A stretch of DNA of 64,000 nucleotides from Thiobacillus denitrificans DSM 12475 (GTDB taxonomy: Bacteria > Pseudomonadota > Gammaproteobacteria > Burkholderiales > Thiobacillaceae), in assembly GCF_000376425.1 (NCBI RefSeq), contig NZ_AQWL01000007.1:100414-164413 (forward strand). The letters run 5' to 3'. Of this stretch, positions 1 to 64,000 are shown one piece after another. The stretch's first letter is position 1. Every line of letters starts with the position of its first letter. Made by a program: the position numbers and the translations under genes. Under the pieces are notes generated by a model, which searched no databases, was not told the origin of the DNA, and saw nothing but the letters and a program-made list of their open reading frames with translations.

Positions 1-667
1 GGCGCAGGGCCAGGATAGCGTGAAGCGGATCCACGGCGCCGGTGGCCGTGGTGCCCAGGGTGGCCACCACGGTTCCCACCGTACCCTTGGCCAGCTCGCG
101 CTCCAGGGCTGCGATGTCCATGCGCCCCAGGTGATCCGCCGGAATCGGGTGGAATGGCACCCCCAGCACGCCTGCCAGCCGCTCGTGGCTGTAATGGGCC
201 TGGACCGAGGCGGCGATGCCCCGGCCGTGGCCGAGTTCCCGTGCCACCCAGAGTGCCTCGAAGTTGGCCAGCGTGCCGCCGCCGCACAGATGCCCGAGGT
301 GGGTGTCCCAACCGAACATGGCTGCGATCCGGGCCACCGCTTCCTGTTCCATGCGCGAGCTGGCGCGGCCGCCGTCGTAGGCGTGATTGTTGGGGTTGAG
401 GCCGAGGCTCAGGGAGTAGGCCAGCCGGGCGGCAGGATGGGGCGGCTTCTGCATGTGCCCCAGGTAGAGCGGGTGGTGGTAGGGGTCGGTATCGCGCAGG
501 CGTTCTGCCGCTGCGAGCAGGGCTTCGCGCAGGCCGGCAGGGAGGGCGCCGGGATGGGCGTCCGGCAGGCCGGCGAAGCCGGCGTCGAGGATGGCCAGGG
601 CCTCGCCGAGCAGTTCGAGCTCAGCTTTTCGTCCGGAAGTCACGATTGAAGCCGTGCCTGCGGGCAT
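1..667 (-). CDS. PLP-dependent decarboxylase, N-terminal part (MfnA-like tyrosine decarboxylase candidate)
   Basis: The gene runs off the left edge, so only the first 222 codons or so are present. The translated N-terminus shows the group II PLP decarboxylase pattern: an HLCGGGTLANFEALW segment (cofactor-phosphate region) and a GTTATGAVDPL segment near the window edge. The PLP lysine lies beyond the edge. ATG at 667 is the first in-frame ATG; no clear Shine-Dalgarno sequence precedes it. Its position downstream of mfnE, mfnF and mfnD homologues suggests the tyramine-forming step of methylofuran synthesis (MfnA role). Aspartate or glutamate decarboxylation by the same family cannot be excluded from this fragment. 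Confidence 0.75.
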   Translation of the reverse strand, partial: MPAGTASIVTSGRKAELELLGEALAILDAGFAGLPDAHPGALPAGLREALLAAAERLRDTDPYHHPLYLGHMQKPPHPAARLAYSLSLGLNPNNHAYDGGRASSRMEQEAVARIAAMFGWDTHLGHLCGGGTLANFEALWVARELGHGRGIAASVQAHYSHERLAGVLGVPFHPIPADHLGRMDIAALERELAKGTVGTVVATLGTTATGAVDPLHAILALR

Positions 668-1080
668 GACGTGGCCGACGCCGGGTCAGTCGTGCTTGAG
701 CAGGCCGCACACCGCCGGCCTGATTTCCGCAAGGTCGAATTCGCACCCACCGATTGCGCCGGCAACGACGTGCGGCCCCGCCGGCCGATCAGACGGGCGG
801 CCGGCAAGCCGGTCACTCCGCGCATGCTCCTGCTGTGGGGGGCAGGCAGAATCGGGCAGGAGGGGGCCGTTTCCATCCGGCGGTAGAAGGCATGGATGGT
901 GTCGCCGCCCTTGCCCATGTCCGGCATGGCGCAGCTACCCCTGCGCAGCTCTTGCACCCGGTGTTTCATCGACGGCATTGCGCAGCGGCAGGGCCGCTTT
1001 CATGAGGGCAGGCTGGGTTGGTTCATTCATGTGGCTCATCGGATCGTCCCTCGTTTTCCGCATTCCGGCGCCGCGCCGTG
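668..1080. other. 413-base gap with no confident gene
   Basis: Apart from the small ORF at 935-1039, this stretch between the decarboxylase and mfnE has only short, low-quality reading frames on both strands. On the minus strand, the frame of the small ORF reopens after its stop and ends at 686 in a protein-like tail (IGGCEFDLAEIRPAVCGLL) but has no start. This may be the remains of one broken gene. Confidence 0.4.
935..1039 (-). CDS. Possible 34-residue peptide downstream of mfnE
   Basis: A short ORF starts at an ATG preceded by GAGGGA seven bases upstream, a good ribosome binding site, 41 bases after the mfnE stop and in the same direction. The peptide begins MSHMNEPTQP and has no recognisable motif. 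It could be a small operon gene, the start of a gene broken by a frameshift, or chance. I do not recognise it. Confidence 0.25.
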   Translation of the reverse strand: MSHMNEPTQPALMKAALPLRNAVDETPGARAAQG

Positions 1081-1782
1081 CTATCCGCTTTCTGCCGGGA
1101 CATCGGGCGACGATAGGGCTGCCGCCGGCGGTAATTTCCGGATGTATTTTAACTGCCCATGCCCGCAGGCGTGGTGCGCCTGTCCTGGCGAAACGGGGGC
1201 AGTCATCGGCCAGGCCAGCCAGTCGTACAGGGTGGCGGGGGCGCAGTGGCTGAGAATGTGGATCGGTTTGGCGTAGCGGGCCGCGAAACCGGGAAAGGCG
1301 CTGTCGACCAGGCCGGCATCGGCCAGCGCCCGAATATCGCCCACGTCGCCCTCGCCGTGCTTGACCAGCGCCAGGGCTTCTGCGCCGAGATGGTGCGCGA
1401 GCCAGACCGCCAGGCTGTCGGAAGTCACCGACCAGCATTCCGGGATGTCGGACGCGCCCAGGCACATGCTCGATGGCAGCCACACCGGCGTGCGGCCGTG
1501 CGCGATGGCATCGGTGATCATCTGGGGCGTGGCGGCGGGGAACAGGTCCGGCTCCAGATCGCACAGCATCAGACCGTATTGCTCCATCGCGAGCAGGCTC
1601 AAGCGATGCGCCGCGGCATCGCTGAAATGGCAGCGCCGCTGCGCCTCACGCACCGCGTCGGCGAACGGTCCGCCGCCGGGCACCAGCACGACGCGGCCGC
1701 CGGCCTGCGCCAGCGCGTCGAGCCAGCTGGTGAGCCACGGCGAATCGTGCAGACTGCCGCCCAGTTTCACGACTCGGAGCAT
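1081..1782 (-). CDS. mfnE: Amino acid kinase family protein (MfnE-like)
   Basis: 233-residue member of the aspartate/glutamate/uridylate kinase fold. The N-terminus MLRVVKLGGSL is the ATP-phosphate-binding KLGGS motif, followed by VVLVPGGGPFADAVR and a C-terminal HGEGDVGDI segment. In methanogens the family member MfnE phosphorylates 5-(aminomethyl)-3-furanmethanol phosphate in methanofuran synthesis; the neighbouring mfnF and mfnD homologues support the same role for methylofuran. The start overlaps the end of pabB by 16 bases, so the two are probably translationally coupled. The last 30 or so residues look like a non-conserved tail. Substrate is inferred from context. Confidence 0.8.
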   Translation of the reverse strand: MLRVVKLGGSLHDSPWLTSWLDALAQAGGRVVLVPGGGPFADAVREAQRRCHFSDAAAHRLSLLAMEQYGLMLCDLEPDLFPAATPQMITDAIAHGRTPVWLPSSMCLGASDIPECWSVTSDSLAVWLAHHLGAEALALVKHGEGDVGDIRALADAGLVDSAFPGFAARYAKPIHILSHCAPATLYDWLAWPMTAPVSPGQAHHACGHGQLKYIRKLPPAAALSSPDVPAESG

Positions 1783-3191
1783 TGTTCCTCCGCTTGCGTG
1801 GCGGCCATTCCACCTCCTGATTCGCACACTAGCCGGAGCATGGCCGCCGCCTTGTCGAGGCATTCCTGATACTCCTCGTCGGCCTTCGAGTCGGCGACGA
1901 TGCCGCCGCCGGCCCAGAAGCGCAGCGTGTCGCGCGCCAGGACCAGGGTGCGGATCGCGATGTTGCTGTCCATGTTGCCGTTGAACCCCAGCCAGCCCAC
2001 TGCTCCGCAATACACGCCGCGCCGGTTCGGCTCCAGTTCCTCGATGATCTGCATGGCGCGCAGCTTCGGCGCCCCGGTGATCGAACCGCCCGGGAACGAC
2101 GCACGCAACAGCGCCGCCGCATCCACGTCGCCGGCAAGACGCCCGGTCACCGTGCTCACCAGATGGTGCACCGTCGCGAAGCTCTCGATCTCGAACAGGC
2201 GCGGCACCGCCACCGAGCCCGGCGCGCATACCTTGCCGAGGTCGTTGCGCAGGAGGTCCACGATCATCAGGTTCTCGGCGCGGTCCTTCAGGCTGTCGCG
2301 CAATTCCCGCGCCAGCACCGAATCCGCCTCGGGCGCAGCGGCGCGCGGGCGCGTGCCCTTGATCGGTTTGGTCTCGACGTGTCCCTGTCTCACTTCCAGG
2401 AAGCGTTCCGGCGACGATGACAGGATGCGGACGTCGGGCAGGTTGAGGTAGGCCGAATACGGTGCCGGGTTGAGCCGGCGCAGGGCCTGGTAGCCGAGCC
2501 ATGGATCGCCGGTGGCGGGCGCGGCGAAGCGTTGCGCGAGGTTGACCTGGTAGCAGTCGCCGGCGGCGATGTAGCGCTGGATCTGGCTGAAGGCCCGGCG
2601 GTAGGCGTCGCGGGTGAAATTGCAACTCACCGTGCCCACCCGGAACGGGCGCCGCTGCGCCGCTGCGGCAGCGCCGGGGGCGTTGCCGAACAGGGCGGCC
2701 AGCCGATCCCAGGTGGCGGCGGTGCGGGGGTCGCGTCCGGCGCCGACCAGCCAGCTTGCGCGCTGCTCGTGATCGACCACGACGGCCCAGTCGTAGATGC
2801 CGACTGCCATGTCGGGTATGGCTTCGACGTCGTGCGCGAGACGCGGCAGGCGTTCGATGCGGCGTGCGAGGTCATAGCCGAAGTAGCCGATGGCGCCGCC
2901 AGTGAACGGCAGCGGGCCTGGCTGGCCGTCGGCAGCGAGGGCCTGGCGCAGCAGGTCGAACGGGTCGTCGGGGGAGAGGCTGACGGCCGGGCCGGTGCCG
3001 TCGTGACGGCGTATCTCGCTCATGCCGCCACGGGTGACCAGCGTGGCGCTCGGACGGGCGGCGAGGATGTCGATGCGTCCGGCGGTGCTGCGCGGCCGGC
3101 CGCTGTCGAGAAACACCGCCCACGGTTCGTCGGCGATGGCTTCGAACAGCTCGGCGCTGTCCGCGCGGTAGGGAAGGGCAGTCAGCAGCAT
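1767..3191 (-). CDS. pabB: Aminodeoxychorismate synthase component I (PabB)
   Basis: 474-residue chorismate-utilising enzyme that makes 4-amino-4-deoxychorismate on the way to p-aminobenzoate. Family motifs are clear: GGAIGYFGYDLAR, GDCYQVNLAQRF, SSSPERFL, the KPIKGTRPR segment, DLLRNDLG, and the C-terminal PGGSITGAPK. No glutaminase (PabA) domain is attached. It sits inside the cofactor cluster, overlapping the mfnF homologue by 10 bases, and p-aminobenzoate is the substrate of beta-RFAP synthase encoded at 12,686-13,678, so the gene probably supplies pABA specifically for H4MPT. The ATG at 3191 gives the usual N-terminus. Confidence 0.93.
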   Translation of the reverse strand: MLLTALPYRADSAELFEAIADEPWAVFLDSGRPRSTAGRIDILAARPSATLVTRGGMSEIRRHDGTGPAVSLSPDDPFDLLRQALAADGQPGPLPFTGGAIGYFGYDLARRIERLPRLAHDVEAIPDMAVGIYDWAVVVDHEQRASWLVGAGRDPRTAATWDRLAALFGNAPGAAAAAQRRPFRVGTVSCNFTRDAYRRAFSQIQRYIAAGDCYQVNLAQRFAAPATGDPWLGYQALRRLNPAPYSAYLNLPDVRILSSSPERFLEVRQGHVETKPIKGTRPRAAAPEADSVLARELRDSLKDRAENLMIVDLLRNDLGKVCAPGSVAVPRLFEIESFATVHHLVSTVTGRLAGDVDAAALLRASFPGGSITGAPKLRAMQIIEELEPNRRGVYCGAVGWLGFNGNMDSNIAIRTLVLARDTLRFWAGGGIVADSKADEEYQECLDKAAAMLRLVCESGGGMAATQAEEQCSES

Positions 3192-4246
3192 GATTTTTCT
3201 CCAGCCAGCAGTAGGCCCGCAGCCACGGCCGGCGCGCACCAGTCGATGTGCTCGACCAGCGAGCCGGCTATCGGCAGCTGCGAGAAGTTCAGCACCGGGC
3301 GTCCGCTCCTTGCCGCCAGGCGCGGGCCGAGGAAAGCGCCGGCGCCCGCCATCACCAGGGGTGCATGCGGGTCGATCGGTACGCGTGACAGCACTTGCCG
3401 GATGGCGCGGCCGATGCGTTCCAGTTGTGCGTCGGCGAACCAGGCGGCCAGTTCCGTCCAGGCCGCATCGGACAGGTCGCCGGCATCGCGTCCGACCATG
3501 CGCGCCAGCCGGGCACGGCTGGCCTCGACGGTCTTGGGTCCGCCATCGGCGCTGTCGTGCAGATCGGCGCCGTCGGGCAGTCCGCCGAGTATCCGATGGA
3601 CATCCGCGCTGGTGGCGAAATGTTCTGCCATGAGCGGTACCCAGCGTCCCGCCACCGGCGCTTCTGCGCTCATGGCCATGAGCGGGGTGCGCGCGATGCC
3701 GGTGTAGACCAGTTCGCCGGCCGCCAGGCGGTCGCTGTCGCTGGCACTGGCAGTGGCCACCCCGTGGCCGCGCAGCGGGACGATGTCGGTGGTGGTGCTG
3801 CCGATATCCACCAGCAGTGCCTCGCCCAGGTGCGCTGCCACCAGGTCGGCGGTGGCGCGCCAGTTGGCCGAGGCGACCTGGTAGGGGTGCAGGCGCGCGG
3901 AAGCGCCATCGAGCCAGCCCTCGGCGCCGGCATAGAAGCGGACGTCGCCGCTGCCGAGACGCCGGCACAGCAGTTCGACCAGGGCATGCACGCCATCCTT
4001 GCGGGTGGCGAACAGATCGGTCATCTCGCCGCTCATGGTGACGGCGTGATAGCGCGGAGAACCTGGCCACACGGTATTTCCGGCCAGGATCCGGTCGAGG
4101 GCCGCGTGCAGATGCTCCGGGCCGCGCCAGAGCGGACAAGACTCCTGCCAGACCATCGCGACGCGGCCGTCGGCCTCGATGCGCGCGGCCTTCAGGTGCG
4201 CGCCGCCGACGTCCCAGCCGATCGTGATGTCCATCGGTTCAGACAT
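3182..4246 (-). CDS. mfnF: H4MPT-linked C1 transfer pathway protein, hydantoinase/oxoprolinase-like (MfnF)
   Basis: 354-residue ASKHA-fold protein of the type described as a probable H4MPT-linked C1-transfer protein. It opens with IGWDVGGAHLKAA and carries LLVDIGSTTTDIVPL, two phosphate-binding loops of the hydantoinase/actin-like superfamily, and a late VMAGAGAFLGPRLA loop. In methanogens MfnF couples tyramine-glutamate to the aminomethylfuran moiety of methanofuran. The ATG at 4246 is chosen because GGAG lies eight bases upstream; it overlaps the mfnD stop by eight bases. Assignment rests on family motifs plus the mfnD-mfnF-pabB-mfnE order. Confidence 0.88.
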   Translation of the reverse strand: MSEPMDITIGWDVGGAHLKAARIEADGRVAMVWQESCPLWRGPEHLHAALDRILAGNTVWPGSPRYHAVTMSGEMTDLFATRKDGVHALVELLCRRLGSGDVRFYAGAEGWLDGASARLHPYQVASANWRATADLVAAHLGEALLVDIGSTTTDIVPLRGHGVATASASDSDRLAAGELVYTGIARTPLMAMSAEAPVAGRWVPLMAEHFATSADVHRILGGLPDGADLHDSADGGPKTVEASRARLARMVGRDAGDLSDAAWTELAAWFADAQLERIGRAIRQVLSRVPIDPHAPLVMAGAGAFLGPRLAARSGRPVLNFSQLPIAGSLVEHIDWCAPAVAAGLLLAGEKSCC

Positions 4247-5204
4247 GGGTTGTCTCCAGAGTGATGGGGCGCAGTCCGCGGCAGGCATGCATCTCCGGCA
4301 GTTCGAGCACGTGTTGTGCCGGGTTGCAGTCGAGCGCCGCGCGCAGGCCGGCGTAGGAAACGGTGGCGCGCGGATTCACCTCCAGCACCATCGGGCCGAA
4401 AGCGCCGGCGATCAGGTCGACGCCGACATAGCCCCACAGACCGGGGATCGCGGCCGCCACCCGCGCGGCCAGTGCGGCGTAACGCCCGTCGCCGTCGCCC
4501 AGCGCATTGACGGTCACGCCGTGGAATTCGAAGTGGTCGCCAGTCAGTCCGACATGCTGGCGGTTCACGCTCAGCAGTTGCGTCCGGCCGTCGCAGCACA
4601 GCAGGGACAGCGACAGGCTCTCGCCTGCGACATAAGGCTGGAACACGTGCATGGCGTGGGGATGGGTGTCGTGCCAGGCCTGGGCGGCGGCGGCATCGGC
4701 AAACAGCAGGGTATCCTCGCAGCCGACACCGTCGTCGGGCTTGGCCACTACGGCGCCCGTCAGCAGGTCCGGAGTGGCGAAGGTGGGCACCGTCGTCACC
4801 CCGGCTCCGGCCAGGCGGGCGGTGGTGGCGTACTTGCTGGCGGCGATGTGCACCGCGTCTGGCCGGCAGCCCAACAGCCATTTGCCGGCGGCCTCGACCT
4901 GCCGATTCAGGGACTCCAGCAGGCCGCCGCTTTCCGGCGCCACCATCCAGGCCGCATCGGCGGCGTCAAGGCAACGCATGAAATCGGAGCGGCAGCGCGT
5001 CGCGTCGGTGGCGACGACCGTCAGGCCGGGCTGTTCCGGTATGGCGAGGCGCGCATCGCGCAGGGTCAGGACTTCCATTCCCGGTAGCGCGATGAGATCA
5101 TCGACCAGCGCCCGCCACATCAGCTCACCGTCGCCCAGGAAGCCGGGCAGCGCCTGGCCGGCATAGCCGCCGCCGGTGACGAATTCAAAGACGAAAACTT
5201 TCAT
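4239..5204 (-). CDS. mfnD: ATP-grasp ligase, MfnD-like (tyramine-glutamate ligase)
   Basis: 321-residue ATP-grasp protein. VFEFVTGGG at the N-terminus, VVAKPDDGVGCEDT (ATP-binding lysine strand) and the metal-binding VLEVNPRATVSYAGL near the C-terminus fit COG1821, the family of MfnD, which ligates glutamate to tyramine in methanofuran synthesis. The ATG start is formed by bases 5204-5202, which overlap the ATG of the divergent HisA-like gene (5203-5205). It heads the mfnD-mfnF-pabB-mfnE minus-strand operon. Confidence 0.85.
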   Translation of the reverse strand: MKVFVFEFVTGGGYAGQALPGFLGDGELMWRALVDDLIALPGMEVLTLRDARLAIPEQPGLTVVATDATRCRSDFMRCLDAADAAWMVAPESGGLLESLNRQVEAAGKWLLGCRPDAVHIAASKYATTARLAGAGVTTVPTFATPDLLTGAVVAKPDDGVGCEDTLLFADAAAAQAWHDTHPHAMHVFQPYVAGESLSLSLLCCDGRTQLLSVNRQHVGLTGDHFEFHGVTVNALGDGDGRYAALAARVAAAIPGLWGYVGVDLIAGAFGPMVLEVNPRATVSYAGLRAALDCNPAQHVLELPEMHACRGLRPITLETTHV

Positions 5205-5964
5205 GACCGCCTTCTTCAGCCTGATTCCCGTACTCGACCTAATGGGCGGGCAGGTGGTACGCGCGCGGGCCGGCCGGCGTGACGAATACCGGGCGCTGCG
5301 TTCCGTGTTGTGCGGCTCCAGCCGGCCCGAGGCCGTGGTGGAGGGATTGCTCGCGCTGTACCCGTTCCGCCGGTTTTACATTGCCGACCTGGATGCGATT
5401 CTCGGCCGGGGCGATCACCGGGCCACGCTGGAACACCTGCAGCGCGCCCATCCGGCCCTGGAGTGGTGGGTCGATGCCGGTTTTGCCGATGTCGCTGCCG
5501 CCGCAAGCTGGCGCCGCGACGGCTTGGGCCGGCCAGTGCTGGGCAGCGAGAGTCTGGCTGGAGCGCCCGCACGCGGCGATTATCCCGGCGGCAGCGTGCT
5601 GTCGCTGGATTACCGTGGCGAGGATTTTCTCGGGCCGGCCGATCTGCTGTGCGATGCAGCGCGCTGGCCGGACGACGTGGTCGCCATGACGCTGGCGCGG
5701 GTCGGGGTCGGCGCCGGCCCCGACCTGGCGCGCCTGGCGCAATTGCGGCGCCTGAATCCGGCCTGCCGCCTGTATGCGGCAGGCGGCGTGCGCCACGCGG
5801 CGGATCTCGCCGCGCTGGCCGGAGCCGGGCTGGCCGGTGTGCTGCTGGCCTCGGCCTTGCACGATGGGGCACTCAGTCGTGCTGAGCTTGCCGCTTTTCA
5901 TGATGATCGTCCCAGGAACGCAACCACTGGCGCCAGGGCGAGTGCCCCAGAGCCGGATCGGTGA
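5203..5964 (+). CDS. HisA/HisF-related TIM-barrel protein of the H4MPT cluster
   Basis: About 253 residues. LIPVLDLMGGQVVRARAG at the N-terminus and YAAGGVRHAADL plus GVLLASALHDG near the C-terminus are the phosphate-binding loops of the HisA/HisF barrel. The family (COG1411-like) recurs in H4MPT/methanofuran clusters but has no established reaction. It is the only plus-strand gene among these biosynthetic genes; its last 92 bases overlap the end of the PTPS gene on the other strand. A GTG at 5176 could add nine residues; neither start has a clear ribosome binding site. Biosynthetic role in methylofuran or H4MPT is inferred. Confidence 0.8.
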   Translation: MTAFFSLIPVLDLMGGQVVRARAGRRDEYRALRSVLCGSSRPEAVVEGLLALYPFRRFYIADLDAILGRGDHRATLEHLQRAHPALEWWVDAGFADVAAAASWRRDGLGRPVLGSESLAGAPARGDYPGGSVLSLDYRGEDFLGPADLLCDAARWPDDVVAMTLARVGVGAGPDLARLAQLRRLNPACRLYAAGGVRHAADLAALAGAGLAGVLLASALHDGALSRAELAAFHDDRPRNATTGARASAPEPDR

Positions 5965-7105
5965 AGCGGCCGAGCAGGGGCTGGCTGCCCTGGCTTTGCC
6001 AGGTCTCCAGGTCAGGGCCGACGTATTGGCACCATGACTGTGGCGTTTCGTAGAGGGTAAGCTCGCACAGCTCGGGCAGGAAATCGATCAGCTGCTCCCA
6101 GATGTAGATGCTGAGAAGTTCGGTGGTGGAGCGCCAGGCCAGCTCCGGACCTGCGTAGTTCAGGGTGTGGTGGTCGAAGCGCTCGACCACGCGGGCGTTC
6201 ACCACCCGCTTGAGGTAGCCGTAATCGAGCACGCAGCCGCTGATCGGATCGATCCGGCCACGCACCTTCACATGTAGTACATAGCGGCCGCCGTGCAGGT
6301 TGCTGCACTTGGCTGGATGGTCGGTGAGGAAGTGGGCGGAATCAAACACCACTTCCTTGCTTACCGTCACTTCCGGGGTGTCCGGGTGGAGGCGCGCCCA
6401 GACGCCGGGCATTGCCTCCAGCTCGACCTGCAGGCTGTCGAGCAGGCGCGTGGTATCGGCGCGCGTCAGCGTGCGCAGCAGGGGCGCGCCGGCGCCGAGA
6501 TCGTGGGTCAGGGCATGGGTGGCCACACTCAGCTCGCGTGCCAGATACTCGGCTGCATCCTCCGCATCGTCAGGCGAAGCGAAGGGGAGAAATAGGTAGC
6601 CGGCATGCAATTCGCCGGCATGGGCCAGATAGGTTGCGTATTTCATACGCCGTTCCGGTGGGGGCACCCTGGCGGGTAGCCAGGGGCCGACCAGATTGCG
6701 TTTTTGCGTTACCAGACGGTTCTTCGCCACGACCCGGTGGGTACCCGGAGCGTAGTGATATTCCTGACGGAAGCGAAAACCGTAAGGCGCGAGCTGTGCC
6801 AGATCGCAGAACAGCAGATCCAGCCAGGCGATCTCGCCTTCGATCCGGCACAGCGTGCCGTTGTCGTCGACCTTGCCGGCCAGGCGCAGGCCGGCGAGAA
6901 CCGCGCGTGCGGTTTCGTCCGGCACAGCGACGGGCATGGGCGGAAGGGGGGCGGCATCCGCCGTCCCGATCCTGTCCGGCGTCACCAACAGGTCGAGCGG
7001 CAGCGCGTGGCGCAGGGCATACTCCTGCAAGGTGAGACCGCTGCAGGCGAACAGATGCTCGTGGTCGAGCTCCATTACCGTGGTTCCGCACTCCAGGCAA
7101 CGCAC
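5873..7105 (-). CDS. MucR-like zinc finger fused to 6-pyruvoyl-tetrahydropterin synthase domain
   Basis: 410 residues with an unusual layout. Residues 1-45 (CLECG, then a His pair near 15-17 and LTLQEYALRHALPLDLL) resemble the Cys/His zinc finger of MucR/Ros-type regulators. Residues 60-245 are unassigned. Residues 247-365 are a PTPS/QueD domain with FDSAH (His258), AKCSNLHGG (Cys267, His271), RFDHHTLN and STTELLSIYIWEQL. The usual HGH zinc-binding triplet reads HGG. PTPS homologues occur in methylotroph H4MPT clusters and probably act on the pterin ring. The gene follows fae by 13 bases in the same operon. The enzymatic product cannot be stated from sequence. Confidence 0.85.
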   Translation of the reverse strand: MRCLECGTTVMELDHEHLFACSGLTLQEYALRHALPLDLLVTPDRIGTADAAPLPPMPVAVPDETARAVLAGLRLAGKVDDNGTLCRIEGEIAWLDLLFCDLAQLAPYGFRFRQEYHYAPGTHRVVAKNRLVTQKRNLVGPWLPARVPPPERRMKYATYLAHAGELHAGYLFLPFASPDDAEDAAEYLARELSVATHALTHDLGAGAPLLRTLTRADTTRLLDSLQVELEAMPGVWARLHPDTPEVTVSKEVVFDSAHFLTDHPAKCSNLHGGRYVLHVKVRGRIDPISGCVLDYGYLKRVVNARVVERFDHHTLNYAGPELAWRSTTELLSIYIWEQLIDFLPELCELTLYETPQSWCQYVGPDLETWQSQGSQPLLGRFTDPALGHSPWRQWLRSWDDHHEKRQAQHD

Positions 7106-7118
7106 TACGCTCTCCCGA

Positions 7119-7631
7119 TCAGTTGTGGGCGGCGAACGGGTGACCCGCTTTGCCTTTTTTGGCTACGACATCCGCTGCCGTGGGCGTACCGGAAACGGCA
7201 TTCTTGATGGACTGCTTGGTGGCTTCGTAGTTGTAGTCCTGGATCTTGGTGTCGTCAGCGGCTTCCCAGTGAATGAACACGCCCACGCAGATAAAGAGGT
7301 CGTCGGCCTCGTTGGCGGGGATGGTGCCGTCTTCGACGCAGTCGGCCACTGCCATGGCGACGCCGCGCTGGGCCGGGCCGAACATCTGCACTGCCTGCTT
7401 GGCGCCCTTGATGGTCACCTTGTTGAACATCATGGTGTTGGGTTTTGTAGGCAGGTTGGGAGCCACCACCGCCAGCAGCGAGGTGAAGCCGTCTTTGTTG
7501 TTGACCAGGCCGTTGCAGAATGCCGTTTCGACGGCGCTGCCGCGGGGGCCCATGATCAAGTCGATATGCGCCACTTCGTTGCCGTCGCCAACCAAGGCCT
7601 CGCCTACCATTACGCGATCGATTTTAGCCAT
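7119..7631 (-). CDS. fae: Formaldehyde-activating enzyme (Fae)
   Basis: 170-residue cytoplasmic enzyme that condenses formaldehyde with H4MPT to methylene-H4MPT, the entry step of the pathway in this window. The N-terminus has [20 protein letters not shown], where His22 corresponds to the catalytic histidine (His17 in the Methylobacterium enzyme), followed by [16 protein letters not shown] and a C-terminal [13 protein letters not shown]. The ATG at 7631 is selected because AAGGAG lies nine bases upstream; an extended frame starting 24 bases earlier lacks this. A 111-base gap separates it from the upstream CitG-like gene, so fae may have its own promoter. Confidence 0.97.
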
Positions 7632-7742
7632 CTTTAATTTCTCCTTGAATTGCACTGACTCGGTTGAATTGGGACGGTCCGCCAGCGCCGAGTTATCCGC
7701 TGACGGGCCGCTGCTACAACGTCTAGAAGACGTTTCGAAACA

Positions 7743-8657
7743 TCAAATATCGGTTTGCCCTCCTGCCGGCCGGTCCGCCTCATGGGCGTCGGTTGGCGTC
7801 GCCGACAGGCGATCCACGAGCCAGGTGGCGACGGCCAGATCGGCGCTGGTACCGGGGTTGACGCCGGCCGATTTCAAGATCTGATCGAGGCTCGCGAGAT
7901 GCCGCCGGGCACACTCCCAGCCGAGACATGGCGCCATGTCGGCGATACAGCCACGAGCCATGCGCTGCACCTGTGCTGCGGTAGGCGCACCGAATTTACG
8001 CAGCACGTGGCTGTCGGGAAAATGGCTCAGATAGGTCAGGTAGACATCGGTCAGCGCCCGTGTTTCCTCGCCCCAGCGGGTGCGGCCCTGCTTCAGTGCG
8101 TCCATGCCGAGACTAAAGATGTCGGCATAACCGCTGGCGTACTGGCTGGCGATGTGGTCGCGTTGCGCGGCTTCGCGCATGGCCGCGAGCAGGCTCACGG
8201 TGGGGGCGGCGTGGACATCGTGGCGCGGGCTGCTGCCGAGTCCACCCGGCGCGGCCAGGCGGATGGCGCGATAGACCCATTCCGCGTCCTCGCACGTCGT
8301 CTCGTCGAGATCGCGGCGCAGGCGCTGCGACAGGGGCTCGTGCGGCAGGCGATGCTGTGCGGCATGGAGCAGTGGCACCGTCAGCAACACGATGCCGAGG
8401 TTGGTGTTGCAGCCGACCGCCTGGCGCGTCGCTTCGATTGCGCGATAGATCCGTTCGCCGAGCGGCAGTGTGCGATCGGCCACGTGCGGGGCGGCGGCTT
8501 CGGCACTGAGCTGGAAATCGCGCGCGTGCATGCCGTGCCCGGGTGATTCGACGCTGACGTTGCCAGGCTTGAAGGCGAGCACGTCGAGTTCGCAGGCAGT
8601 GCGGAAGGCTTCCGCAAGCTCGGTGGTGCCGGGCAGAGGGGACAGGCGCGCGTTCAT
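7743..8657 (-). CDS. CitG/MdcB-like triphosphoribosyl-dephospho-CoA synthase family protein
   Basis: 304 residues. The sequence LAFKPGNVSVESPGHGM, followed by NTNLGIVLLTVPLLHA and a C-terminal KSAGVNPGTSADLAVATWL, matches the CitG fold, whose enzymes transfer triphosphoribosyl groups from ATP to dephospho-CoA. Members of this family are standard residents of H4MPT clusters in methylotrophs, where no citrate or malonate decarboxylase is present, so here the substrate is likely a cofactor precursor rather than dephospho-CoA. The start codon overlaps the upstream gene's stop as ATGA. Function beyond the family is unproven. Confidence 0.85.
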   Translation of the reverse strand: MNARLSPLPGTTELAEAFRTACELDVLAFKPGNVSVESPGHGMHARDFQLSAEAAAPHVADRTLPLGERIYRAIEATRQAVGCNTNLGIVLLTVPLLHAAQHRLPHEPLSQRLRRDLDETTCEDAEWVYRAIRLAAPGGLGSSPRHDVHAAPTVSLLAAMREAAQRDHIASQYASGYADIFSLGMDALKQGRTRWGEETRALTDVYLTYLSHFPDSHVLRKFGAPTAAQVQRMARGCIADMAPCLGWECARRHLASLDQILKSAGVNPGTSADLAVATWLVDRLSATPTDAHEADRPAGGQTDI

Positions 8658-9568
8658 GCGTAACGCTCCCGCAAAGCGGTTTCCACGTGCTGGTCGAGAA
8701 AATCGTTCACCAGCAGGGTGGCCACGTCGTCTTTCACGACTGTTTGCAGACCGCGCCAGGCCGGGATGCTGTTGACCTCGATCACCGTGAGCTGGCCGTC
8801 GCGATCACGCATCAGGTCCACACCGGTGTACGCCATGCCAAGGGCCTGGCTGGCCGCCTCCGCCATCTGGAACAGTGCCGGATCCGCCGGCGCCGGCAGG
8901 CAGCAGGCACCCTGCGCCACGTTGTTGATCCAGCTGGCACCGCGGCGGATCATGGCGGCGCGGCTGCGGCCGCCGACGACCAGGACCCGGTAGTCCTCCC
9001 AGTTGCCGGTGGCCGAGCCGACGAAGCGCTGCAGGTAGTAGACGTCCCGATATTCGGCTGCCGGCGGCAGGTCGGCGGGCGTGGTCAGGCGGCGCAGGCC
9101 GGTGCCCTGGGAGCCGAACAGGGGCTTCAGCACCAGCTCGTGGCCGCTGGCGGCTTCTCGTATCAGCAGGGCGCGGGCCTGCGCTTCGGACTCCATCACC
9201 CAGGTGGGCGGGGTAGGCACGCCGGCCCGGTGCAGCAGCAGGCTGGTCATGGCCTTGTCCACGCTGGTTTCGATGGCGCGTACCGGGTTGTATACGGGCA
9301 CGCCTGCGGCGGGCAGGGCGTGCAGGAAATCCAGGCGCAGGATCACCTGCTCCAGGGTGCCGCCGGACACGCCGCGCACGAAAGCGCCGTCCGGCAGGCG
9401 ATCCTCGAAACCCGGCAGTACCAGGCCGGCGATGCCGCGCTCCAGATCCACGCGGCATTCGCTCAGCGACAGGTTCACCGCCTGGTAGCCGCGGGCGGCG
9501 AAGGCGCGGCTGAGCTTCTTGCCGTGCCAGCCCGGGTCATCAGTGAAGATAGCGATGCGGCCGATCAT
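8654..9568 (-). CDS. RimK-like ATP-grasp ligase (MptN-like)
   Basis: 304-residue ATP-grasp ligase of the RimK branch: [16 protein letters not shown] (ATP-binding loop), YLQRFVG, and the metal site [14 protein letters not shown]. In methanogens MptN adds glutamate to H4MPT to form tetrahydrosarcinapterin; in methylotrophs the homologue is one of the unnamed ORFs needed for C1 growth. The ATG at 9568 overlaps the mch stop (9565-9567) as ATGA, which supports it over the longer frame. Ligated amino acid unknown. Confidence 0.82.
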
Positions 9569-10545
9569 GAAAACGAACGCTCCAGCAGTTCCCCGTTCAG
9601 ATGTCCGGCCCGGAAAGTGCGACCTGTGGTCAGGCAAGTGACACTCACGCTGGCGGGGGCGAACAACAGGGGGTCGATCTTGTAGAAATCATGGCCGGCC
9701 GCCTTGAAGACCTGGGCGAAGGGCTGGCCATAGTCACTGGATGCCTCGCTGGGCATGCGCTGGGCCAGGTCTTCCGCTGCCCCCTCCTCGCCGGAGACGA
9801 ACAGGTGTACACGGCCGCCGAACAGGATGGCGTCGTTGGTGCGGCCCATGGCGACGAGGAAATCCGGAGATGGCGGGCAGACCGGTGCCGTACCCATGCC
9901 GTCGACGATATGCTCCACCGGAAAACCCAGGAAATGCGCCTTGTGCAGGGCCACTTCCAGCACCCGCGCCACCACCTGAACCGAACCGGCCAGGCTGGTG
10001 GTCGGGGTAAGGATCAGGGTCAGCTGCTGCGGCGCCACGCCGCATTGATCGGCGATCTTGTCGAGCAGCGGGATGGGGGGAACCTTGCCGGTTTCCAGCA
10101 CCAGGCAAGCGGATTCGGCCTGATCCCGGTAGCCCAGTTCCTGGAACAGCGTTTCCTTGCCGGCCAGGGCGCGGCCAGGGCCGGAGCCCAGGGCGAAAAA
10201 TCCTTCCTTGCCTTCGCCATGCGACAGGCTCCAGCCGGCGTACTGGCTGCCCAGGCAGGCCAGCACCGGTTGCGCGGTCGATACGGCGAGCTCCCAGGGC
10301 CATCCGGCAAAGCCGCCTGATGGACCGAGAGTGACCTGGCCCAGGCCGCCCAGGCAGATCTCGGCGATGCGCCGGCCTGCCTCGATCCCGCCCGGCACCT
10401 GGATTCCTGCGTCGACGATGCGGGTGCCGTTGGCCTGGTGCGAAATGGACAGACGCAGTGCTTGCGCCTCACGCACCAGTTGCTCCACCAGGGGAGCGGC
10501 GAGTTGGTTGAGGCTGGGCAAGGCAGGGGTGGCGTTAAGGGTCAT
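9565..10545 (-). CDS. mch: Methenyl-H4MPT cyclohydrolase (Mch)
   Basis: 326 residues. Catalyses reversible hydrolysis of methenyl-H4MPT to 5-formyl-H4MPT, between MtdB and the Fhc complex. Characteristic stretches are [56 protein letters not shown] and [19 protein letters not shown]. The length matches the family (about 320). It lies five bases after the COG2232 gene and is coupled to the next gene by an ATGA overlap. Confidence 0.96.
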
Positions 10546-10550
10546 GTGCT

Positions 10551-11753
10551 TCAGTTCCGCCCGGTGGTGGAAAGGAGAGGTGAAACGCGTTGGGTGGGGG
10601 GGCGTGCGCGGCCGGTTTCGACCTCGCCATGCCGTGACAGACGTTCGAGAATACGCTGGCGGAAACTCAAGGCCTGTTGTTCCGCCGCGTTGGCATCGGC
10701 AGCCGTCGCATGCACCGTGCAGACCGGGTCGCCCGGTTCCAGCAGGGTGTCCATGCGAGGCAGGTCGGCACTCCAGTCCGGCCAGGGAAAACCGGCGGGC
10801 ACGCGCAGGGTTTCGCCGGCGTAGGCCACGGCGACGGCGCGGCTCGCCTCCGGTTTGGGCAGCGCGACCGGCAGGTGTCCGAGACAGGACTGGACATGCA
10901 GGTCGAACAGGGCCGGCATCGGATTCACATCCCAGAGTTCCAGGGTGGCGGTGGGGCGGGGGTTGAGTTCCAGCAGGCTCCAGTCGCTGCCGTTCACCAC
11001 GAAATCGATGCCATTCAAACCCCTGAGGCCGAGGGCACCGGTGAGCGCGCGGGCCGCTGCCTGCACGGCCGGGCCGACACCGCCAGGCGCATTGTCCAGC
11101 GCCACGGCGCCAGCATAGGTCCAGCGTCCGGGCGCTTCGGCCGGCGCCGGCAGGAGACGGTTGAAACCGATCGCCCGGATTTCCCGGCCATCGGCGAGAA
11201 ACAGCAGGGAGCAGGGCGTGCCGTCCACGCGGCGCTGGAAATAGATGCCGGGACGAGCCGCCATACCCGCCGCTTCGCGCACGTGGCGTCCGCCACATCC
11301 GCCGGCGCGTTTGGCCAGCCAGCCGGCAGGGTCCGCGGGCGGGGCGGACTGCACCTCGGGGAAGGGCAGTTCGAGGCGGCGCGCCAGGCTGGCGAAACGT
11401 ATGGGATTAGCGCTCTCGGCCAGGACTTCCGCGGGATTGCCCAGGAGCTGGCGACCGCAGGCCAGCCGCTTCAGCAACTCTGGCTGAGCCTCGAAGCCGG
11501 AGCCGTACACCAGGCCGAGGCAATGCTCCACCGGGCTGAGGCGCGCGGCGGCTTCGACCAGGCCCAGGGGCGCCAGATCCCCGTTTTCGTCCAGCGGCAG
11601 CCGCTGCCAGAGCGGAGCCAGGTCGCAGGTATCGCGGTCGGCGAAGCCGTCCATGCCTACCGCGATCCGGCCGGCGCGTGCCGCTGCCTGCGCCAGGCCG
11701 CGGCCGCTCAGGGAAACCAGGAGAAAAGCCTCTGGGCGGGCTTCAGGCTGCAT
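10551..11753 (-). CDS. COG2232-type ATP-grasp protein of the H4MPT cluster
   Basis: 400-residue ATP-grasp protein. [17 protein letters not shown] is the nucleotide-binding loop and [16 protein letters not shown] is the metal-binding strand. This family is found in methylotroph H4MPT clusters (an unnamed ORF required for C1 metabolism in Methylobacterium) and in methanogens, but its substrate is unknown. It overlaps mtdB by 11 bases and precedes mch. A carboxylate-amine ligase role in the H4MPT side chain is inferred from the fold. Confidence 0.82.
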
Positions 11754-12654
11754 GCAGGCGGGCCTCGTCCAGACACTCTGGGAAACCCAGATAAAGGGGC
11801 TTTTCGGCAGCCAGCATCTTCTGCAGCAAGCCTTGCTGAACCTTGTATTTGATGTTGCCGATGGCCAGGGGGCCGATACCTACAGCCTTGCCAGCGGCCG
11901 TGGACAGGGGAACGGCGTTGTCCATGACGCCGATGCCTTCCACGCCCGCCGGCGGCACGGCGTTGATGTCCGCCGCCACCAGGAGTGCCGTGGCACGGCC
12001 GAGATGCGCGGCCCCGAGCACCTGCACCCCGGCCTTGGCGGTAGCCAGTACGACCTCGGCCTGCGCCAGGAGGGCGTGCTTGGCCACGTCAGAACTGGCG
12101 TCGGCGGCCTGGATGCCGACGCCGAAGCGGCCATTGAGGAGGCTCACTGCTTCGCTTGCGCGAGCCAGGCCATCATGACCGGGGATCGTGACCCGGGCGC
12201 CCGCCTGCGCGGCCAGCACCGCTGCTGTCATGCCCACTGGGCCGGTGCCGCCGAATACCACGACCTGGCGGCCGTCCAGGGTCGTGCCGTGGACCTGCGC
12301 CAGGGCCTGCTCCACCTTGGCAATCATGGCGGCGGCCGTGGTGTAGGCCCCGCTGGGATCCGCGAACACGGAAACCTCAAACGGCGGCACCATGGCCCGG
12401 CGAGCGGCGTCCAGCATATCGGTGGCGAGGATCGCGTCGCGGCCGCCGATGAAAATGCCGGTTCGTTTCACGCCCTTGGGGCCACGCGAGAAAATGGCGT
12501 CCTGGGTGAAGCCGGCGATGTCGGCGAGGCCGACCCCGCCATAGGGAATCACCGCGTTCCAGCCGGCGTCGTAAGCCATGTTCACGTCGAACGGGCTGAC
12601 CCTGGCGTCCGGCGTGGCGAAATGCAGCAAATAGGGTTTTTCCATGAGTTTCAT
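11743..12654 (-). CDS. mtdB: Methylene-H4MPT dehydrogenase (MtdB)
   Basis: About 303 residues. Oxidises methylene-H4MPT to methenyl-H4MPT with NAD(P)+. The sequence follows MtdB closely: SPFDVNMAYDAGWNAVIPYG, TQDAIFSRGPKGVKRTGIFIGG, the dinucleotide loop VVVFGGTGPVGMTAAVLAAQAGA, VAADINAVPPAGVEGIG and YKVQQGLLQKML. Start is either ATG 12654 or ATG 12645 (three residues later); neither has a strong ribosome binding site. Lies 31 bases after the beta-RFAP synthase gene in the same operon. Confidence 0.95.
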   Translation of the reverse strand: MKLMEKPYLLHFATPDARVSPFDVNMAYDAGWNAVIPYGGVGLADIAGFTQDAIFSRGPKGVKRTGIFIGGRDAILATDMLDAARRAMVPPFEVSVFADPSGAYTTAAAMIAKVEQALAQVHGTTLDGRQVVVFGGTGPVGMTAAVLAAQAGARVTIPGHDGLARASEAVSLLNGRFGVGIQAADASSDVAKHALLAQAEVVLATAKAGVQVLGAAHLGRATALLVAADINAVPPAGVEGIGVMDNAVPLSTAAGKAVGIGPLAIGNIKYKVQQGLLQKMLAAEKPLYLGFPECLDEARLHAA

Positions 12655-12685
12655 CGTTATTTTGTTTGGGATTCCCGTACCGGGT

Positions 12686-13678
12686 TTAGTGGTGTGCCGG
12701 GGCCAGCGCCGTGTTCGCCGCGATGCGCATATCCGCACCGCGATTGCGGCCGGCGCAAACCATGAATTCGAGGCCGTCGGCGGCGAACTCGATACGCGCA
12801 AACTGAGCCAGGGCGCGCGCCCGCGTTTCCGAATCCGCCAGCGCGAATCCGGTTGGCCCCCACGAGCTCTGCCCCACCCCGGCGGCGCCATTTCCGGCCA
12901 ACCAGTCGAGGGCGCGTGCCACGCGTGGACTGGCGAAGCGACCACCCTGGGCTGGCGCGAAATGGTCGCCTACCACCTCCTGGATCTCGCTGATGGCGGC
13001 ACCGAAGTCCGCGATATCGCCCTCCGCCAGGGACGGCATCACCTGCATCAGTGCCAGGCGGCACAGATGGCCGGCGCTGGCTTCCGGAAATGTCGGCAGG
13101 CTGGCGAAAGCCTGCTTTTCCGCTTCGCCGTGCAGTCCCCGGTAGGCAGGATCGAATACCAGCACCAGCCGCCAGTGGGCGGGGAATTTCAGGTGCGAGA
13201 TCAGCGTGGGCGGCAGGTCCTGTTCTCCGCGGCCGCCGTCGACAACGAAGCCGCCATGTTCGAACAGGCCGATGCCGATGCCGGAGCGCCCGCCGCGGCC
13301 GAGTGCGGTGGCCACCTCACGTGGCGACCATGTCATACCGTAAAGGCGTGCCAGCGCGGTGCCGACCGCGAGGGCGAGCTGGGTGCCGGAACCGAGCCCG
13401 GCATGCTCGGGAATGGCCTGCTGGATGAACAGGCGCACGCCGCCCTTGATGCCGAGCGCGTGCAGGGCCGAACGCGCGTAGGTTTCGGCCCGGTCGGCCT
13501 GGGGGCCTTCGGCCGAGATGTGGTCATCGACATACGCGGTGACGGTGGTGGCGAGTTCCTCCACGGCCAGCCCCAGGCTGCCGAAATTCCGCCCGAGGCT
13601 GCCGTTGAGGTCGAGAAACCCCATGTGCAGCCTTGCGGGGGCTCTTACGGTTGCGCTGCGATTGGCGGTGAGATTCAT
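12686..13678 (-). CDS. mptG: Beta-ribofuranosylaminobenzene 5'-phosphate synthase (MptG)
   Basis: 330-residue GHMP-superfamily enzyme that condenses p-aminobenzoate with PRPP, the first committed step of H4MPT synthesis. RAPARLHMGFLDLNGSLGR at the N-terminus, QQAIPEHAGLGSGTQLALA (GHMP-type loop), GRGGRSGIGIGLFEHGGFVVDGG and GVGQSSWGPTGFAL are family hallmarks. It is the first gene of the long minus-strand operon and diverges from fhcB; the shared 273-base region carries the TGTCAC array. Confidence 0.94.
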   Translation of the reverse strand: MNLTANRSATVRAPARLHMGFLDLNGSLGRNFGSLGLAVEELATTVTAYVDDHISAEGPQADRAETYARSALHALGIKGGVRLFIQQAIPEHAGLGSGTQLALAVGTALARLYGMTWSPREVATALGRGGRSGIGIGLFEHGGFVVDGGRGEQDLPPTLISHLKFPAHWRLVLVFDPAYRGLHGEAEKQAFASLPTFPEASAGHLCRLALMQVMPSLAEGDIADFGAAISEIQEVVGDHFAPAQGGRFASPRVARALDWLAGNGAAGVGQSSWGPTGFALADSETRARALAQFARIEFAADGLEFMVCAGRNRGADMRIAANTALAPAHH

Positions 13679-13951
13679 GGGTCAATGTAATAAGGATGCT
13701 TGGGCCTGACTGGAAGCAAGCCCCATGCCATGAAAAAAGACCATACCAATCAGTGTGCTATCGTTTCGACAGGCTTGTCACTGTGTGACACTCTGTCACG
13801 CGGAACAGGCGGCGTGACATCTGGCCGGTACGGCGAGCGTATTGGTGTCAGCAAGACAAACCATTTGATTCGCCAGACAAATGCCGTCGCGCTTTGCATG
13901 TGGCACGGAATCTGCATGGTCAGGTCGCTTCCACACACATCGACCTCCTCT
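13679..13951. promoter_or_regulatory. Divergent control region between mptG and fhcB
   Basis: The 273 bases between two divergent pathway operons must hold promoters for both. Besides the TGTCAC half-site array at 13,776-13,819 it has the AT-richer part around 13,840-13,910. No consensus -35/-10 pair stands out. Confidence 0.6.
13776..13819. promoter_or_regulatory. Candidate operator: four TGTCAC half-sites
   Basis: TGTCAC (13776-13781), GTGACA (13785-13790), TGTCAC (13794-13799) and GTGACA (13814-13819) alternate in orientation; the first three are exactly nine bases apart. The inner palindrome TGACACTCTGTCA (13786-13798) recurs exactly, in reverse complement, at 21450-21462. This looks like a repressor or activator site for the divergent H4MPT operons; the protein is unknown. 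Confidence 0.5.
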
Positions 13952-15193
13952 ATGCCCGATTCCTGCTGCCCCTTTTGTGGCCTCGTTTGCGACGACATCC
14001 GCGTCGCGACCGACGCTACCGGTGCCCGCGCCGAGAGCCCGGCCTGCGCGCGCGCTGTCAGACTGTTCCCCGTGCCTGCGCGCGGAACGGCCCGGATCGC
14101 CGGCCAGGCTGCCGAGCCTGCCGCCGCCTACCGGGCCGCCGCCGCCCTGCTGAAGCGCGCGCAGCGTCCCCTGATCGGCGGACTGGCCTGTGACGTCACC
14201 GGCCACCGTGCCGCCCTGGCGCTGGCCGAGCGAACCGGTGGCGTGGTCGATCACATGAACGGCGCCGCCCAGTTCCGCAACTGGCTGGCATACCAGGATG
14301 GCGGCTGGATGACCACGACGCTGTCGGAAGTGCGCAACCGCGCCGACCTGATCGTGCTCGCCGGCACCGACACCTGCCGTTTTCCGCGTTTCTTCGAGCG
14401 CTGTCTGGCGCAGGAGTCCCAGTTCGGCGAGCTGCGCCGGCGCCTCGTTGTCCTGGGAAGCGGGCTTTCCCCGGAGGCGGCGCACTCCGTCTCACCGGAT
14501 CTTGCCATCCCGCTCCAGAACGCGCGTCTGGGTGAATTGTGCGGCGCCCTGCGCGCGCGCCTGGCCGGCCGGCGCCTCGCTGCCGACAGCGTAGCCGGGG
14601 TGCCGATGGATCAGGTCGACGCCTTGCTGGAGATGCTGCGCGCAGCACGCTACGGCGTGCTGGTATGGAACGCGGCGGAGCTGACGTTCCCGCACGCCGA
14701 CCTGGCGATTCAGGCCATGGTCGATCTGGTCAAGGACCTCAACCAGACCACGCGCTGGTCGGGCCTGCCACTCGGCGGCAACGACGGCGACACTTCCGCT
14801 GCCCAGGTCTGCACCTGGCAGGCAGGCTATCCGTTGCGTACCGCCTTCGAGGCTTCTGGCCCGCACTATCAGCCGCTCCTGTTCGACACCGCGCGTCTGC
14901 TGGAAACGCGCGAGGTGGATGCGCTGCTATGGATCGCGGCGCTCGATCCGGAACGCGTGCCGCCAGCTGTCGCCTGCCCGCGCATCGTCCTGGGCCGGCC
15001 GGACATGGTCTTTGCCGACCCGCCGGACGTATTCATTCCCGTGGCCGTGCCCGGTGTGCACCACGCCGGCTTCATGCACCGCATGGACGGGGTGGTGGCC
15101 CTGCCACTGCAAGGCCATACCCCCACCGAACTGCCCAGTGTGGCCCAGGCCCTGGCCGCGATCCAGCAGGAGATGAATCATGTTGCGACTTAA
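13952..15193 (+). CDS. fhcB: Formyltransferase/hydrolase complex subunit B (FhcB)
   Basis: 413 residues, homologous to the FwdB/FmdB subunit of formylmethanofuran dehydrogenase. The N-terminus DSCCPFCGLVCDDIRVA carries the iron-sulfur type cysteines; the middle resembles the molybdopterin-oxidoreductase fold (LIGGLACDVTGHRAALALAE, IVLAGTDTCRFPRFFERCL). In methylotrophs Fhc hydrolyses formyl-methylofuran to formate and does not do redox chemistry. An in-frame ATG at 13,919 would add 11 residues; the shorter start begins at the conserved cysteine motif. The 3' end overlaps fhcA by 14 bases. Confidence 0.92.
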   Translation: MPDSCCPFCGLVCDDIRVATDATGARAESPACARAVRLFPVPARGTARIAGQAAEPAAAYRAAAALLKRAQRPLIGGLACDVTGHRAALALAERTGGVVDHMNGAAQFRNWLAYQDGGWMTTTLSEVRNRADLIVLAGTDTCRFPRFFERCLAQESQFGELRRRLVVLGSGLSPEAAHSVSPDLAIPLQNARLGELCGALRARLAGRRLAADSVAGVPMDQVDALLEMLRAARYGVLVWNAAELTFPHADLAIQAMVDLVKDLNQTTRWSGLPLGGNDGDTSAAQVCTWQAGYPLRTAFEASGPHYQPLLFDTARLLETREVDALLWIAALDPERVPPAVACPRIVLGRPDMVFADPPDVFIPVAVPGVHHAGFMHRMDGVVALPLQGHTPTELPSVAQALAAIQQEMNHVAT

Positions 15194-16844
15194 AGGTGGC
15201 CGCCTCTACGACCCTGAGCATGGCGTCGACGGCCAGGTGCGCGACCTCTATGTGGAGAATGGCCGCATCGTTGCCGCGCCCGGCCCGGAAACCCGGATAG
15301 ACAGCGAGATCGACCTCGCCGGCCGGGTCGTGATGGCCGGTGCCATCGACCTGCACACCCATATCGGCGGCGGCAAGCTGAACATCGCCCGCGCCCTGCT
15401 GCCGGAGGATCACCGCGCCGATACGGTACCGGCCATGGGTGACATGCACGCCGGCTGCGGCCACGCCGCGCCGTCCACCTGGACCACCGGCTACCGCTAC
15501 GCCGAGATGGGCTATACCGCCTGTTTCGAGCCGGCCATGCTGCCCTCCAACGCACGCCATGCCCATCTGGAGATGGGCGATATCCCGATGGTGGACAAGG
15601 GCGCCTACGCCATGCTCGGCAGCGACGATTTCTTTCTGCGTCTGCTGGCTTCCGGCAGCGACCAGCGCTTGATCAACGACTACGTCGGCTGGACGCTGGA
15701 TGCCACCCAGGCCATGGCGATCAAGGTGGTGAACCCGGGTGCCATCTCCGCTTTCAAGTTCAACGCCCGCAACCTGGACCTGGACGAGGCGCACCCGCAT
15801 TACGGCGTCAGTCCGCGCCAGGTGATCCAAGCCCTGGCCCGTGCCGTGCACGAACTGGGCGTGGCGCATCCGCTGCACGTGCACGCCAGCAACCTGGGCA
15901 TTCCCGGCAACGCCGACAGCACGCTCGCCACCATGGCGGCGGCGGAAGGCCTGCCCATTCATCTGACCCACATCCAGTTCCACAGCTACGGCACCGAAGG
16001 GGAGCGCAAGTTCTCCTCGGAGGCGGAACGTATCGCCGATGCCATCAACCGCATGAGCAACGTGTCGGCCGACGTCGGCCAGGTCTTGTTCGGCCAGACC
16101 GTCACCGCCTCCGGTGACAATATGAGCCAGCACCGCAATCACCGTCATGCCAGCCCGGACAAATGGGTGACCATGGACATTGAGTGCGATGCCGGCTGCG
16201 GCGTGGTGCCGTTCAAGTACAAGGACAAGAACTTCGTCAATGCACTGCAATGGGCCATCGGCCTGGAACTGTTCCTGCGGGTCAGCGACCCCTGGCGCAT
16301 TTTCCTGACCACCGACCATCCCAACGGCGCGCCCTTCACCAGCTATCCCCACCTGATCAGGCTGCTGATGGACCGGGGATTCCGCAACGCGAAACTGGAC
16401 GAGATCAATGCCGAGGCGGCGGCCCACAGCCAGCTGCGCAGCCTGGAGCGGGAATACAGCCTGTACGAGATCGCCATCATGACCCGCGCCGCGCCGGCCC
16501 GTTCCCTCGGCCTTTCCGACCATGGCCATCTGGGCGTAGGTGCGGCAGCGAACATCGTGGTGTACCACGACGATGCCAACCGCGAAGCGATGTTCGAAAA
16601 ACCCGAGTACGTGTTCAAGGACGGCCAGATCATCGTGCGCGACGGCCGGGTGGTGAAGGTGGTCAACGGCGCCCAGCACGCGGTGAAACCGGAATACGAC
16701 AAGGCGATCGAGAAACCGCTCAAGGAATATTACGACCGTTACATGACCGTGAAGATGGAACACATCCGGGTAAGCGATGACGAGATCTGCGCCTGCGGCG
16801 CCAGCAAGCTGATCCCCCACCAATGCACGGGGAGGCGCGCATGA
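15180..16844 (+). CDS. fhcA: Formyltransferase/hydrolase complex subunit A (FhcA)
   Basis: 554-residue amidohydrolase-fold subunit homologous to FwdA, the part that hydrolyses formyl-methylofuran to formate. DLHTHIGGGKLNIAR holds the metal-binding His-x-His, followed by GDMHAGCGHAAPSTWTTGY, LHVHASNLGIPGN, THIQFHSYG and TTDHPNGAPFTSYP, all strongly conserved in FwdA/FhcA. The C-terminus ends in a Cys-rich tail (EICACGASKLIPHQCTG). Start overlaps fhcB, end overlaps fhcD by ATGA. Formate made here is the substrate of the formate dehydrogenase encoded at the right end. Confidence 0.97.
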   Translation: MLRLKGGRLYDPEHGVDGQVRDLYVENGRIVAAPGPETRIDSEIDLAGRVVMAGAIDLHTHIGGGKLNIARALLPEDHRADTVPAMGDMHAGCGHAAPSTWTTGYRYAEMGYTACFEPAMLPSNARHAHLEMGDIPMVDKGAYAMLGSDDFFLRLLASGSDQRLINDYVGWTLDATQAMAIKVVNPGAISAFKFNARNLDLDEAHPHYGVSPRQVIQALARAVHELGVAHPLHVHASNLGIPGNADSTLATMAAAEGLPIHLTHIQFHSYGTEGERKFSSEAERIADAINRMSNVSADVGQVLFGQTVTASGDNMSQHRNHRHASPDKWVTMDIECDAGCGVVPFKYKDKNFVNALQWAIGLELFLRVSDPWRIFLTTDHPNGAPFTSYPHLIRLLMDRGFRNAKLDEINAEAAAHSQLRSLEREYSLYEIAIMTRAAPARSLGLSDHGHLGVGAAANIVVYHDDANREAMFEKPEYVFKDGQIIVRDGRVVKVVNGAQHAVKPEYDKAIEKPLKEYYDRYMTVKMEHIRVSDDEICACGASKLIPHQCTGRRA

Positions 16845-17737
16845 TCCGCAACGGCGTGAGCATCGACGACACCTATGCCGAAGCCTTCGGCATGAGGGCC
16901 ACCCGTATCATCATCACCGCGGACAGCCTGGCCTGGGCGAAGCATTCCGCCAACGCGGCTTTTGGCTTCGCCACCTCGGTGATCGCCTGCGGCTGCGAGG
17001 CGGGCATCGAGCGCGAACTTGCCCCCGAAGAAACCCCGGACGGCCGTCCCGGTGTGGCCGGCCTGCTGTTTGCGGTCTCCAGCAAGGAGCTGGCCAAACA
17101 ACTGGAACGCCGTGTCGGCCAGTGCGTGCTGACCTGTCCCACCACCGCCGTGTTCGCCGGTTGCGAAGGCGAGGAGCAATTGCCGCTGGGCAAGAACCTG
17201 CGCTATTTCGGCGATGGCTGGCAGATGTCCAAACTGATCGGCGGCCGGCGTTACTGGCGCATCCCGGTGATGGATGGCGAATTCCTGGCCGAGGAATCCA
17301 CCGGACTGCTGCGTTCCGTCGGCGGCGGCAATTTCCTGGTTCTTGCCCGTTCCCGCGCCCAGGCACTCGCCGCCTGCGAGGCGGCGGCGGCGGCCATCGC
17401 CGGGGTGCCCGGCGCGATCGCGCCGTTCCCCGGCGGCGTGGTGCGTTCCGGTTCCAAGATCGGCTCCAAGTACAAGGCGTTGCCGGCGTCCACCAACGAT
17501 GCCTTCTGTCCGACCTTGCGCGGCGTGGCCCGATCGGAACTGGGCGCCGACGTGGAAGCGGTGCTGGAGATCGTCATCGACGCGGTCAGCGACGCCGACA
17601 TGCGCGTGGCCATGAAAGCCGGCCTCGACGCGGTGTGCGCGATCGGCGCGGCGGGCGGTATCGTGCGCTTGTCGGCCGGCAACTACGGCGGCAAATTGGG
17701 ACAGTTCCACTATCGTCTGCGGGAGATTCTGGCATGA
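16841..17737 (+). CDS. fhcD: Formylmethanofuran:H4MPT formyltransferase (FhcD/Ftr)
   Basis: 298 residues. Transfers the formyl group between H4MPT and methylofuran. MIRNGVSIDDTYAEAFGM, the DGRPGVAGLLFAVSSKEL segment, CVLTCPTTAVFAG, and the C-terminal GGKLGQFHYRLREIL match Ftr. The ATG at 16841 has GGGGAGG seven bases upstream and overlaps the fhcA stop. It overlaps fhcC by four bases. Confidence 0.96.
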   Translation: MIRNGVSIDDTYAEAFGMRATRIIITADSLAWAKHSANAAFGFATSVIACGCEAGIERELAPEETPDGRPGVAGLLFAVSSKELAKQLERRVGQCVLTCPTTAVFAGCEGEEQLPLGKNLRYFGDGWQMSKLIGGRRYWRIPVMDGEFLAEESTGLLRSVGGGNFLVLARSRAQALAACEAAAAAIAGVPGAIAPFPGGVVRSGSKIGSKYKALPASTNDAFCPTLRGVARSELGADVEAVLEIVIDAVSDADMRVAMKAGLDAVCAIGAAGGIVRLSAGNYGGKLGQFHYRLREILA

Positions 17738-18543
17738 GCGCCATGACACTGACCTTGCGCGCCACCCCGAGCGGCCGCATCGACATGAGCGGCGTGCTGC
17801 CCGAAACCCTGGGTGGGCGCACTGCCGGCGATATCGCTGCACAAATCGTGCGGGTGGACGGCAACCCCGTGGCGCTGGGCGATCTGTTCGCGGTGACGCC
17901 GGGCGAGGCGGGCGCCGCGCTGCGGATTGATGCCGGCAGCAGCCGTCTCGATTGCCTCGGCAAGGGCATGACATCCGGCACGCTGCATGTCGAAGGGTCG
18001 GCCGGGCATTATGCCGGCCAGAACCTGCGGGGCGGCGAGCTGATCATCGCGGGCGACGCCGGCGATTGCGCCGCCAACGGCATGCGCGGTGGCCTGCTGC
18101 GCATCGCCGGCAATGCCGGCAACTGGCTCGGCGCTGCCTTGATCGGCGACCGCGCCGGCATGGGCGGCGGCGTCGTCGCGGTGGCGGGCGATGCCGGTGA
18201 TCGCCTCGGCGACCGCATGCGGCGCGGCCTGATCCTGGTGCGCGGCAAGGCCGGCGCAGCCTGCGGTGCGCGCTTGCTGGCCGGCACTCTGGTAGTCGCC
18301 GGTGGATGCGCCGGCGCGCCCGGCCCCGGCCTGCGGCGGGGCAGCCTGATTCTCGGTCGTGCGCCGGACATCATGCCGGCTACCTACAATGATGCCGGCG
18401 TGGCGGATCTGTCCTGGCTCGGCCTGCTGCGCCGCCACGCCGACGCCATCCTGCCCGGCGTGGTGTCGGACTCGTCGCGCGTGCACCGCCACATGGGCGA
18501 CCTTGCCTTCGGCGGCAAAGGGGAAATCCTGGCGCCGGCATGA
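17734..18543 (+). CDS. fhcC: Formyltransferase/hydrolase complex subunit C (FhcC)
   Basis: 269-residue beta-helix subunit homologous to FwdC and the GltB C-terminal domain. The repeating G-x-x-G-G-x-L-x-I-x-G-x-A-G pattern is visible from residue 75 to 200 (for example ARGGLLRIAGNAGNWLGA-type repeats). It is a structural subunit of the Fhc complex. The gene continues the fhcBADC order and overlaps the following phosphatase gene as ATGA. Confidence 0.94.
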   Translation: MSAMTLTLRATPSGRIDMSGVLPETLGGRTAGDIAAQIVRVDGNPVALGDLFAVTPGEAGAALRIDAGSSRLDCLGKGMTSGTLHVEGSAGHYAGQNLRGGELIIAGDAGDCAANGMRGGLLRIAGNAGNWLGAALIGDRAGMGGGVVAVAGDAGDRLGDRMRRGLILVRGKAGAACGARLLAGTLVVAGGCAGAPGPGLRRGSLILGRAPDIMPATYNDAGVADLSWLGLLRRHADAILPGVVSDSSRVHRHMGDLAFGGKGEILAPA

Positions 18544-19112
18544 AACTGGTGTTCCTGCGCCACGGCGAATCCGAGTACAACCTGAGCGGTCTGTGCAACG
18601 CCGATCCCGGCGTGCCGGTGGCGCTGACCCCGGCCGGGCGGCGGCAGGCGCAAGCCGCTGCCGAGCGTCTGCGCGGCCTGCCGATCCGTCGGGTCTACGT
18701 CTCGCGCCTGCGCCGCGCGCAGGAAACCGCGGCCATCGTCAATGCATGCCATTGCGCCGAGATCCATGTCGATGCCCGGCTCGACGACCGCAATACCGGC
18801 TTCGAGGGACTGCCGGTGACACAGTATCTCAATGCCATGCATGGCGCGCCCGATCCTTTTGCGTGGAAGGCACCGGGCGGCGAGTCCTATCGCGAAATGG
18901 TGACGCGCGTGCACGGCTTCCTGGCCGACCTGAGCGAAGTCGACGAAGCTGCCGTGCTGGTGGTGACGCATCACGAAGTGCTGCAGGCCGTGGCTGGGTA
19001 TTTTCAGAACCTGGATCCGGCGCGTATGTGGCTGGTCTGGGTCGACAATTGCGAAACCCTCGAATTCGCAGGAGGCATGAACCATGCTGCAATGCGGCCG
19101 CTATCGTTTTGA
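18540..19112 (+). CDS. Histidine phosphatase family protein
   Basis: 190 residues. LVFLRHGESEYNLSG contains the RHGE phosphate-binding motif with the phospho-accepting histidine, and VVTHHEVLQ supplies the second catalytic histidine. Substrate is unknown. Translational coupling to fhcC and a 29-base overlap with folP suggest a role in pterin or cofactor biosynthesis, for instance dephosphorylating a pterin or nucleotide intermediate; that is an inference. A general phosphoglycerate-mutase-like role is the alternative. Confidence 0.85.
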   Translation: MKLVFLRHGESEYNLSGLCNADPGVPVALTPAGRRQAQAAAERLRGLPIRRVYVSRLRRAQETAAIVNACHCAEIHVDARLDDRNTGFEGLPVTQYLNAMHGAPDPFAWKAPGGESYREMVTRVHGFLADLSEVDEAAVLVVTHHEVLQAVAGYFQNLDPARMWLVWVDNCETLEFAGGMNHAAMRPLSF

Positions 19113-19905
19113 CCTGGCGCGCCCACTGGTCATGGGCATCGTCAACGCGACGCCGGATTCGTTTTCCGACGGCGGCCGCTACGCCGATGCCGGGCGCGCC
19201 ATCGAGCACGGCCTGAGGCTGCGCGAGGAGGGCGCCGACATCCTCGACATAGGCGGCGAGTCGACACGACCCGGTGCCACGCCGGTCGATGCGGGGACGG
19301 AATTGCAGCGCGTGCTGCCGGTCATCGCCGGCCTCGCGGCGTGCGGTGCGGCCCTGTCGGTGGACACCATGAAGACCGAGGTGATGGCCGCCGCGCTGGC
19401 CGCCGGCGCGGACATGATCAACGACGTCAACGCCCTGCGCGCGCCGGGCGCGCTGCAAGCGGTGGCGGATTCCGATTGCGGCGTCTGCCTGATGCACATG
19501 CAGGGCACGCCGCAAACCATGCAATTGGCGCCGGCGTACGGCGAGGTGACGCAGGAAGTGGTGGATTATCTGCGCGTCCGTTTCGAGGCAGCGCGCCATG
19601 CCGGCATCGCGCGCGAGCGCCTGGTGCTGGATCCGGGGTTCGGCTTTGGCAAGACGCCGGCACACAACATCGCGCTGTTTCGCGAACTGCGCCGCTTCAC
19701 GCGCGAGGCGCCGACGCTGGTCGGGGTGTCGCGCAAATCGCTGTTCGGTGAGATCGCCGGCCGGACACTGGAGCAACGGACGATCGCCAGCGTCACGGCG
19801 GCGGTGCTCGCCGCGATGCGTGGCGCTGCGATCGTGCGCGTGCACGATGTTGCGTCCACGGTGGATGCGCTGAAGGTCTGGCAGGTGCTGGGCAGCGAGA
19901 ACTGA
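19084..19905 (+). CDS. folP: Dihydropteroate synthase
   Basis: 273 residues. VMGIVNATPDSFSDGG, DIGGESTRPGATPV, NDVNALRAPGAL, DPGFGFGKTPAHN and GVSRKSLFG are the complete set of DHPS motifs binding pterin diphosphate and p-aminobenzoate. It is a folate enzyme, while H4MPT synthesis joins pABA to PRPP instead; its position at the end of the fhc operon may reflect shared pterin and pABA pools. Start overlaps the phosphatase gene. Confidence 0.95.
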   Translation: MLQCGRYRFDLARPLVMGIVNATPDSFSDGGRYADAGRAIEHGLRLREEGADILDIGGESTRPGATPVDAGTELQRVLPVIAGLAACGAALSVDTMKTEVMAAALAAGADMINDVNALRAPGALQAVADSDCGVCLMHMQGTPQTMQLAPAYGEVTQEVVDYLRVRFEAARHAGIARERLVLDPGFGFGKTPAHNIALFRELRRFTREAPTLVGVSRKSLFGEIAGRTLEQRTIASVTAAVLAAMRGAAIVRVHDVASTVDALKVWQVLGSEN

Positions 19906-19932
19906 GACCTCGATCCGACCAGGAGTCCTGCC

Positions 19933-20367
19933 ATGCGTGTTTATGTGTTTTCGCTGCTCACCACCCTGATGTTCGCCACCCCGGTGCTGGCTGTCGACGC
20001 CAGAATCGAGAACGCCTGGGTGCGCCCCACGGTGCCGGGCCAGAAGGTGGCCGGCGCATTCATGGACATCAGCGCCGAACGCGACCTGGAACTGGTGACA
20101 GTCGCCACGCCGGTGGCGGCAGCGGTCGAGCTGCATTTTATGCGCATGGACGGCGAGCGCATGGAAATGCGTGAACTGGAATCGATCAGGCTGCCCGCGG
20201 GCAAGACCGTCAGGCTGGAACCCGGCGGTCTGCATGCCATGCTGATCGGTCTGAAAGCGCCACTCGGCGGCGGCGACAGCGTGCCGATGACGCTGACCGT
20301 GCGCGATGGCGCCGGCAAGCAGAGCACGATCGAGATCACGCTAACTGTGGCGGCGCCGCGCGGCTGA
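19933..20367 (+). CDS. Periplasmic copper chaperone PCu(A)C family
   Basis: 144 residues with a signal peptide (MRVYVFSLLTTLMFATPVLAVDA). Mature protein has AWVRPTVPGQKVAGAFMDI, ELHFMRMDGERMEMREL and LEPGGLHAMLIGL, the His/Met copper-binding pattern of PCu(A)C. It would deliver Cu(I) to periplasmic copper proteins or cytochrome oxidase. AGGAG lies nine bases before the ATG. It follows folP by 27 bases and ends before a terminator. Confidence 0.9.
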   Translation: MRVYVFSLLTTLMFATPVLAVDARIENAWVRPTVPGQKVAGAFMDISAERDLELVTVATPVAAAVELHFMRMDGERMEMRELESIRLPAGKTVRLEPGGLHAMLIGLKAPLGGGDSVPMTLTVRDGAGKQSTIEITLTVAAPRG

Positions 20368-20446
20368 GACCGTGTGGAGCGAGTTGCGCCTGCGCCGCCC
20401 ATCGGTGCTTCCCCGAGCCAGGCAATGCCCCCAACGCAGCGAATTC

Positions 20447-20475
20447 CCCACAGGCGAGCCGTGGGATTTTTCTTT
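20447..20475 (+). terminator. Rho-independent terminator after the PCuAC gene
   Basis: CCCAC (20447-20451) pairs with GTGGG (20461-20465), extended inward by GG/CC around a CGAG loop with one bulged A, followed by ATTTTTCTTT. It would end the fhcBADC-folP-PCuAC transcript. Confidence 0.6.
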
Positions 20476-20573
20476 CCGGCTGCGCGGCGCACATCTCTTT
20501 CCTCAACTGATCCGGCTGCTGCTTCCGGTTCGGCCGATCTCCCGGAGAATGCCTGCGCCGACTAAGTAATAGT

Positions 20574-20598
20574 ACCGTATTGACACGGTATTGATACC
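20574..20598 (+). promoter_or_regulatory. Nested repeats at the ompW-like promoter
   Basis: GTATTGA occurs at 20577-20583 and 20588-20594, eleven bases apart, overlapping the inverted repeats ACCGT/ACGGT (20574-20578, 20585-20589) and GGTAT/ATACC (20587-20591, 20594-20598). TTGACA at 20580-20585 could be a -35 element. One-turn spacing suggests a dimer or tandem activator site. Confidence 0.45.
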
Positions 20599-20681
20599 AA
20601 TTTACGCCGCTCCAGCGTGCCTCTGTAATGGATGCCTGGCCCTCGCGCGACGCGCGGGGCCATAAACCATAAGGAGACGCA

Positions 20682-21281
20682 ATGAACAAATCTTTTCCCC
20701 GCACTACGCTGACGGGTGTGCTGTTGTCGGCGTTCGCCACGTTGACGCATGCCGACAACCGGCTCGATGTGAGCCTTGGACTGGTCAACATCCGTCCCGA
20801 CATCGAATCGCCTGTGGTCGGGGCGGATGCCACCAACGAGACCAAGCCGATCCTGCGTCTGACTTATTACCTGAACGAAAACTTGGCGCTGAACACGTCC
20901 GCCGGGATCACGCGCCATACATTCAGCGCCGGCGGCGCGACGCTGGGCAAGGCAAGCATGGCGCCATTCCACCTGATGCTGCAATACCATTTCATGCCGA
21001 AGTCGGATTTCAGCCCCTATGTCGGCGCCGGCATCCACTACACCGTGTTCTTCAACAAGAGCGGACCGGTGTTCGACGGCTTGCGCAGGTTTCCGGCGGA
21101 TACCGGAGCGGTGTTGCAGGCCGGCTTCGATTACAACGTGAACAAGGACTATTTCATCAATTTCGATGTGCAGAAATTTTACCTGGAAACCGACGTGCGG
21201 CCGGGCGGCGGCGGCGCCAAGATCGAGACCATCAAGCTCGATCCGCTGATGATCGGCCTGGCGGTAGGACGGCATTTCTGA
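20682..21281 (+). CDS. OmpW family outer membrane protein
   Basis: 199 residues with a signal peptide ending near residue 25 (LTHADN). The mature part is an eight-stranded barrel: LDVSLGLVNIRP at the start, YYLNENLALNTSAGI, MLQYHF, YVGAGIHYTVFF, and a C-terminal aromatic residue (AVGRHF) typical of beta-barrel porins. OmpW channels admit small hydrophobic molecules; here it could serve uptake of an organic substrate for the oxidases downstream, which is an inference. AAGGAG precedes the ATG. Confidence 0.9.
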   Translation: MNKSFPRTTLTGVLLSAFATLTHADNRLDVSLGLVNIRPDIESPVVGADATNETKPILRLTYYLNENLALNTSAGITRHTFSAGGATLGKASMAPFHLMLQYHFMPKSDFSPYVGAGIHYTVFFNKSGPVFDGLRRFPADTGAVLQAGFDYNVNKDYFINFDVQKFYLETDVRPGGGGAKIETIKLDPLMIGLAVGRHF

Positions 21282-21651
21282 GATGTTCGCGCCCGGGCCG
21301 GAGCGGACGGCGGGTTCGCGCACAACCAATCCCCGAAAAGGCATACGGGAAACAGCCCGCTCAAGCCCGGGCCGTCCATTCCGACGGATGCATGCGCTCA
21401 GCCGACGATCCACTCACTATGGGATTGACGGCAGGGAGCCGTGCCCGCATGACAGAGTGTCATCCGCTTGCCCTGGGCGCAGGACAGGTCGCGCCTGTCC
21501 AAGCGGACCGCAATCCAATGCCGGCCCGTCTTTGCGGCATGCCATGCCAATTGGTTCGATTATTGCATGTGTATATTATTCATCCGGACGGAGGCTGGCA
21601 GTTTCAGGCCAGACAGCGCAGGAATGACCCGATCCGACGGGAGCGATTCAT
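21282..21651. other. Intergenic region upstream of the first histidine kinase
   Basis: 370 bases with no supported gene on either strand. It contains the palindrome at 21449-21463 and an AT-rich TGTATATTATTCATC stretch near 21570 that could be a -10 region. Confidence 0.5.
21449..21463. promoter_or_regulatory. Palindrome ATGACAgagTGTCAT upstream of the kinase gene
   Basis: A perfect 6-bp inverted repeat with a 3-bp spacer. Its inner 13 bases are the exact reverse complement of the core palindrome in the mptG-fhcB control region (13786-13798). Confidence 0.45.
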
Positions 21652-22929
21652 TTGGATTACCCCGCTAATCCGTTTGCCTGGGTACTGCTATCGGCCGTTC
21701 TCATCCTGATGGCGGGCCTGGTGCTGCACGTTACCCGCCTCAATCTGCGGTTGCGCCATTCCAAGCAGGTGCTGGAAAACGAAATCAACGAACGTCGCCG
21801 CGCCGAAGAGAAACTGGCGGAAAACGAAAATCGGCTGCGCCAGATCATCGCTTCGGAGCCGGAGTGCGTGAAGCTGCAAACCCTCGACGGCATCCTGCTG
21901 GAAATGAATCCGGCCGGGCTGGCGCTGCTCGAAGCCAGCCAGCCGGGCGACATTATCGGCACCTCAGTCTACGACATGGTCGCACCGGAGTTCTGCGACG
22001 AATACCGCACCCTCACCGAACGGGTGTTTGCCGGGGAATCCGGTGTCATGGAGTTCCAGATCGTCAGCCTGAAAGGCCGCCGGTGCTGGATGGAGACTCA
22101 CGCCGTGCCGCTGCGTGACGGGCGCGACAACGTGATCGCACTGCTTGGTATCACGCGCGACATCACGGCGCGCAAGCACGCCGAGGACGAGGTGCGCCTG
22201 CATTACCGTGAGCTAGCCCATGCTGCGCGTGTCAACACCATGGGCGAGATGGCTTCCGGTCTGGCGCATGAGCTGAACCAGCCGCTTGCCGCCATTGCCA
22301 ACTACTCGCGTGGCTGCCTGCGGCGCATCCGTTCCGGCGCCGGCGCGGCGGAAGACATGACCCAGGCCATCGAGCAGGTCTGCCTGCAGGCCGAGCGTGC
22401 CGGCGGCATTATCAGCAGCCTGCGCCGTTTCGTGAACAAGGAGGACAGCCCTCACCGGGTACAGGATCTGCATGCCATCGTGCGCGAAGCCATGCTGATT
22501 GCCGGGCCGGAAGTGAAGCTGCATCAGGTCAACGTCAGGCTGAATCTGGCACCCGGCATGCCGCACGTGCTGGGCCACGCCATCCAGATCGAGCAGGTCG
22601 TGATCAATCTGGTGCGCAACGCGATCGAGGCGATGGGCGACGTGCCGCCCGAACGACGCTATCTCACGCTGCGCACCTATGTGGCGGAGGAGAAGGCGGT
22701 GGTGGAGGTGCGCGATACCGGCTCCGGGCTGGCGCGTGAAATGCAGAGCCGGATTTTCGAGCCGTTCTTCACCACCAAGTCGGTCGGCATGGGCATGGGG
22801 CTGCCGATCTGCCGCTCTATCGTCGAGGCCCATGGTGGCGCCCTGATTTCCCTGTCCAACCCGAACGGCGATGGACTCACGTTCCGCTTCACCTTATGCC
22901 GGGCTACCGCGGAGGAAATAGATGGCTGA
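21652..22929 (+). CDS. PAS-domain sensor histidine kinase (FixL-like)
   Basis: 425 residues, starting at TTG with GGGAG upstream. One N-terminal membrane segment (residues 8-28), a short coiled coil (residues 30-60, RRAEEKLAENENRL), one PAS domain (60-175), then HisKA with GLAHELNQPLAAI (phospho-accepting His206) and HATPase_c (NLVRNAIEAM, DTGSGL, FTTKSVGMGMGL). No haem-binding signature was identified, so the stimulus is unknown. Overlaps the response regulator gene by eight bases. Its closest relative in the window is the kinase at 30,623-33,094. Confidence 0.93.
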   Translation: MDYPANPFAWVLLSAVLILMAGLVLHVTRLNLRLRHSKQVLENEINERRRAEEKLAENENRLRQIIASEPECVKLQTLDGILLEMNPAGLALLEASQPGDIIGTSVYDMVAPEFCDEYRTLTERVFAGESGVMEFQIVSLKGRRCWMETHAVPLRDGRDNVIALLGITRDITARKHAEDEVRLHYRELAHAARVNTMGEMASGLAHELNQPLAAIANYSRGCLRRIRSGAGAAEDMTQAIEQVCLQAERAGGIISSLRRFVNKEDSPHRVQDLHAIVREAMLIAGPEVKLHQVNVRLNLAPGMPHVLGHAIQIEQVVINLVRNAIEAMGDVPPERRYLTLRTYVAEEKAVVEVRDTGSGLAREMQSRIFEPFFTTKSVGMGMGLPICRSIVEAHGGALISLSNPNGDGLTFRFTLCRATAEEIDG

Positions 22930-23560
22930 ACAACAAACTGTTTTCGTGGTCGACGACGATCAGGCCGTGCGCGAATCGCTGCACTGGCTGCTGGAGTCGG
23001 TCGGCCATCGGGTGTGCAGCTATGCCTCGGCGCACGAATTCCTCAATGCCTACGACGGCACCAGCCCGGGCTGCCTGGTGCTGGATGTGCGCATACCCGG
23101 CATGAGCGGCCTGGAGTTGCAGAATCACCTGCTGGAGCGCGACTGGTGCCTGCCGGTCATCATCGTCACCGGCCACGGCGATGTGCCGATGGCGGTGCGT
23201 GCGATGAAAGCCGGCGCGATCGATTTCCTGCAGAAGCCCTACAACGACCAGACCTTGCTCGATCGCATCCAGCTGGCCCTGGAACTGTGCCGGCAACGCC
23301 GCCACAGCCACCAGGAACTGACCCGGATCCAAGCCAACTACCGGCAATTGACACCGCGCGAACGGGAAGTCGCCGCGCACGTGGTGGCCGGCAAGGCCAA
23401 CAAGGTGATTGCCATCAAACTGGGCCTGAGCCCGAAAACCATCGAGGTGCACCGCGCCAACGTCATGTTCAAGATGCATGTGAATTCCCTGCCCGAACTG
23501 GTGCAGCTATGGATGCGCATGGAAACGCCGGCGGCGAACGAGGTCAGCCCGGCTTCCTGA
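22922..23560 (+). CDS. FixJ-family response regulator
   Basis: 212 residues. Receiver domain with VVDDDQAVRESL and phospho-accepting Asp55 (CLVLDVRIPG), then HGDVPMAVRAMKAGAIDFLQKP, followed by a LuxR-type helix-turn-helix (LTPREREVAAHVVAGKANKVIAIKLGLSPKTIEVHR). Such TodT/StyR/FixJ-type regulators activate transcription of nearby operons. Partner of the overlapping kinase; likely targets are the osmC-lpd-gcvH-rhodanese genes just downstream or ompW upstream. Confidence 0.94.
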   Translation: MAEQQTVFVVDDDQAVRESLHWLLESVGHRVCSYASAHEFLNAYDGTSPGCLVLDVRIPGMSGLELQNHLLERDWCLPVIIVTGHGDVPMAVRAMKAGAIDFLQKPYNDQTLLDRIQLALELCRQRRHSHQELTRIQANYRQLTPREREVAAHVVAGKANKVIAIKLGLSPKTIEVHRANVMFKMHVNSLPELVQLWMRMETPAANEVSPAS

Positions 23561-23665
23561 GACCGCGCCTGTCACAGCAGCCCCGGCTATTCTGGCCGGG
23601 CAAGGCTGGCTGTGCCGGCAGGCATAGGCATTATTCCAGCGCGTGCCGGGTGGTTCCTCCTTCTT

Positions 23666-23679
23666 CCGGGTTTACCCGG
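23666..23679. promoter_or_regulatory. Palindrome CCGGGTTTACCCGG upstream of the osmC-lpd operon
   Basis: A perfect 14-bp palindrome 133 bases before the osmC-like start. It may be an operator; it has no U-run that would make it a terminator. Confidence 0.3.
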
Positions 23680-23811
23680 TCCGATTAGGGAATCTACTTA
23701 TCCGGATGCGCGCTCGTCCGACTTATTTCCATCGCTGCAATGCCATTTAATGCAATCAACGGCATGCACGGTTGCGCGCCGTCGATCCCCACACACGAGA
23801 GGAAACTGACC

Positions 23812-24354
23812 ATGTCGCAAGAAACCGTCAAAGCCGCCCTGATGCAGGCCATCACCGGCATCCAGAGCAATCCCGGCGCCGCCAAGGTGGTATTTCGTGC
23901 CGATACCCAGCTGGAAGAGGACGTACGCTGCAGCGCCAAGGTGCGCGACTTCCCTGTCATCATCGTCGACGAGCCGCCCGAGCTGGGAGGGGCCGACGCC
24001 GCACCCAATCCGGTGGAACTACTGCTGGTCGCACTGGGCGCATGCCAGGAAATCATGTATAGCGCCTACGCGTCGGTCATGGGCATTAAGCTCAATGGAG
24101 TCAAGGTCAATCTGCGCGGCTATCTCGACCTGCGCGGCCTGTTCGGTATGGATGGAGCGATTCCACCGGGCTATCAGAAAATTATTTTCGAGACCGAGGT
24201 GAATAGCCCCGCCGACACCGAATCGCTCATGAAACTGGTGCAGACCGTGGAAAGCCACTGTCCGGTGATGGATACCCTGATGCGCGCCATCGAGGTCAGC
24301 GGTCAGGTCACCCTCAACGGCAAGCTGATGGAGGCCGAGGCGCTTTCGGCCTGA
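23812..24354 (+). CDS. OsmC family protein
   Basis: 180 residues. The core NPVELLLVALGACQEIMYSAYASVMG and the later LVQTVESHCPVMDTLMRAIEV carry the two conserved cysteines of OsmC/YhfA-type peroxiredoxins. OsmC proteins reduce organic hydroperoxides, sometimes using lipoylated protein and dihydrolipoamide dehydrogenase as electron donors; an lpd gene and a lipoyl-carrier gene follow directly, which fits that scheme. The ATG at 23812 has AGAGGA nine bases upstream; an upstream in-frame start is less likely. Confidence 0.88.
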   Translation: MSQETVKAALMQAITGIQSNPGAAKVVFRADTQLEEDVRCSAKVRDFPVIIVDEPPELGGADAAPNPVELLLVALGACQEIMYSAYASVMGIKLNGVKVNLRGYLDLRGLFGMDGAIPPGYQKIIFETEVNSPADTESLMKLVQTVESHCPVMDTLMRAIEVSGQVTLNGKLMEAEALSA

Positions 24355-24414
24355 GCTGAAAGCAGGGGCTCGTTCGGCGCCTCCGGGCAGCCGGACGGGC
24401 ACAGGAGACCCATC

Positions 24415-25830
24415 ATGTCCAAACATATTGCCATTATCGGCGGTGGCCCTGCGGGCTATGTCGCCGCTTCTCACGCCGCGGCGGAAGGTGCGAACGTCAC
24501 CTTGATCGACCCGCATCCGCTGGGCGGCACCTGCCTGCATCGCGGCTGCATTCCCACTAAGACCTTGGTGGAGGTCTGCAATCTCCTTGCAAAGATGCGT
24601 CGCGCGGAAACCTACGGCCTGCACCTCAACGGCAGCATCGAGGCCGACTGGCCGGCGATGCGCGCCAAGGCCGGGCAGGTTATCGGCCTGCTCAATCGCG
24701 GTATCGATGGCCTCATGGCGGATCGCAAAGTGGTGCATATCCAGGGACGCGGCCGCATCGTTGACGGCCGGCGCGTCGAAGTGCGAGGGCACGGTATGGT
24801 CGAAGCCGACGCCGTGCTGATCTGCACCGGCTCCAGCCCCATCCAGCCGGCAAGTTTCCAGATCGACGGCAAACGCATCGCCACCAGCGACGACCTGCTG
24901 AAATGGGACACCCTCCCGAGTTCCCTGCTCATCGCCGGCGATGGGGTGGTGGCCTGCGAATTCGCCTTCATCATGCACACCCTGGGCGTGCAGGTGACCC
25001 TCGCCGCCATGGGTGAGCACCCGCTGTCTTTCCTGGATCAGGATATCGCCAGCGTCGTGCAGCGGGAAATGCGCAAGCTCGGCATCGAATTCATCGGCCG
25101 CTGCCTGGTGGAACGGCTTGAGGTCACGCCGAGCGGCGTCGCCGCCTATGCCGACGGCCAGCTGGTGGCCACCGCCGAACGCGCTCTGGTGGCTGTCGGG
25201 CGCCGCCCCCAAAGCGCGGGACTTGGCCTGGAAGAGGCCGGTGTGGCCGTGGGCCAGCACGGCGAGATCATGACCGACAGCCTGATGCGCACCAACCTGG
25301 CGGGGCTTTATGCGGTGGGCGACGTCAACGGCCGCCTCGCACTGGCCCATGCCGCCTCGGCGCAGGCACGTCTGGCGGTGGATCACGCCCTGGGACTGGA
25401 CCCCGCGCCGCTCAACGAAGCAGCCATCCCGTGGGCCGTGTTCACCATGCCAGAGATCGGATGCGTCGGCCTCACCGAACGGGATGCCATCGCAAAAGGC
25501 CATATCGTCAGTTGCGGCCGCTTCGACCTGCGCTGCCTCGGCAAGGCCCAGGCCATGGGCGAATTGACCGGCCTGGCCAAGGTGGTGGCGGACCGTGTCA
25601 GCGGGCGCCTGCTCGGTGTCCACATCGTCGGCGCACACGCGTCCGACATGGTGCATGAGGCTGCGGTGCTAATCCGCCAGGGCGCCACCGTGCATGCCAT
25701 CACCCAAACCGTGCACGCCCATCCCACTCTGTCGGAGGCGCTACTGGAAGCCGCCGAGGATGCGCTCGGCCAGGCCGTACATAAACCCATGAAACGCGAG
25801 AGACCCCATCATGCCAACACATTACCCTGA
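24415..25830 (+). CDS. lpd: Dihydrolipoamide dehydrogenase-like flavoprotein
   Basis: 471-residue FAD/NAD disulfide oxidoreductase. IIGGGPAGYVAASHAA binds FAD; GGTCLHRGCIPTK holds the redox pair Cys40/Cys45; VGDVNGRLALAHAASAQ is the second FAD motif; HAHPTLSE contains the His-Glu catalytic dyad of the partner subunit. It would reoxidise dihydrolipoyl groups on the GcvH-like protein, whose start lies 20 bases inside this gene. No 2-oxoacid dehydrogenase or glycine decarboxylase subunits are nearby, so it probably serves a peroxidase or sulfur-transfer system. Confidence 0.9.
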   Translation: MSKHIAIIGGGPAGYVAASHAAAEGANVTLIDPHPLGGTCLHRGCIPTKTLVEVCNLLAKMRRAETYGLHLNGSIEADWPAMRAKAGQVIGLLNRGIDGLMADRKVVHIQGRGRIVDGRRVEVRGHGMVEADAVLICTGSSPIQPASFQIDGKRIATSDDLLKWDTLPSSLLIAGDGVVACEFAFIMHTLGVQVTLAAMGEHPLSFLDQDIASVVQREMRKLGIEFIGRCLVERLEVTPSGVAAYADGQLVATAERALVAVGRRPQSAGLGLEEAGVAVGQHGEIMTDSLMRTNLAGLYAVGDVNGRLALAHAASAQARLAVDHALGLDPAPLNEAAIPWAVFTMPEIGCVGLTERDAIAKGHIVSCGRFDLRCLGKAQAMGELTGLAKVVADRVSGRLLGVHIVGAHASDMVHEAAVLIRQGATVHAITQTVHAHPTLSEALLEAAEDALGQAVHKPMKRERPHHANTLP

Positions 25831-26206
25831 AGACCGCCTGTATCACCGCGACGCCCTCTGGCTGGAGGTTCAGGCGGGTGACGAGGCCCTGTTGGGGATC
25901 AGCTATTTCGCGCAGCAAAGCCTGGGCGAGGTCGTATTCCTTGACCTGCCCCGGGTGGGCGCTGCCATTCGCCAGGATACCCCCCTCGGGACCATCGAAT
26001 CCCACAAGGCCGTGTCCGACATGATCGCACCCGTGGACGGCAGCGTGCTGGCGGTCAATCCGCGCCTGCGCGGCGAACCCGGGCTGGTCAACAGCGACCC
26101 CTATGGCGAGGGCTGGGTGTTGCGCATCCGCCTGGCCGCAGCGGTGGAAACTGGCCATCTGCTGGAGGCCGGCGGTTATCTCAAACACATCGGCCTGGCG
26201 GCATGA
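25811..26206 (+). CDS. GcvH-like lipoyl-carrier protein
   Basis: 131 residues. LGTIESHKAVSDMIAPVDG presents a lysine (Lys66) at the lipoylation site of the GcvH fold (family consensus ES-x-KA-x-S), with FLDLPRVGAAI before it and NSDPYGEGWVLRI after it. The gene lacks gcvT/gcvP neighbours. Coupled to lpd by a 20-base overlap. Candidate roles: electron carrier between Lpd and the OsmC-like protein, or a lipoate-binding protein in sulfur oxidation; sequence alone does not decide. Confidence 0.88.
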   Translation: MPTHYPEDRLYHRDALWLEVQAGDEALLGISYFAQQSLGEVVFLDLPRVGAAIRQDTPLGTIESHKAVSDMIAPVDGSVLAVNPRLRGEPGLVNSDPYGEGWVLRIRLAAAVETGHLLEAGGYLKHIGLAA

Positions 26207-26237
26207 AGGCCGGTTTTTCATTTGAAGGAGGCCCCAC

Positions 26238-26630
26238 ATGAGCTTTACCACGCAAGACCTCATCGCCCAGGCCAGGTCCCGGATCACCGAATGGGATGCC
26301 CCTACCGCCGCGCGCGCACTGGCGGCGCGAAAAGGCATCGTCCTTCTGGACGTTCGCGAGCCTGCGGAGTTCGGCGAGGGGTGCATCGGCAGCGCCTGCA
26401 ACATTCCACGCGGTGTGCTTGAATTCAAGGTCGACCCGAGCTATCCGGCCTGCGAGAAAACGCTACTCGATCGCCAACTGGAAATCCTGGTGTACTGCAA
26501 GACAGGCGGGCGCAGTGCCTTTGCCGCCCATACTCTGAAACAGCTGGGATACCTTAATGTGACCTCCCTGGCGGGCGGGATAGAGGCCTGGAAGAGCGCT
26601 GGCTTCGACATAACTCCGGCGCGGATGTGA
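26238..26630 (+). CDS. Rhodanese-like sulfurtransferase
   Basis: 130-residue single rhodanese domain. LLDVREPAEFGEGCIGSACNIPRG and the active-site loop LVYCKTGGRSA (Cys87) are intact, and AGGIEAWKSAGFDI closes the domain. It may handle persulfide sulfur. AGGAGG precedes the ATG. It is the last gene of the plus-strand osmC-lpd-gcvH set, before the bidirectional terminator. Confidence 0.92.
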   Translation: MSFTTQDLIAQARSRITEWDAPTAARALAARKGIVLLDVREPAEFGEGCIGSACNIPRGVLEFKVDPSYPACEKTLLDRQLEILVYCKTGGRSAFAAHTLKQLGYLNVTSLAGGIEAWKSAGFDITPARM

Positions 26631-26681
26631 AGGGGTAGCCGGACCATGGGAGCATGGCTCGCCTCGGCAGGCAAAAAAAAT

Positions 26682-26702
26682 GCGGGCCCGAAATAGGCCC
26701 GC
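26682..26702. terminator. Bidirectional terminator between convergent operons
   Basis: GCGGGCC (26682-26688) and GGCCCGC (26696-26702) form a perfect 7-bp stem with a CGAAATA loop. On the minus strand it is followed by a run of eight Ts, on the plus strand by a weaker AAAATTT. It sits between the rhodanese gene and the ferredoxin-reductase gene, 52 and 210 bases away. Confidence 0.75.
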
Positions 26703-26911
26703 CAAAATTTAACGGGCCTGGAGGAGATACGCGGAGAGACATGGCCCGTCAAAACAAAACACCGAAGATCATTCCATCATTGAGCCGCCGCAGCCGGTGT
26801 GGAAAGAGGATTTCATTGCGGACTCCGGCGACAAAACGGCCATTCGAAAAACGACCCGCCATGGGCAGGACATTCCGCGAGGCTGGTTGTTTTGTCGATC
26901 GCACATGACAT

Positions 26912-27976
26912 TCAGGTCCGGCCGCCAGGCATATGGGAGGCATCCAGGAATTTGTCGTAATAGATGTGTTCGCTCTGCACGCCAGCCTCGGTAAGCTGCG
27001 CTATGGCGCTGTCGATCATGCCGGGCGGGCCGCACAGATAGGCATGGCTGCTGGCCAGATCGGGAGCGATGGACGGGAGGATGTCGGTGCAGCGTCCGCG
27101 CAATCCTGGCCAGTCGCTGTCCTCCGGCTCTTGCGACAAGACCGGGATGAAATTGAAATGGCCGTTGCCCCTGGCCTTGATGTGCTGAATATCGTCCAGG
27201 CAATACAGGTCGTTCTGGGTGCGGGCACCGAACACGAAGGTTACCCGGCGCCCGAATCCCTGCATGGAAACCTGTTCCAGCAGGGCCTTGACGGGTGCCA
27301 GGCCGCTGCCTCCGGCGATGCACAGCATGGGCGCCTCCGATTCGCGCAGCCAGAAACTGCCGAACGGGCCGTTGACGGCAACCTTGGTGCCTTCGCGGTT
27401 GGTTTCGTGCAGCCAGGAGGACATCTGTCCACCGGGGACATGGCGAATGAAAAAGCTGACCTGATCCACGGGGGCATCACCGGGCGCGCTTGCGAAGGAA
27501 TAGGAACGCGCCTTCTCGATCACGCCGGGAATGGAAAGCTCGGCGTACTGGCCCGGCAGATAGGCGGGCAGCGGCTCATCCAGACGCACCCGGATTTCGA
27601 GGATGTCATGGGTCAGGACGCTCGACAGGGCGATGTCGCCGGTCACACTTTTGGCGGGTGACAGGGCCTGATTTTCCTCCATGCGCACCTCGATCTCGAC
27701 GTCGCTGCGCAAGCAGGTCTGGCAGGCCAGGATCATGCCCGCATCCAGTTCCTTCTCGTCCAGGACGTAGCTGAAATCGTTGAGGGGTTTGATCTTGCCG
27801 CTGATCAGGCGGGAGCGGCACTGGCCGCAGGAACCCACACGGCAGTTGTGGGGCCAGGGCAGGCCGGCGTCGAGCGCGGCCTTGAGGAGATTGTCGCCAG
27901 CCTTGACCACGACACTCTGGCCACCGGGTGACAGCCTGGCGGTAAAAGGCCCTTTGCGGGCGAACAATCCGAACAT
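26912..27976 (-). CDS. 2Fe-2S ferredoxin fused to FAD/NAD(P)H reductase (XylA/oxygenase reductase type)
   Basis: 354 residues. An N-terminal plant-type ferredoxin domain (Cys45-x4-Cys50-x2-Cys53 and Cys85) is joined to a ferredoxin-NAD reductase module with FAD motif RSYSFASAPGD, NAD motif CIAGGSGLAPVKALLEQ and CGPPGMIDSAIAQL. This ferredoxin-first layout is that of single-component oxygenase reductases such as XylA, the partner of XylM. It follows the truncated haemoglobin and AlkB-family genes in one direction, so it is the probable electron donor of that monooxygenase. Confidence 0.93.
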   Translation of the reverse strand: MFGLFARKGPFTARLSPGGQSVVVKAGDNLLKAALDAGLPWPHNCRVGSCGQCRSRLISGKIKPLNDFSYVLDEKELDAGMILACQTCLRSDVEIEVRMEENQALSPAKSVTGDIALSSVLTHDILEIRVRLDEPLPAYLPGQYAELSIPGVIEKARSYSFASAPGDAPVDQVSFFIRHVPGGQMSSWLHETNREGTKVAVNGPFGSFWLRESEAPMLCIAGGSGLAPVKALLEQVSMQGFGRRVTFVFGARTQNDLYCLDDIQHIKARGNGHFNFIPVLSQEPEDSDWPGLRGRCTDILPSIAPDLASSHAYLCGPPGMIDSAIAQLTEAGVQSEHIYYDKFLDASHMPGGRT

Positions 27977-28039
27977 GTCGCGACTCCTTCTACAAAAAGG
28001 AGCATCGCCTGGCGCACAGCCGGGCGATGCCCGGTTGCC

Positions 28040-28432
28040 TTACTGATAAACCACGTCGCCCTTGAGGGAGTACAGGATGCACAGGACTTCGTCGCGTTCC
28101 CGCTTGCCCACGTTGTGCTTGTCCAGGGCCTTGAGCACATCGTCGCAGACAGCCACGAATTCGGTGTCGTTGATGTTCATGCCCTTGTGGGTGGTGATCA
28201 TGTCCCTGCCGGTGTAGGTCTCGGGACCGCCGAATCCGGCGCAGCACATTTCGGTGACCAGGCGCTTGACCGTGGCCGGGTCGCTATTGGCGTAGCGCTT
28301 GTTGACCAGCGGATTGCTCACGTGGTTGTTCCAGATGTCCTCGACGATGGCCTCGATTCCGGGGCGGCTGCCCAGGCGCTCGTAGAGGGTGGCGGTGTCC
28401 TGTTGCAGGGCGGTTTCGGTAGGTGCGTTCAT
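28040..28432 (-). CDS. Group I truncated haemoglobin
   Basis: 130 residues of the TrHb/GlbN family: TLYERLGSRPGIEAIVEDIWNNHVSNPLVNKRYAN, then LVTEMCCAGFGGPETYTGRDMITTHKGMNI with the proximal His in the THKGMNI segment. It binds O2 or NO. Placed between the membrane monooxygenase and its reductase gene (63 bases from each), so it may deliver oxygen or protect the di-iron enzyme from NO. An internal promoter is not evident. Confidence 0.9.
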   Translation of the reverse strand: MNAPTETALQQDTATLYERLGSRPGIEAIVEDIWNNHVSNPLVNKRYANSDPATVKRLVTEMCCAGFGGPETYTGRDMITTHKGMNINDTEFVAVCDDVLKALDKHNVGKRERDEVLCILYSLKGDVVYQ

Positions 28433-28501
28433 CTCGTTCTCCTTGGGTTCTGGGCGGCCGGACCATTCCGGCCGCCTGAAGTCGCGCCGATGGCGCGGGG
28501 A

Positions 28502-29782
28502 TTACATGGCGTAGTTGACTTCCAGCTTCTGACCGCTGATCGCCTCGGGCGGCACTTCGTAACCTACCTTGCGGTTGATCGCGGCGGCGATCTTGCGCTC
28601 TTCCGGGCTGGCGAAATCGCGGTCCCAGATAGCCAGTTTCTTCTTGTAGACCGCGTGCCACAGGGGCGGAATCAGGGCCAGGACGAACTCGCTGTAGTAG
28701 CCGATGCGGGCATTGGGTGCGCCATTCGGAGAGGACGGGGTGCCCACGCTGGTCAGTTCCCAGAAATGGGTTTCGCCACGGTCATGGTGATCCGCCTGGC
28801 GGCCGATTTCGATGAAGGCCCAGCTGGTGAAGGCATTGTCGTTGTCCCAGGAATGGCGATATTCGATGGGCTCGCCCTTGACCCGGATCAGACCGTAGTG
28901 CTCCATGTAGTTGAGGGCCTCCAGCTCGAAGTTGGAGATCACCCACACCACCAGCATGACGGCCAGGCCGATCAGCAGGCCACTCACGCCTGCCCCCAGG
29001 TAGCCAGCGCCGAGAAACAGGGCCACGGTGGGGAGGCTCAGGAGGTAACCACGGATCCAGCGATTGGAGAACGAGAGGAAGGATTTGCCCATCCGCTTGA
29101 GGCGCTTCTTCTCGGTCAGGATGCCGAAATAGGACTGGCCGATATGGGAAATCAGGAAGTGCTTGTACAGGCTGCGGCCGCGGGGCGCGGTAGCGGGGTC
29201 GGTGTCATCCCCCATCTTGTTGCCCTCGGGACCCAGCCAGGAGCGTCCGAGTTCCAGGTGGTGGTTGTAGACGTGGGCGAAGCAGAAATGGGCGGTGCCC
29301 GACAGCGCCATCATCGCGCGCGAGATGAGGAAGCTGAACCCCTTGGTATGAGCCAGCTCATGCCCGAAGATGATACCCAGGCCCTGATGCATGCCCACGG
29401 ACAGGGTGGCGCCGATCAGTTGCAGGCCGGTGAGACCGCTCTGGTATTCGTATCCATTCCACGTCATGGTCTCAATGGGAGCGCCGGACGCGTACTGGTA
29501 CACGCGCCAGGCAAGCGCGATCTGCAGGATGATGAAGCTGATCAGCTGGGTGTACATCATCAGATTAAGGAAAGCAGGTGAGCCGACGGGCTGGCCTTTT
29601 CCGTTTGTAGCCGCGCCCTTGGTATGGAAAGCCGAACTCAGGGTGTCCAGCATGATGTTCATGCCGAAAATCCCCACACCCAGCCAAACCCAGTCCCCAC
29701 CCATGAGTACGCCCAAGAGGCAGGCAAGGATGCCCAATGGGGTGTAGAGATAGACAAGATGTCCAAGAATCAAATTGCGCAT
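28502..29782 (-). CDS. AlkB/XylM-family membrane di-iron monooxygenase
   Basis: 426 residues. Multi-pass inner-membrane protein with the histidine clusters of integral-membrane hydroxylases: HELAHTK (141-147), HVYNHH (170-175), NYMEHYGL (291-298) and RQADHHDRGETHFWELTSVG (328-347). Hydrophobic segments occur at about 5-25, 30-47, 77-93, 120-138 and 245-285. The family hydroxylates terminal methyl groups of alkanes, fatty acids or xylenes using O2 and electrons from a ferredoxin; substrate here is unknown. The ATG at 29782 is chosen for its AAAAGGAG at nine bases; a longer frame lacks that. It lies downstream of its own two-component system. Confidence 0.92.
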   Translation of the reverse strand: MRNLILGHLVYLYTPLGILACLLGVLMGGDWVWLGVGIFGMNIMLDTLSSAFHTKGAATNGKGQPVGSPAFLNLMMYTQLISFIILQIALAWRVYQYASGAPIETMTWNGYEYQSGLTGLQLIGATLSVGMHQGLGIIFGHELAHTKGFSFLISRAMMALSGTAHFCFAHVYNHHLELGRSWLGPEGNKMGDDTDPATAPRGRSLYKHFLISHIGQSYFGILTEKKRLKRMGKSFLSFSNRWIRGYLLSLPTVALFLGAGYLGAGVSGLLIGLAVMLVVWVISNFELEALNYMEHYGLIRVKGEPIEYRHSWDNDNAFTSWAFIEIGRQADHHDRGETHFWELTSVGTPSSPNGAPNARIGYYSEFVLALIPPLWHAVYKKKLAIWDRDFASPEERKIAAAINRKVGYEVPPEAISGQKLEVNYAM

Positions 29783-29822
29783 GCTCTTGCTCCTTTTCGT
29801 TTTTGAAAGCGGTTGGAATCGA

Positions 29823-29860
29823 GACAGTCCGTGCTGTCCCGATGGAATGGCACAGTCCGT
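29823..29860. promoter_or_regulatory. 9-bp direct repeat upstream of the AlkB-family gene
   Basis: ACAGTCCGT occurs at 29824-29832 and 29852-29860. The first copy is also part of the inverted repeat GACAG/CTGTC (29823-29838). The pair lies 42-78 bases upstream of the start codon at 29782 and may be part of the promoter or a regulator site. Confidence 0.35.
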
Positions 29861-29898
29861 CTGTGGCGTATTTATAAGGCGAAACAACAGGCGGGAAA

Positions 29899-29916
29899 AT
29901 CCGCAGTACTACGGAT
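29899..29916. promoter_or_regulatory. Candidate response-regulator box, ATCCG(c)AGTACT(a)CGGAT
   Basis: An 18-bp palindrome with one mismatched pair, 117 bases upstream of the AlkB-family start and just past the response regulator gene. Its size and position fit the binding site of a FixJ/TodT-type activator, most simply the regulator encoded next to it. Confidence 0.45.
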
Positions 29917-30018
29917 GGATACGTGGTTTTACGGGCTATCCGGAAAGCCGTCCGATTGCGGGGCGGCGGGGTTTGCAGCGGTGGACGGGTCAGGCCGTGC
30001 GGGCGGCGTCGATGCCTC

Positions 30019-30645
30019 TCAGCCTTTCGGTACGGCCTGCACGACCATCTCGATGAGCTGCCCAAGGGAGTGCGCGCCCATTTTTTCCATGATGCGGGCG
30101 CGATAGCCCTCCACGGTGCGTACCGATAGCCCCAGTTTGTAGGCGATGACCTTGTTGGGCTTGCCGTGGCGCAGCAGATCCAGCACTTCCTGTTCGCGCG
30201 GGGTCAACGTGGACAGGTTGCGCGTGGTGTGGTCGCACTGGTCCTGCTGTTCCCAGATCGCATGATATTTTTTCAGCGCGGCATGGATGGCATCCAGCAG
30301 GGCCTGGTCGTTGAAAGGCTTCTGCAGGAATTCCAGTGCGCCGGCCTTCATGGCCCGCACGGCGACGGGCACGTCGCCGTGCCCGGTGATGATGATCACC
30401 GGCAGATGGACGCCTTGCTCCTGCAGCTGGTCCTGCAGTTCCAGGCCGCTGATGCCGGGCATGCGGATGTCCAGTACCAGGCAGCCGCGCATGCCGGGAT
30501 TGCAGGCCGACAGGAATTCCTGGGCCGTGGCATAGGTGCGGGCGCTCAGGCCGACCTGTTCCACCAGCCAGCGGATGGCGTCGCGTACCGCGGGGTTGTC
30601 GTCCACCACGTGGACCATGGGCTTAATCGGAGGAAGGGATTGCAT
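30019..30645 (-). CDS. FixJ-family response regulator
   Basis: 208 residues. Receiver with HVVDDNPAVRDAI, Asp59 (CLVLDIRMPG) and HGDVPVAVRAMKAGALEFLQKP; LuxR-type DNA-binding domain LTPREQEVLDLLRHGKPNKVIAYKLGLSVRTVEGYR. Closely resembles the regulator at 22,922-23,560, suggesting paralogy. It overlaps the upstream kinase gene by 23 bases. Likely target is the AlkB-family operon starting 236 bases downstream. Confidence 0.94.
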   Translation of the reverse strand: MQSLPPIKPMVHVVDDNPAVRDAIRWLVEQVGLSARTYATAQEFLSACNPGMRGCLVLDIRMPGISGLELQDQLQEQGVHLPVIIITGHGDVPVAVRAMKAGALEFLQKPFNDQALLDAIHAALKKYHAIWEQQDQCDHTTRNLSTLTPREQEVLDLLRHGKPNKVIAYKLGLSVRTVEGYRARIMEKMGAHSLGQLIEMVVQAVPKG

Positions 30646-33094
30646 GCGCTTGATCCTCATCGCCTGGCAGGGTGAAACAGAAGGTGGCGCCCTGGTCGGA
30701 ACTGCCTTCGAGCCAGAGCCGACCGTTGTGGGCCTCGATGATGCTTTGGCTGATGCCGAGACCGATGCCCAGGCCGTCGGGCTTGGTGGTGAAGAAGGGC
30801 TCGAACAGACGGTCCGCTACCTCTTGTGTGCAACCCCGTCCGCGGTCGTGAATCTCCATCCGTACCCCTCGCCTGCCTTGGCGGCGGGCCTTGATCAGGA
30901 GCTGCCGGCGCGGTTCCTCGACGCCAGCCATGGCGTCTATGGCGTTGCGCGCCAGGTTGAGCAGCACCTGTTCGATCTGGATCGGGTCGGCCAGCACCCT
31001 GGGCAGGTTGCGGGCCACCGCCAGCTCGACCTTCACGCCACTGTGCTGGGCGTCGGCATGGATGAATCCGGCCACTTCCTGTATCACTTCCTTCAGGCAG
31101 ACTCGACGGCGGTTCATGTCGCCCTTGCGGGCAAAATGACGCAGGCGCCGGAAAATCTCGCTGGCCAGTTCGGCCTGGCGCACTACCTGTTCCAGGCCGT
31201 AGCGTGCCCGCTCCGCACTGCCGTCCGCATCCGTGAGGACGCGCAGGGCGGTCTGGGCGTAGGTAGTGATGGCGCACAGGGGCTGATTCAATTCGTGGGC
31301 CAGGCCCGAGGTCATTTCGCCCAGGGTGCTTAGGCGCGCCACATGTGCCAGTTCGGCACGGTGCTGGCGGTCTTGCTCCTCGGCCCTGACCAGTTCGGTG
31401 ATGTCGTGTCCGGTGGAAATGAAATGGGTGATGCGTCCCTGATCGTCCTTGAGGGGGCTGATGGTTTTCGATTCATGGTACAGGCTCCCGTCCTTCTTGC
31501 GGTTGACGAGCGTGCCTCGGTATACGCCGCCTGTGCCAATGACCTGCCACAACGCATCGTAGAATTTGTTGTCGTGCAGGCCCGAACGCAGGAAATAGGT
31601 TTTTTGTCCGATCACTTCCTCCTCCCGGTAGCCGGTGAGGGTTTCGAAAGCCGGGTTCACATATTCGATGAAACGTTCGCGGTCGGTGATGATGACGGCG
31701 TCGGCGGCCTGCTCCAGCGCCCCCGACAGCTTGCGCATATGGGCATCGGCCCGTTCCCGGCGCAGCTCGCTGCCCACCCACTGGGACATGAGCTTGAGGA
31801 TCTCGCGGTCGGCAGAACTGAAGGGTTTGGGACGTGGGCTGGGGCTGGCGAAACAGAGGGTGCCGTAGAGCTCGTTCTCGACCTGGACGCGCACCCCGAT
31901 GTAGGCCTCCAGCCCGCTCCGGGTATGGTTGGGGTGGCCGCGCCATTCGCTGATCCCGGCATGTTCCAGGGCCACCGGCTCGCTGGAGAGCACAGTGCCG
32001 CCGCAATAGGTCTGTTTTAGTTCGCGGGTGCTGCCTACGGGAAACAGTTCTTCTCCACCCACCGAATCCAGCACTCTGAATATGTCGCCGTTGACCTGAG
32101 AGAGGATGCCGATGGGCAGGCCGAACTGCTCGCATCCCAGCTTGAGCAGGCGATTGAGCTTTTCTTCCAGGGTCAGCGAGCGATTCGAGCTGATCTCGTG
32201 AAAACCGCGCAGCACGGTAGCGTGCAGGCGCAGTTCGTCCTCGGCCCGGCGGCGCTCCTGCTCTGCCCGTATGCGGTCGGTGACGTCCTGCATGATGAGC
32301 ATGATGCCGCGCTGGCCGGTACGGTAAGTCAGGGGGGTGCAGCCTGTTTCCACGAAACGGGGCGTGCCGTTGGCGGCATGGAACTCGAATACCTCGGCTG
32401 CGGGGCGGGGGACGTGCGGCGCGCAGCGGCCCAGCAGGGCGCACAGCCGTTCCCGTTCGGCGATCGGGAATAGATCGCTCAGCAGCCGCCCCAGTGCGCC
32501 ACGTTCCGCAACGCGCAGCGTGTCCTGGGCCTGCCGGTTGAGCGTGAGGATTGCGCCGGCCTGGTCCACGGTCACCACGCCGATGGGCGCGTGGTCGAGC
32601 AACTGATCCAGGTAGTGGGATGCCTCGGGCTGCAGCAGGGGCAGCTTTTCAAGACGGATCTGGGAGGAAGACAGGGCGTTCTGATAGCGGATGCGCAGGC
32701 GCCGCCGCTCGGCCGCCTGACGCAGGATCGCGGGCAGGCCGTCCACTTCGTCGGTGGGCCAGGGCGTCACCTCGTTGCCCAGAAACGGGCTGAACATGAG
32801 GGTGCGTTTGAGCTGATCGCAATCAGCGGGGTGGCTGAGAATGAGGATGGGGATATGTTTGTCGTGCACGTGGATGCGCTGGGCTACCCGCACCGGGTCT
32901 TCCAGGGTCATTCCCAGGACCACTGCGTCCACCGGCAGGCCGCCGCCTTCCATGTGGAGGAACAGCTTGTTCTGGTCGTTCAGGTCTTCCACCGTCAGTG
33001 CCGGGCACAGCTGGTTTTTCAGCAGCCGGGCCAGCGCCCGATCCACCCCTACCAGGCTGACCAGTCCGGGAATCTCGGGCAGCGACGCGGTCAT
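30623..33094 (-). CDS. Multidomain sensor histidine kinase (receiver-like, PAS, GAF, PAS, HisKA, HATPase)
   Basis: 823 residues, soluble. Residues 1-130 resemble a degenerate receiver; a PAS (160-285), GAF (295-450) and a second PAS (460-585, GYREEEVIGQKTYFLRSG) precede the kinase core, which holds GLAHELNQPLCAITTYAQTA with phospho-accepting His600, NLARNAIDAM, DRGRGC and the FTTKPDGLGIGLGIS ATP lid. The core is FixL-like. Cytoplasmic GAF/PAS sensing suggests an intracellular ligand or redox signal. Partner of the overlapping response regulator. Confidence 0.92.
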   Translation of the reverse strand: MTASLPEIPGLVSLVGVDRALARLLKNQLCPALTVEDLNDQNKLFLHMEGGGLPVDAVVLGMTLEDPVRVAQRIHVHDKHIPILILSHPADCDQLKRTLMFSPFLGNEVTPWPTDEVDGLPAILRQAAERRRLRIRYQNALSSSQIRLEKLPLLQPEASHYLDQLLDHAPIGVVTVDQAGAILTLNRQAQDTLRVAERGALGRLLSDLFPIAERERLCALLGRCAPHVPRPAAEVFEFHAANGTPRFVETGCTPLTYRTGQRGIMLIMQDVTDRIRAEQERRRAEDELRLHATVLRGFHEISSNRSLTLEEKLNRLLKLGCEQFGLPIGILSQVNGDIFRVLDSVGGEELFPVGSTRELKQTYCGGTVLSSEPVALEHAGISEWRGHPNHTRSGLEAYIGVRVQVENELYGTLCFASPSPRPKPFSSADREILKLMSQWVGSELRRERADAHMRKLSGALEQAADAVIITDRERFIEYVNPAFETLTGYREEEVIGQKTYFLRSGLHDNKFYDALWQVIGTGGVYRGTLVNRKKDGSLYHESKTISPLKDDQGRITHFISTGHDITELVRAEEQDRQHRAELAHVARLSTLGEMTSGLAHELNQPLCAITTYAQTALRVLTDADGSAERARYGLEQVVRQAELASEIFRRLRHFARKGDMNRRRVCLKEVIQEVAGFIHADAQHSGVKVELAVARNLPRVLADPIQIEQVLLNLARNAIDAMAGVEEPRRQLLIKARRQGRRGVRMEIHDRGRGCTQEVADRLFEPFFTTKPDGLGIGLGISQSIIEAHNGRLWLEGSSDQGATFCFTLPGDEDQAHAIPSSD

Positions 33095-33106
33095 GGCCTG
33101 TCGGAC

Positions 33107-34318
33107 TCAGTCCGTGAGTAGAGGCTGGCCCATCAGCGCCCGACCGATCCATACGCGCAGGATATCGGTGGTGGGGGACATGAGATGGGCGGCGCGGGCA
33201 TCCCGTAGCAGCCGGTGCAGGCGCGAACCGCTGCGGTATCCGATGCCGCCGCACAGGGTCATGGCCTCATTGACCATCGCCACGGCGCAGTCGGCCACCT
33301 CCACCTTGGCTGCCATCACCGCCATCAGGGCGTCGGGCTCGCCGGCATCGAAGCTGGCAGCGGCGTGGTAGGTGAGCCTGCGGGTGCGTTCGAGCATGCC
33401 CCACAGGGTGCCGAGACGATGCTGCAGCACCGGGGTCTGGGCCAGGCTGGAACCGGTATGGGCGTGATAGCGGCGCATGAGGTGCTTGCGTGCCTCCTCC
33501 AGGGCGGTGGTGGCCACGCCCAGGAAGGTGCCCGCCATGGCCATCAGGAAGTAGGGCGTCACCACGTTGAAGATGTACCAGATCTGGTCGCCTTCCTTGC
33601 CCAGCAGGTTGCTGTGCGGCACCTCCACTCCATGCAGCTCCATGGAGCGCGAGGAATTGCCGCGCATCCCGAGACCATCCCAGGGCTGGCCCCATTGCAG
33701 GCCGGATGCGTCGGCGGGCACCACGATGCAGGAGAACTGCCCCGCCGGCGCGTCCGGATCTGCTGCCACCGCCGACACTACATAGGAATCCGCGTGGCCG
33801 CCGTTGGTGACGAAGGTCTTGGTCCCGGTCAGGCTGTAGCGCTCGGGATTCAGGGATTCCAGGCTGGTCTGGGGCAGGTAGAAATGAGCACCGGTGCCCG
33901 CCTCGCTCAAGGACAGGGTGGTGATGTGCCTGCCTTCGCAAATGGGGGCCAGAAAACGGGCCTGCTGGTCCGGGGTGGCATGGGCTGAGATCACCGATGC
34001 GCCCACGCTGTGCATGCCGAAGCAGATGGCGGTGGAGGCGCATTCCTGACCCAGTACTTCGCACACCCGGGCCAGTGCCAGCAGGCCGTGGCCTTTGCCG
34101 CCATAGGCCGCAGGCACCACCAGACCGCCGAGTCCCGCCTGCTGCAGCGCGCGAATACCGGCCTCCGGCCAGCGCGCGTCGCGGTCCACCGCTTCGGTAG
34201 CTGGTGCGACCACCTCCCGGGCAATCTCCTGAGACTTGTGCAGCAGGGCTTCCAGATTTTGTCCGACGCCTGTCGATGCCCTGTCGGCAATCCGGTTACG
34301 TGTCGATTTCACCTGCAT
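33107..34318 (-). CDS. Acyl-CoA dehydrogenase family protein
   Basis: 403-residue flavoenzyme. TTLSLSEAGTGAHFYLPQT, GTKTFVTNGGHADSYVV, GLGMRGNSSRSMEL and AMTLCGGIGYRSGSRLHRLLRDARAAHLMSP-type sequences match the ACAD fold (the last is interrupted here for brevity). It could dehydrogenate an acyl-CoA formed after terminal hydroxylation by the AlkB-family enzyme, or act as a flavin monooxygenase like DszC/DBT-type members; the distinction needs structural comparison. It stands between the sensor kinase and the small gene pair at 34,426-35,018, 12 bases from the kinase start. Confidence 0.9.
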   Translation of the reverse strand: MQVKSTRNRIADRASTGVGQNLEALLHKSQEIAREVVAPATEAVDRDARWPEAGIRALQQAGLGGLVVPAAYGGKGHGLLALARVCEVLGQECASTAICFGMHSVGASVISAHATPDQQARFLAPICEGRHITTLSLSEAGTGAHFYLPQTSLESLNPERYSLTGTKTFVTNGGHADSYVVSAVAADPDAPAGQFSCIVVPADASGLQWGQPWDGLGMRGNSSRSMELHGVEVPHSNLLGKEGDQIWYIFNVVTPYFLMAMAGTFLGVATTALEEARKHLMRRYHAHTGSSLAQTPVLQHRLGTLWGMLERTRRLTYHAAASFDAGEPDALMAVMAAKVEVADCAVAMVNEAMTLCGGIGYRSGSRLHRLLRDARAAHLMSPTTDILRVWIGRALMGQPLLTD

Positions 34319-34425
34319 GGGCAGTCCTCCTGCATGAGGCCGCGCCGGGCGGCGAGTTGGGGTTGCCGGTCCAATACCTTCACTCCGGCCCGTTCAAGGG
34401 GTCGAGGTGAAGGTGCCGCTCGCAA

Positions 34426-34728
34426 TCAATGATGCTCGATGAGCGAGAAGCTCCGTACTTTTTGTATCGACTCAATACGGTTTGCATTGGTACCCACTAC
34501 GCAGTTGCCACCGGCGTCGCAACCCCAGATATGATAAGCCTTGAAACTGTGCAAATCTTCCGGAAGTTGATCGCGGTGCGGCATTTCCCGGGCAATGAGT
34601 TTATCCTCGCTGCCTTCCTTGAGCATCTGTTGCCGGATATTGGCCAGTTCGGACATCAGCTGGGTGGCTTGCTGGCCGTCCCAGTGGCCCACCACGCGGC
34701 CGGCATTGGTCTTGATTTCGTCGCTCAT
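34426..34728 (-). CDS. Small protein of unknown function
   Basis: 100 residues, no match I recognise. The visible features are a charged N-terminal half (QLMSELANIRQQMLKEG) and a C-terminal WGCDAGGNCVVGTNANRIE segment with two cysteines five apart, which could bind metal or form a disulfide. GGGGAAGAAAC precedes the ATG. It follows the Nif11-type gene by 11 bases and precedes the acyl-CoA dehydrogenase gene, so all three are probably co-transcribed. Confidence 0.7.
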   Translation of the reverse strand: MSDEIKTNAGRVVGHWDGQQATQLMSELANIRQQMLKEGSEDKLIAREMPHRDQLPEDLHSFKAYHIWGCDAGGNCVVGTNANRIESIQKVRSFSLIEHH

Positions 34729-34739
34729 GTTTCTTCCCC

Positions 34740-35018
34740 TTAAAATCGGTCTGCGATCATGAGCAGCACCGCCCTGGGGATGACCCAGTTGCTGCCCTGT
34801 TTCTGCTCCTGGACGGCAATGAGTAGATCGTCCCGCGTGAAATGGATGCCCCGGTCCGCTGCGAGGCTGCGATAGAGCTGTATGAAGCTCTCTTTGTCCG
34901 GAGTCTGATCCAGCCTGGCTAACAGGCTCTGGTCGTTCATCACGGCCTCGCCAAACTGCTTGATGGATTGTTCGAACGGACGGGCCATCTGGTCCCGTTC
35001 CATCGCGGTTTTGAGCAT
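34740..35018 (-). CDS. Nif11-type small protein
   Basis: 92 residues. The segment FGEAVMNDQSLLARLDQTPDKESFIQLYR, then RGIHFTRDDLLIAVQE, follows the Nif11 domain (found in nitrogen-fixation operons and in leader peptides of NHLP-type ribosomal peptides). There is no double-glycine cleavage site and no modifying enzyme nearby, so it is probably not a natural-product precursor. Function unknown; cluster membership suggests an accessory to an oxidase or iron-sulfur enzyme. Confidence 0.75.
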   Translation of the reverse strand: MLKTAMERDQMARPFEQSIKQFGEAVMNDQSLLARLDQTPDKESFIQLYRSLAADRGIHFTRDDLLIAVQEQKQGSNWVIPRAVLLMIADRF

Positions 35019-35227
35019 ATCGATCTCCTGTGTACCCCAGATTTACAGTACAACCGAGCCCATTTGATCCTGCAGGCTCGATCCCGTCCGCGCGGGCGAA
35101 CCCGATGCGGCAATCCCCGGGTTGCGGGGATGTGGGGAAGACTCTACCGGCCTCGCGCGTTCAAGATAAGCCGAATGTCTACGCCCGGCCATGCGTACAA
35201 TTACGCATGGCCGAGGTGTCTCCAGGG

Positions 35228-35410
35228 TCAGCCAGCCTCGACGCGCAGCGCCTTGGCCGGGCAGGCGGCCACCACCTGCCGCACCTGCTCCTCGCTGGCG
35301 TTTTGCGGCTCGATCAGGAATTGGCCGTTTTCCACTTTGAATACTTCAGGCAGGGTTTTTACGCAATTGCCGCTGTGGCAGCAGGCCTGGTCGTCCCAAA
35401 TAACTTTCAT
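35228..35410 (-). CDS. Small divergent iron-sulfur ferredoxin (Fer4_19 type)
   Basis: 60 residues. WDDQACCHSGNCVKTLPEVF and VVAACPAKALRV give the cysteine pattern of the divergent 4Fe-4S mono-cluster family, also seen in the middle of the CDGSH protein at 49,239-49,898. It is a probable electron carrier. The ATG at 35410 is preceded by AGAGG. It lies between the Fae-like gene and the Nif11-type gene on the same strand. Confidence 0.85.
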   Translation of the reverse strand: MKVIWDDQACCHSGNCVKTLPEVFKVENGQFLIEPQNASEEQVRQVVAACPAKALRVEAG

Positions 35411-35551
35411 GGTGTTTGCCTCTTTCTCGGGTGAATGGAAGGGATCCCCGACCATCGTCGGGCACCGCCTGCATTCTTGATTCTGGGCGGGGGAATGCCT
35501 AGTGGGGGAAGTACCTGGCCGCCACGGGATTCTACGTGGGCGGCGCTGAAC

Positions 35552-36085
35552 TCAGGCGGCCGGATCGTACATGTCGTGAGTAATCGTGTGGCGGTTGGCG
35601 ATGAGTTCGTCGATGGATGGCTCGTCGTTAAGGGCGCGCTTGATCGCCAGTTTGGTGGCTTCGTAGTTGGTGCGGTAGAGATCCTTGTGGTCCAGCTTGG
35701 GGTCGGTGGCACAGCGGGGGTCGATCCACACCAGGCTGACGATGCACAGCTCGTTGATCTGATCCCGCGGCAGAATGCCGTCGATGACGCAGTCCAGCAC
35801 GGCGTCGGCAGTGGCGGCCTGCACGGTGCCGCCGAACAGATCCACGTAGGCCATGCTTTTCATGGTGACCTTGGGCACCATCAGCGTGGCGGGACGCACT
35901 TGCTGATTGCAGGCGCGGATGGCGAACATGCGGGTATGGCCGGCGGTCTGCCCCATCATGTTGGCGAAGGCGTGCCCTACGGGGCCATCCACACTGCCGA
36001 TAAGGATTTCAGGCATGGCGTCGGTGTACTGGCCTTCGCTGGCCAGGACGGTGGCTTCGCCGGATTTGAAAACGATTTTGTTCAA
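35552..36085 (-). CDS. Formaldehyde-activating enzyme-like protein lacking the catalytic His
   Basis: 177 residues with the Fae fold: FANMMGQTAGHTRMFAIRACN, VRPATLMVPKVTMKSMAYVDLFGGTVQAATADAV and YRTNYEATKLAIKRAL align with Fae along the whole length. At the position of the catalytic histidine (AHIDL in the true fae at 7,119-7,631) it reads AMPEI, so formaldehyde condensation is doubtful. It resembles the Fae2/Fae3 paralogues of unknown role. The TTG at 36085 is favoured because AAAGGA lies nine bases upstream; an earlier TTG at 36100 is possible. It follows the mtoX-SCO-mauG operon on the same strand. Confidence 0.85.
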   Translation of the reverse strand: MNKIVFKSGEATVLASEGQYTDAMPEILIGSVDGPVGHAFANMMGQTAGHTRMFAIRACNQQVRPATLMVPKVTMKSMAYVDLFGGTVQAATADAVLDCVIDGILPRDQINELCIVSLVWIDPRCATDPKLDHKDLYRTNYEATKLAIKRALNDEPSIDELIANRHTITHDMYDPAA

Positions 36086-36211
36086 GGGGGTTCCTTTCAA
36101 AATGGGTGGGGCATCGGAGAAAATGGGCCGCGGCTATTGGGGCGGCGGACGCGGTGCGGTTCGGGCGCGAGGCGCAAAGGCTTCTGGGTGAGCCGAGCTG
36201 GTTGCCGCCGT

Positions 36212-37408
36212 TCAGGGACGGCTGTTGCCGATGCTCTCCATGTAGAAATCGTTTGGATCCTGCTTCGGTACGGGATAGTTCTCGCGCGCCCGTCGAGCGT
36301 CGCGCGCCAGCGCGTCGATATTGTCTCCGGTCAGGGTCTTCATGAACGCGACGAGATCCGCCTTTTCTTCTTCCGTCAGATTGAGCGGAAAGATCAGGGG
36401 AGATTTGTCGGGGTTGTCCACGCCGCCCTTATTGTAGAACTCGACGACCGCCTCCAGGGTGGAGAAAGCGCCATCGTGCATGTAGGGTGCGGTGATGGCG
36501 ACGTTGCGCAGGGAGGGGGTCTTGTACGCCCAGCGATCCTTGGGATCGAGCGTGACCTCGTAGCGTCCGACGTCGGGCAGCGGTTTCTCGAAGTCGTCCA
36601 GTTGTTCGTCGCTTACGTCCACGAACACCCCCGGCGCAAGCTGTACTTTGTAAGTGGTCCTTACCGGAGCCATGCTGCGTTGCCAGCCGTGTCCCGTGTT
36701 GTAGAACTTGTGGTCGGTGAAGAGGGCGTGCTTCTCCCCGACGGTATGGCAGGCGATGCAGCTTCCCTTGCCGCGGAATACTTCGAATCCTCGCTGCTCC
36801 CTGGCGTTGAGCGCATTCTTCTCGCCGCCGTAATACCAGCGGTCGAAGCGGGAATTTCCCGACACCATGGCGCGCTGGTAGCTCGCCAGGGCGAATCCGA
36901 TGCGCTCGGCCGTCGCTTCGCCGCCGAAAGCGGCCTCGAACCGCCCTTTGTATTCGGGCATCATCTTGATCTTCTCGACGACGTAGCCGATGGACGGCAT
37001 GTTCATCTCGTTCTTGGCGAGCAGCGGTGCCCAGACCTGATCCTCGAGATGGAGTTCGCGGCCTTCATGGAACAGGCTGCGCTGGTAGCCGACGTTGTAT
37101 ATGGCGGGCGAGTTCCGGCGAAGGCTGCGTCCCTGCAGACCGATGGCGGCTCCCAGTTCGTGCGAGGTGAAACCCTGTTCGGGGACATGGCACATGGCGC
37201 ACGACATGACGTTGTTGTGCGACAGGCGGCGATCCATGAAGAGTTTCCGGCCCAGATCGATCTTTTCCTGGGTCAGCGGGTTGGCCTCGGGAATGAACAG
37301 CGGGGGCAGGCCCAGTGGAGGCGTCGGGTTGACGGGGGTGTCGGCCGAGATGGCGAGCGGGAGCAATAGACCCGCGCCCGCGAGTCCGATCAAAAAGATG
37401 TTCTTCAT
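36212..37408 (-). CDS. mauG: Di-haem cytochrome c peroxidase/MauG family protein
   Basis: 398 residues with a signal peptide (to about residue 22). Two haem sites are visible: CAMCH (70-74) and CIACH (217-221). RHxFHDGxx-type residues appear as QRSLFHEGRELHLEDQ, and TPSLRNVAITAPYMHDGAFSTLEAVVEFYNKGG-type sequence (in shorter pieces) marks the CcpA/MauG C-terminus. In Hyphomicrobium the methanethiol oxidase gene is followed by SCO and MauG genes, as here, where MauG is thought to mature MtoX or remove peroxide. Start overlaps the SCO stop by four bases. Confidence 0.93.
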   Translation of the reverse strand: MKNIFLIGLAGAGLLLPLAISADTPVNPTPPLGLPPLFIPEANPLTQEKIDLGRKLFMDRRLSHNNVMSCAMCHVPEQGFTSHELGAAIGLQGRSLRRNSPAIYNVGYQRSLFHEGRELHLEDQVWAPLLAKNEMNMPSIGYVVEKIKMMPEYKGRFEAAFGGEATAERIGFALASYQRAMVSGNSRFDRWYYGGEKNALNAREQRGFEVFRGKGSCIACHTVGEKHALFTDHKFYNTGHGWQRSMAPVRTTYKVQLAPGVFVDVSDEQLDDFEKPLPDVGRYEVTLDPKDRWAYKTPSLRNVAITAPYMHDGAFSTLEAVVEFYNKGGVDNPDKSPLIFPLNLTEEEKADLVAFMKTLTGDNIDALARDARRARENYPVPKQDPNDFYMESIGNSRP

Positions 37409-38181
37409 TTCAGTGCTGCCCCGTCTTCGAGAAGGAGAGTCAGAATGTCGTTGTAAACGACGTCCGGGTTCAAGTATGAAGCTGTATAGATTTCGCGCAC
37501 ATCTCCGGCGCGATCTATCAGGAAGACCTTCAATACGTGGCTCATGGTCCCAAGCGGTTGCCCGGTTTTGGGATCGAGATCGAAATACACATCCTGCCGG
37601 TATGCGTCCAGGATGGGAATCAGTTCGCGCAGCGAGGCCGTCGTCAGAAAATCCCACTGCATACCCTTTGCGGCGTTCGCATCCGCGCCGGCATAGAGCT
37701 TGAGCACTTCGGGCGTATCCCGCTCGGGATCGAACGAGAGACTGACGAGCCGGGTTTTACCGGTGAGCTGGGGTTGCTCGCGTTCCATCCGGCTCTTGAT
37801 CAGGTGGAACACCGTATAGGCGTAGGGGCAGCCGTTGGGATCGGCGCAACTGGAGTAAATGAAAGACAACAGGGTGACCTTGCCGCTGCCAAAGGAATCG
37901 GCGAGTGCACGGACGCGGCCTTCGGTATCCAGAACCTGGCCGCTGGCGGCGTGCTGGATTTTTTGCAGGGTATAGGTTCCCGGCGGATGGGTTTCGTAAT
38001 CGAAAATCAGTTCGCCGCTTGCATTGGGGTCTTTGACCGGGACGGCGGCCGCATGGCTAGGCAGAGAGGCGCAGGCCAGGGAAAGCGGAAACAGCAGAGA
38101 CAAAAGAGACTTGAAAACTCCCCCCCCCCGCGAGGGGGGGGGGAGTGCCCGTATCACGATATTGGCACTCTGGTATGACAT
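37405..38181 (-). CDS. SCO1/SenC family copper chaperone
   Basis: 258 residues. After an unusual N-terminus (residues 1-21) a signal-peptide-like stretch follows (VFKSLLSLLFPLSLACASLPSHA). The thioredoxin-fold domain carries SFIYSSCADPNGCPYAYT, the copper-binding cysteine pair, though spaced wider than the common CxxxC, and VLKVFLIDRAG with the expected His region upstream. It probably supplies copper to methanethiol oxidase. The codons for residues 13-21 lie in the C10/G10 hairpin at 38,117-38,146; the exact start is therefore uncertain. Confidence 0.9.
   Translation of the reverse strand: MSYQSANIVIRALPPPSRGGGVFKSLLSLLFPLSLACASLPSHAAAVPVKDPNASGELIFDYETHPPGTYTLQKIQHAASGQVLDTEGRVRALADSFGSGKVTLLSFIYSSCADPNGCPYAYTVFHLIKSRMEREQPQLTGKTRLVSLSFDPERDTPEVLKLYAGADANAAKGMQWDFLTTASLRELIPILDAYRQDVYFDLDPKTGQPLGTMSHVLKVFLIDRAGDVREIYTASYLNPDVVYNDILTLLLEDGAALK
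38117..38146. repeat. Perfect 13-bp C-tract/G-tract hairpin inside the SCO gene
   Basis: ACT followed by ten Cs (38117-38129), a GCGA tetraloop (38130-38133), then ten Gs and AGT (38134-38146). Arms are perfectly complementary. On the minus strand it encodes the PPPSRGGG stretch just before the SCO signal peptide. A length change in either homopolymer would shift the SCO reading frame. Confidence 0.9.
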
Positions 38182-38197
38182 GACAACCTCTGGGTGT

Positions 38198-39586
38198 TTA
38201 TTTGCTCAACAGATCGGTCAATGCAAGCTTGCCCTGCGTGCTTGCACCGTCGAGCCTGGCCTGGAGAGGCTGCAGCTCTTTCAGGTTGATCGCCTGGAAC
38301 TTCATGTGGTGAGCACGACCGAGCTTTTCCTTGTAGAAATCGATCGAGAACACTTCGGCAAGTTTCTTGCCATCCCAGTTATACATCTTCAGGAGCTGGT
38401 CATCACCCTTGCCCTTCTTGTCCCAGTTGCCGAGCAGCGAAGTGGTGAAATACACACGCTTGCCGTCGAAGGATTGCGACACCATATTGACCTGTGAGGC
38501 AATTTTTTTCTTGTAGATCATCTTCGGTTTCATGGGATCGGAGAAATCCCAGTACTGTGTCACGCCATCCAGGAAGGTGTTGGCCCACAAGCCCTTGCCG
38601 TCGGCACTGAGCGAGATGTCGACGGGCAATGGAACGGGGCTTTCGGTCTGGATGGTGCCCACGTCGTAGGCCTGCCATTCCTTGCTGCTGTCCTGCTTGA
38701 CGACCCACAGCTTGCCGGTCAGCGCAGCCGCGGTGACGGCCCAGTTGTCGCCCTCCTTCAGCGACCAGCGGATTTCCAGCGGCGCACCCGGTACTTCGAA
38801 GACCTTCTTCGGCTTCAGGGTCTTGGCGTCCCAGATCGCCATGGTCTTGCCGAAATGCTTCATCGCCTCGGGGTCCTTGACCAGCTTGCCCATGTCCATC
38901 ATGTAGTTGTTCCAGCCGGTGAAGCTGGAGGTCAACAGCACGTTCTGCTGCGGGTTGATGCCCAGATCGTAGCCGTAGCCGTCGGCGTACACGCCCTTGA
39001 AGGTGCCGGTCGGCATGTCGATCGTGTTGATCAGCTCGCCGTCGTTGTTGTAGACGACCAGACCGGTGCGGCCGCCGTGGTCCTTGGTGTTGGACAGCGC
39101 CTGGATCAGCATGCGGCCCGGCAGGGCGTAGAAGGTGTGCGGGCCGACGAAACCGGTCTTCTCGGCGAAGTCGGTGATCGTCTTGACCAGCTTTGGCTTG
39201 GCAGGGGTGCTGTGAATATCGAAGATGAAGATTTTGTTCGAATCGAGCGCACCTGCCCACATGTAGCGGCGGTCGTCGGTGAAGCCCATGTGGTGCGCTT
39301 CGCCGCGGTCGCCCGTGGAGAGAGAGGCAATGACCTTGCCGAAGGTCTTGGAACCGGGGCGGACGTCGACGGTGACGAGCTTGTCGGAACCGTCGCCGAT
39401 GCCTTCCACGCCCAGTGTCCACACGTAGACGAGGTCTTCCTGTCCCTTGATCAGCGGGGTGAAGGGCGAGTTGCAGGTCTCGTCGGCATGCGAGAGGCTG
39501 GGCAGGGCGACAACGCCCAAAGCGACAGTGGCAGAAACGGCGGCCACCAGGGCCTGCAGAGAGAAGCGGTTGTTACATTTGGACAT
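38198..39586 (-). CDS. mtoX: Methanethiol oxidase (MtoX, SBP56 family)
   Basis: 462 residues. A signal peptide ends near residue 34 (LPSLSHADE). The mature protein follows selenium-binding protein 56: LIKGQEDLVYVWTLG, GDRGEAHHMGFTDDRRYMW, TGFVGPHTFYALPGRMLIQ, GYDLGINPQQNVLLTSSFTGW and LGRAHHMKFQAINLKEL, with several His residues that could bind copper. Periplasmic MtoX converts methanethiol, O2 and water to formaldehyde, sulfide and hydrogen peroxide. The SCO and MauG genes follow as in the Hyphomicrobium operon. AAGGAG lies eight bases before the ATG. Confidence 0.93.
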   Translation of the reverse strand: MSKCNNRFSLQALVAAVSATVALGVVALPSLSHADETCNSPFTPLIKGQEDLVYVWTLGVEGIGDGSDKLVTVDVRPGSKTFGKVIASLSTGDRGEAHHMGFTDDRRYMWAGALDSNKIFIFDIHSTPAKPKLVKTITDFAEKTGFVGPHTFYALPGRMLIQALSNTKDHGGRTGLVVYNNDGELINTIDMPTGTFKGVYADGYGYDLGINPQQNVLLTSSFTGWNNYMMDMGKLVKDPEAMKHFGKTMAIWDAKTLKPKKVFEVPGAPLEIRWSLKEGDNWAVTAAALTGKLWVVKQDSSKEWQAYDVGTIQTESPVPLPVDISLSADGKGLWANTFLDGVTQYWDFSDPMKPKMIYKKKIASQVNMVSQSFDGKRVYFTTSLLGNWDKKGKGDDQLLKMYNWDGKKLAEVFSIDFYKEKLGRAHHMKFQAINLKELQPLQARLDGASTQGKLALTDLLSK

Positions 39587-39980
39587 ATCAGTCTCCTTAA
39601 ACCTAAGCCTTTGAACTGGAAAACGTACAAGCGCAACGCTCCTTGACCCATCATCGGGCGGCTGGAGTGAAGTTCGCAGCCCATATAAAGCAACATTCGC
39701 TCCAGGAATTATTTTATATAAAAATCAGAATGTTCCGTGTTTTTTTAAGGATTTTCCCTATATTTATTTACCGATGAATGATCATGTTACGTGTGCGGGT
39801 AGGGGTTAACCCTTGGTCGGGTTGAACTGAACGATTCGGGACAATGTGACAATGTGTCTCGTCTTCGGGTCACGCGGCGGTCAGGTCTTCAACTGACCAT
39901 ATGAAATGAATCGCGCTATGGCGATTCGATGGCAATACGCCTGTCAGGATAGGCCCATGAAGCCATAACGGTAACGTAGA
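39587..39980. other. AT-rich region between cysB and mtoX
   Basis: 394 bases without a gene, clearly more AT-rich than its surroundings (39,700-39,790). It should hold the mtoX promoter. A GAATCGC/GCGATTC hairpin (39908-39927, 6-base loop, no U-run) may mark the end of cysB. CysB sites are typically AT-rich, so autoregulation or mtoX control by CysB is possible. Confidence 0.5.
39847..39859. promoter_or_regulatory. TGACA-N3-TGTC(t) motif upstream of mtoX
   Basis: TGACA (39847-39851) ATG TGTCT (39855-39859): one mismatch from the palindrome TGACA-N3-TGTCA found at 13786-13798 and 21450-21462. It lies 261 bases from the mtoX start. Confidence 0.3.
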
Positions 39981-40955
39981 CTAGTAATCCCGAATGGCCA
40001 AAGCCGCGAACAACTCGTCCCGCTCGGCGGGCGTACTGGCCTTCGTGGCCTGGTCTACCACTTCCCGTGACAGGTGACCGGAAAAAATCCTGATGAAGTC
40101 GTAATGACAGGCGCGCAGGAACAGGCCTTTGCGGAAACCGATGCGGGTGATACTGGGCTCGAACAGGAAGCTGGCATCCAGAAAGCTGAGGTCGCTATCA
40201 AGGCCTTCATCCTGCGCCATCTCGGCCAGAATACCCACCCCCAGCCCTAGACGGATGTAAGTCTTGATCACATCCGCATCGGTGGCGGTCAGTGCCACAC
40301 GGGGCGCAAGCCCGCGTTGCTGGAAAGCATCGTTGATGCGGGAGCGGCCGGTGAAACCGAACACATAAGTAAGAATGGGGTATTCGGCCACTGCCTCCAG
40401 CGTCAATGGCGCAACCTTCTCCAGGGCGTGCCCTCCTGGTACCACTACAGCGCGGTTCCAGCGATAACAAGGCAACATGATCAGTTCATCGAAGAGATGC
40501 AGGGATTCTGTGGCGATGGCAAAGTCGACCCCGCCACTGGCTGCCATTTCCGCGATCTGGGCCGGACTACCCTGATGCAGATGCAGGCTCAGTTCCGGAT
40601 AGATGCGCCGGAAGGCGCGGATGACAGGAGGCAGCACATAGCGGGCCTGGGTATGGGTCGTGGCGATGGACAGTTCACCGCTCCCCGGATTACTGAATTC
40701 GAGTGACACCCGACGGATAGCCTCCACGTTGGCGAGTGTGCATTCCGCCAGTTCCATGACCGCCCGCCCTGCTGTGGTAAACCCGGTAAGCTGGCGTCCT
40801 GCGCGCTCGAACAGGGGCACGCCCAGCTCTTCCTCAAGCAAACGGAGTTGTTTGCTCAAGCTGGGCTGCGACTTGAAAAGCCGCTCGGCCGCGCTGGTGA
40901 CATTGAACCCGCTGCGGGCCAAGGCTAGGAGATAGCGCAGTTGCTGTAGCTGCAT
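39981..40955 (-). CDS. cysB: CysB-type LysR-family transcriptional regulator
   Basis: 324 residues. N-terminal helix-turn-helix (QLQQLRYLLALARSGFNVTSAAERLFKSQPSLSKQLRLLE, given here as family position 1-40) and a ligand-binding domain with ATTHTQARYVLPPVIRAF and VEYPILTYVFGFTGR-like segments, length and sequence typical of CysB/Cbl. It senses acetylserine or sulfate status and activates sulfur assimilation. It sits between mtoX and the divergent dsrC-like/cysI genes and could control both. Confidence 0.94.
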   Translation of the reverse strand: MQLQQLRYLLALARSGFNVTSAAERLFKSQPSLSKQLRLLEEELGVPLFERAGRQLTGFTTAGRAVMELAECTLANVEAIRRVSLEFSNPGSGELSIATTHTQARYVLPPVIRAFRRIYPELSLHLHQGSPAQIAEMAASGGVDFAIATESLHLFDELIMLPCYRWNRAVVVPGGHALEKVAPLTLEAVAEYPILTYVFGFTGRSRINDAFQQRGLAPRVALTATDADVIKTYIRLGLGVGILAEMAQDEGLDSDLSFLDASFLFEPSITRIGFRKGLFLRACHYDFIRIFSGHLSREVVDQATKASTPAERDELFAALAIRDY

Positions 40956-41578
40956 GAGACATTCCTCTGGATGACAATGGCAAGCCGGCCCCGCATGAAT
41001 ACGCCTGGCGCCGGGGAAAAATTTGCAATGCGTCAGCCAGGCAAGGGGGCATTCTTCACCATGAGCCGGTGCCCGGAACGGTCGCGGATAGCGTCAGCCA
41101 TCAGGGGCGTGATCGTGGATGAGTCGACGCGGACGTTCTCCGCCTGGATCGAGCACATCTAATTGGGCGCCTGCCGGTGTCTTTTGGCCGGATCGTTGAC
41201 TGCCCCGTCGCAGGCACGGCTGATCGCTCGCCTATCGTTTTGACAAGCAAGTTTAATGCCGGATTTTATGCCGCGCAGGCTGCTGTCGGCGATGGCTTTG
41301 GGCCAGGGAGAGGGACGGAAAAATTGCCTGTCGTGGGCGTTCCTGCCTGAGTGCTCCCAGGCTTCAGCAAGAAGTTCTCACCGGTCTGGCGACTTCCGGT
41401 GCCACCATCCCGGCGTCTGATCATCTTCTGACGACATGGCAGGCAGGCAGGATCGAAACATGGCACACGTCTTTTTGCGGCCATAGCTTTCAGTCATGAA
41501 GCCATGATCAATGATGATTTTACTGCGCCACGCTGGCTCGTTAATCTGCAAATCCGATTACCGACAAGGAATTGCGCC
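40956..41578. other. 623-base divergent region between cysB and the dsrC-like gene
   Basis: No confident gene. A 41-codon frame on the minus strand (41,160 down to 41,036, beginning MCSIQAENVRVDSSTITP) is the best small ORF but has no recognised motif. The region should contain promoters for cysB and for the dsrC-like/cysI genes; no clear consensus elements were picked out. Confidence 0.4.
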
Positions 41579-41923
41579 ATGAATGCCGCCCTGACCCTGC
41601 TGCAGCCCTTTGCAGACGATATTTCCGAATGGTTCGATGCAGACGGTTATTTTGCGAAACCCCCCTTATGGAGCAGTCAATTGGCGGAGCGCATCGCATT
41701 GGAGGAGGGCATTCCTGTACTTACCCCACAACACTGGCAAGTCATCAACCACGTACGCAACCGTTATTTCGCGCTCGGTAGCTTGCCGGTAATGCGCCTG
41801 GTCTGCCGCTCAACCGGTCTGGATCGCCACAAGGCCCACAAGCTGTTTCTGGGTTGCAAGAGCCTATGGCGCGTAGCCGGTCTGCCCAATCCCGGGGCGG
41901 AAGCCTCCGCCTATATGAACTGA
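41579..41923 (+). CDS. DsrC/TusE-family protein without C-terminal redox cysteines
   Basis: 114 residues. EWFDADGYFAKPPLW, GIPVLTPQHWQVINHVRNRYFALGSLPVMRLVC and HKLFLG match the DsrC/TusE sulfur-carrier fold. The C-terminus VAGLPNPGAEASAYMN lacks the penultimate cysteine of DsrC, and the second conserved position appears to be Trp97. Cys76 and Cys93 are elsewhere. It may therefore be a regulatory or structural DsrC relative. AAGGA precedes the ATG. cysI begins 75 bases downstream. Confidence 0.85.
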   Translation: MNAALTLLQPFADDISEWFDADGYFAKPPLWSSQLAERIALEEGIPVLTPQHWQVINHVRNRYFALGSLPVMRLVCRSTGLDRHKAHKLFLGCKSLWRVAGLPNPGAEASAYMN

Positions 41924-41998
41924 CTCACCTTCTGGCCGGCGGCCGAGCCTGATCGCCAAACCCGATAAAGTATTTTCAGGCCCAACGAGAGAAGTTCA

Positions 41999-43684
41999 AT
42001 GTACCAATATGACGAATACGACCAGCGTATCGTTGACGAACGCGTCGCGCAGTTTGCCGATCAGACCGCCCGTTTTCTTGCCGGCGAACTGAGTGAAGAC
42101 GAGTATCGCCCGCTGCGCCTGCAAAACGGCCTGTACATTCAGCGTCATGCGCCAATGTTGCGCGTTGCCGTTCCCTACGGCAACCTGCGTTCGGATCAGC
42201 TACGCATGTTCGGCCATATTGCGCGCACCTATGACCGCGGCTACGGCCACTTCAGTACGCGCCAGAATTTGCAGTTCAACTGGCCGAAGCTGGAGTGCGT
42301 ACCGGAAATTCTGGGTTTGCTCGCCACGGTACAGATGCATGCCATCCAGACTTCGGGCAACTGCATCCGCAACGTCACCTCCGACCCCTTCGCCGGTGTC
42401 GCTGCCGATGAGCATATCGACCCCCGGCCATGGTGCGAAATCGTGCGCCAGTGGAGCACCTTTCACCCCGAGTTCGCATTCTTGCCGCGCAAGTTCAAGC
42501 TCGCTGTCAATGGCGCGGCGCAGGATCGCGCCATCATCCAGGCCCACGACATCGGCCTCGATCTCGTCCGCGACACCGAGGGCAATACCGGTTTCCGTGT
42601 CCTGGTGGGTGGCGGCCTTGGTCGCACGCCGATCCTCGGCGAGGAAGTGTCTGCCTTCGTGCCCTGGCAGCAGATTCTCAACTATTGCGAGGCCATCCTG
42701 CGAGTCTACAATCTTCATGGCCGCCGCGACAACGCCTACAAGGCGCGCATCAAGATTTTGGTGAAATCGCTCGGCGTGGCGGAGTTCGCGCGCCAGGTGG
42801 AAGCTGAATTCGCACTTATGAAAGATGGCCCTTCGACACTGACGCAGGCGAAAATAGAGCGTGTAGCCAGCCGTTTCAGCGCCCCGCTACTACCTGAGCT
42901 GCCAGTAAACGAGGCTGGCCATATGGCGCACCTGGCAGGCAACAAAGCCTTTGCCAACTGGGTTAAACGCAACGTGCGTGCGCACAAGGCGCAAGGTTAC
43001 GCCAATGTGGTTCTGTCCCTGAAGAAGTCCGGCGTCGCCCCCGGAGACGTTACCGCCGATCAGTTCGACGCCATCGCCGATCTGGCCGACCAATACGCTT
43101 TCGGCGAGGTGCGCAGTACGCATGAACAGAACCTGGTGCTCGCCAGTGTGCGCCAGGCCGACCTGTTTGCCGTGTGGCAAAAGGCACGCGCGCTCGGTTT
43201 GGCAACTCCCAACATCGGCCTGCTTACCGATATGATCGTCTGCCCTGGCGGCGACTTCTGCGTGCTTGCCAATGCCAAGTCGATTCCTATCGCTAAAGCC
43301 ATCCAGCAACGTTTCGACGATCTTGACTACCTGCATGACATAGGCGAGATCGAACTCAATATCTCCGGCTGCATGAATGCCTGTGGCCACCATCATGTCG
43401 GCCACATCGGCGTGCTCGGCGTCGATAAGCATGGCGAAGAGTGGTACCAGGTGACAATAGGCGGCGACCAGGGCAACGCGACCGCGCTCGGCAAGGTCAT
43501 CGGCCCGTCGTTTAAGGCCGCGGAAATGCCGGACGTGATCGGCTCCCTGCTTGGCAACTATATCGACCACCGTCATGAAGATGAACGTTTCATCGACACC
43601 GTTCGCCGGATTGGCACCGAATCTTTCAAAACCCGCGTATATACCGAACGTCTTGAACGTCTCGAAGTCCTGGGAGTCTGCTGA
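41999..43684 (+). CDS. cysI: Sulfite reductase hemoprotein (CysI)
   Basis: 561 residues. Reduces sulfite to sulfide with six electrons at a siroheme-[4Fe-4S] centre. GHFSTRQNLQFNWPKLE and QTSGNCIRNVTSDPFAG are siroheme-side motifs; the cluster ligands are Cys415/Cys421 (CPGGDFC) and Cys458/Cys462 (SGCMNACGHHHVGHIG). No CysJ flavoprotein gene adjoins it, so ferredoxin or another donor may serve. Shares a base overlap with the DUF934 gene. Besides assimilation, it could also reoxidise or recycle sulfur released by methanethiol oxidation. Confidence 0.95.
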   Translation: MYQYDEYDQRIVDERVAQFADQTARFLAGELSEDEYRPLRLQNGLYIQRHAPMLRVAVPYGNLRSDQLRMFGHIARTYDRGYGHFSTRQNLQFNWPKLECVPEILGLLATVQMHAIQTSGNCIRNVTSDPFAGVAADEHIDPRPWCEIVRQWSTFHPEFAFLPRKFKLAVNGAAQDRAIIQAHDIGLDLVRDTEGNTGFRVLVGGGLGRTPILGEEVSAFVPWQQILNYCEAILRVYNLHGRRDNAYKARIKILVKSLGVAEFARQVEAEFALMKDGPSTLTQAKIERVASRFSAPLLPELPVNEAGHMAHLAGNKAFANWVKRNVRAHKAQGYANVVLSLKKSGVAPGDVTADQFDAIADLADQYAFGEVRSTHEQNLVLASVRQADLFAVWQKARALGLATPNIGLLTDMIVCPGGDFCVLANAKSIPIAKAIQQRFDDLDYLHDIGEIELNISGCMNACGHHHVGHIGVLGVDKHGEEWYQVTIGGDQGNATALGKVIGPSFKAAEMPDVIGSLLGNYIDHRHEDERFIDTVRRIGTESFKTRVYTERLERLEVLGVC

Positions 43685-44238
43685 TGCCGCAAATCATCAG
43701 GGACGGCCGTATTCAGGATGACGCATGGAAAGTGCTGCGCCTGGGCGAAAACGATGATGCGGTTACGCTGAAGGTGCCTGCCGGTCGCGTGATTGTGCCG
43801 CTGGCGGTGTGGCGCGCGCAGCGCCCGCACCTGAAAGACCGCGCTGAAGCGGGCGCGCTCGGGGTGTGGCTTGCAGGGGACGCAGAACCGTCCGAATTCG
43901 CCGGCGATCTGGCCATACTTCAGCTGATCGCGATCGACTTCCCGGTGTTCACCGATGGCCGCGGCTACTCGATAGCCACGCTGCTGCGTTCCCGCTATGG
44001 CTACACCGGCGAATTGCGTGCAATCGGCGAGGTGCTGCGCGACCAGTTTTTCTTCATGATCCGCTGCGGTTTCAGCGCCATCCAGCCGCACGAAGGCCGG
44101 TACAGCCCAGCGCAGATCGAAGCGGCGCTAGCCAGCTTGAGCGACTTTCCGGCGCTCTATCAGGGTGCGGTGGGGGATCGGGCCCCCTCAACCAAAAAAA
44201 GAAGAGAGACAACGATGGGCTGCCATCAACGCATCTGA
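43684..44238 (+). CDS. DUF934 protein, sulfite reductase-associated
   Basis: 184 residues. IVPLAVWRAQRPHLKDRAEAGALGVWLAGD, LAILQLIAIDFPVFTDGRGYSIATLLR-type sequence and RDQFFFMIRCGFSAIQP define DUF934, almost always next to cysI in betaproteobacteria; its role is unknown, probably as a sulfite reductase accessory. It starts on the last base of cysI. The 3' end overlaps the convergent flavoprotein gene by 13 bases, and the last 20 residues look non-conserved. Confidence 0.88.
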   Translation: MPQIIRDGRIQDDAWKVLRLGENDDAVTLKVPAGRVIVPLAVWRAQRPHLKDRAEAGALGVWLAGDAEPSEFAGDLAILQLIAIDFPVFTDGRGYSIATLLRSRYGYTGELRAIGEVLRDQFFFMIRCGFSAIQPHEGRYSPAQIEAALASLSDFPALYQGAVGDRAPSTKKRRETTMGCHQRI

Positions 44239-45560
44239 AACAGTTCTTGATGGAAGCGCTCCGGCGGCAGGCCATGGGCGAGGAAGTCCTCGCGCAGCGC
44301 CTGGCCGAACCCCGGCGGGCCGCAGAACCAGAGACTGGCCGATCGCCATTCCGGCACGGCGGCGCGGATGCGTTCACCATTCAAGCGCCCGTCTTTCGGG
44401 CTGACAAGCAGATGCATGCGCACGTCAGCGGCTTCGGCATCTGCGGTGAGGCGGTCAATGGCCGCCTGGTCGAATTCGCCGGTCGGATGAAAGAGATCGA
44501 TCGTCTTCGCTTCCGGCACAACGGCACGTTGCTTGAGGCGGGCGATAAAAGGCGTGATGCCGATGCCCGCACCGACCCAGATCTGATGCGGCTGTGCATC
44601 ATTAAAATCGAAGCAGCCGTAAGGGCCTTCCACCGTCACCGGCGTGCCGATCGTCAATCGTTCCCGCAAACGACCGGTGTGGTCACCCAGGGCCTTGGTA
44701 ATGAAGACGATGTGGCGGTCATCGGGATTCCAGGCCGAGGCGATGGTATACGGGTGCGCACCTTCGCTGTTATCCGCGGTGACGAAAGCGAACTGCCCGG
44801 CAGTATGGCCGCGCCAGCCTTCCCCCAACACGACGGAGGTTTCGAGTACACGCAGCGCCGGGAAGTAGGTCAGGGCATCGATGCTGCCCTGGGCTTTGCG
44901 GCCTGTGCCGATCCGGCCCGTCAGGGCCAGCAGTGCAGCCACGCTGCCGCCTAGCAGCAAACCGCCCAGCAGCCAGCCTACAGGCTGTGCCCAGTACGCC
45001 ACCTTGGTGAGTATCGCGGAATGGTAGGCCAAGGCAAGGTAGGCGGCCGCGAGCAACTTGTGGGTCTTGACGAACAAGTGGTAGGGGAAGCGTTTGACCA
45101 GGGCGAGAACGATCAGCACCACGGCCGCGTAGAACGCCCATTCGCCAATGGATTCGGCCAGTCCGCGCTGGCTGAGCAGCCAGCCTTCGATGCCGTCGAG
45201 GGGCGCGCCGGCGGCGGGTCCGCGCTGCGGTTTTTCCAACCACCCCCAGCCCACCATCCACTTGGTGCCTTTCCCCCACCACCAGTGAACGATGGCGACC
45301 ACCAGCGCGCTGATGCCCAGCCACTTGTGCAGACGGTACATCTTGTCCAGCCCGTCCAGATGCGGTTCCAGCCACTTCGGGCGCAGCGCCAGCAGCATGG
45401 CGATGCTCATTAACCCGATGCCGAGCACGCCGCTGTATTGCATGAACACGGCGCGGAACGAAAAATACGTGAACGGTTCCGGTGCCAGTGTGTCGGCGAT
45501 CAGCCATAGGGCCGTAAGCAGTAGCAGTATGGCCAGAAATGAAACTTTAATGCGCTTCAT
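44226..45560 (-). CDS. Ferric reductase-like transmembrane flavoprotein
   Basis: 444 residues. Five or six N-terminal membrane segments (about 8-23, 38-58, 80-95, 135-155, 165-185, 195-215) include a b-type haem His pattern (KMYRLHKWLGISALVVAIVHWWW read in parts). The C-terminal half is an FAD/NAD domain: HTAGQFAFVTAD, HPYTIASAWN, GAGIGITPFIARLKQ and WFCGPPGFGQALREDF. Family members move electrons from NAD(P)H across the membrane to metals or quinones. It converges on the sulfite reductase genes. Confidence 0.88.
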   Translation of the reverse strand: MKRIKVSFLAILLLLTALWLIADTLAPEPFTYFSFRAVFMQYSGVLGIGLMSIAMLLALRPKWLEPHLDGLDKMYRLHKWLGISALVVAIVHWWWGKGTKWMVGWGWLEKPQRGPAAGAPLDGIEGWLLSQRGLAESIGEWAFYAAVVLIVLALVKRFPYHLFVKTHKLLAAAYLALAYHSAILTKVAYWAQPVGWLLGGLLLGGSVAALLALTGRIGTGRKAQGSIDALTYFPALRVLETSVVLGEGWRGHTAGQFAFVTADNSEGAHPYTIASAWNPDDRHIVFITKALGDHTGRLRERLTIGTPVTVEGPYGCFDFNDAQPHQIWVGAGIGITPFIARLKQRAVVPEAKTIDLFHPTGEFDQAAIDRLTADAEAADVRMHLLVSPKDGRLNGERIRAAVPEWRSASLWFCGPPGFGQALREDFLAHGLPPERFHQELFQMR

Positions 45561-45763
45561 GGATTACCGTCCACTGCAATGTCGTATCGAGCCCCACGTC
45601 CCGGTTCAACGGCGGCATGTAGCGTCCCGCTTAAGCTGCCGCTGGCTGGCCCCGCTCTTCTCATCGATGAGAAGAGATCCGGTGTCATGGAGAATTTCCG
45701 GGCGAACTATCGCTTATTTGTGGCCACCGCATCGCTGCCATGATCGCATGAGTGGACACATTG
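45561..45763. other. Intergenic, nothing recognised
   Basis: About 200 bases between the flavoprotein gene and the HdeD remnant. It has an inverted repeat CTTCTCATCGATGAGAAG near 45,656-45,673 (a perfect 18-bp palindrome) but no gene. Confidence 0.4.
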
Positions 45764-46075
45764 TCAGAAGCCTGTGGCCCGGCTGCCGGATCTTCGCACC
45801 CTGAACGCCAGGATCACGAGGAGAATGCCGAATACGACTGCATAGGTCGCGATCAGCCAGACCAGGGCGAACGCGCCTGTACCCGGCTGAATCATGAGGA
45901 AAGCACCGAACACGACCGACGTGAGGCCGCCGAGAATGAGCAGCACTCCCCCTCGATCTCCTTGCGCAGGCGGAGCGCCGCGACGATCTGGAGAACCCCC
46001 ATGGCGATCGCCCAGGCCGCGATGTAGAACAGCAGAACGAGCGCGGTGATACCGGGCGCCAGCCAGGCTCAACGG
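45764..46075 (-). pseudogene. HdeD family membrane protein, truncated and frameshifted
   Basis: Two frames together encode the C-terminal half of an HdeD/DUF308 protein: PGITALVLLFYIAAWAIAMG and ALRLRKEIEGE in one, then LLILGGLTSVVFGAFLMIQP and WLIATYAVVFGILLVILAF in the next. The shift occurs near 45,945, where the family usually has a Trp pair, consistent with a one-base loss. The first half of the gene is absent: the remnant abuts the HxlR-type gene stop. The intact family is an inner-membrane acid-stress protein. Confidence 0.75.
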
Positions 46076-46419
46076 CGGTGCTCTTCAGCGTCCGCGGGTG
46101 CGCCTTGTTCGCCGCTCCGGATTTCGTTATCCAGGAGCTTGATCTGATCAATGATGCTGACCAGTTTGCGACCATTCCAAGTTAGCGAATACTCCGTCCT
46201 GGGCGGTACTTCTGCGTAAACATGCCTGGTCAGCAAACCGTAGGCGGTCAGCTTGCGCAGCCGCTCGGACAGAACCTTGGTTGAAATTCCCTGTACGTGA
46301 CGCTCCAATGCGCCAGGACGCGAGACGCCCTCGGCGACGGCTCGCAGAACCGAGACCGACCATTTGCAACCCACTACATCCTCGAGTTGCGAATAGGCCG
46401 GCTTCGCTGTTGGTGGCAT
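46069..46419 (-). CDS. HxlR-family transcriptional regulator
   Basis: 116 residues. VVGCKWSVSVLRAVAEGVSRPGALER and GISTKVLSERLRKLTAYGLLTRHVYAEVPPRTEYSLT-type sequence (in pieces) are the winged-helix core of HxlR proteins, which sense reactive carbonyls or oxidants including formaldehyde. The common N-terminal cysteine position reads GCKWS. ATG 46419 is chosen because GGAGG lies nine bases upstream; a TTG further upstream would extend it. Divergent from the small thioredoxin-fold gene, its likely target. Confidence 0.88.
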   Translation of the reverse strand: MPPTAKPAYSQLEDVVGCKWSVSVLRAVAEGVSRPGALERHVQGISTKVLSERLRKLTAYGLLTRHVYAEVPPRTEYSLTWNGRKLVSIIDQIKLLDNEIRSGEQGAPADAEEHRR

Positions 46420-46555
46420 CTTTTTTATTTCCTCCATTTTCCGCAAGTTACACCAAAAAGTGCCCGGGGTACCGATAAGTGCCTTCTAGGCAGCGGCTGG
46501 CGTCGTTCCTACCATGCACGTGTGCCAGTGGCACTACGACCATAGGAGAACAGTC

Positions 46556-46792
46556 ATGAAAACCAAAGCCATTTTCTACCATGCGGGCTGCCCCGTCTGC
46601 GTTGCCGCCGAAAGGAACGTAGCCAACGCACTTGATCCTGCGAAATACGACGTTGAGATCGTCCATCTCGGTGATGACAAATCGCGCCTGACGGAAGCGG
46701 AGGCTGCCGGCGTCAAATCCGTACCCGCCCTCGTGCTGGATGGGGCAGCATTCCATATCAATTTCGGTGCTGGCATCGAGGCATTGAGGTAA
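46556..46792 (+). CDS. Small glutaredoxin/thioredoxin-fold protein
   Basis: 78 residues. KTKAIFYHAGCPVCVAAERNV contains a CPVC redox motif; VKSVPALVLDG has the cis-proline of the thioredoxin fold. AGGAGAA precedes the ATG at 46556. Divergent from the HxlR-type gene, which suggests induction by an oxidant or aldehyde. It converges with the copper ATPase gene. Confidence 0.88.
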   Translation: MKTKAIFYHAGCPVCVAAERNVANALDPAKYDVEIVHLGDDKSRLTEAEAAGVKSVPALVLDGAAFHINFGAGIEALR

Positions 46793-46921
46793 CCGCCTTG
46801 TCGCCCTTCGTGCATGGGCATCCATGACTCACGGTATGCAAATTGTCAGGCCATGACCGGAATGTGCATTTGCCTAGGGCCTGAACCGCTCCGGCAAGTT
46901 GTCGGCAGCATGCGAACCTCA

Positions 46922-48994
46922 TCATAGTTCCGCGCGCTTGAGAAGCTGAGCGTTGATCGCCACGACCACGGTGCTTGCCGACATCAGCACCGCGCCTGCG
47001 GCAGGCGTGAGCACGATGCCCAGGCCATGAAGCACGCCTGCGGCCAGGGGAATGGCGAAGATGTTGTAGCCCGCAGCCCACCACAGGTTCTGCATCATTT
47101 TCCGGTAGGTTACGCGCGACAGTTCGACGATTTTCGGGATGTCGCGCGGGTCGGAGCGCACGAGCACGATGTGTCCGGCTTCCACCGCGACGTCGGTCCC
47201 CGCACCGATGGCGATTCCGACATCTGCGGTGGCCAGGGCAGGGGCATCGTTCACGCCGTCGCCCACCATCGCGACCTTCTTTCCCTGGCCCTGCAGTTCG
47301 CGCACCTTCGATGCCTTGTCCTCGGGCAGGACCTGGGCGAACACCCGGTCGATCCCCAGTTCTGCGGCGACGCTATCCGCCACCGCCTGCGCATCGCCGG
47401 TGAGCATCGCCACTTCGATTCCCCGCTCGTGCAGCGCGCGTATCGCCTCGCGACTCTCCTCGCGGACGGCATCGGCCACCGCGAAAACCGCCAGCGCCTG
47501 GCCGTCCCGCAGCAGATAGATGGTCGCCTGCCCGCGACGGGCCGCCGCTTCGGCCGCGGTGCGGAGCATTTCCGGAACCTGCGCGTCTTCTGCCGCCAGG
47601 AGCGCGGGACCGCCCATGTGATATTCGTCCCCCTCGATCGAGGCGGCGACGCCTTTCCCCGTCAGCGCCCGGAAGCCGTCCGCCGGGGGCAGGTCGAGTT
47701 TCTGTTCTTCCGCCGTGCTGACGATTCCCCGGGCGATGGGATGTTCGGATTCGGACTCCACCCCGGCCGCGATCCGCAGTGCGTCCTGTCTCGACAGGCC
47801 TTCGTCCACCGCCATTTCGACCACGCGGAACGCCCCCAGCGTGAGCGTGCCGGTCTTATCGAAAATCACGGTGTCGAGGTTGCGGGCTTCTTCCAGCCCG
47901 CGCCGGTCCCGCACCAGCAGACCGTTGCGTGCGCCCAGGGTGGTTGAGATGGCGACGACCAGCGGCACGGCCAGACCGAGGGCATGCGGACAGGCGATGA
48001 CCAGGACGGTCACCACCCGGACAATCGAGAAATCGAGCGACGCCCCCAGCACTTGCCAGACCACCAGCGTGAGCACCCCGGCAGCAATGGCCACTCCGGT
48101 CAGGAGCCGGGCCGCACGATCGGCCAGATGCTGTGCCCTGGATTTGGACGTCTGCGCATCGGCGACGAGCCGCATGATTCCGGAGAGCTTGGTCTTCTCG
48201 CCCGTGCCGGTGACCTCGATGCGCAGCGAGCCCTCGCCGTTGATCGTCGCGGCGATGACGCCATCGCCTTCCTGCTTCTTCACCGGCCTGGATTCGCCAG
48301 TGATCATGGCCTCGTTGAGGTCGCTCGTGCCTTTCCGGATCACGCCGTCGGCGGGCACGCTCTCGCCGGGGCGGACCAGCACGATGTCGCCCTCGCGCAG
48401 CGCGCTGACCGGAACTGTCTCTTCGCCCTGATCGGTGACCCGGGTCGCGGTGTCCGGAAGCAGCTTCGCGAGTTCCTGCAGCGCACCCTGTGCCCGCGAG
48501 ATCGATCGCATCTCGATCCAGTGTCCCAGCAGCATGATGGTGACCAGGGTGGCTAGCTCCCACCAGATGGGGTCCGCCTCGATCAGGCCGAGCTGGACGA
48601 TCCACGAGAACACCAGCGCCACCGTGATCGCCAAGGATATCAGGGTCATCATCCCCGGCAGCCGCGCCTTCAACTCGTGCCACGCCCCTTTCAGAAACAC
48701 CAGGCCGCCGTAGAGAAAGACGGCGGTGGCGAGCACCGGGGAAATCCAGCGCGATCCGGGAAACACGGGGGCGACGTAGCCAAAAAGCATCTGGATGTGC
48801 TCTGCCCAGATGACGACCGGAATGGTGAGGATCAGTGAGAGCCAGAACCTGTCGCGGAACATCTCCGGTGTGTGGCCTGCGTGCTGGTCGTGGCCCGCAT
48901 GGCTGGCGGTTGTTTTCCCGTGCCCTCTATGCGCCTCACGGCCCGCGCTCGGCTCGACTCCGTGGCCGTGAGCGTGGTGGGGGGGCTTGCTCAT
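46922..48994 (-). CDS. copB: Copper-exporting P-type ATPase (CopB type)
   Basis: 690 residues. The His/Gly-rich N-terminus (residues 5-45, repeated HAxHxxHAGH) replaces Cys-type metal domains. CPH at 335-337 marks the P1B-3 subgroup, DKTGT (Asp379) is the phosphorylation site, SEHPIARGI is the HP motif and GDGVNDAPAL the hinge. Inner membrane with about eight helices, exporting Cu(I)/Cu(II) or Ag+. GAGGAG precedes the ATG. It may protect against copper needed for the copper-dependent oxidases in the window. Confidence 0.94.
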   Translation of the reverse strand: MSKPPHHAHGHGVEPSAGREAHRGHGKTTASHAGHDQHAGHTPEMFRDRFWLSLILTIPVVIWAEHIQMLFGYVAPVFPGSRWISPVLATAVFLYGGLVFLKGAWHELKARLPGMMTLISLAITVALVFSWIVQLGLIEADPIWWELATLVTIMLLGHWIEMRSISRAQGALQELAKLLPDTATRVTDQGEETVPVSALREGDIVLVRPGESVPADGVIRKGTSDLNEAMITGESRPVKKQEGDGVIAATINGEGSLRIEVTGTGEKTKLSGIMRLVADAQTSKSRAQHLADRAARLLTGVAIAAGVLTLVVWQVLGASLDFSIVRVVTVLVIACPHALGLAVPLVVAISTTLGARNGLLVRDRRGLEEARNLDTVIFDKTGTLTLGAFRVVEMAVDEGLSRQDALRIAAGVESESEHPIARGIVSTAEEQKLDLPPADGFRALTGKGVAASIEGDEYHMGGPALLAAEDAQVPEMLRTAAEAAARRGQATIYLLRDGQALAVFAVADAVREESREAIRALHERGIEVAMLTGDAQAVADSVAAELGIDRVFAQVLPEDKASKVRELQGQGKKVAMVGDGVNDAPALATADVGIAIGAGTDVAVEAGHIVLVRSDPRDIPKIVELSRVTYRKMMQNLWWAAGYNIFAIPLAAGVLHGLGIVLTPAAGAVLMSASTVVVAINAQLLKRAEL

Positions 48995-49238
48995 GATGCT
49001 GTCTCCTCGAAAGTGGATAACCGCTCCGTTAGCCTGCGTTGGCGATTTGCGTCGTCGCTGACGGCTACGACGGTCCGGTCAATCCCTGGAAGCGCAGTCA
49101 TCCGGTTACTAGCCTGGCTTGCTTGAATGGTGTGTTCTACGGTTCAACGAGACGGTTCACCGGGCATCAGCAGACAAGCGACGCGCTCCGATGCAACGGG
49201 TGGTTGGGCGGCACTCACCCATCGCTCAAAGCCGGACG

Positions 49239-49898
49239 TCAGCACGCCGGGTCCCGAAAGCCCACATTCCAGTGGGAGCCATCGCAAAACGGCTTGTTCT
49301 TCGACGCGCCACAGCGGCAGAGCGTGTAGTGCTCCTTCGATGCACCCTCGCCGAACCTTACACCCATCAGTTCGATGCTGCCGACGATCACGTACGGGCC
49401 ATCATCGCTGACCGTAACCATCGGTTCGCGGTCCTGGTCCCGGTTTTCGACATTTTCGATCGAGTAATTCAGCGCGCCGGACGGGCATTTCCTTATCGTT
49501 TCGATGATCGCCTCGGCGCTCGCGCCATCCGGATCAATCCAGGGTTCCTGGTGCATCCGGAACACCGACTCAAGACGATCCGTGCAGAATCCAGCATGGG
49601 CGCATAGTTGGCGGTTGTCGTGGATCGTAATGCGCTTGCCAATGTAACTGGCACGGTGATTCAGGCGATCATCGGCGATTTTCCGATCCGTGAACCCGTT
49701 GGTTCCATGGGTTCCGTCGCAGAATGGCTTGTTCCTGGATCCGCCACAGCGGCAGAGGGCTACCCCTCGAACGGTGGAACACAACTCGCCGTCCGGGCGG
49801 CACAAATGGGGTACTGCGGTTGGGGTCGTTTCGTTGAGCAGGTAGTACGGCCCGTTGGGCAGACAGGCGATCCTTGGCGTCTTCCGTTCAGCACTCAT
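49239..49898 (-). CDS. Double CDGSH iron-sulfur protein with a central ferredoxin-like domain
   Basis: 219 residues. Two CDGSH-type motifs flank a different cluster domain: LCRCGGSRNKPFCDGTHGTNG (near 47-67), then a Fer4_19 domain (CAHAGFCTDRLESVF ... KCPSGALNY), then LCRCGASKNKPFCDGSHW near the C-terminus. CDGSH centres are redox-active [2Fe-2S] clusters with 3-Cys/1-His ligation. Partner proteins unknown; the Rieske oxygenase genes lie just upstream on the same strand, so an electron-carrier role is possible. Confidence 0.9.
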   Translation of the reverse strand: MSAERKTPRIACLPNGPYYLLNETTPTAVPHLCRPDGELCSTVRGVALCRCGGSRNKPFCDGTHGTNGFTDRKIADDRLNHRASYIGKRITIHDNRQLCAHAGFCTDRLESVFRMHQEPWIDPDGASAEAIIETIRKCPSGALNYSIENVENRDQDREPMVTVSDDGPYVIVGSIELMGVRFGEGASKEHYTLCRCGASKNKPFCDGSHWNVGFRDPAC

Positions 49899-50115
49899 CG
49901 TTCACCCTTTTCTGACGCGTTGCGTTCCGAAGGTTAGTTCATCTTTTCGGAGGCTGCCTGGTCGGTTGCAATGCCCGACGCGCATCTTGAGGGGCGCCGG
50001 CCGGCCGTTGTCTGAGGCTGCGGCTCACCCAGACGTCCCTTGTGCTGTCGGCATGCGGCGTATCCATTTCATGCGGCATGATTTCGGATCTTCCGATGCG
50101 GCCATGCATGAAAGA

Positions 50116-50139
50116 CGCCATGCCCGACGGGGCATGGCG
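50116..50139. repeat. Inverted repeat, 10-bp perfect stem
   Basis: CGCCATGCCC (50116-50125), loop GACG, GGGCATGGCG (50130-50139). No U-run on either side, so not a standard intrinsic terminator. Confidence 0.75.
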
Positions 50140-50173
50140 GCGGCAATGAACTTGGGATGATGTTCATGTGAAT

Positions 50174-50201
50174 GCCCTGCCATCATGGTTGATGGCAGGG
50201 C
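50174..50201. repeat. Inverted repeat, 11-bp perfect stem
   Basis: GCCCTGCCATC (50174-50184), loop ATGGTT, GATGGCAGGGC (50191-50201). It lies 61 bases after the oxygenase beta-subunit stop and may act as a 3' end or RNA-stability hairpin. Confidence 0.75.
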
Positions 50202-50261
50202 TAGGGACCAGGATGCACGTACTGGGTGTGCACGTGACCGCTTGGACAAACGCAGGGAAAG

Positions 50262-50726
50262 TTAGAACGGGATGTGATTCCCCCAGCCCAGGTCGCGAGT
50301 ATCGAGCTTGACGTGCCGCTTTATCAGGATGGGTTTTTCACTATCAAGCGAGACAGTGTCGTAATATTTTCCAACTGCGAATACCTTGGTTGCGCCCCCG
50401 TCCAGATTGGTCCTGAATACCTGCAGGGCAGTCACTACGTTTGCCTGCTTCTGGTCTTTGTCGTAGCTGACTTTATATACGACCGCATTGCGAGTAAGGG
50501 GTGCGTGGTCGCTATTGTGCTTGGGTAAAGTATTGAAGAGCTCCTCCATCTCGGCCCTGTTATGGTCCAACCACGTCATGTCCCTCCTGATTTCCGGACT
50601 GAAAGCGGTGACCTTGTACTCGAATTGCTTATCGCACAATCCAAGGAACTCCGAGTAGTCGTTCCGATCCAGTGCGGTGCAAGTCTGATAAACCAACTCT
50701 TCAACGGTAGCTCTGTCAGTGTTCAT
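50262..50726 (-). CDS. Ring-hydroxylating oxygenase beta subunit
   Basis: 154 residues of the SnoaL-like/ring-hydroxylating beta fold: VEELVYQTCTALDRNDYSEFLGLCD, WLDHNRAEMEELFNTLP and a C-terminal ILIKRHVKLDTRDLG. It is shorter than typical aromatic dioxygenase beta subunits (about 160-190). The ATG at 50726 has TTAAGGAG eight bases upstream. The alpha-subunit gene is 234 bases upstream. Base composition is lower in GC than the flanks. Confidence 0.87.
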   Translation of the reverse strand: MNTDRATVEELVYQTCTALDRNDYSEFLGLCDKQFEYKVTAFSPEIRRDMTWLDHNRAEMEELFNTLPKHNSDHAPLTRNAVVYKVSYDKDQKQANVVTALQVFRTNLDGGATKVFAVGKYYDTVSLDSEKPILIKRHVKLDTRDLGWGNHIPF

Positions 50727-50831
50727 GATTTGCTCCTTAAATATCATTTAAAAATAACTGTGTAATTACTGCTGTTCTGCCTGTTCAGCCCGGATACGGC
50801 ACCCCGTTTTCAATAGTCGCTGGCGTTAGCG

Positions 50832-50847
50832 TCCAGAATTTTCTGGA
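50832..50847. repeat. Palindrome TCCAGAATTTTCTGGA between alpha and beta oxygenase genes
   Basis: Perfect 7-bp inverted repeat with a TT spacer in the 234-base gap between the two oxygenase subunit genes; may be a regulatory site or a transcript hairpin. Confidence 0.5.
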
Positions 50848-50960
50848 GGCCTCTCCTTCGTGAAAACGGCGTGCCGCTTTTCCATGATCGTTTCTCCACA
50901 TCCAGTTTTCCTGCCCTTCGGATCGGACGCTAAACGTCTATCGTTCCAACAGGCAGGACG

Positions 50961-52223
50961 TCAGACTGTTTGGGCAACATCTTTCGTTTGGGGCTTGGGC
51001 ACTGTCGTTTGCTGCTTTGGCGCTGTTGCCTGGTGCATCGGGTCAGAGGAACTGCGGCCCATCCGCTTACTCCACTCCTCAAGATAGTGGCGCATGCCGA
51101 CCTCGTCGTGGATCGTCAGGTCTTCCTCGCGCGCATGCAGCACATACATGGGATCGCTTCCCTTGGCCATGGCGATACCCTGCCCGGAAGAAGCCAACAG
51201 ATCTTCGTGCAGGTTACGGCCGAATGGGCTCCAGATCGTGGCCGCGTCCTTCTCGCGCTGCTGGCGTATTTCCGGGGTGTCGCTCTTGAGACCCAGTATG
51301 CGGAACTCGAGAATGACATGATCCGGGCCGAGCGGAATATAGGAATCTATCCGTAATACGGAAGTGCGCAGGTTGAACGTGATGCACGGGAAAAGGTCCA
51401 CCAGCTTCCAGCCATTGGTAGGCAATTTTGGCCAGCCAAGCTTGGAATGGCCGCTGCCAGTGTACGCGTCGTACGAGACATTCATTGAGCCGACCGAAGC
51501 GTGGCCGTTGGGGAAGGCCGTGTACTTGCGCTGGAAATACCCCGACTTCGAATCCAGCATGCCGGTAATGCGATTATGGTAGTGCAGGTAGTCGTGATAA
51601 AACTCGCTATTGGTGTCGTGGATCAGCTTGAAGTTCGTACGCAGCGTGGCCTGGTAGTACCACAACACTTCCAGCGGTTCCGCCTCCAGCTCCGGCAGCA
51701 TGTAATCCAGAGACGAGCCGATATGCTCTGAAAGAGGGCCGCAGGAATCGTCGAGGTTGACCCAAACGAAGCCGCCGTAACCCACTTCCGTTCTTACTTC
51801 CTTGAGACCAACGTCGCTTTCGCTGACGCGCTCCTGGTACCCGGCTTTCCCACGGGGAATGTCTACACAGTTGCCTTTTGCGTCAAATGCCCATTGGTGA
51901 AAAATGCAAACCAGCTTCTTGGCGTTGCCGGAAGGCTCATAAACCAGGAGATTGCCCCGGTGAGTACAGATGTTGTAAAAGGTGCGGATCTTCATGTCCT
52001 CTCCCCGCACAATCACAAGTGGAGTGCCGCCCGGGTGTTGATAGGTACGAAAATCATTGGCATTGGCCACTTCGCTTTCGTGGATGGCAAGCATCCAGAC
52101 TTTCTTGAAAATCTTTTCTTTCTCCTCCTCAAAAATGGCCGGGTCGGAATAAATCATAGGGTCCGCGTAATGTGTCGGCGGAAGGCTGGGTTTTTGTGAC
52201 CACTGCTGGCTGTTGCGTGACAT
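50961..52223 (-). CDS. Rieske non-haem iron oxygenase alpha subunit
   Basis: 420 residues. Rieske domain: Cys86-x-His88 (ICTHRGNLL) and Cys106-x2-His109 (VCIFHQWAFD), with 17 residues between the halves, the usual spacing. The catalytic region reads HDTNSEFYHDYLHYH (202-216): His210 and His214 or His216 for iron, and Glu207 where most aromatic dioxygenases have the bridging Asp. The C-terminal 25 residues are a low-complexity tail (KQQTTVPKPQTKD). No reductase or ferredoxin gene adjoins it. Substrate unknown; the sequence shows only the family. Confidence 0.9.
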   Translation of the reverse strand: MSRNSQQWSQKPSLPPTHYADPMIYSDPAIFEEEKEKIFKKVWMLAIHESEVANANDFRTYQHPGGTPLVIVRGEDMKIRTFYNICTHRGNLLVYEPSGNAKKLVCIFHQWAFDAKGNCVDIPRGKAGYQERVSESDVGLKEVRTEVGYGGFVWVNLDDSCGPLSEHIGSSLDYMLPELEAEPLEVLWYYQATLRTNFKLIHDTNSEFYHDYLHYHNRITGMLDSKSGYFQRKYTAFPNGHASVGSMNVSYDAYTGSGHSKLGWPKLPTNGWKLVDLFPCITFNLRTSVLRIDSYIPLGPDHVILEFRILGLKSDTPEIRQQREKDAATIWSPFGRNLHEDLLASSGQGIAMAKGSDPMYVLHAREEDLTIHDEVGMRHYLEEWSKRMGRSSSDPMHQATAPKQQTTVPKPQTKDVAQTV

Positions 52224-52764
52224 AGTGTTGTCCTCTTCATGTTGAATGATTCAGGATAAAACCATGCGAATATGGCATGGTATTAATCATAAAGCGAAAC
52301 GCATGCCAATTCCCTTCACGTCATATGGATAAGGCTAGGCAAACCTTCGGGGCAACAATCGGAGGATGAATACAGCGCACACATGAACCCCATAAATCCG
52401 GGGCGGGACAAGCCGCAATGTAAATTCAATTACGTGATTACTTATTGATTTATTTGTAAAATTTATATCTAGCGGCGACTGGCCATTAGATGCTTACGGG
52501 TGTCCATGGCACCCGCCGCAAGCGGCGTCCTGAGGGGCGGCTCGAATCGGTTTTGTGTGCAGGTCAGATGCGCAACCGCCGCCGTGAAATACCTGATTCG
52601 GATCATAATGTATTTTTTTGATTACAAAATGTCTCGCTTGCGAAGCGGAGAATGCCGTGCCGCAAGCTGCTTGGAAGAAAGCAGTTTGATGAGCAGGAAA
52701 CCCGTCGCGCTCACATTATGGGCTTCGACCACCGAACGCCTTGCCGCTATCTGTTCGGAACCCT
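52224..52764. other. AT-rich region upstream of the Rieske oxygenase gene
   Basis: No supported gene. The first 260 bases are AT-rich (for example 52,410-52,480) and probably contain the oxygenase promoter. The right part runs into the decayed integrase at 52,765-52,974. Confidence 0.5.
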
Positions 52765-53955
<1,191 letters not shown>

Positions 53956-54020
53956 CGCCGACGGCCGGCCAGCAGACACAGCGCGGCCGCAAAGGCCTGC
54001 TGGTTGGCTTGACCGGATTT

Positions 54021-54284
54021 TCAGTAGCGGCGTTGCGTGGTGGCGGGACGCGGCGCGGCGTTGGTGTCTTTGTGGCGGAAATTGATGCGGCCCTTGGTCA
54101 GATCGTAGGGCGACATTTCGATGGTGACCTTGTCGCCGGCCAGGATGCGGATGCGGTGCTTGCGCATTTTGCCGGAGGCGTAGGCGGTGATCTCGAAGCC
54201 GTTATCCAGGGTGACGCGGAAACGGGTCTGCGGCAGCACTTCGTTGACGACGCCTTCCATTTCTACAAGTTCTTCTTTCGACAT
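54021..54284 (-). CDS. infA: Translation initiation factor IF-1
   Basis: 87 residues. [29 protein letters not shown] and [30 protein letters not shown]-type sequence (in pieces) are the IF-1 OB fold. It is slightly longer than the standard 72, with a [14 protein letters not shown] tail, a form seen in betaproteobacteria carrying a second infA. GGAAAAAAAC precedes the ATG. Confidence 0.95.
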
Positions 54285-54569
54285 AGGTTTTTTTCCTCAT
54301 GATGGGCCTGCGGCGCGGATTGCCGCGCGCCGGCGAATGGGTGTGCAAAAGATCGCAGTTGGGGGCTGCGGCAACCGCGCCGGGGCGCACGGTGACGATG
54401 CCAATGAGGAGAGCCAACAAGGTGCCCGCGAGGGGCAGAGGAGACTGACCAAAAGATCGATTTGAAGAGCAGTATGGGGCTCAAGGCCCGTATTGGCAAG
54501 GCTGGCGAGGCATGCGTCTGGCGCTGCCGCGTGCCCAAAACGGCGGAGCGGCAGACAGGAAGCCCCTTT
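54285..54569. other. Intergenic, nothing recognised
   Basis: 285 bases upstream of infA with no supported gene; should contain the infA promoter. Confidence 0.4.
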
Positions 54570-55667
54570 CTAGAGAATGGGCTGCGGCTCGGCCGCGTCG
54601 GATTCGATATACAGGGTGCGGGTGGGGAAGGCGATTTCCGCGCCGTGAGACTGGATGATGGCGGCGACTTTCAGCAGCACGTCCTGCTTGACCTCGTGGT
54701 AGTGCACCCATTGGACGGTTCTGGTGAAGGTATAGATGAAGAAATCGAGCGACGACACGCCGAACTGGTTGAAATTGACGATCAGGGTGGCATCGGTGTC
54801 GATCTCGGGGTGGGCCTGCAGCATGGCTTTCACGTCGGCGACGATGGCGGCCATCTTGTCGAGGTCGGTGTAGCGGATGCCGATGGTTTCCTTGATGCGC
54901 CGGTGGGTCATGCGAGTGGGGTTCTCCACCACGATGGTGGTGAACAGGGCATTCGGCACATAGATCGGGTTCTTGTTGAAGGCACGCACGCGGGTGTGGC
55001 GCCAGCCGATGTATTCCACCGTGCCTTCGATCTGCTTGTCCGGCGAGCGGATCCATTCGCCCACGGTAAACGGGCGATCCAGATAGATGGTGAGGCCGCC
55101 GAAGAAGTTGGCTAGCATGTCCTTGGCGGCAAACCCCACCGCGATCCCGCCGATGCCACCGAAAGCCAGCACGCCGGAAATGCTGAAACCCAGCGTTTGC
55201 AGGATGATCAGAACGGCGAGGATGACGACGCTGACCCGGCCCAGCTTGGACAGCGCATCGACCGTGGTGCGGTCGACCGGCTTGCCGGTCTGCGCGCGGC
55301 GCGCCAGGATGTTGCGCGCGGCATTGTCAATCAGGCGCCACAGGAACCACGCGAGGGCGGCGATGATCAGTGTGTCGCGGGCAAGCCCGACGAAGTCGGG
55401 AATGGGCATGCCGCGTTGCTGGTGCACGATCTGGAGAACGAAGGCCGCGCCTGTCACCCACAGGATCAGCGTCAGCGGTTTGCGGCTGGCCCTGATCAGG
55501 GCGTCATCCCAAATGGCCGAGGTGCGCGCGGCGACCTTTTCGATATGACGCAGCAGGTAGTAGGCGCCGATGTTGATGGCGAGGATCGCGGCAATCACCA
55601 TCAGAACCTGGGGCAGCCAGGAAGCGGCGAGGAATTCAAAACCGGGTTGTTGGGCCAGATCGCTCAT
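54570..55667 (-). CDS. MscS family mechanosensitive channel
   Basis: 365 residues. Membrane helices at about 18-38, 62-82, 95-113 and 145-165 precede the pore-lining segment GGIGGIAVGFAAKDMLANFFGG and the beta domain LDRPFTVGEWIRSPDKQIEGTVEYIGWRHTRVR-type sequence. The Gly/Ala spacing of the TM3 helix fits MscS. It releases solutes on hypo-osmotic shock. Monocistronic as far as can be seen; infA is downstream. Confidence 0.92.
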   Translation of the reverse strand: MSDLAQQPGFEFLAASWLPQVLMVIAAILAINIGAYYLLRHIEKVAARTSAIWDDALIRASRKPLTLILWVTGAAFVLQIVHQQRGMPIPDFVGLARDTLIIAALAWFLWRLIDNAARNILARRAQTGKPVDRTTVDALSKLGRVSVVILAVLIILQTLGFSISGVLAFGGIGGIAVGFAAKDMLANFFGGLTIYLDRPFTVGEWIRSPDKQIEGTVEYIGWRHTRVRAFNKNPIYVPNALFTTIVVENPTRMTHRRIKETIGIRYTDLDKMAAIVADVKAMLQAHPEIDTDATLIVNFNQFGVSSLDFFIYTFTRTVQWVHYHEVKQDVLLKVAAIIQSHGAEIAFPTRTLYIESDAAEPQPIL

Positions 55668-55793
55668 GTGGGGAAGGAGGGGTTGCGGTGTCCGGCCGAT
55701 TCTATTGCAAAGCCGGAAATCGATCTGCCCCGGCTGGTGCTTTGGGTGGCCCGTTTCCTATACTGAATGCCCAAAACCCCAAGGAGTCGAGCC

Positions 55794-56252
55794 ATGAGCC
55801 ACAGGATCGCATTGCCGGTTGTATTGACGGTTGCCTTGATGGGAGGCTGCGCGGACATGGGCAGCCTGGGAGGACCGAAATATGGCGCGACGGACGGCAC
55901 CGTGGCAAGCCAGACGGATCGCGACGGCACCGTGGCCAAGCTGGAAAACATCGAGGTGGACGACAAGTACAAGCTGGGGGTGGGGACGGCGGCTGGCGCA
56001 GTGGCGGGTGGCATTCTCGGTGCCGGAGTGGGCGACAGCACCACGGCCACGGTGGCGGGGGCGGTCCTGGGCGGCCTGGCCGGAACCTATGCCGAGAGCA
56101 AAATCCATAAGGCGGATGCGCAGCGCGTTACGGTCGACATGAAGACCGGCGGGCGCGTGACGATCGTGCAGCCGATGGATGGGCGCCTGCGTGACGGCAT
56201 GAGTGTGCGCGTCGAAGGCAGCGGCGAGAATGCCCGCGTGGTGCCACGCTGA
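55794..56252 (+). CDS. Glycine-zipper lipoprotein (17 kDa surface antigen-like)
   Basis: 152 residues. Lipobox LMGGC with Cys19 as the lipidated residue. A glycine-zipper hydrophobic stretch (AGAVAGGILGAGVGDSTTAT and AGAVLGGLAGTYAE) is followed by a C-terminal domain with TVDMKTGGRVTIVQP, as in SlyB/Rickettsia 17-kDa antigen proteins. Outer membrane lipoprotein likely stabilising the envelope. AAGGAG lies eight bases before the ATG. Confidence 0.88.
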   Translation: MSHRIALPVVLTVALMGGCADMGSLGGPKYGATDGTVASQTDRDGTVAKLENIEVDDKYKLGVGTAAGAVAGGILGAGVGDSTTATVAGAVLGGLAGTYAESKIHKADAQRVTVDMKTGGRVTIVQPMDGRLRDGMSVRVEGSGENARVVPR

Positions 56253-56460
56253 AGTGGCGCAGCTATTCGCTGGGCGTATGCCGCCAAACGTCAAGGCGCG
56301 GAATGCCGCTGTGTTCGATAGCCATATCATAATGAAAATCTTGGTTATTACGCGGTTTTCGCAGCCGTTTGTACTATCCGTCGCGAGCCTTATTAGCGGT
56401 ATCCGTGTCGGCACCTGGTAGCTAGGATGCCCGGTCCGAAAATAGCTATCCGCATGCCTT

Positions 56461-59376
56461 ATGGCCCGTAGTGCCGTCCCCCTTACCGATAGCCGTATCC
56501 GTCAGATCAAGGCACCCGACAAGCCGACCAAGCTGGCCGACGGCGGCGGCATGTATTTGCTGTTGCGGCCGGATGGTTCACGTTACTGGCGGCTGGATTA
56601 CCGCTTCGATGGCAAGCGCAAGACACTGGCGCTGGGTGTGTATCCGGAGGTTTTGCTCGGCGAGGCGAGAAGGCGCCGCCGTGCGACGAAGGCGCTGCTG
56701 GCGGCCGGACAGGATCCCGGCGCAGTGAGAAAGGCGGACAAGGCGAATAAACGGGAGCCCGCCACGGATGAACAGGCCTATGCCCTGGCCATGCTCGGCG
56801 AGGGGATGTGGGACTGGGATCTGCATAGTGGTCTGGTCAGGCATAACGCGCAGTGGGCGCGACTGATGGGGCTGGACGAACGGCAGCAGGAGCATGGCTG
56901 GAAGCAGGCCGCAGCAGCACTGCATGAGCAGGACCGGGAGGCGGCGATGACGGCGCTACAGAACTGCATCGAGGGCACGGCCGCCTTCGAATGCGAGCAC
57001 CGTATCCGCCATGCCGGCGGCGCCACGATCTGGGTGCGGAACCGCGGCGAGGTCATGCAGCGCGATGCCGACGGCAAGCCCCTGCGCATGGTGGGCAGTC
57101 TGCGTGAGGTGACTGAACAGCGGCGCGAGGCGCGGGTCATGCGCTCCCACAATCTGCTGCTGCAGACCATCGCAGCGGTCAATGAAATGCTGATGCAGGA
57201 GCTGCCGGAACAGGAGCTAATGGCATGCATCTGCCAGGAGCTGGTGCGCGACAATCTGTTCCGCATGGCCTGGATCGGCCTGGTCGACGAGGACGGCATG
57301 ACGGTGCGCCCCGTGGCGGAGGCCGGCATTGCCCGCGGCTATCTGGCCCAGGCGGCTATCCGCTGCGACGACTCGCCGCAGGGGCAGGGTCCCACCGGCA
57401 CTGCCATTCGTTCGGGCATCACGGTGATCAACGACGATACCGAGACCAATTGGCAGTTCGCGCCGTGGCGGGAGCGGGCACGTGCCCAGGGCTATCGCTC
57501 GTCGGCGGCGACGCCGTTGCGGATGCAGGGGCGTGTGATCGGCGCGCTCAATGTCTACAGCAATGAAGCGCACGCGTTCGGGCCTGAAAAGCGGATGTTG
57601 CTGGAAAAGCTGGCCACCGATCTCGGCGTGGCCATGGGGAATCGCGCGGCACTGGCCGCGCTGCGCGAGAGCGAGGAACGCTTTCGGTTGATTTCCAGTG
57701 TCGCCACCGATCTGCTGTATTCCAGCCTGCAGACGGGAACGGGGTTTTATGCCATCGACTGGGCAACGGCCTCGGCGGACCGCATCTTCGGCTATACGCT
57801 GGATGAGATCCTGGAGCAGGGCTGCTGGCGCAGCTACGTGCATCCGGACGACCTGCCCGAATTCGACCGTAACATCACCTACCTGGAACCGGGGCAGCGC
57901 AGCGAATGCGAGCTGCGCATCCTCGCCCGCGATGGCGCCATCCACTATATCCGGGCCTATTCCATGGAGGTGAAGTCGGATGACGGACAGCACCGACTGT
58001 ATGGCGCCTGCCAGGACATTACCGAGCGCAGGCAGGCGGAAGCGCGCATCGAGTTCCTTGCCCATCACGATATCCTGACCGGCCTGCCCAACCGCGTGCT
58101 GTTGCGCGACCGCTTCGAACAGGCGCTGGCGGTAGCGCAGCGGGCCCGGTCGCATATGGCCGTGCTGTTTCTCGATCTGGACAACTTCAAGGTGGTGAAC
58201 GACAGCCTGGGACATGCCGCCGGCGATGAACTGCTGCTGACCGCGGTCTCGCGTCTGTCCCGCTGCGTGCGCGACAGCGATACCATCAGCCGTCAGGGCG
58301 GCGACGAATTCGTTCTGCTGCTGAATGACATTCCGGATATAGACAGGGTGAAACAGATTGCCGCCGATATCCTCAGCCATCTGGCCGAACCGCTGGAGAT
58401 CAACGGCCACGTGCTGAACGCATCCTGCAGTATCGGCGTCGCGATTTATCCCGAGGACGGCAGCGATTTCGACAACCTGCTGCAGAAGGCCGATACCGCC
58501 ATGTACAACGCCAAGGATGCCGGCCGCAACAGCTATCGCTTCTTCGACGAGCAGATGAACCAGCAGGCCCAGGAGCATTTGATATTGCAGCACCGGCTGC
58601 ACCAGGCGCTCTACCGTGCGGAACTCCAGGTGCATTATCAGCCGCAGCTGGAAATCGGCAGCGGCAAGGTGACCGGAGTGGAGGCGTTGCTGCGCTGGCA
58701 GAATCCGGAGCTGGGCGAGGTGGCGCCGAGCCGTTTCATTCCGGTGGCGGAACGCTGCGGCCTTATCGTGCCCATCGGCGCCTGGGTGCTGGAGCAGGCT
58801 TGCCACCAGGCCCAGGCATGGCGCCAGGCCGGATTGGCCGACGTCACCGTGTCGGTCAACTTGTCCGCCATGCAGTTCCACCGTTTCAGCCTGGTCGAAA
58901 TGGTCGCAGGCACGCTGGGCAGAAGCGGGCTGCCGCCGCATTTTCTGGAACTGGAACTAACCGAGTCCATCCTGCTGCAGGATGTGGAGAGCACCCTGGA
59001 TACGGTGCGGCAACTGAAACGCCTGGGTGTACGCTTGTCCATCGACGATTTCGGTACCGGCTATTCGTCGCTCAGCTATCTCAAGCGTTTCGCCGTCGAT
59101 CGGCTGAAGATCGACCAGTCCTTCATGCACGACGTCAATACCGACCCGGACAATGCCGCCATTGTCCGTGCGGTCATCCAGCTGGCCCGCAGCCTGCGCC
59201 TGGACATCATCGCCGAGGGAGTGGAAACGCCGGCGCAACTGGCTTTTCTGCGCAAGGAAGGATGCCGGGAAGCGCAGGGCTACCTGTTCAGCCGGCCGCT
59301 GTCAGCGGCCGCCATGGAGACCTTTTTGCGTGAACGCATCGCGACGGCTGACGAGGCGAACCGGCTTGCGCTGTAA
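56461..59376 (+). CDS. Integrase arm-binding domain fused to PAS-GAF-PAS-GGDEF-EAL
   Basis: 971 residues in one uninterrupted frame. Residues 1-95 are a DUF4102 arm-type DNA-binding domain as in phage-like integrases (PLTDSRIRQIKAPDKPTKL, GMYLLLRPDGSRYWRLDYRF, KTLALGVYPEVLLGEARR). Then PAS (about 108-225), GAF (245-395), PAS (400-535), GGDEF and EAL. The cyclase site is intact (GGDEF 613-617, inhibitory RxxD 604-607), and so are the phosphodiesterase motifs: EAL 741-743, DDFGTGYSS from 862, Lys883, Glu919. The recombinase catalytic domain is absent. So it is a c-di-GMP enzyme with a DNA-binding head, unlike typical GGDEF-EAL proteins. No ribosome binding site is obvious. Confidence 0.9.
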   Translation: MARSAVPLTDSRIRQIKAPDKPTKLADGGGMYLLLRPDGSRYWRLDYRFDGKRKTLALGVYPEVLLGEARRRRRATKALLAAGQDPGAVRKADKANKREPATDEQAYALAMLGEGMWDWDLHSGLVRHNAQWARLMGLDERQQEHGWKQAAAALHEQDREAAMTALQNCIEGTAAFECEHRIRHAGGATIWVRNRGEVMQRDADGKPLRMVGSLREVTEQRREARVMRSHNLLLQTIAAVNEMLMQELPEQELMACICQELVRDNLFRMAWIGLVDEDGMTVRPVAEAGIARGYLAQAAIRCDDSPQGQGPTGTAIRSGITVINDDTETNWQFAPWRERARAQGYRSSAATPLRMQGRVIGALNVYSNEAHAFGPEKRMLLEKLATDLGVAMGNRAALAALRESEERFRLISSVATDLLYSSLQTGTGFYAIDWATASADRIFGYTLDEILEQGCWRSYVHPDDLPEFDRNITYLEPGQRSECELRILARDGAIHYIRAYSMEVKSDDGQHRLYGACQDITERRQAEARIEFLAHHDILTGLPNRVLLRDRFEQALAVAQRARSHMAVLFLDLDNFKVVNDSLGHAAGDELLLTAVSRLSRCVRDSDTISRQGGDEFVLLLNDIPDIDRVKQIAADILSHLAEPLEINGHVLNASCSIGVAIYPEDGSDFDNLLQKADTAMYNAKDAGRNSYRFFDEQMNQQAQEHLILQHRLHQALYRAELQVHYQPQLEIGSGKVTGVEALLRWQNPELGEVAPSRFIPVAERCGLIVPIGAWVLEQACHQAQAWRQAGLADVTVSVNLSAMQFHRFSLVEMVAGTLGRSGLPPHFLELELTESILLQDVESTLDTVRQLKRLGVRLSIDDFGTGYSSLSYLKRFAVDRLKIDQSFMHDVNTDPDNAAIVRAVIQLARSLRLDIIAEGVETPAQLAFLRKEGCREAQGYLFSRPLSAAAMETFLRERIATADEANRLAL

Positions 59377-59445
59377 TCCCGATTCGCCTCCTGGCGTCTC
59401 TCGCACTATGCTGGAAGGCGTTGGTTGCCATTGCAGATAACAGCC

Positions 59446-59727
59446 ATGAGTCACAAGCGCGAGATTTTATTGCGATCCATTTTTGAAGGGCCGGTCAGCG
59501 GCAATATCCACTGGCGCGAGGTGGAGTCGATGCTGACGCACCTGGGCGCCAGGGTGGAGCCGCACCACGGCGCGAGCTTTCGTGTGGTGTTGAACGGCGT
59601 GGAGGGGTTCATCCACCGTCCACACAACAGCACCACCTGTACCAAACAGGAACTGCGCCATGTACGCGATTATCTGGTGTCGGCGGGCGTAAGCCTGCCG
59701 CAGGATGATCGAGCCGGAGAGCATTAA
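59446..59727 (+). CDS. HicA-like toxin (orphan)
   Basis: 93 residues. SGNIHWREVESMLTHLGARV, HGASFRVVLNGVEGFIHRPH and ELRHVRDYLVSAGV match the HicA mRNA-interferase fold, with the catalytic His in the HRPH region. No HicB antitoxin gene follows; the next gene is fdnG. Start ATG at 59446 rather than an earlier in-frame codon, because the family begins near SHKREILL. It may be a domesticated or inactive toxin. Confidence 0.85.
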   Translation: MSHKREILLRSIFEGPVSGNIHWREVESMLTHLGARVEPHHGASFRVVLNGVEGFIHRPHNSTTCTKQELRHVRDYLVSAGVSLPQDDRAGEH

Positions 59728-59880
59728 TCGGCCGCAATTCGAAAGCCGGCTGTCGTGCCGGGGAAGGCGGCGTGCTTTCCCTGCTGTGGGTAATCCGATT
59801 GATTGAGAAGTTTGCATAAGTGCTTTTTGTTCCTATAGTTTTTCTATGCATGCAGACGCATGGAAAACGGGAGGGACGAA

Positions 59881-62800
59881 ATGCAAGTGACTCGAAGACA
59901 GTTCTTCAGAATCTGTGCGGCGGGGGTGGGTAGTTCCAGCCTGGCGGCGCTGGGTTTCGCACCCGGCGAGGCGTTGGCGGAAGTGCGCACATTCAAGCTC
60001 GCCCAGGCCACGGAAACCCGCAACACTTGCCCCTACTGCTCGGTGGGCTGCGGTCTGCTGATGTACAGCCTGGGCGACAAGTCCAAGAACACCGAGACTG
60101 CGATCTTCCATATCGAAGGCGATCCCGACCATCCGGTCAACCGCGGCACGCTTTGTCCCAAGGGCGCCGCCCTGGTGGATTTCGTGCGCAGCCCCAACCG
60201 TCTGAAGCACCCCGAATACCGCGCGCCAGGCAGCAAGGAATGGAAGCGTATTTCCTGGGACGATGCCTTCGACCGCATTGCCCGCTTGCTGAAGGACGAC
60301 CGCGACAAGAATTTCATCGCCACCAACGACAAGGGCGAAACGGTCAATCGCTGGCTCACCACCGGCGTCCTTGCCGCTTCCGCCGCCAGCAACGAAACCG
60401 GCTACGTGACGCACAAGGTCGTGCGTAGCATGGGGATACTCGGATTCGACAACCAGGCACGTGTCTGACACGGCCCGACGGTGGCAAGTCTTGCCCCGAC
60501 GTTTGGCCGTGGAGCGATGACCAACCATTGGGTTGACATCAAGAATACGGACCTGGTCCTGATCATGGGCGGCAATGCCGCCGAGGCACACCCGTGCGGC
60601 TTCAAGTGGGTGACCGAGGCGAAAGCGCACCGCAAGGCGCGCCTGGTCGTGGTCGACCCGCGCTTCACCCGCTCGGCAGCGGTGTCTGATTACTACGCGC
60701 CGATCCGCGCCGGCTCGGATATCGCCTTTCTTGGCGGCGTCATCAACTACCTGCTGACGCACGACAAGATCCATCACGAATACGTGAAGAACTACACCGA
60801 CTCCAGCTTCCTGGTGAAGGACGAGTTCTCCTTCGAGAACGGCCTGTTTTCCGGCTACGACCCGGAGAAGCGCAGTTACGACAGGTCGTCCTGGGGCTAC
60901 CAGATCGGCGAGGACGGCTACGCCAGGGTCGACCCAACGCTGCAGCATCCACGATGTGTCTTCCAGTTGATGAAGGCGCACTACAGCCGCTACACGCCCG
61001 AGATGGTTTCCACCGTTTGCGGCACCCCGCAGGCGGCTTTTCTCAAGGTGTGCGAGACGATCGCGGAGACTTCGGCGGCCGACAAGACCATGACCATCAT
61101 GTACGCGCTGGGCTGGACCCAGCACTCGGTCGGATCGCAGATGATCCGTACCGGTGCGATGGTTCAGTTGCTGCTGGGCAACATCGGCGCGCCCGGCGGC
61201 GGCATGAACGCGCTGCGCGGCCACTCCAACATCCAGGGTCTGACCGACCTGGGGCTGCTGTCCGATCTGCTGCCGGGGTACCTGACGCTGCCGCGCGATG
61301 CGGAGCAGAACTTCGGGGCCTACATCGACAAGCGCGCCTCCAAGCCGTTGCGTCCGGGGCAGCTGAGTTACTGGCAGAACTACAACAAGTTCCACGTCAG
61401 CCTCATGAAAGCCTGGTTTGGCGACGCCGCCAGCGCGGAGAACAACTGGTGCTACGACTGGCTGCCCAAGATGGACAAGGGCTACGACCTGCTGCAGGTA
61501 TTCGAGGACATGGGCCAGGGCAAGGTCAACGGCTACGTCTGCCAGGGTTTCAACCCGCTGGGCTCGGCACCATGCAAGGTCAAGGTGTCGAATTCGCTGT
61601 CCAAACTGAAGTTCCTCGTCATCGTCGATCCGTTGGCGACCGAGACCTCGGAATTCTGGCAGAACCACGGCGAATACAACGACGTCGACCCGACCAAGAT
61701 CCAGACCGAGGTGTTCCGCCTGCCGTCGACCTGCTTCGCCGAAGAGGATGGCAGCCTGATCAACTCCGGACGCTGGATGCAATGGCACTGGAAAGGCGCC
61801 GAGCCACCCGGCGACGCCAAGGGCGACCAGGAAATCATGGCTGGCATCTTCCTCAGGATCCGTGCGCTGTATCAGAAAGAGGGCGGGGCCTTCCCAGACC
61901 CCATCCTCAACCTGACGTGGAAACACAAGGTGCCGTCGTCCCCTGCGCCCGAAGAACTGGCGCGGGAATTTTCCGGCAAGGCGCTGAAGGACGTGACCGA
62001 TCCGAAGGATCCGACCAGGGTGCTGGTCAAGGCGGGCGAGCAGCTGAACGGCTTCGGTGAACTGCGCGACGATGGCTCGACCTCCTGCGGCTGCTGGATT
62101 TTTTCCGGCGCCTGGAGCGAGAAGGGCAACCTGATGGCGCGGCGCGACAACGCCGATCCCTTCGGCATCGGCCAGACCCTGAACTGGGCCTTCGCCTGGC
62201 CGGCCAACCGGCGCATCCTGTACAACCGTGCCTCCTGCGACCCAAGCGGCAAACCGTACGATCCGGCGCGCAAGCTGATAGCCTGGGATGCCGGGGCGGG
62301 CAAGTGGACGGGGGCCGACGTGCCGGACTTCGTGGCCGACTCGGCGCCCGAAAACGGGATGAACCCTTTCATCATGAACCCGGAAGGGGTGGCGCGCTTC
62401 TTCGCGGTGGACAAGATGGCGGAAGGCCCCTTCCCCGAGCACTACGAACCGTTCGAGACCCCGCTGGCAGCCAATCCGCTGTCGCCCGGCAACCCGATGG
62501 TGCGTTCTTCACCGGCGGCGCGGGTGTTCAAGGACGACTGGGCGACGTTCGGCAAGGCCGACAAGTTTCCGTTCGTCGCCACCACCTACCGGCTCACCGA
62601 GCACTTCCACTTCTGGACCAAGCATGCCCGCCTGAATGCCATCACCCAGCCCGAGCAGTTTGTCGAGATCGGCGAGGAACTGGCGAAGGCGAAGGGCATC
62701 AAGGCCGGCGACCATGTGCGGGTGAAATCGAACCGCGGCCATATCGTCGCGGTCGCGGTGGTGACCAAGCGCATCATGAGCCTGAACGTAAACGGCAAGC

Positions 62801-62952
62801 GGACCCATACGGTGGGCATTCCCCTTCACTGGGGCTTCATGGGCCTGGCGAAGAATGGCTATCTCACCAATACCCTGACCCCCTTCGTGGGCGACGGCAA
62901 CACCCAGACGCCCGAGTTCAAGGCGTTCCTGGTCGACGTCGAAAAAGTGTAG
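59881..62952 (+). CDS. fdnG: Formate dehydrogenase-N alpha subunit, selenocysteine-containing
   Basis: 1,023 residues if UGA at 60466-60468 is read as selenocysteine (residue 196, the same position as in E. coli FdnG). Tat signal VTRRQFFRICAAG (Arg5-Arg6), 4Fe-4S ligands Cys50, Cys53, Cys57 and Cys92, then NQARV-U-HGPTVASLAPTFGRG. The molybdopterin domains follow with TNHWVDIKNTDLVLIMGGNA and later MGLAKNGYLTNTLTPF. A SECIS-like hairpin follows the UGA. ATG 59881 is chosen because GGGAGGGA lies just upstream. Periplasmic; oxidises formate to CO2 and passes electrons through the beta and gamma subunits to quinone. Confidence 0.96.
60479..60498 (+). promoter_or_regulatory. SECIS hairpin for the fdnG selenocysteine codon
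   Basis: CGG pairs with CCG and GGCA with TGCC around an AGUCU loop, with a bulged U at 60482. The apical loop begins 18 bases after the UGA. Bacterial SECIS elements have this position, short loop and bulged U bound by SelB. Confidence 0.8.
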
Positions 62953-62961
62953 GAGGCGAAC

Positions 62962-63831
62962 ATGGCACTGCAATCGCTCGATATCAAGGCCCGTTCCGCC
63001 ACCACCACCCCGCCGCCCAGGGCGCGCGATCCGATTCATGTCGCCAAACTGATCGACATCTCCAAATGTATCGGCTGCAAGGCCTGCCAGGTGGCGTGCA
63101 TGGAGTGGAACGACCTGCGCGACGAGGTCGGCACCAACGCGGGAACCTATGACAACCCGCGCGACCTCACCGCCCAGTCGTGGACGGTGATGCGCTTCTC
63201 CGAGGTGGAAGTGGAGCAGGGCCGGCTCGAATGGCTGATCCGCAAGGACGGCTGCATGCACTGTGAAGACCCGGGCTGCCTCAAAGCGTGTCCGGCGCCA
63301 GGGGCGATCGTCCAGTCCGTCAATGGCATCGTCGATTTCCACCAGGAGCACTGCATCGGCTGCGGCTACTGCATCACTGGCTGCCCGTTCGACATTCCGC
63401 GTCTGTCGAAGAAGGACAGCAAGGTCTACAAGTGCACGCTGTGCTCCGACCGCGTGGCCGTGGGAATGGAGCCGGCCTGTATCAAGACCTGTCCGACTGG
63501 TGCGCTGGTGTTCGGCACCAAGGGCGACATGATCCGTCATGCGGAAGGGCGCATCGCCGACCTCAAGGAGCGCGGCTACGCCAATGCGGCACTGTACAAC
63601 CCCGAGGGCGTCGGCGGCACGCACGTGATGTACGTGCTGCAGCACGGCGACAAGCCGGAGCTGTACGCGAACCTGCCGAAGGATCCGCACATCAGCCCGC
63701 TGGTCAGCCTGTGGAAGGGCATCGCCAAGCCGTTGATGAGCCTGGGAATCGGGCTGGCGGTTTTTGCCGGATTCTTCCATTTCGTCACGGCCGGACCCAA
63801 GGAGGTGGAGGAAGAGGAAAAAGCGGATTGA
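62962..63831 (+). CDS. fdnH: Formate dehydrogenase-N iron-sulfur (beta) subunit
   Basis: 289 residues. Four 4Fe-4S clusters are visible: [35 protein letters not shown] and [21 protein letters not shown] single C-terminal membrane helix ([20 protein letters not shown]) anchors it at the periplasmic face. It relays electrons from FdnG to the cytochrome b subunit. AGGAGG lies seven bases before the ATG; nine bases separate it from fdnG. Confidence 0.96.
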
Positions 63832-63874
63832 GCCGCGCCATTCCCGATCTTTCACCCGACATCAAGGAGCGATC

Positions 63875-64000
63875 ATGAGTACGATGATTCAACGCTACAC
63901 CGCGCGGGAACGCAGCAACCACTGGGTGGTGGCGATTGCCTTCATTCTTGCCGGCCTCTCGGGACTGGCATTGTTCCACCCGGCCTTTTTCTTTCTCACG
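63875..64000 (+). CDS. fdnI: Formate dehydrogenase-N cytochrome b (gamma) subunit, N-terminal part
   Basis: The first 42 residues only; the gene leaves the window. MSTMIQRYTARERSNHWVVA, then IAFILAGLSGLALFHPAFFF, matches the first membrane helix of FdnI/FdoI with its haem-binding His in the SNHW motif. AAGGAG lies eight bases before the ATG. It would transfer electrons to menaquinone or ubiquinone. Confidence 0.9.
   Translation, partial: MSTMIQRYTARERSNHWVVAIAFILAGLSGLALFHPAFFFLT

Follow-up and report, generated by a model that had tools for sequence, protein, structure and literature searches.

What is the DNA-binding arm of a phage-type integrase doing at the front of a protein that otherwise looks like a c-di-GMP enzyme? 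According to the initial annotation of this locus, a signalling protein may have acquired the promoter and arm of an integrase. We followed this proposal from the window (i.e., the whole stretch of DNA analysed, 64,000 nucleotides from Thiobacillus denitrificans DSM 12475) into related genomes. With a probability of roughly two in three, joint exaptation of an integrase arm and its operator gave rise to a c-di-GMP enzyme that would bind, and probably repress, its own promoter. With somewhat less assurance, we favor a broader reading in which the arm and an att-arm operator passed as a unit into a self-regulating, DNA-bound c-di-GMP enzyme, and in which a three-residue code predicts the targets of such arms. 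As far as the literature was searched, both the joint capture and the residue-base code are novel: DUF4102 combined with GGDEF gave no match, TGACGGTA combined with integrase gave no title on arm sites, and searches on fusions, DNA-binding GGDEF/EAL proteins, arm specificity, and c-di-GMP with ICEs gave no title or opening of an abstract with such a fusion or code.

The fusion protein and its distribution

The gene is one continuous frame (Table 1), and Pfam recovered all of the domains first read from the sequence in the order arm-PAS-GAF-PAS-GGDEF-EAL. The arm, which had been placed within the first 95 residues, matched Arm-DNA-bind_3 (PF13356, formerly DUF4102) with an E value of 4.4e-23 when the whole protein was the query, and residues 1-95 alone scored 88.6 bits against a cut-off of 27, covering profile positions 1-82 of 83. 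By comparison, the arm of E. coli K-12 IntS scored 89.1 bits. The arm profile also matched PDB entries 3JU0 (9.3e-33) and 3JTZ (8.8e-25); arm structures of HPI and HAI7 were reportedly described by Szwagierczak in 2009. The same N-terminal arm is found in P4-like/IntSXT tyrosine integrases (KplE1 IntS, HPI, HAI7), and DUF4102 is reported as a hallmark of the IntSXT subgroup (PMC8138268). Unlike these integrases, the fusion lacks the core-binding and catalytic domains and has a c-di-GMP enzyme as its C-terminal part. Neither Phage_integrase (PF00589) nor Phage_int_M had a match in the Pfam table of the window protein. Because the catalytic domain was sought and is absent, the protein is not an integrase, in agreement with the initial annotation.

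Table 1 Features of the fusion gene and its surroundings in the window
Feature	Position	Strand	Basis or remark
Second conserved upstream block TTTGTACTA	56368..56376	+	Copy of TTYRTACY
Putative arm-type operator TAGCGGTA-TCCG-TGTCGGCA	56394..56413	+	3/16 mismatches to the family consensus TGACGGTA-N4-TGACGGCA
TAGGAT, conserved TAnnAT, possible -10 element	56423..56428	+	Upstream alignment
Arm-PAS-GAF-PAS-GGDEF-EAL fusion gene	56461..59376	+	971 aa; frame, Pfam and relatives; 971 codons in a single frame, from the ATG at 56461 to the stop codon at 59374-59376
Arm-DNA-bind_3 domain, residues 8-92	56482..56736	+	Pfam; holds D46, R53 and T55
PAS_3 domain, residues 127-213	56839..57099	+	Pfam
GAF_2 domain, residues 248-392	57202..57636	+	Pfam
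Second PAS domain, residues ~433-525	57757..58035	+	Pfam
GGDEF domain, residues 534-690	58060..58530	+	Pfam, E 2.5e-50; RQGGDEF and I-site RDSD
EAL domain, residues 712-946	58594..59298	+	Pfam, E 1.1e-73; EALLR, VNLS, ELTE, DDFGTG, LKID, AEGVE
HicA-like small gene	59446..59727	+	Next gene after the fusion; sub-threshold HicA_toxin score (23.8 bits; cut-off 27)

The key residues of both enzyme domains had been reported as intact, and this extends to the whole family. Nine of ten regular-expression patterns for GGDEF, I-site and EAL motifs were found in all 34 intact members, the window protein included. The tenth, QGY, is at once too loose and too strict as written and was found in 26/34 members; Q939 and G940 are invariant in the alignment. 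Judged by these motifs, the window protein should be a GGDEF-EAL enzyme, which would make or degrade c-di-GMP. Complete GGDEF and EAL domains with canonical motifs are shared with multi-sensor PAS/GAF-GGDEF-EAL proteins; unlike these, the fusion has a predicted DNA-reading arm at its N terminus and a matching site. A second-messenger enzyme and a DNA-binding domain also occupy one chain in V. cholerae VieA (REC-EAL-HTH), as predicted for the fusion. VieA carries a helix-turn-helix, whereas the fusion carries an integrase arm together with that arm's own type of site.

Searching 57 Thiobacillus genomes with the full-length protein revealed the arm-GGDEF-EAL fusion gene in 35, in 34 of them as an intact single frame. 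Capture of an arm by a signalling protein is supported by sequence, not as a single event in this genome but as a genus-wide gene family. In the one broken copy (G020), the frame is interrupted beyond the arm, which is left on a 127-aa frame; the other fusion frames are 824-1244 aa long. A frame break between the domains of the window gene, a doubt raised along with the initial annotation, is unlikely given that 33 further members have a continuous frame. The other 22 genomes, many of which are incomplete, show no fusion arm, and one of these (G008) holds only the C-terminal part of a fusion that is cut by a contig end. Because 22/57 genomes of the genus show no fusion arm, the gene seems dispensable.

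A profile built from the 35 fusion arms was run against 118 family genomes, among them the 57 of Thiobacillus, and against 300 genomes of the order and 369 of the class, with matches sorted by score and, for the class, taken up to 1e-30. The fusion arms stood apart by score, with 35 places at 156-178 bits, all in Thiobacillus. Among the matches listed, the best non-fusion place reached 138, 140 and 142 bits in family, order and class, respectively, and non-fusion frames were mostly of integrase size. No fusion outside Thiobacillus was found among the matches listed in these samples; fusions in the order sample were confined to 2 Thiobacillus genomes, and those in the class sample to the window's own. 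A scan of genome contigs revealed 32 fusions in the best 80 of 190 relatives (26 recognized from a match spanning at least residues 1-222, the other 6 from GGDEF and EAL motifs within the frame), and Thiobacillus thioparus DSM 505 (locus L101/L023) is a strain with the fusion. None of 161 matched phage records covered 80% of an arm-PAS query, and none of 62 viral loci matched past residue 183, the longest match being an integrase. Two of 263 records in a plasmid collection, outside the matches listed, covered 80% or more of the query with an identity of 60-80%. No arm-less orthologue was found in the genus among the matches listed, where the next matches had ~53% identity over residues 455-956. 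Several candidates were set aside: a Gallionella locus (L155) first taken for a distant arm-PAS protein (match over residues 8-181), whose 426-aa frame reads as an ordinary integrase; a viral locus (L235, match over residues 5-183) that Pfam identifies as an integrase; a locus (L266) whose 155-aa frame contains no GGDEF; and a 624-aa frame in the window's own genome (L054), which is an integrase with a long tail.

Conservation of the arm and of the locus

Mean pairwise identity across 34 proteins was 0.75 for the arm, 0.78 for GGDEF and 0.81 for EAL, and 0.49 for the linker, 0.64 for PAS1, 0.69 for GAF and 0.51 for PAS2 (L045, with its broken frame, was excluded from full-length alignments and identity figures). 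The dN/dS of the arm had a median of 0.22 and a maximum of 0.48 over the 536/595 pairs that could be scored; among 11 close pairs listed, it was 0.05-0.10 in 7 and 0.14-0.43 in the other 4. These values indicate that the fusion arm is under purifying selection. The position of the start codon is shared by all 35 fusions (34 ATG, 1 GTG). Across members, the arm and GGDEF-EAL are constant and the sensors between them vary, from two PAS domains up to PAS-GAF plus three further PAS domains (six members), and protein lengths are 808-1231 aa. The PAS-GAF-PAS order of the initial annotation holds for the window protein, within a family whose sensor part is variable.

These data bear on the possibility that the N terminus is vestigial, either because translation begins after residue 95, as the initial annotation had allowed for, or because the arm is neutral baggage. 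The linker that follows the arm is variable, as might be expected in that case. However, a vestigial arm is unlikely because its identity is near that of GGDEF and EAL and above that of the linker and PAS regions, and because its dN/dS is low. The shared start codon and the retention of the arm although the PAS/GAF modules differ argue in the same direction, and we give this explanation almost no credence. In a FastTree tree of the arms, which serves only as a guide for such short sequences, all 35 fusions formed one clade under a common ancestor (support 0.955).

Unlike P4-like/IntSXT integrases, the fusion lies in a partly conserved chromosomal neighborhood. A homologue of the HicA-like gene is found downstream of the fusion in 25/34 other loci, and homologues of the mscS-type, IF-1 and formate dehydrogenase neighbors lie on the same side in 22, 20 and 14 of these loci, respectively, with several contigs too short at that side to be scored. 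Because the window's neighbors recur on the same side in other loci, the fusion gene looks like an inherited chromosomal gene.

A direct repeat before the fusion gene

The best match to a direct repeat, TGACGGTA-N4-TGACGGCA, was sought within 110 bp of the start codon at the 35 fusion loci. The repeat lies 62-68 bp before the start codon and has at most 2/16 mismatches in 28/35 fusions (0 in 17, 1 in 9 and 2 in 2). The other 7 loci have at least 3 mismatches (3 in 2, 4 in 1, 5 in 2, 6 in 1 and 9 in 1); some of them retain the first half-site only, and one (G049) has no repeat. When 4000 segments of 110 bp were drawn at random from these loci as a control, 40 contained a match with at most 3 mismatches, and some of these segments include the operators themselves. 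The first half-site is exactly TGACGGTA in 25/35 fusions and the second exactly TGACGGCA in 23/35. The exact repeat TGACGGTANNNNTGACGGYA occurs 33 times in the 57 genomes, versus 0 times for the reversed control, and 19 of the 33 occurrences lie directly before the fusion gene. Thus, the view that an integrase promoter was captured stands insofar as the promoter region of the family carries an arm-type repeat of the D46/R53/T55 class, but the window's own operator is partly decayed. With its 3/16 mismatches, it may be weaker in this strain; T. thioparus DSM 505 has an exact putative operator, TGACGGTACACCTGACGGCA. The TAnnAT block lies behind the repeat, and a sigma-70 promoter scan of the window recognized no promoter upstream of the fusion. 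The other upstream block, TTYRTACY, is present on the same strand within 130 bp in 32/35 fusions versus 2/80 integrases.

The repeat might reflect a shared neighborhood ancestry rather than an operator, and since the loci are partly syntenic, some conservation is expected from descent. However, the half-sites are retained, whereas the spacer and most of the flanking positions differ between loci. Among the 31 loci with 4 or fewer mismatches, conservation is 77-100% in the half-site columns and 35-84% in the four spacer columns, a comparison in which the consensus-based choice and anchoring of rows favors the half-sites. A similar repeat also precedes unrelated integrases, and arm residues predict the repeat (see below). 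We consider an explanation by ancestry very improbable.

Alternatively, the arm might anchor the enzyme at the arm sites of resident integrative elements, or compete there, such that c-di-GMP signalling would control excision and not the fusion's own gene. Consistent with this, 14 of the 33 exact repeats lie away from fusion genes. An AbiEi gene is found at a distance of 197 bp from four of these 14 (L177, L184, L186, L188); one more of the 14 lies behind a gene that we take to be guaA. The 14 sites probably represent arm sites of integrative elements or the scars of such elements. Yet no frame of at least 80 aa with an arm was found in the 3.2-6 kb around them when the window arm was the query, and they are found in 9/36 genomes with the fusion (G008 included) and 4/21 without, which gives no clear link. 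The conserved site, moreover, is the one before the fusion gene itself, and we regard control of excision as quite unlikely. A search for a wider regulon (at most 2 mismatches, 57 genomes) revealed, among the matches listed, no recurrent site before any one other gene family.

Autoregulation fits what is known of related integrases, which likewise have arm-type sites before their gene. For intS of the P4-like group, repression of its own promoter is reported, and the -10 box is overlapped by the P'1 arm site; single arm-site changes left repression intact, and P'1 was inseparable from the promoter (PMC2951348). Repression of intS through its arm sites is therefore likely, short of site-by-site proof, a limit that slightly lowered our estimate for the joint-exaptation reading. 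The intI gene of PAI I is also reported to repress itself (PMC7286903). The arm-type site before the fusion's own gene suggests that a switch by which an integrase controls itself was co-opted to govern a second-messenger enzyme.

We propose that the joining took place in an ancestral Thiobacillus, where an integrase gene of the P4/IntSXT type contributed its 5' end (i.e., the arm domain and a promoter-proximal arm-type repeat) to a PAS/GAF-GGDEF-EAL gene. The N-terminal arm of the resulting c-di-GMP enzyme would read TGACGGTA half-sites in its own promoter. We infer both the DNA binding and the sign of regulation, the likeliest action being autoregulation, probably repression, by analogy with P4-like integrases. 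PAS/GAF-dependent changes in the protein would set DNA occupancy, enzyme output or both, and self-repression could be modulated by PAS/GAF signals or by c-di-GMP turnover. If true, this would be a traceable case in which the DNA-recognition module of a mobile element and its operator were taken jointly into host signalling, and c-di-GMP turnover would be linked directly to a DNA site.

Arm residues and site bases in DUF4102 integrases

A repeated TGNNGGNA site was found for 92 of 150 distinct integrase arms, and in these 92, residues 46, 53 and 55 track bases 3, 4 and 7 of the site. In the frame TG34GG7A, the code that forms part of our broader reading would pair residue 46 with base 3 as D-A, K-G and A/S-T, residue 53 with base 4 as R-C, E-G and Q-T, and residue 55 with base 7 as R-C and T/L/M-T, covering many arms, free or fused. 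A first scan of 61 integrases (including L002, L006 and L071, which were read at the wrong place or strand) revealed a 12-bp-period repeat in 8 and at least one GACGGTA on the gene strand in 20. When 80 integrase loci were classed by alignment, TGACGGTA was present within 250 bp in 36/39 with D46/R53 (35/37 distinct arms; the exceptions are L139, L141 and L166), 0/27 with K46/E53 and 1/14 others. Classing by regular expression, which passes over L139 and L141, gave 35/36 D/R arms versus 0/26 K/E arms. K/E arms have TGGGGGTA as their site (KEL 14/14 loci, KEM 12/15), K/E arms with R55 have TGGGGGCA (14/14), base 4 is T in the sites of Q53 arms (TGTTGGTA, for example), and TGGCGGTA goes with two N46/R53 arms.

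The base-4 rule, fixed beforehand, was correct for 24/24 of those among 40 new integrases that had a site (15 were siteless and 1 was unpredicted); base 3, for D and K only, was correct in 13/15 of this first hold-out. Later scoring used a broader pattern, required a repeated site and an assigned residue, counted each place once, and included A and S in the base-3 rule, S having been added after hold-out 1. For bases 3, 4 and 7, respectively, it gave 39/42, 45/45 and 46/46 in the discovery set, 25/26, 29/29 and 27/27 in hold-out 1, and 16/16, 15/16 and 15/16 in a viral hold-out, or 41/42, 44/45 and 42/43 over the held-out sets. For base 7, only the viral set is independent because the rule was noticed with hold-out 1 included. 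Counting each place once was chosen after the results were seen: TGCCGGCA is self-complementary and had been scored on both strands, so a single chance copy looked repeated. Before this change, the viral set gave 16/19, 15/22 and 15/22, and double-counted TGCCGGCA made up 6 of 7 wrong viral base-4 results, plus the single error among 30 results in hold-out 1. Scoring was confined to integrases with a repeated TGNNGGNA, which set aside the others (28/74 in discovery, 11/40 in hold-out 1 and 19/36 in the viral set), duplicate arms were removed (6, 0 and 12, respectively), and the viral set omits 14/62 loci with too little DNA before the match.

Part of this correlation is due to descent because related integrases share both arm and site, and the cases are hence not independent. 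Near-identical Thiobacillus arms are mixed in this respect: L169 (D46) has mainly TGACGGTA and L173 (N46) only TGGCGGTA, while of the other D46 arms, L165 and L167 have one copy of each and L166 has only TGGCGGTA. The pairing looks like arginine reading G, glutamate reading C and glutamine reading A on the opposite strand, as in a general rule of residue-base recognition. With the residue-base code found here, arm-site specificity can be put to a direct test across a large integrase family, and att arms, which are hard to annotate, would become easier to find.

D46, R53 and T55 are invariant in the alignment of all 35 fusion arms, and the code therefore predicts the site found in most fusion promoters. 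The usual second half-site, TGACGGCA, would suit R55 by the code, whereas the fusions have T55. It is also conceivable that the arm has ceased to bind DNA and is retained for contacts with proteins (dimerization, or an integrase or other partner): DNA binding is read from sequence, and in some fusions the second half-site, or even the entire site, is gone with the arm still conserved. The invariance of the three base-tracking residues and the cognate site in 28/35 promoters argue against this, and we judge it unlikely. Our preferred reading remains an arm that would read its own promoter. The TGNNGGNA frame is not valid for all DUF4102 integrases because the sites of E. coli K-12 IntS (R46/E53/I55) lack GG at bases 5-6. 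These sites have a common TAAA (PMC2951348) and, when read after the fact as TGGGTAAA, have G at base 4, as E53 predicts.

Arm residues and the bases of the arm-type site

Comparison of DUF4102 integrases (e.g., loci L107-L176 and L190-L229) revealed that, among those having a repeated arm-type site, bases 3, 4 and 7 of the site TGNNGGNA are tracked by residues 46, 53 and 55 of the N-terminal DNA-binding arm, a relation that is of use well outside the fusion gene. Two integrases, L139 and L141, carry T or A at arm residue 52. Because the repeats upstream of these genes are CAACGGTA and TGACAGTA, one more base of the site may be read out by residue 52.

Exact copies of the arm-type repeat TGACGGTA lie at a constant distance of 197 bp from an AbiEi gene in four loci (L177, L184, L186 and L188). 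No arm-bearing gene was found in the stretches examined around these copies, which are likely element ends.

A second conserved block upstream of the fusion genes

The motif TTYRTACY is present in 32 of the 35 fusion upstream regions, ~17 bp before the arm-type repeat. It is rare upstream of integrases, occurring on the same strand in 2 of 80.

Neighbouring genes

The HicA-like gene behind the fusion gene has a homologue at 25 of the 34 other fusion loci. A gene that by its sequence is formate dehydrogenase-like is broken into two by a plain ORF list. Its in-frame TGA directly follows the residues NQARV, and a SECIS_3 element (86.7 bits) was found at 60463-60521; the product is likely a selenoprotein.

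Features in the window
Feature	Position	Strand	Remark
TTYRTACY block, window copy	56368-56376		upstream of fusion gene
Small HicA-like gene	59446-59727	+	behind fusion gene
Formate dehydrogenase-like gene	59860-62952	+	in-frame TGA at 60466-60468

Genes for the alpha (Rieske) and beta subunits of a ring-hydroxylating dioxygenase also lie in the window (50262-52223, minus strand).
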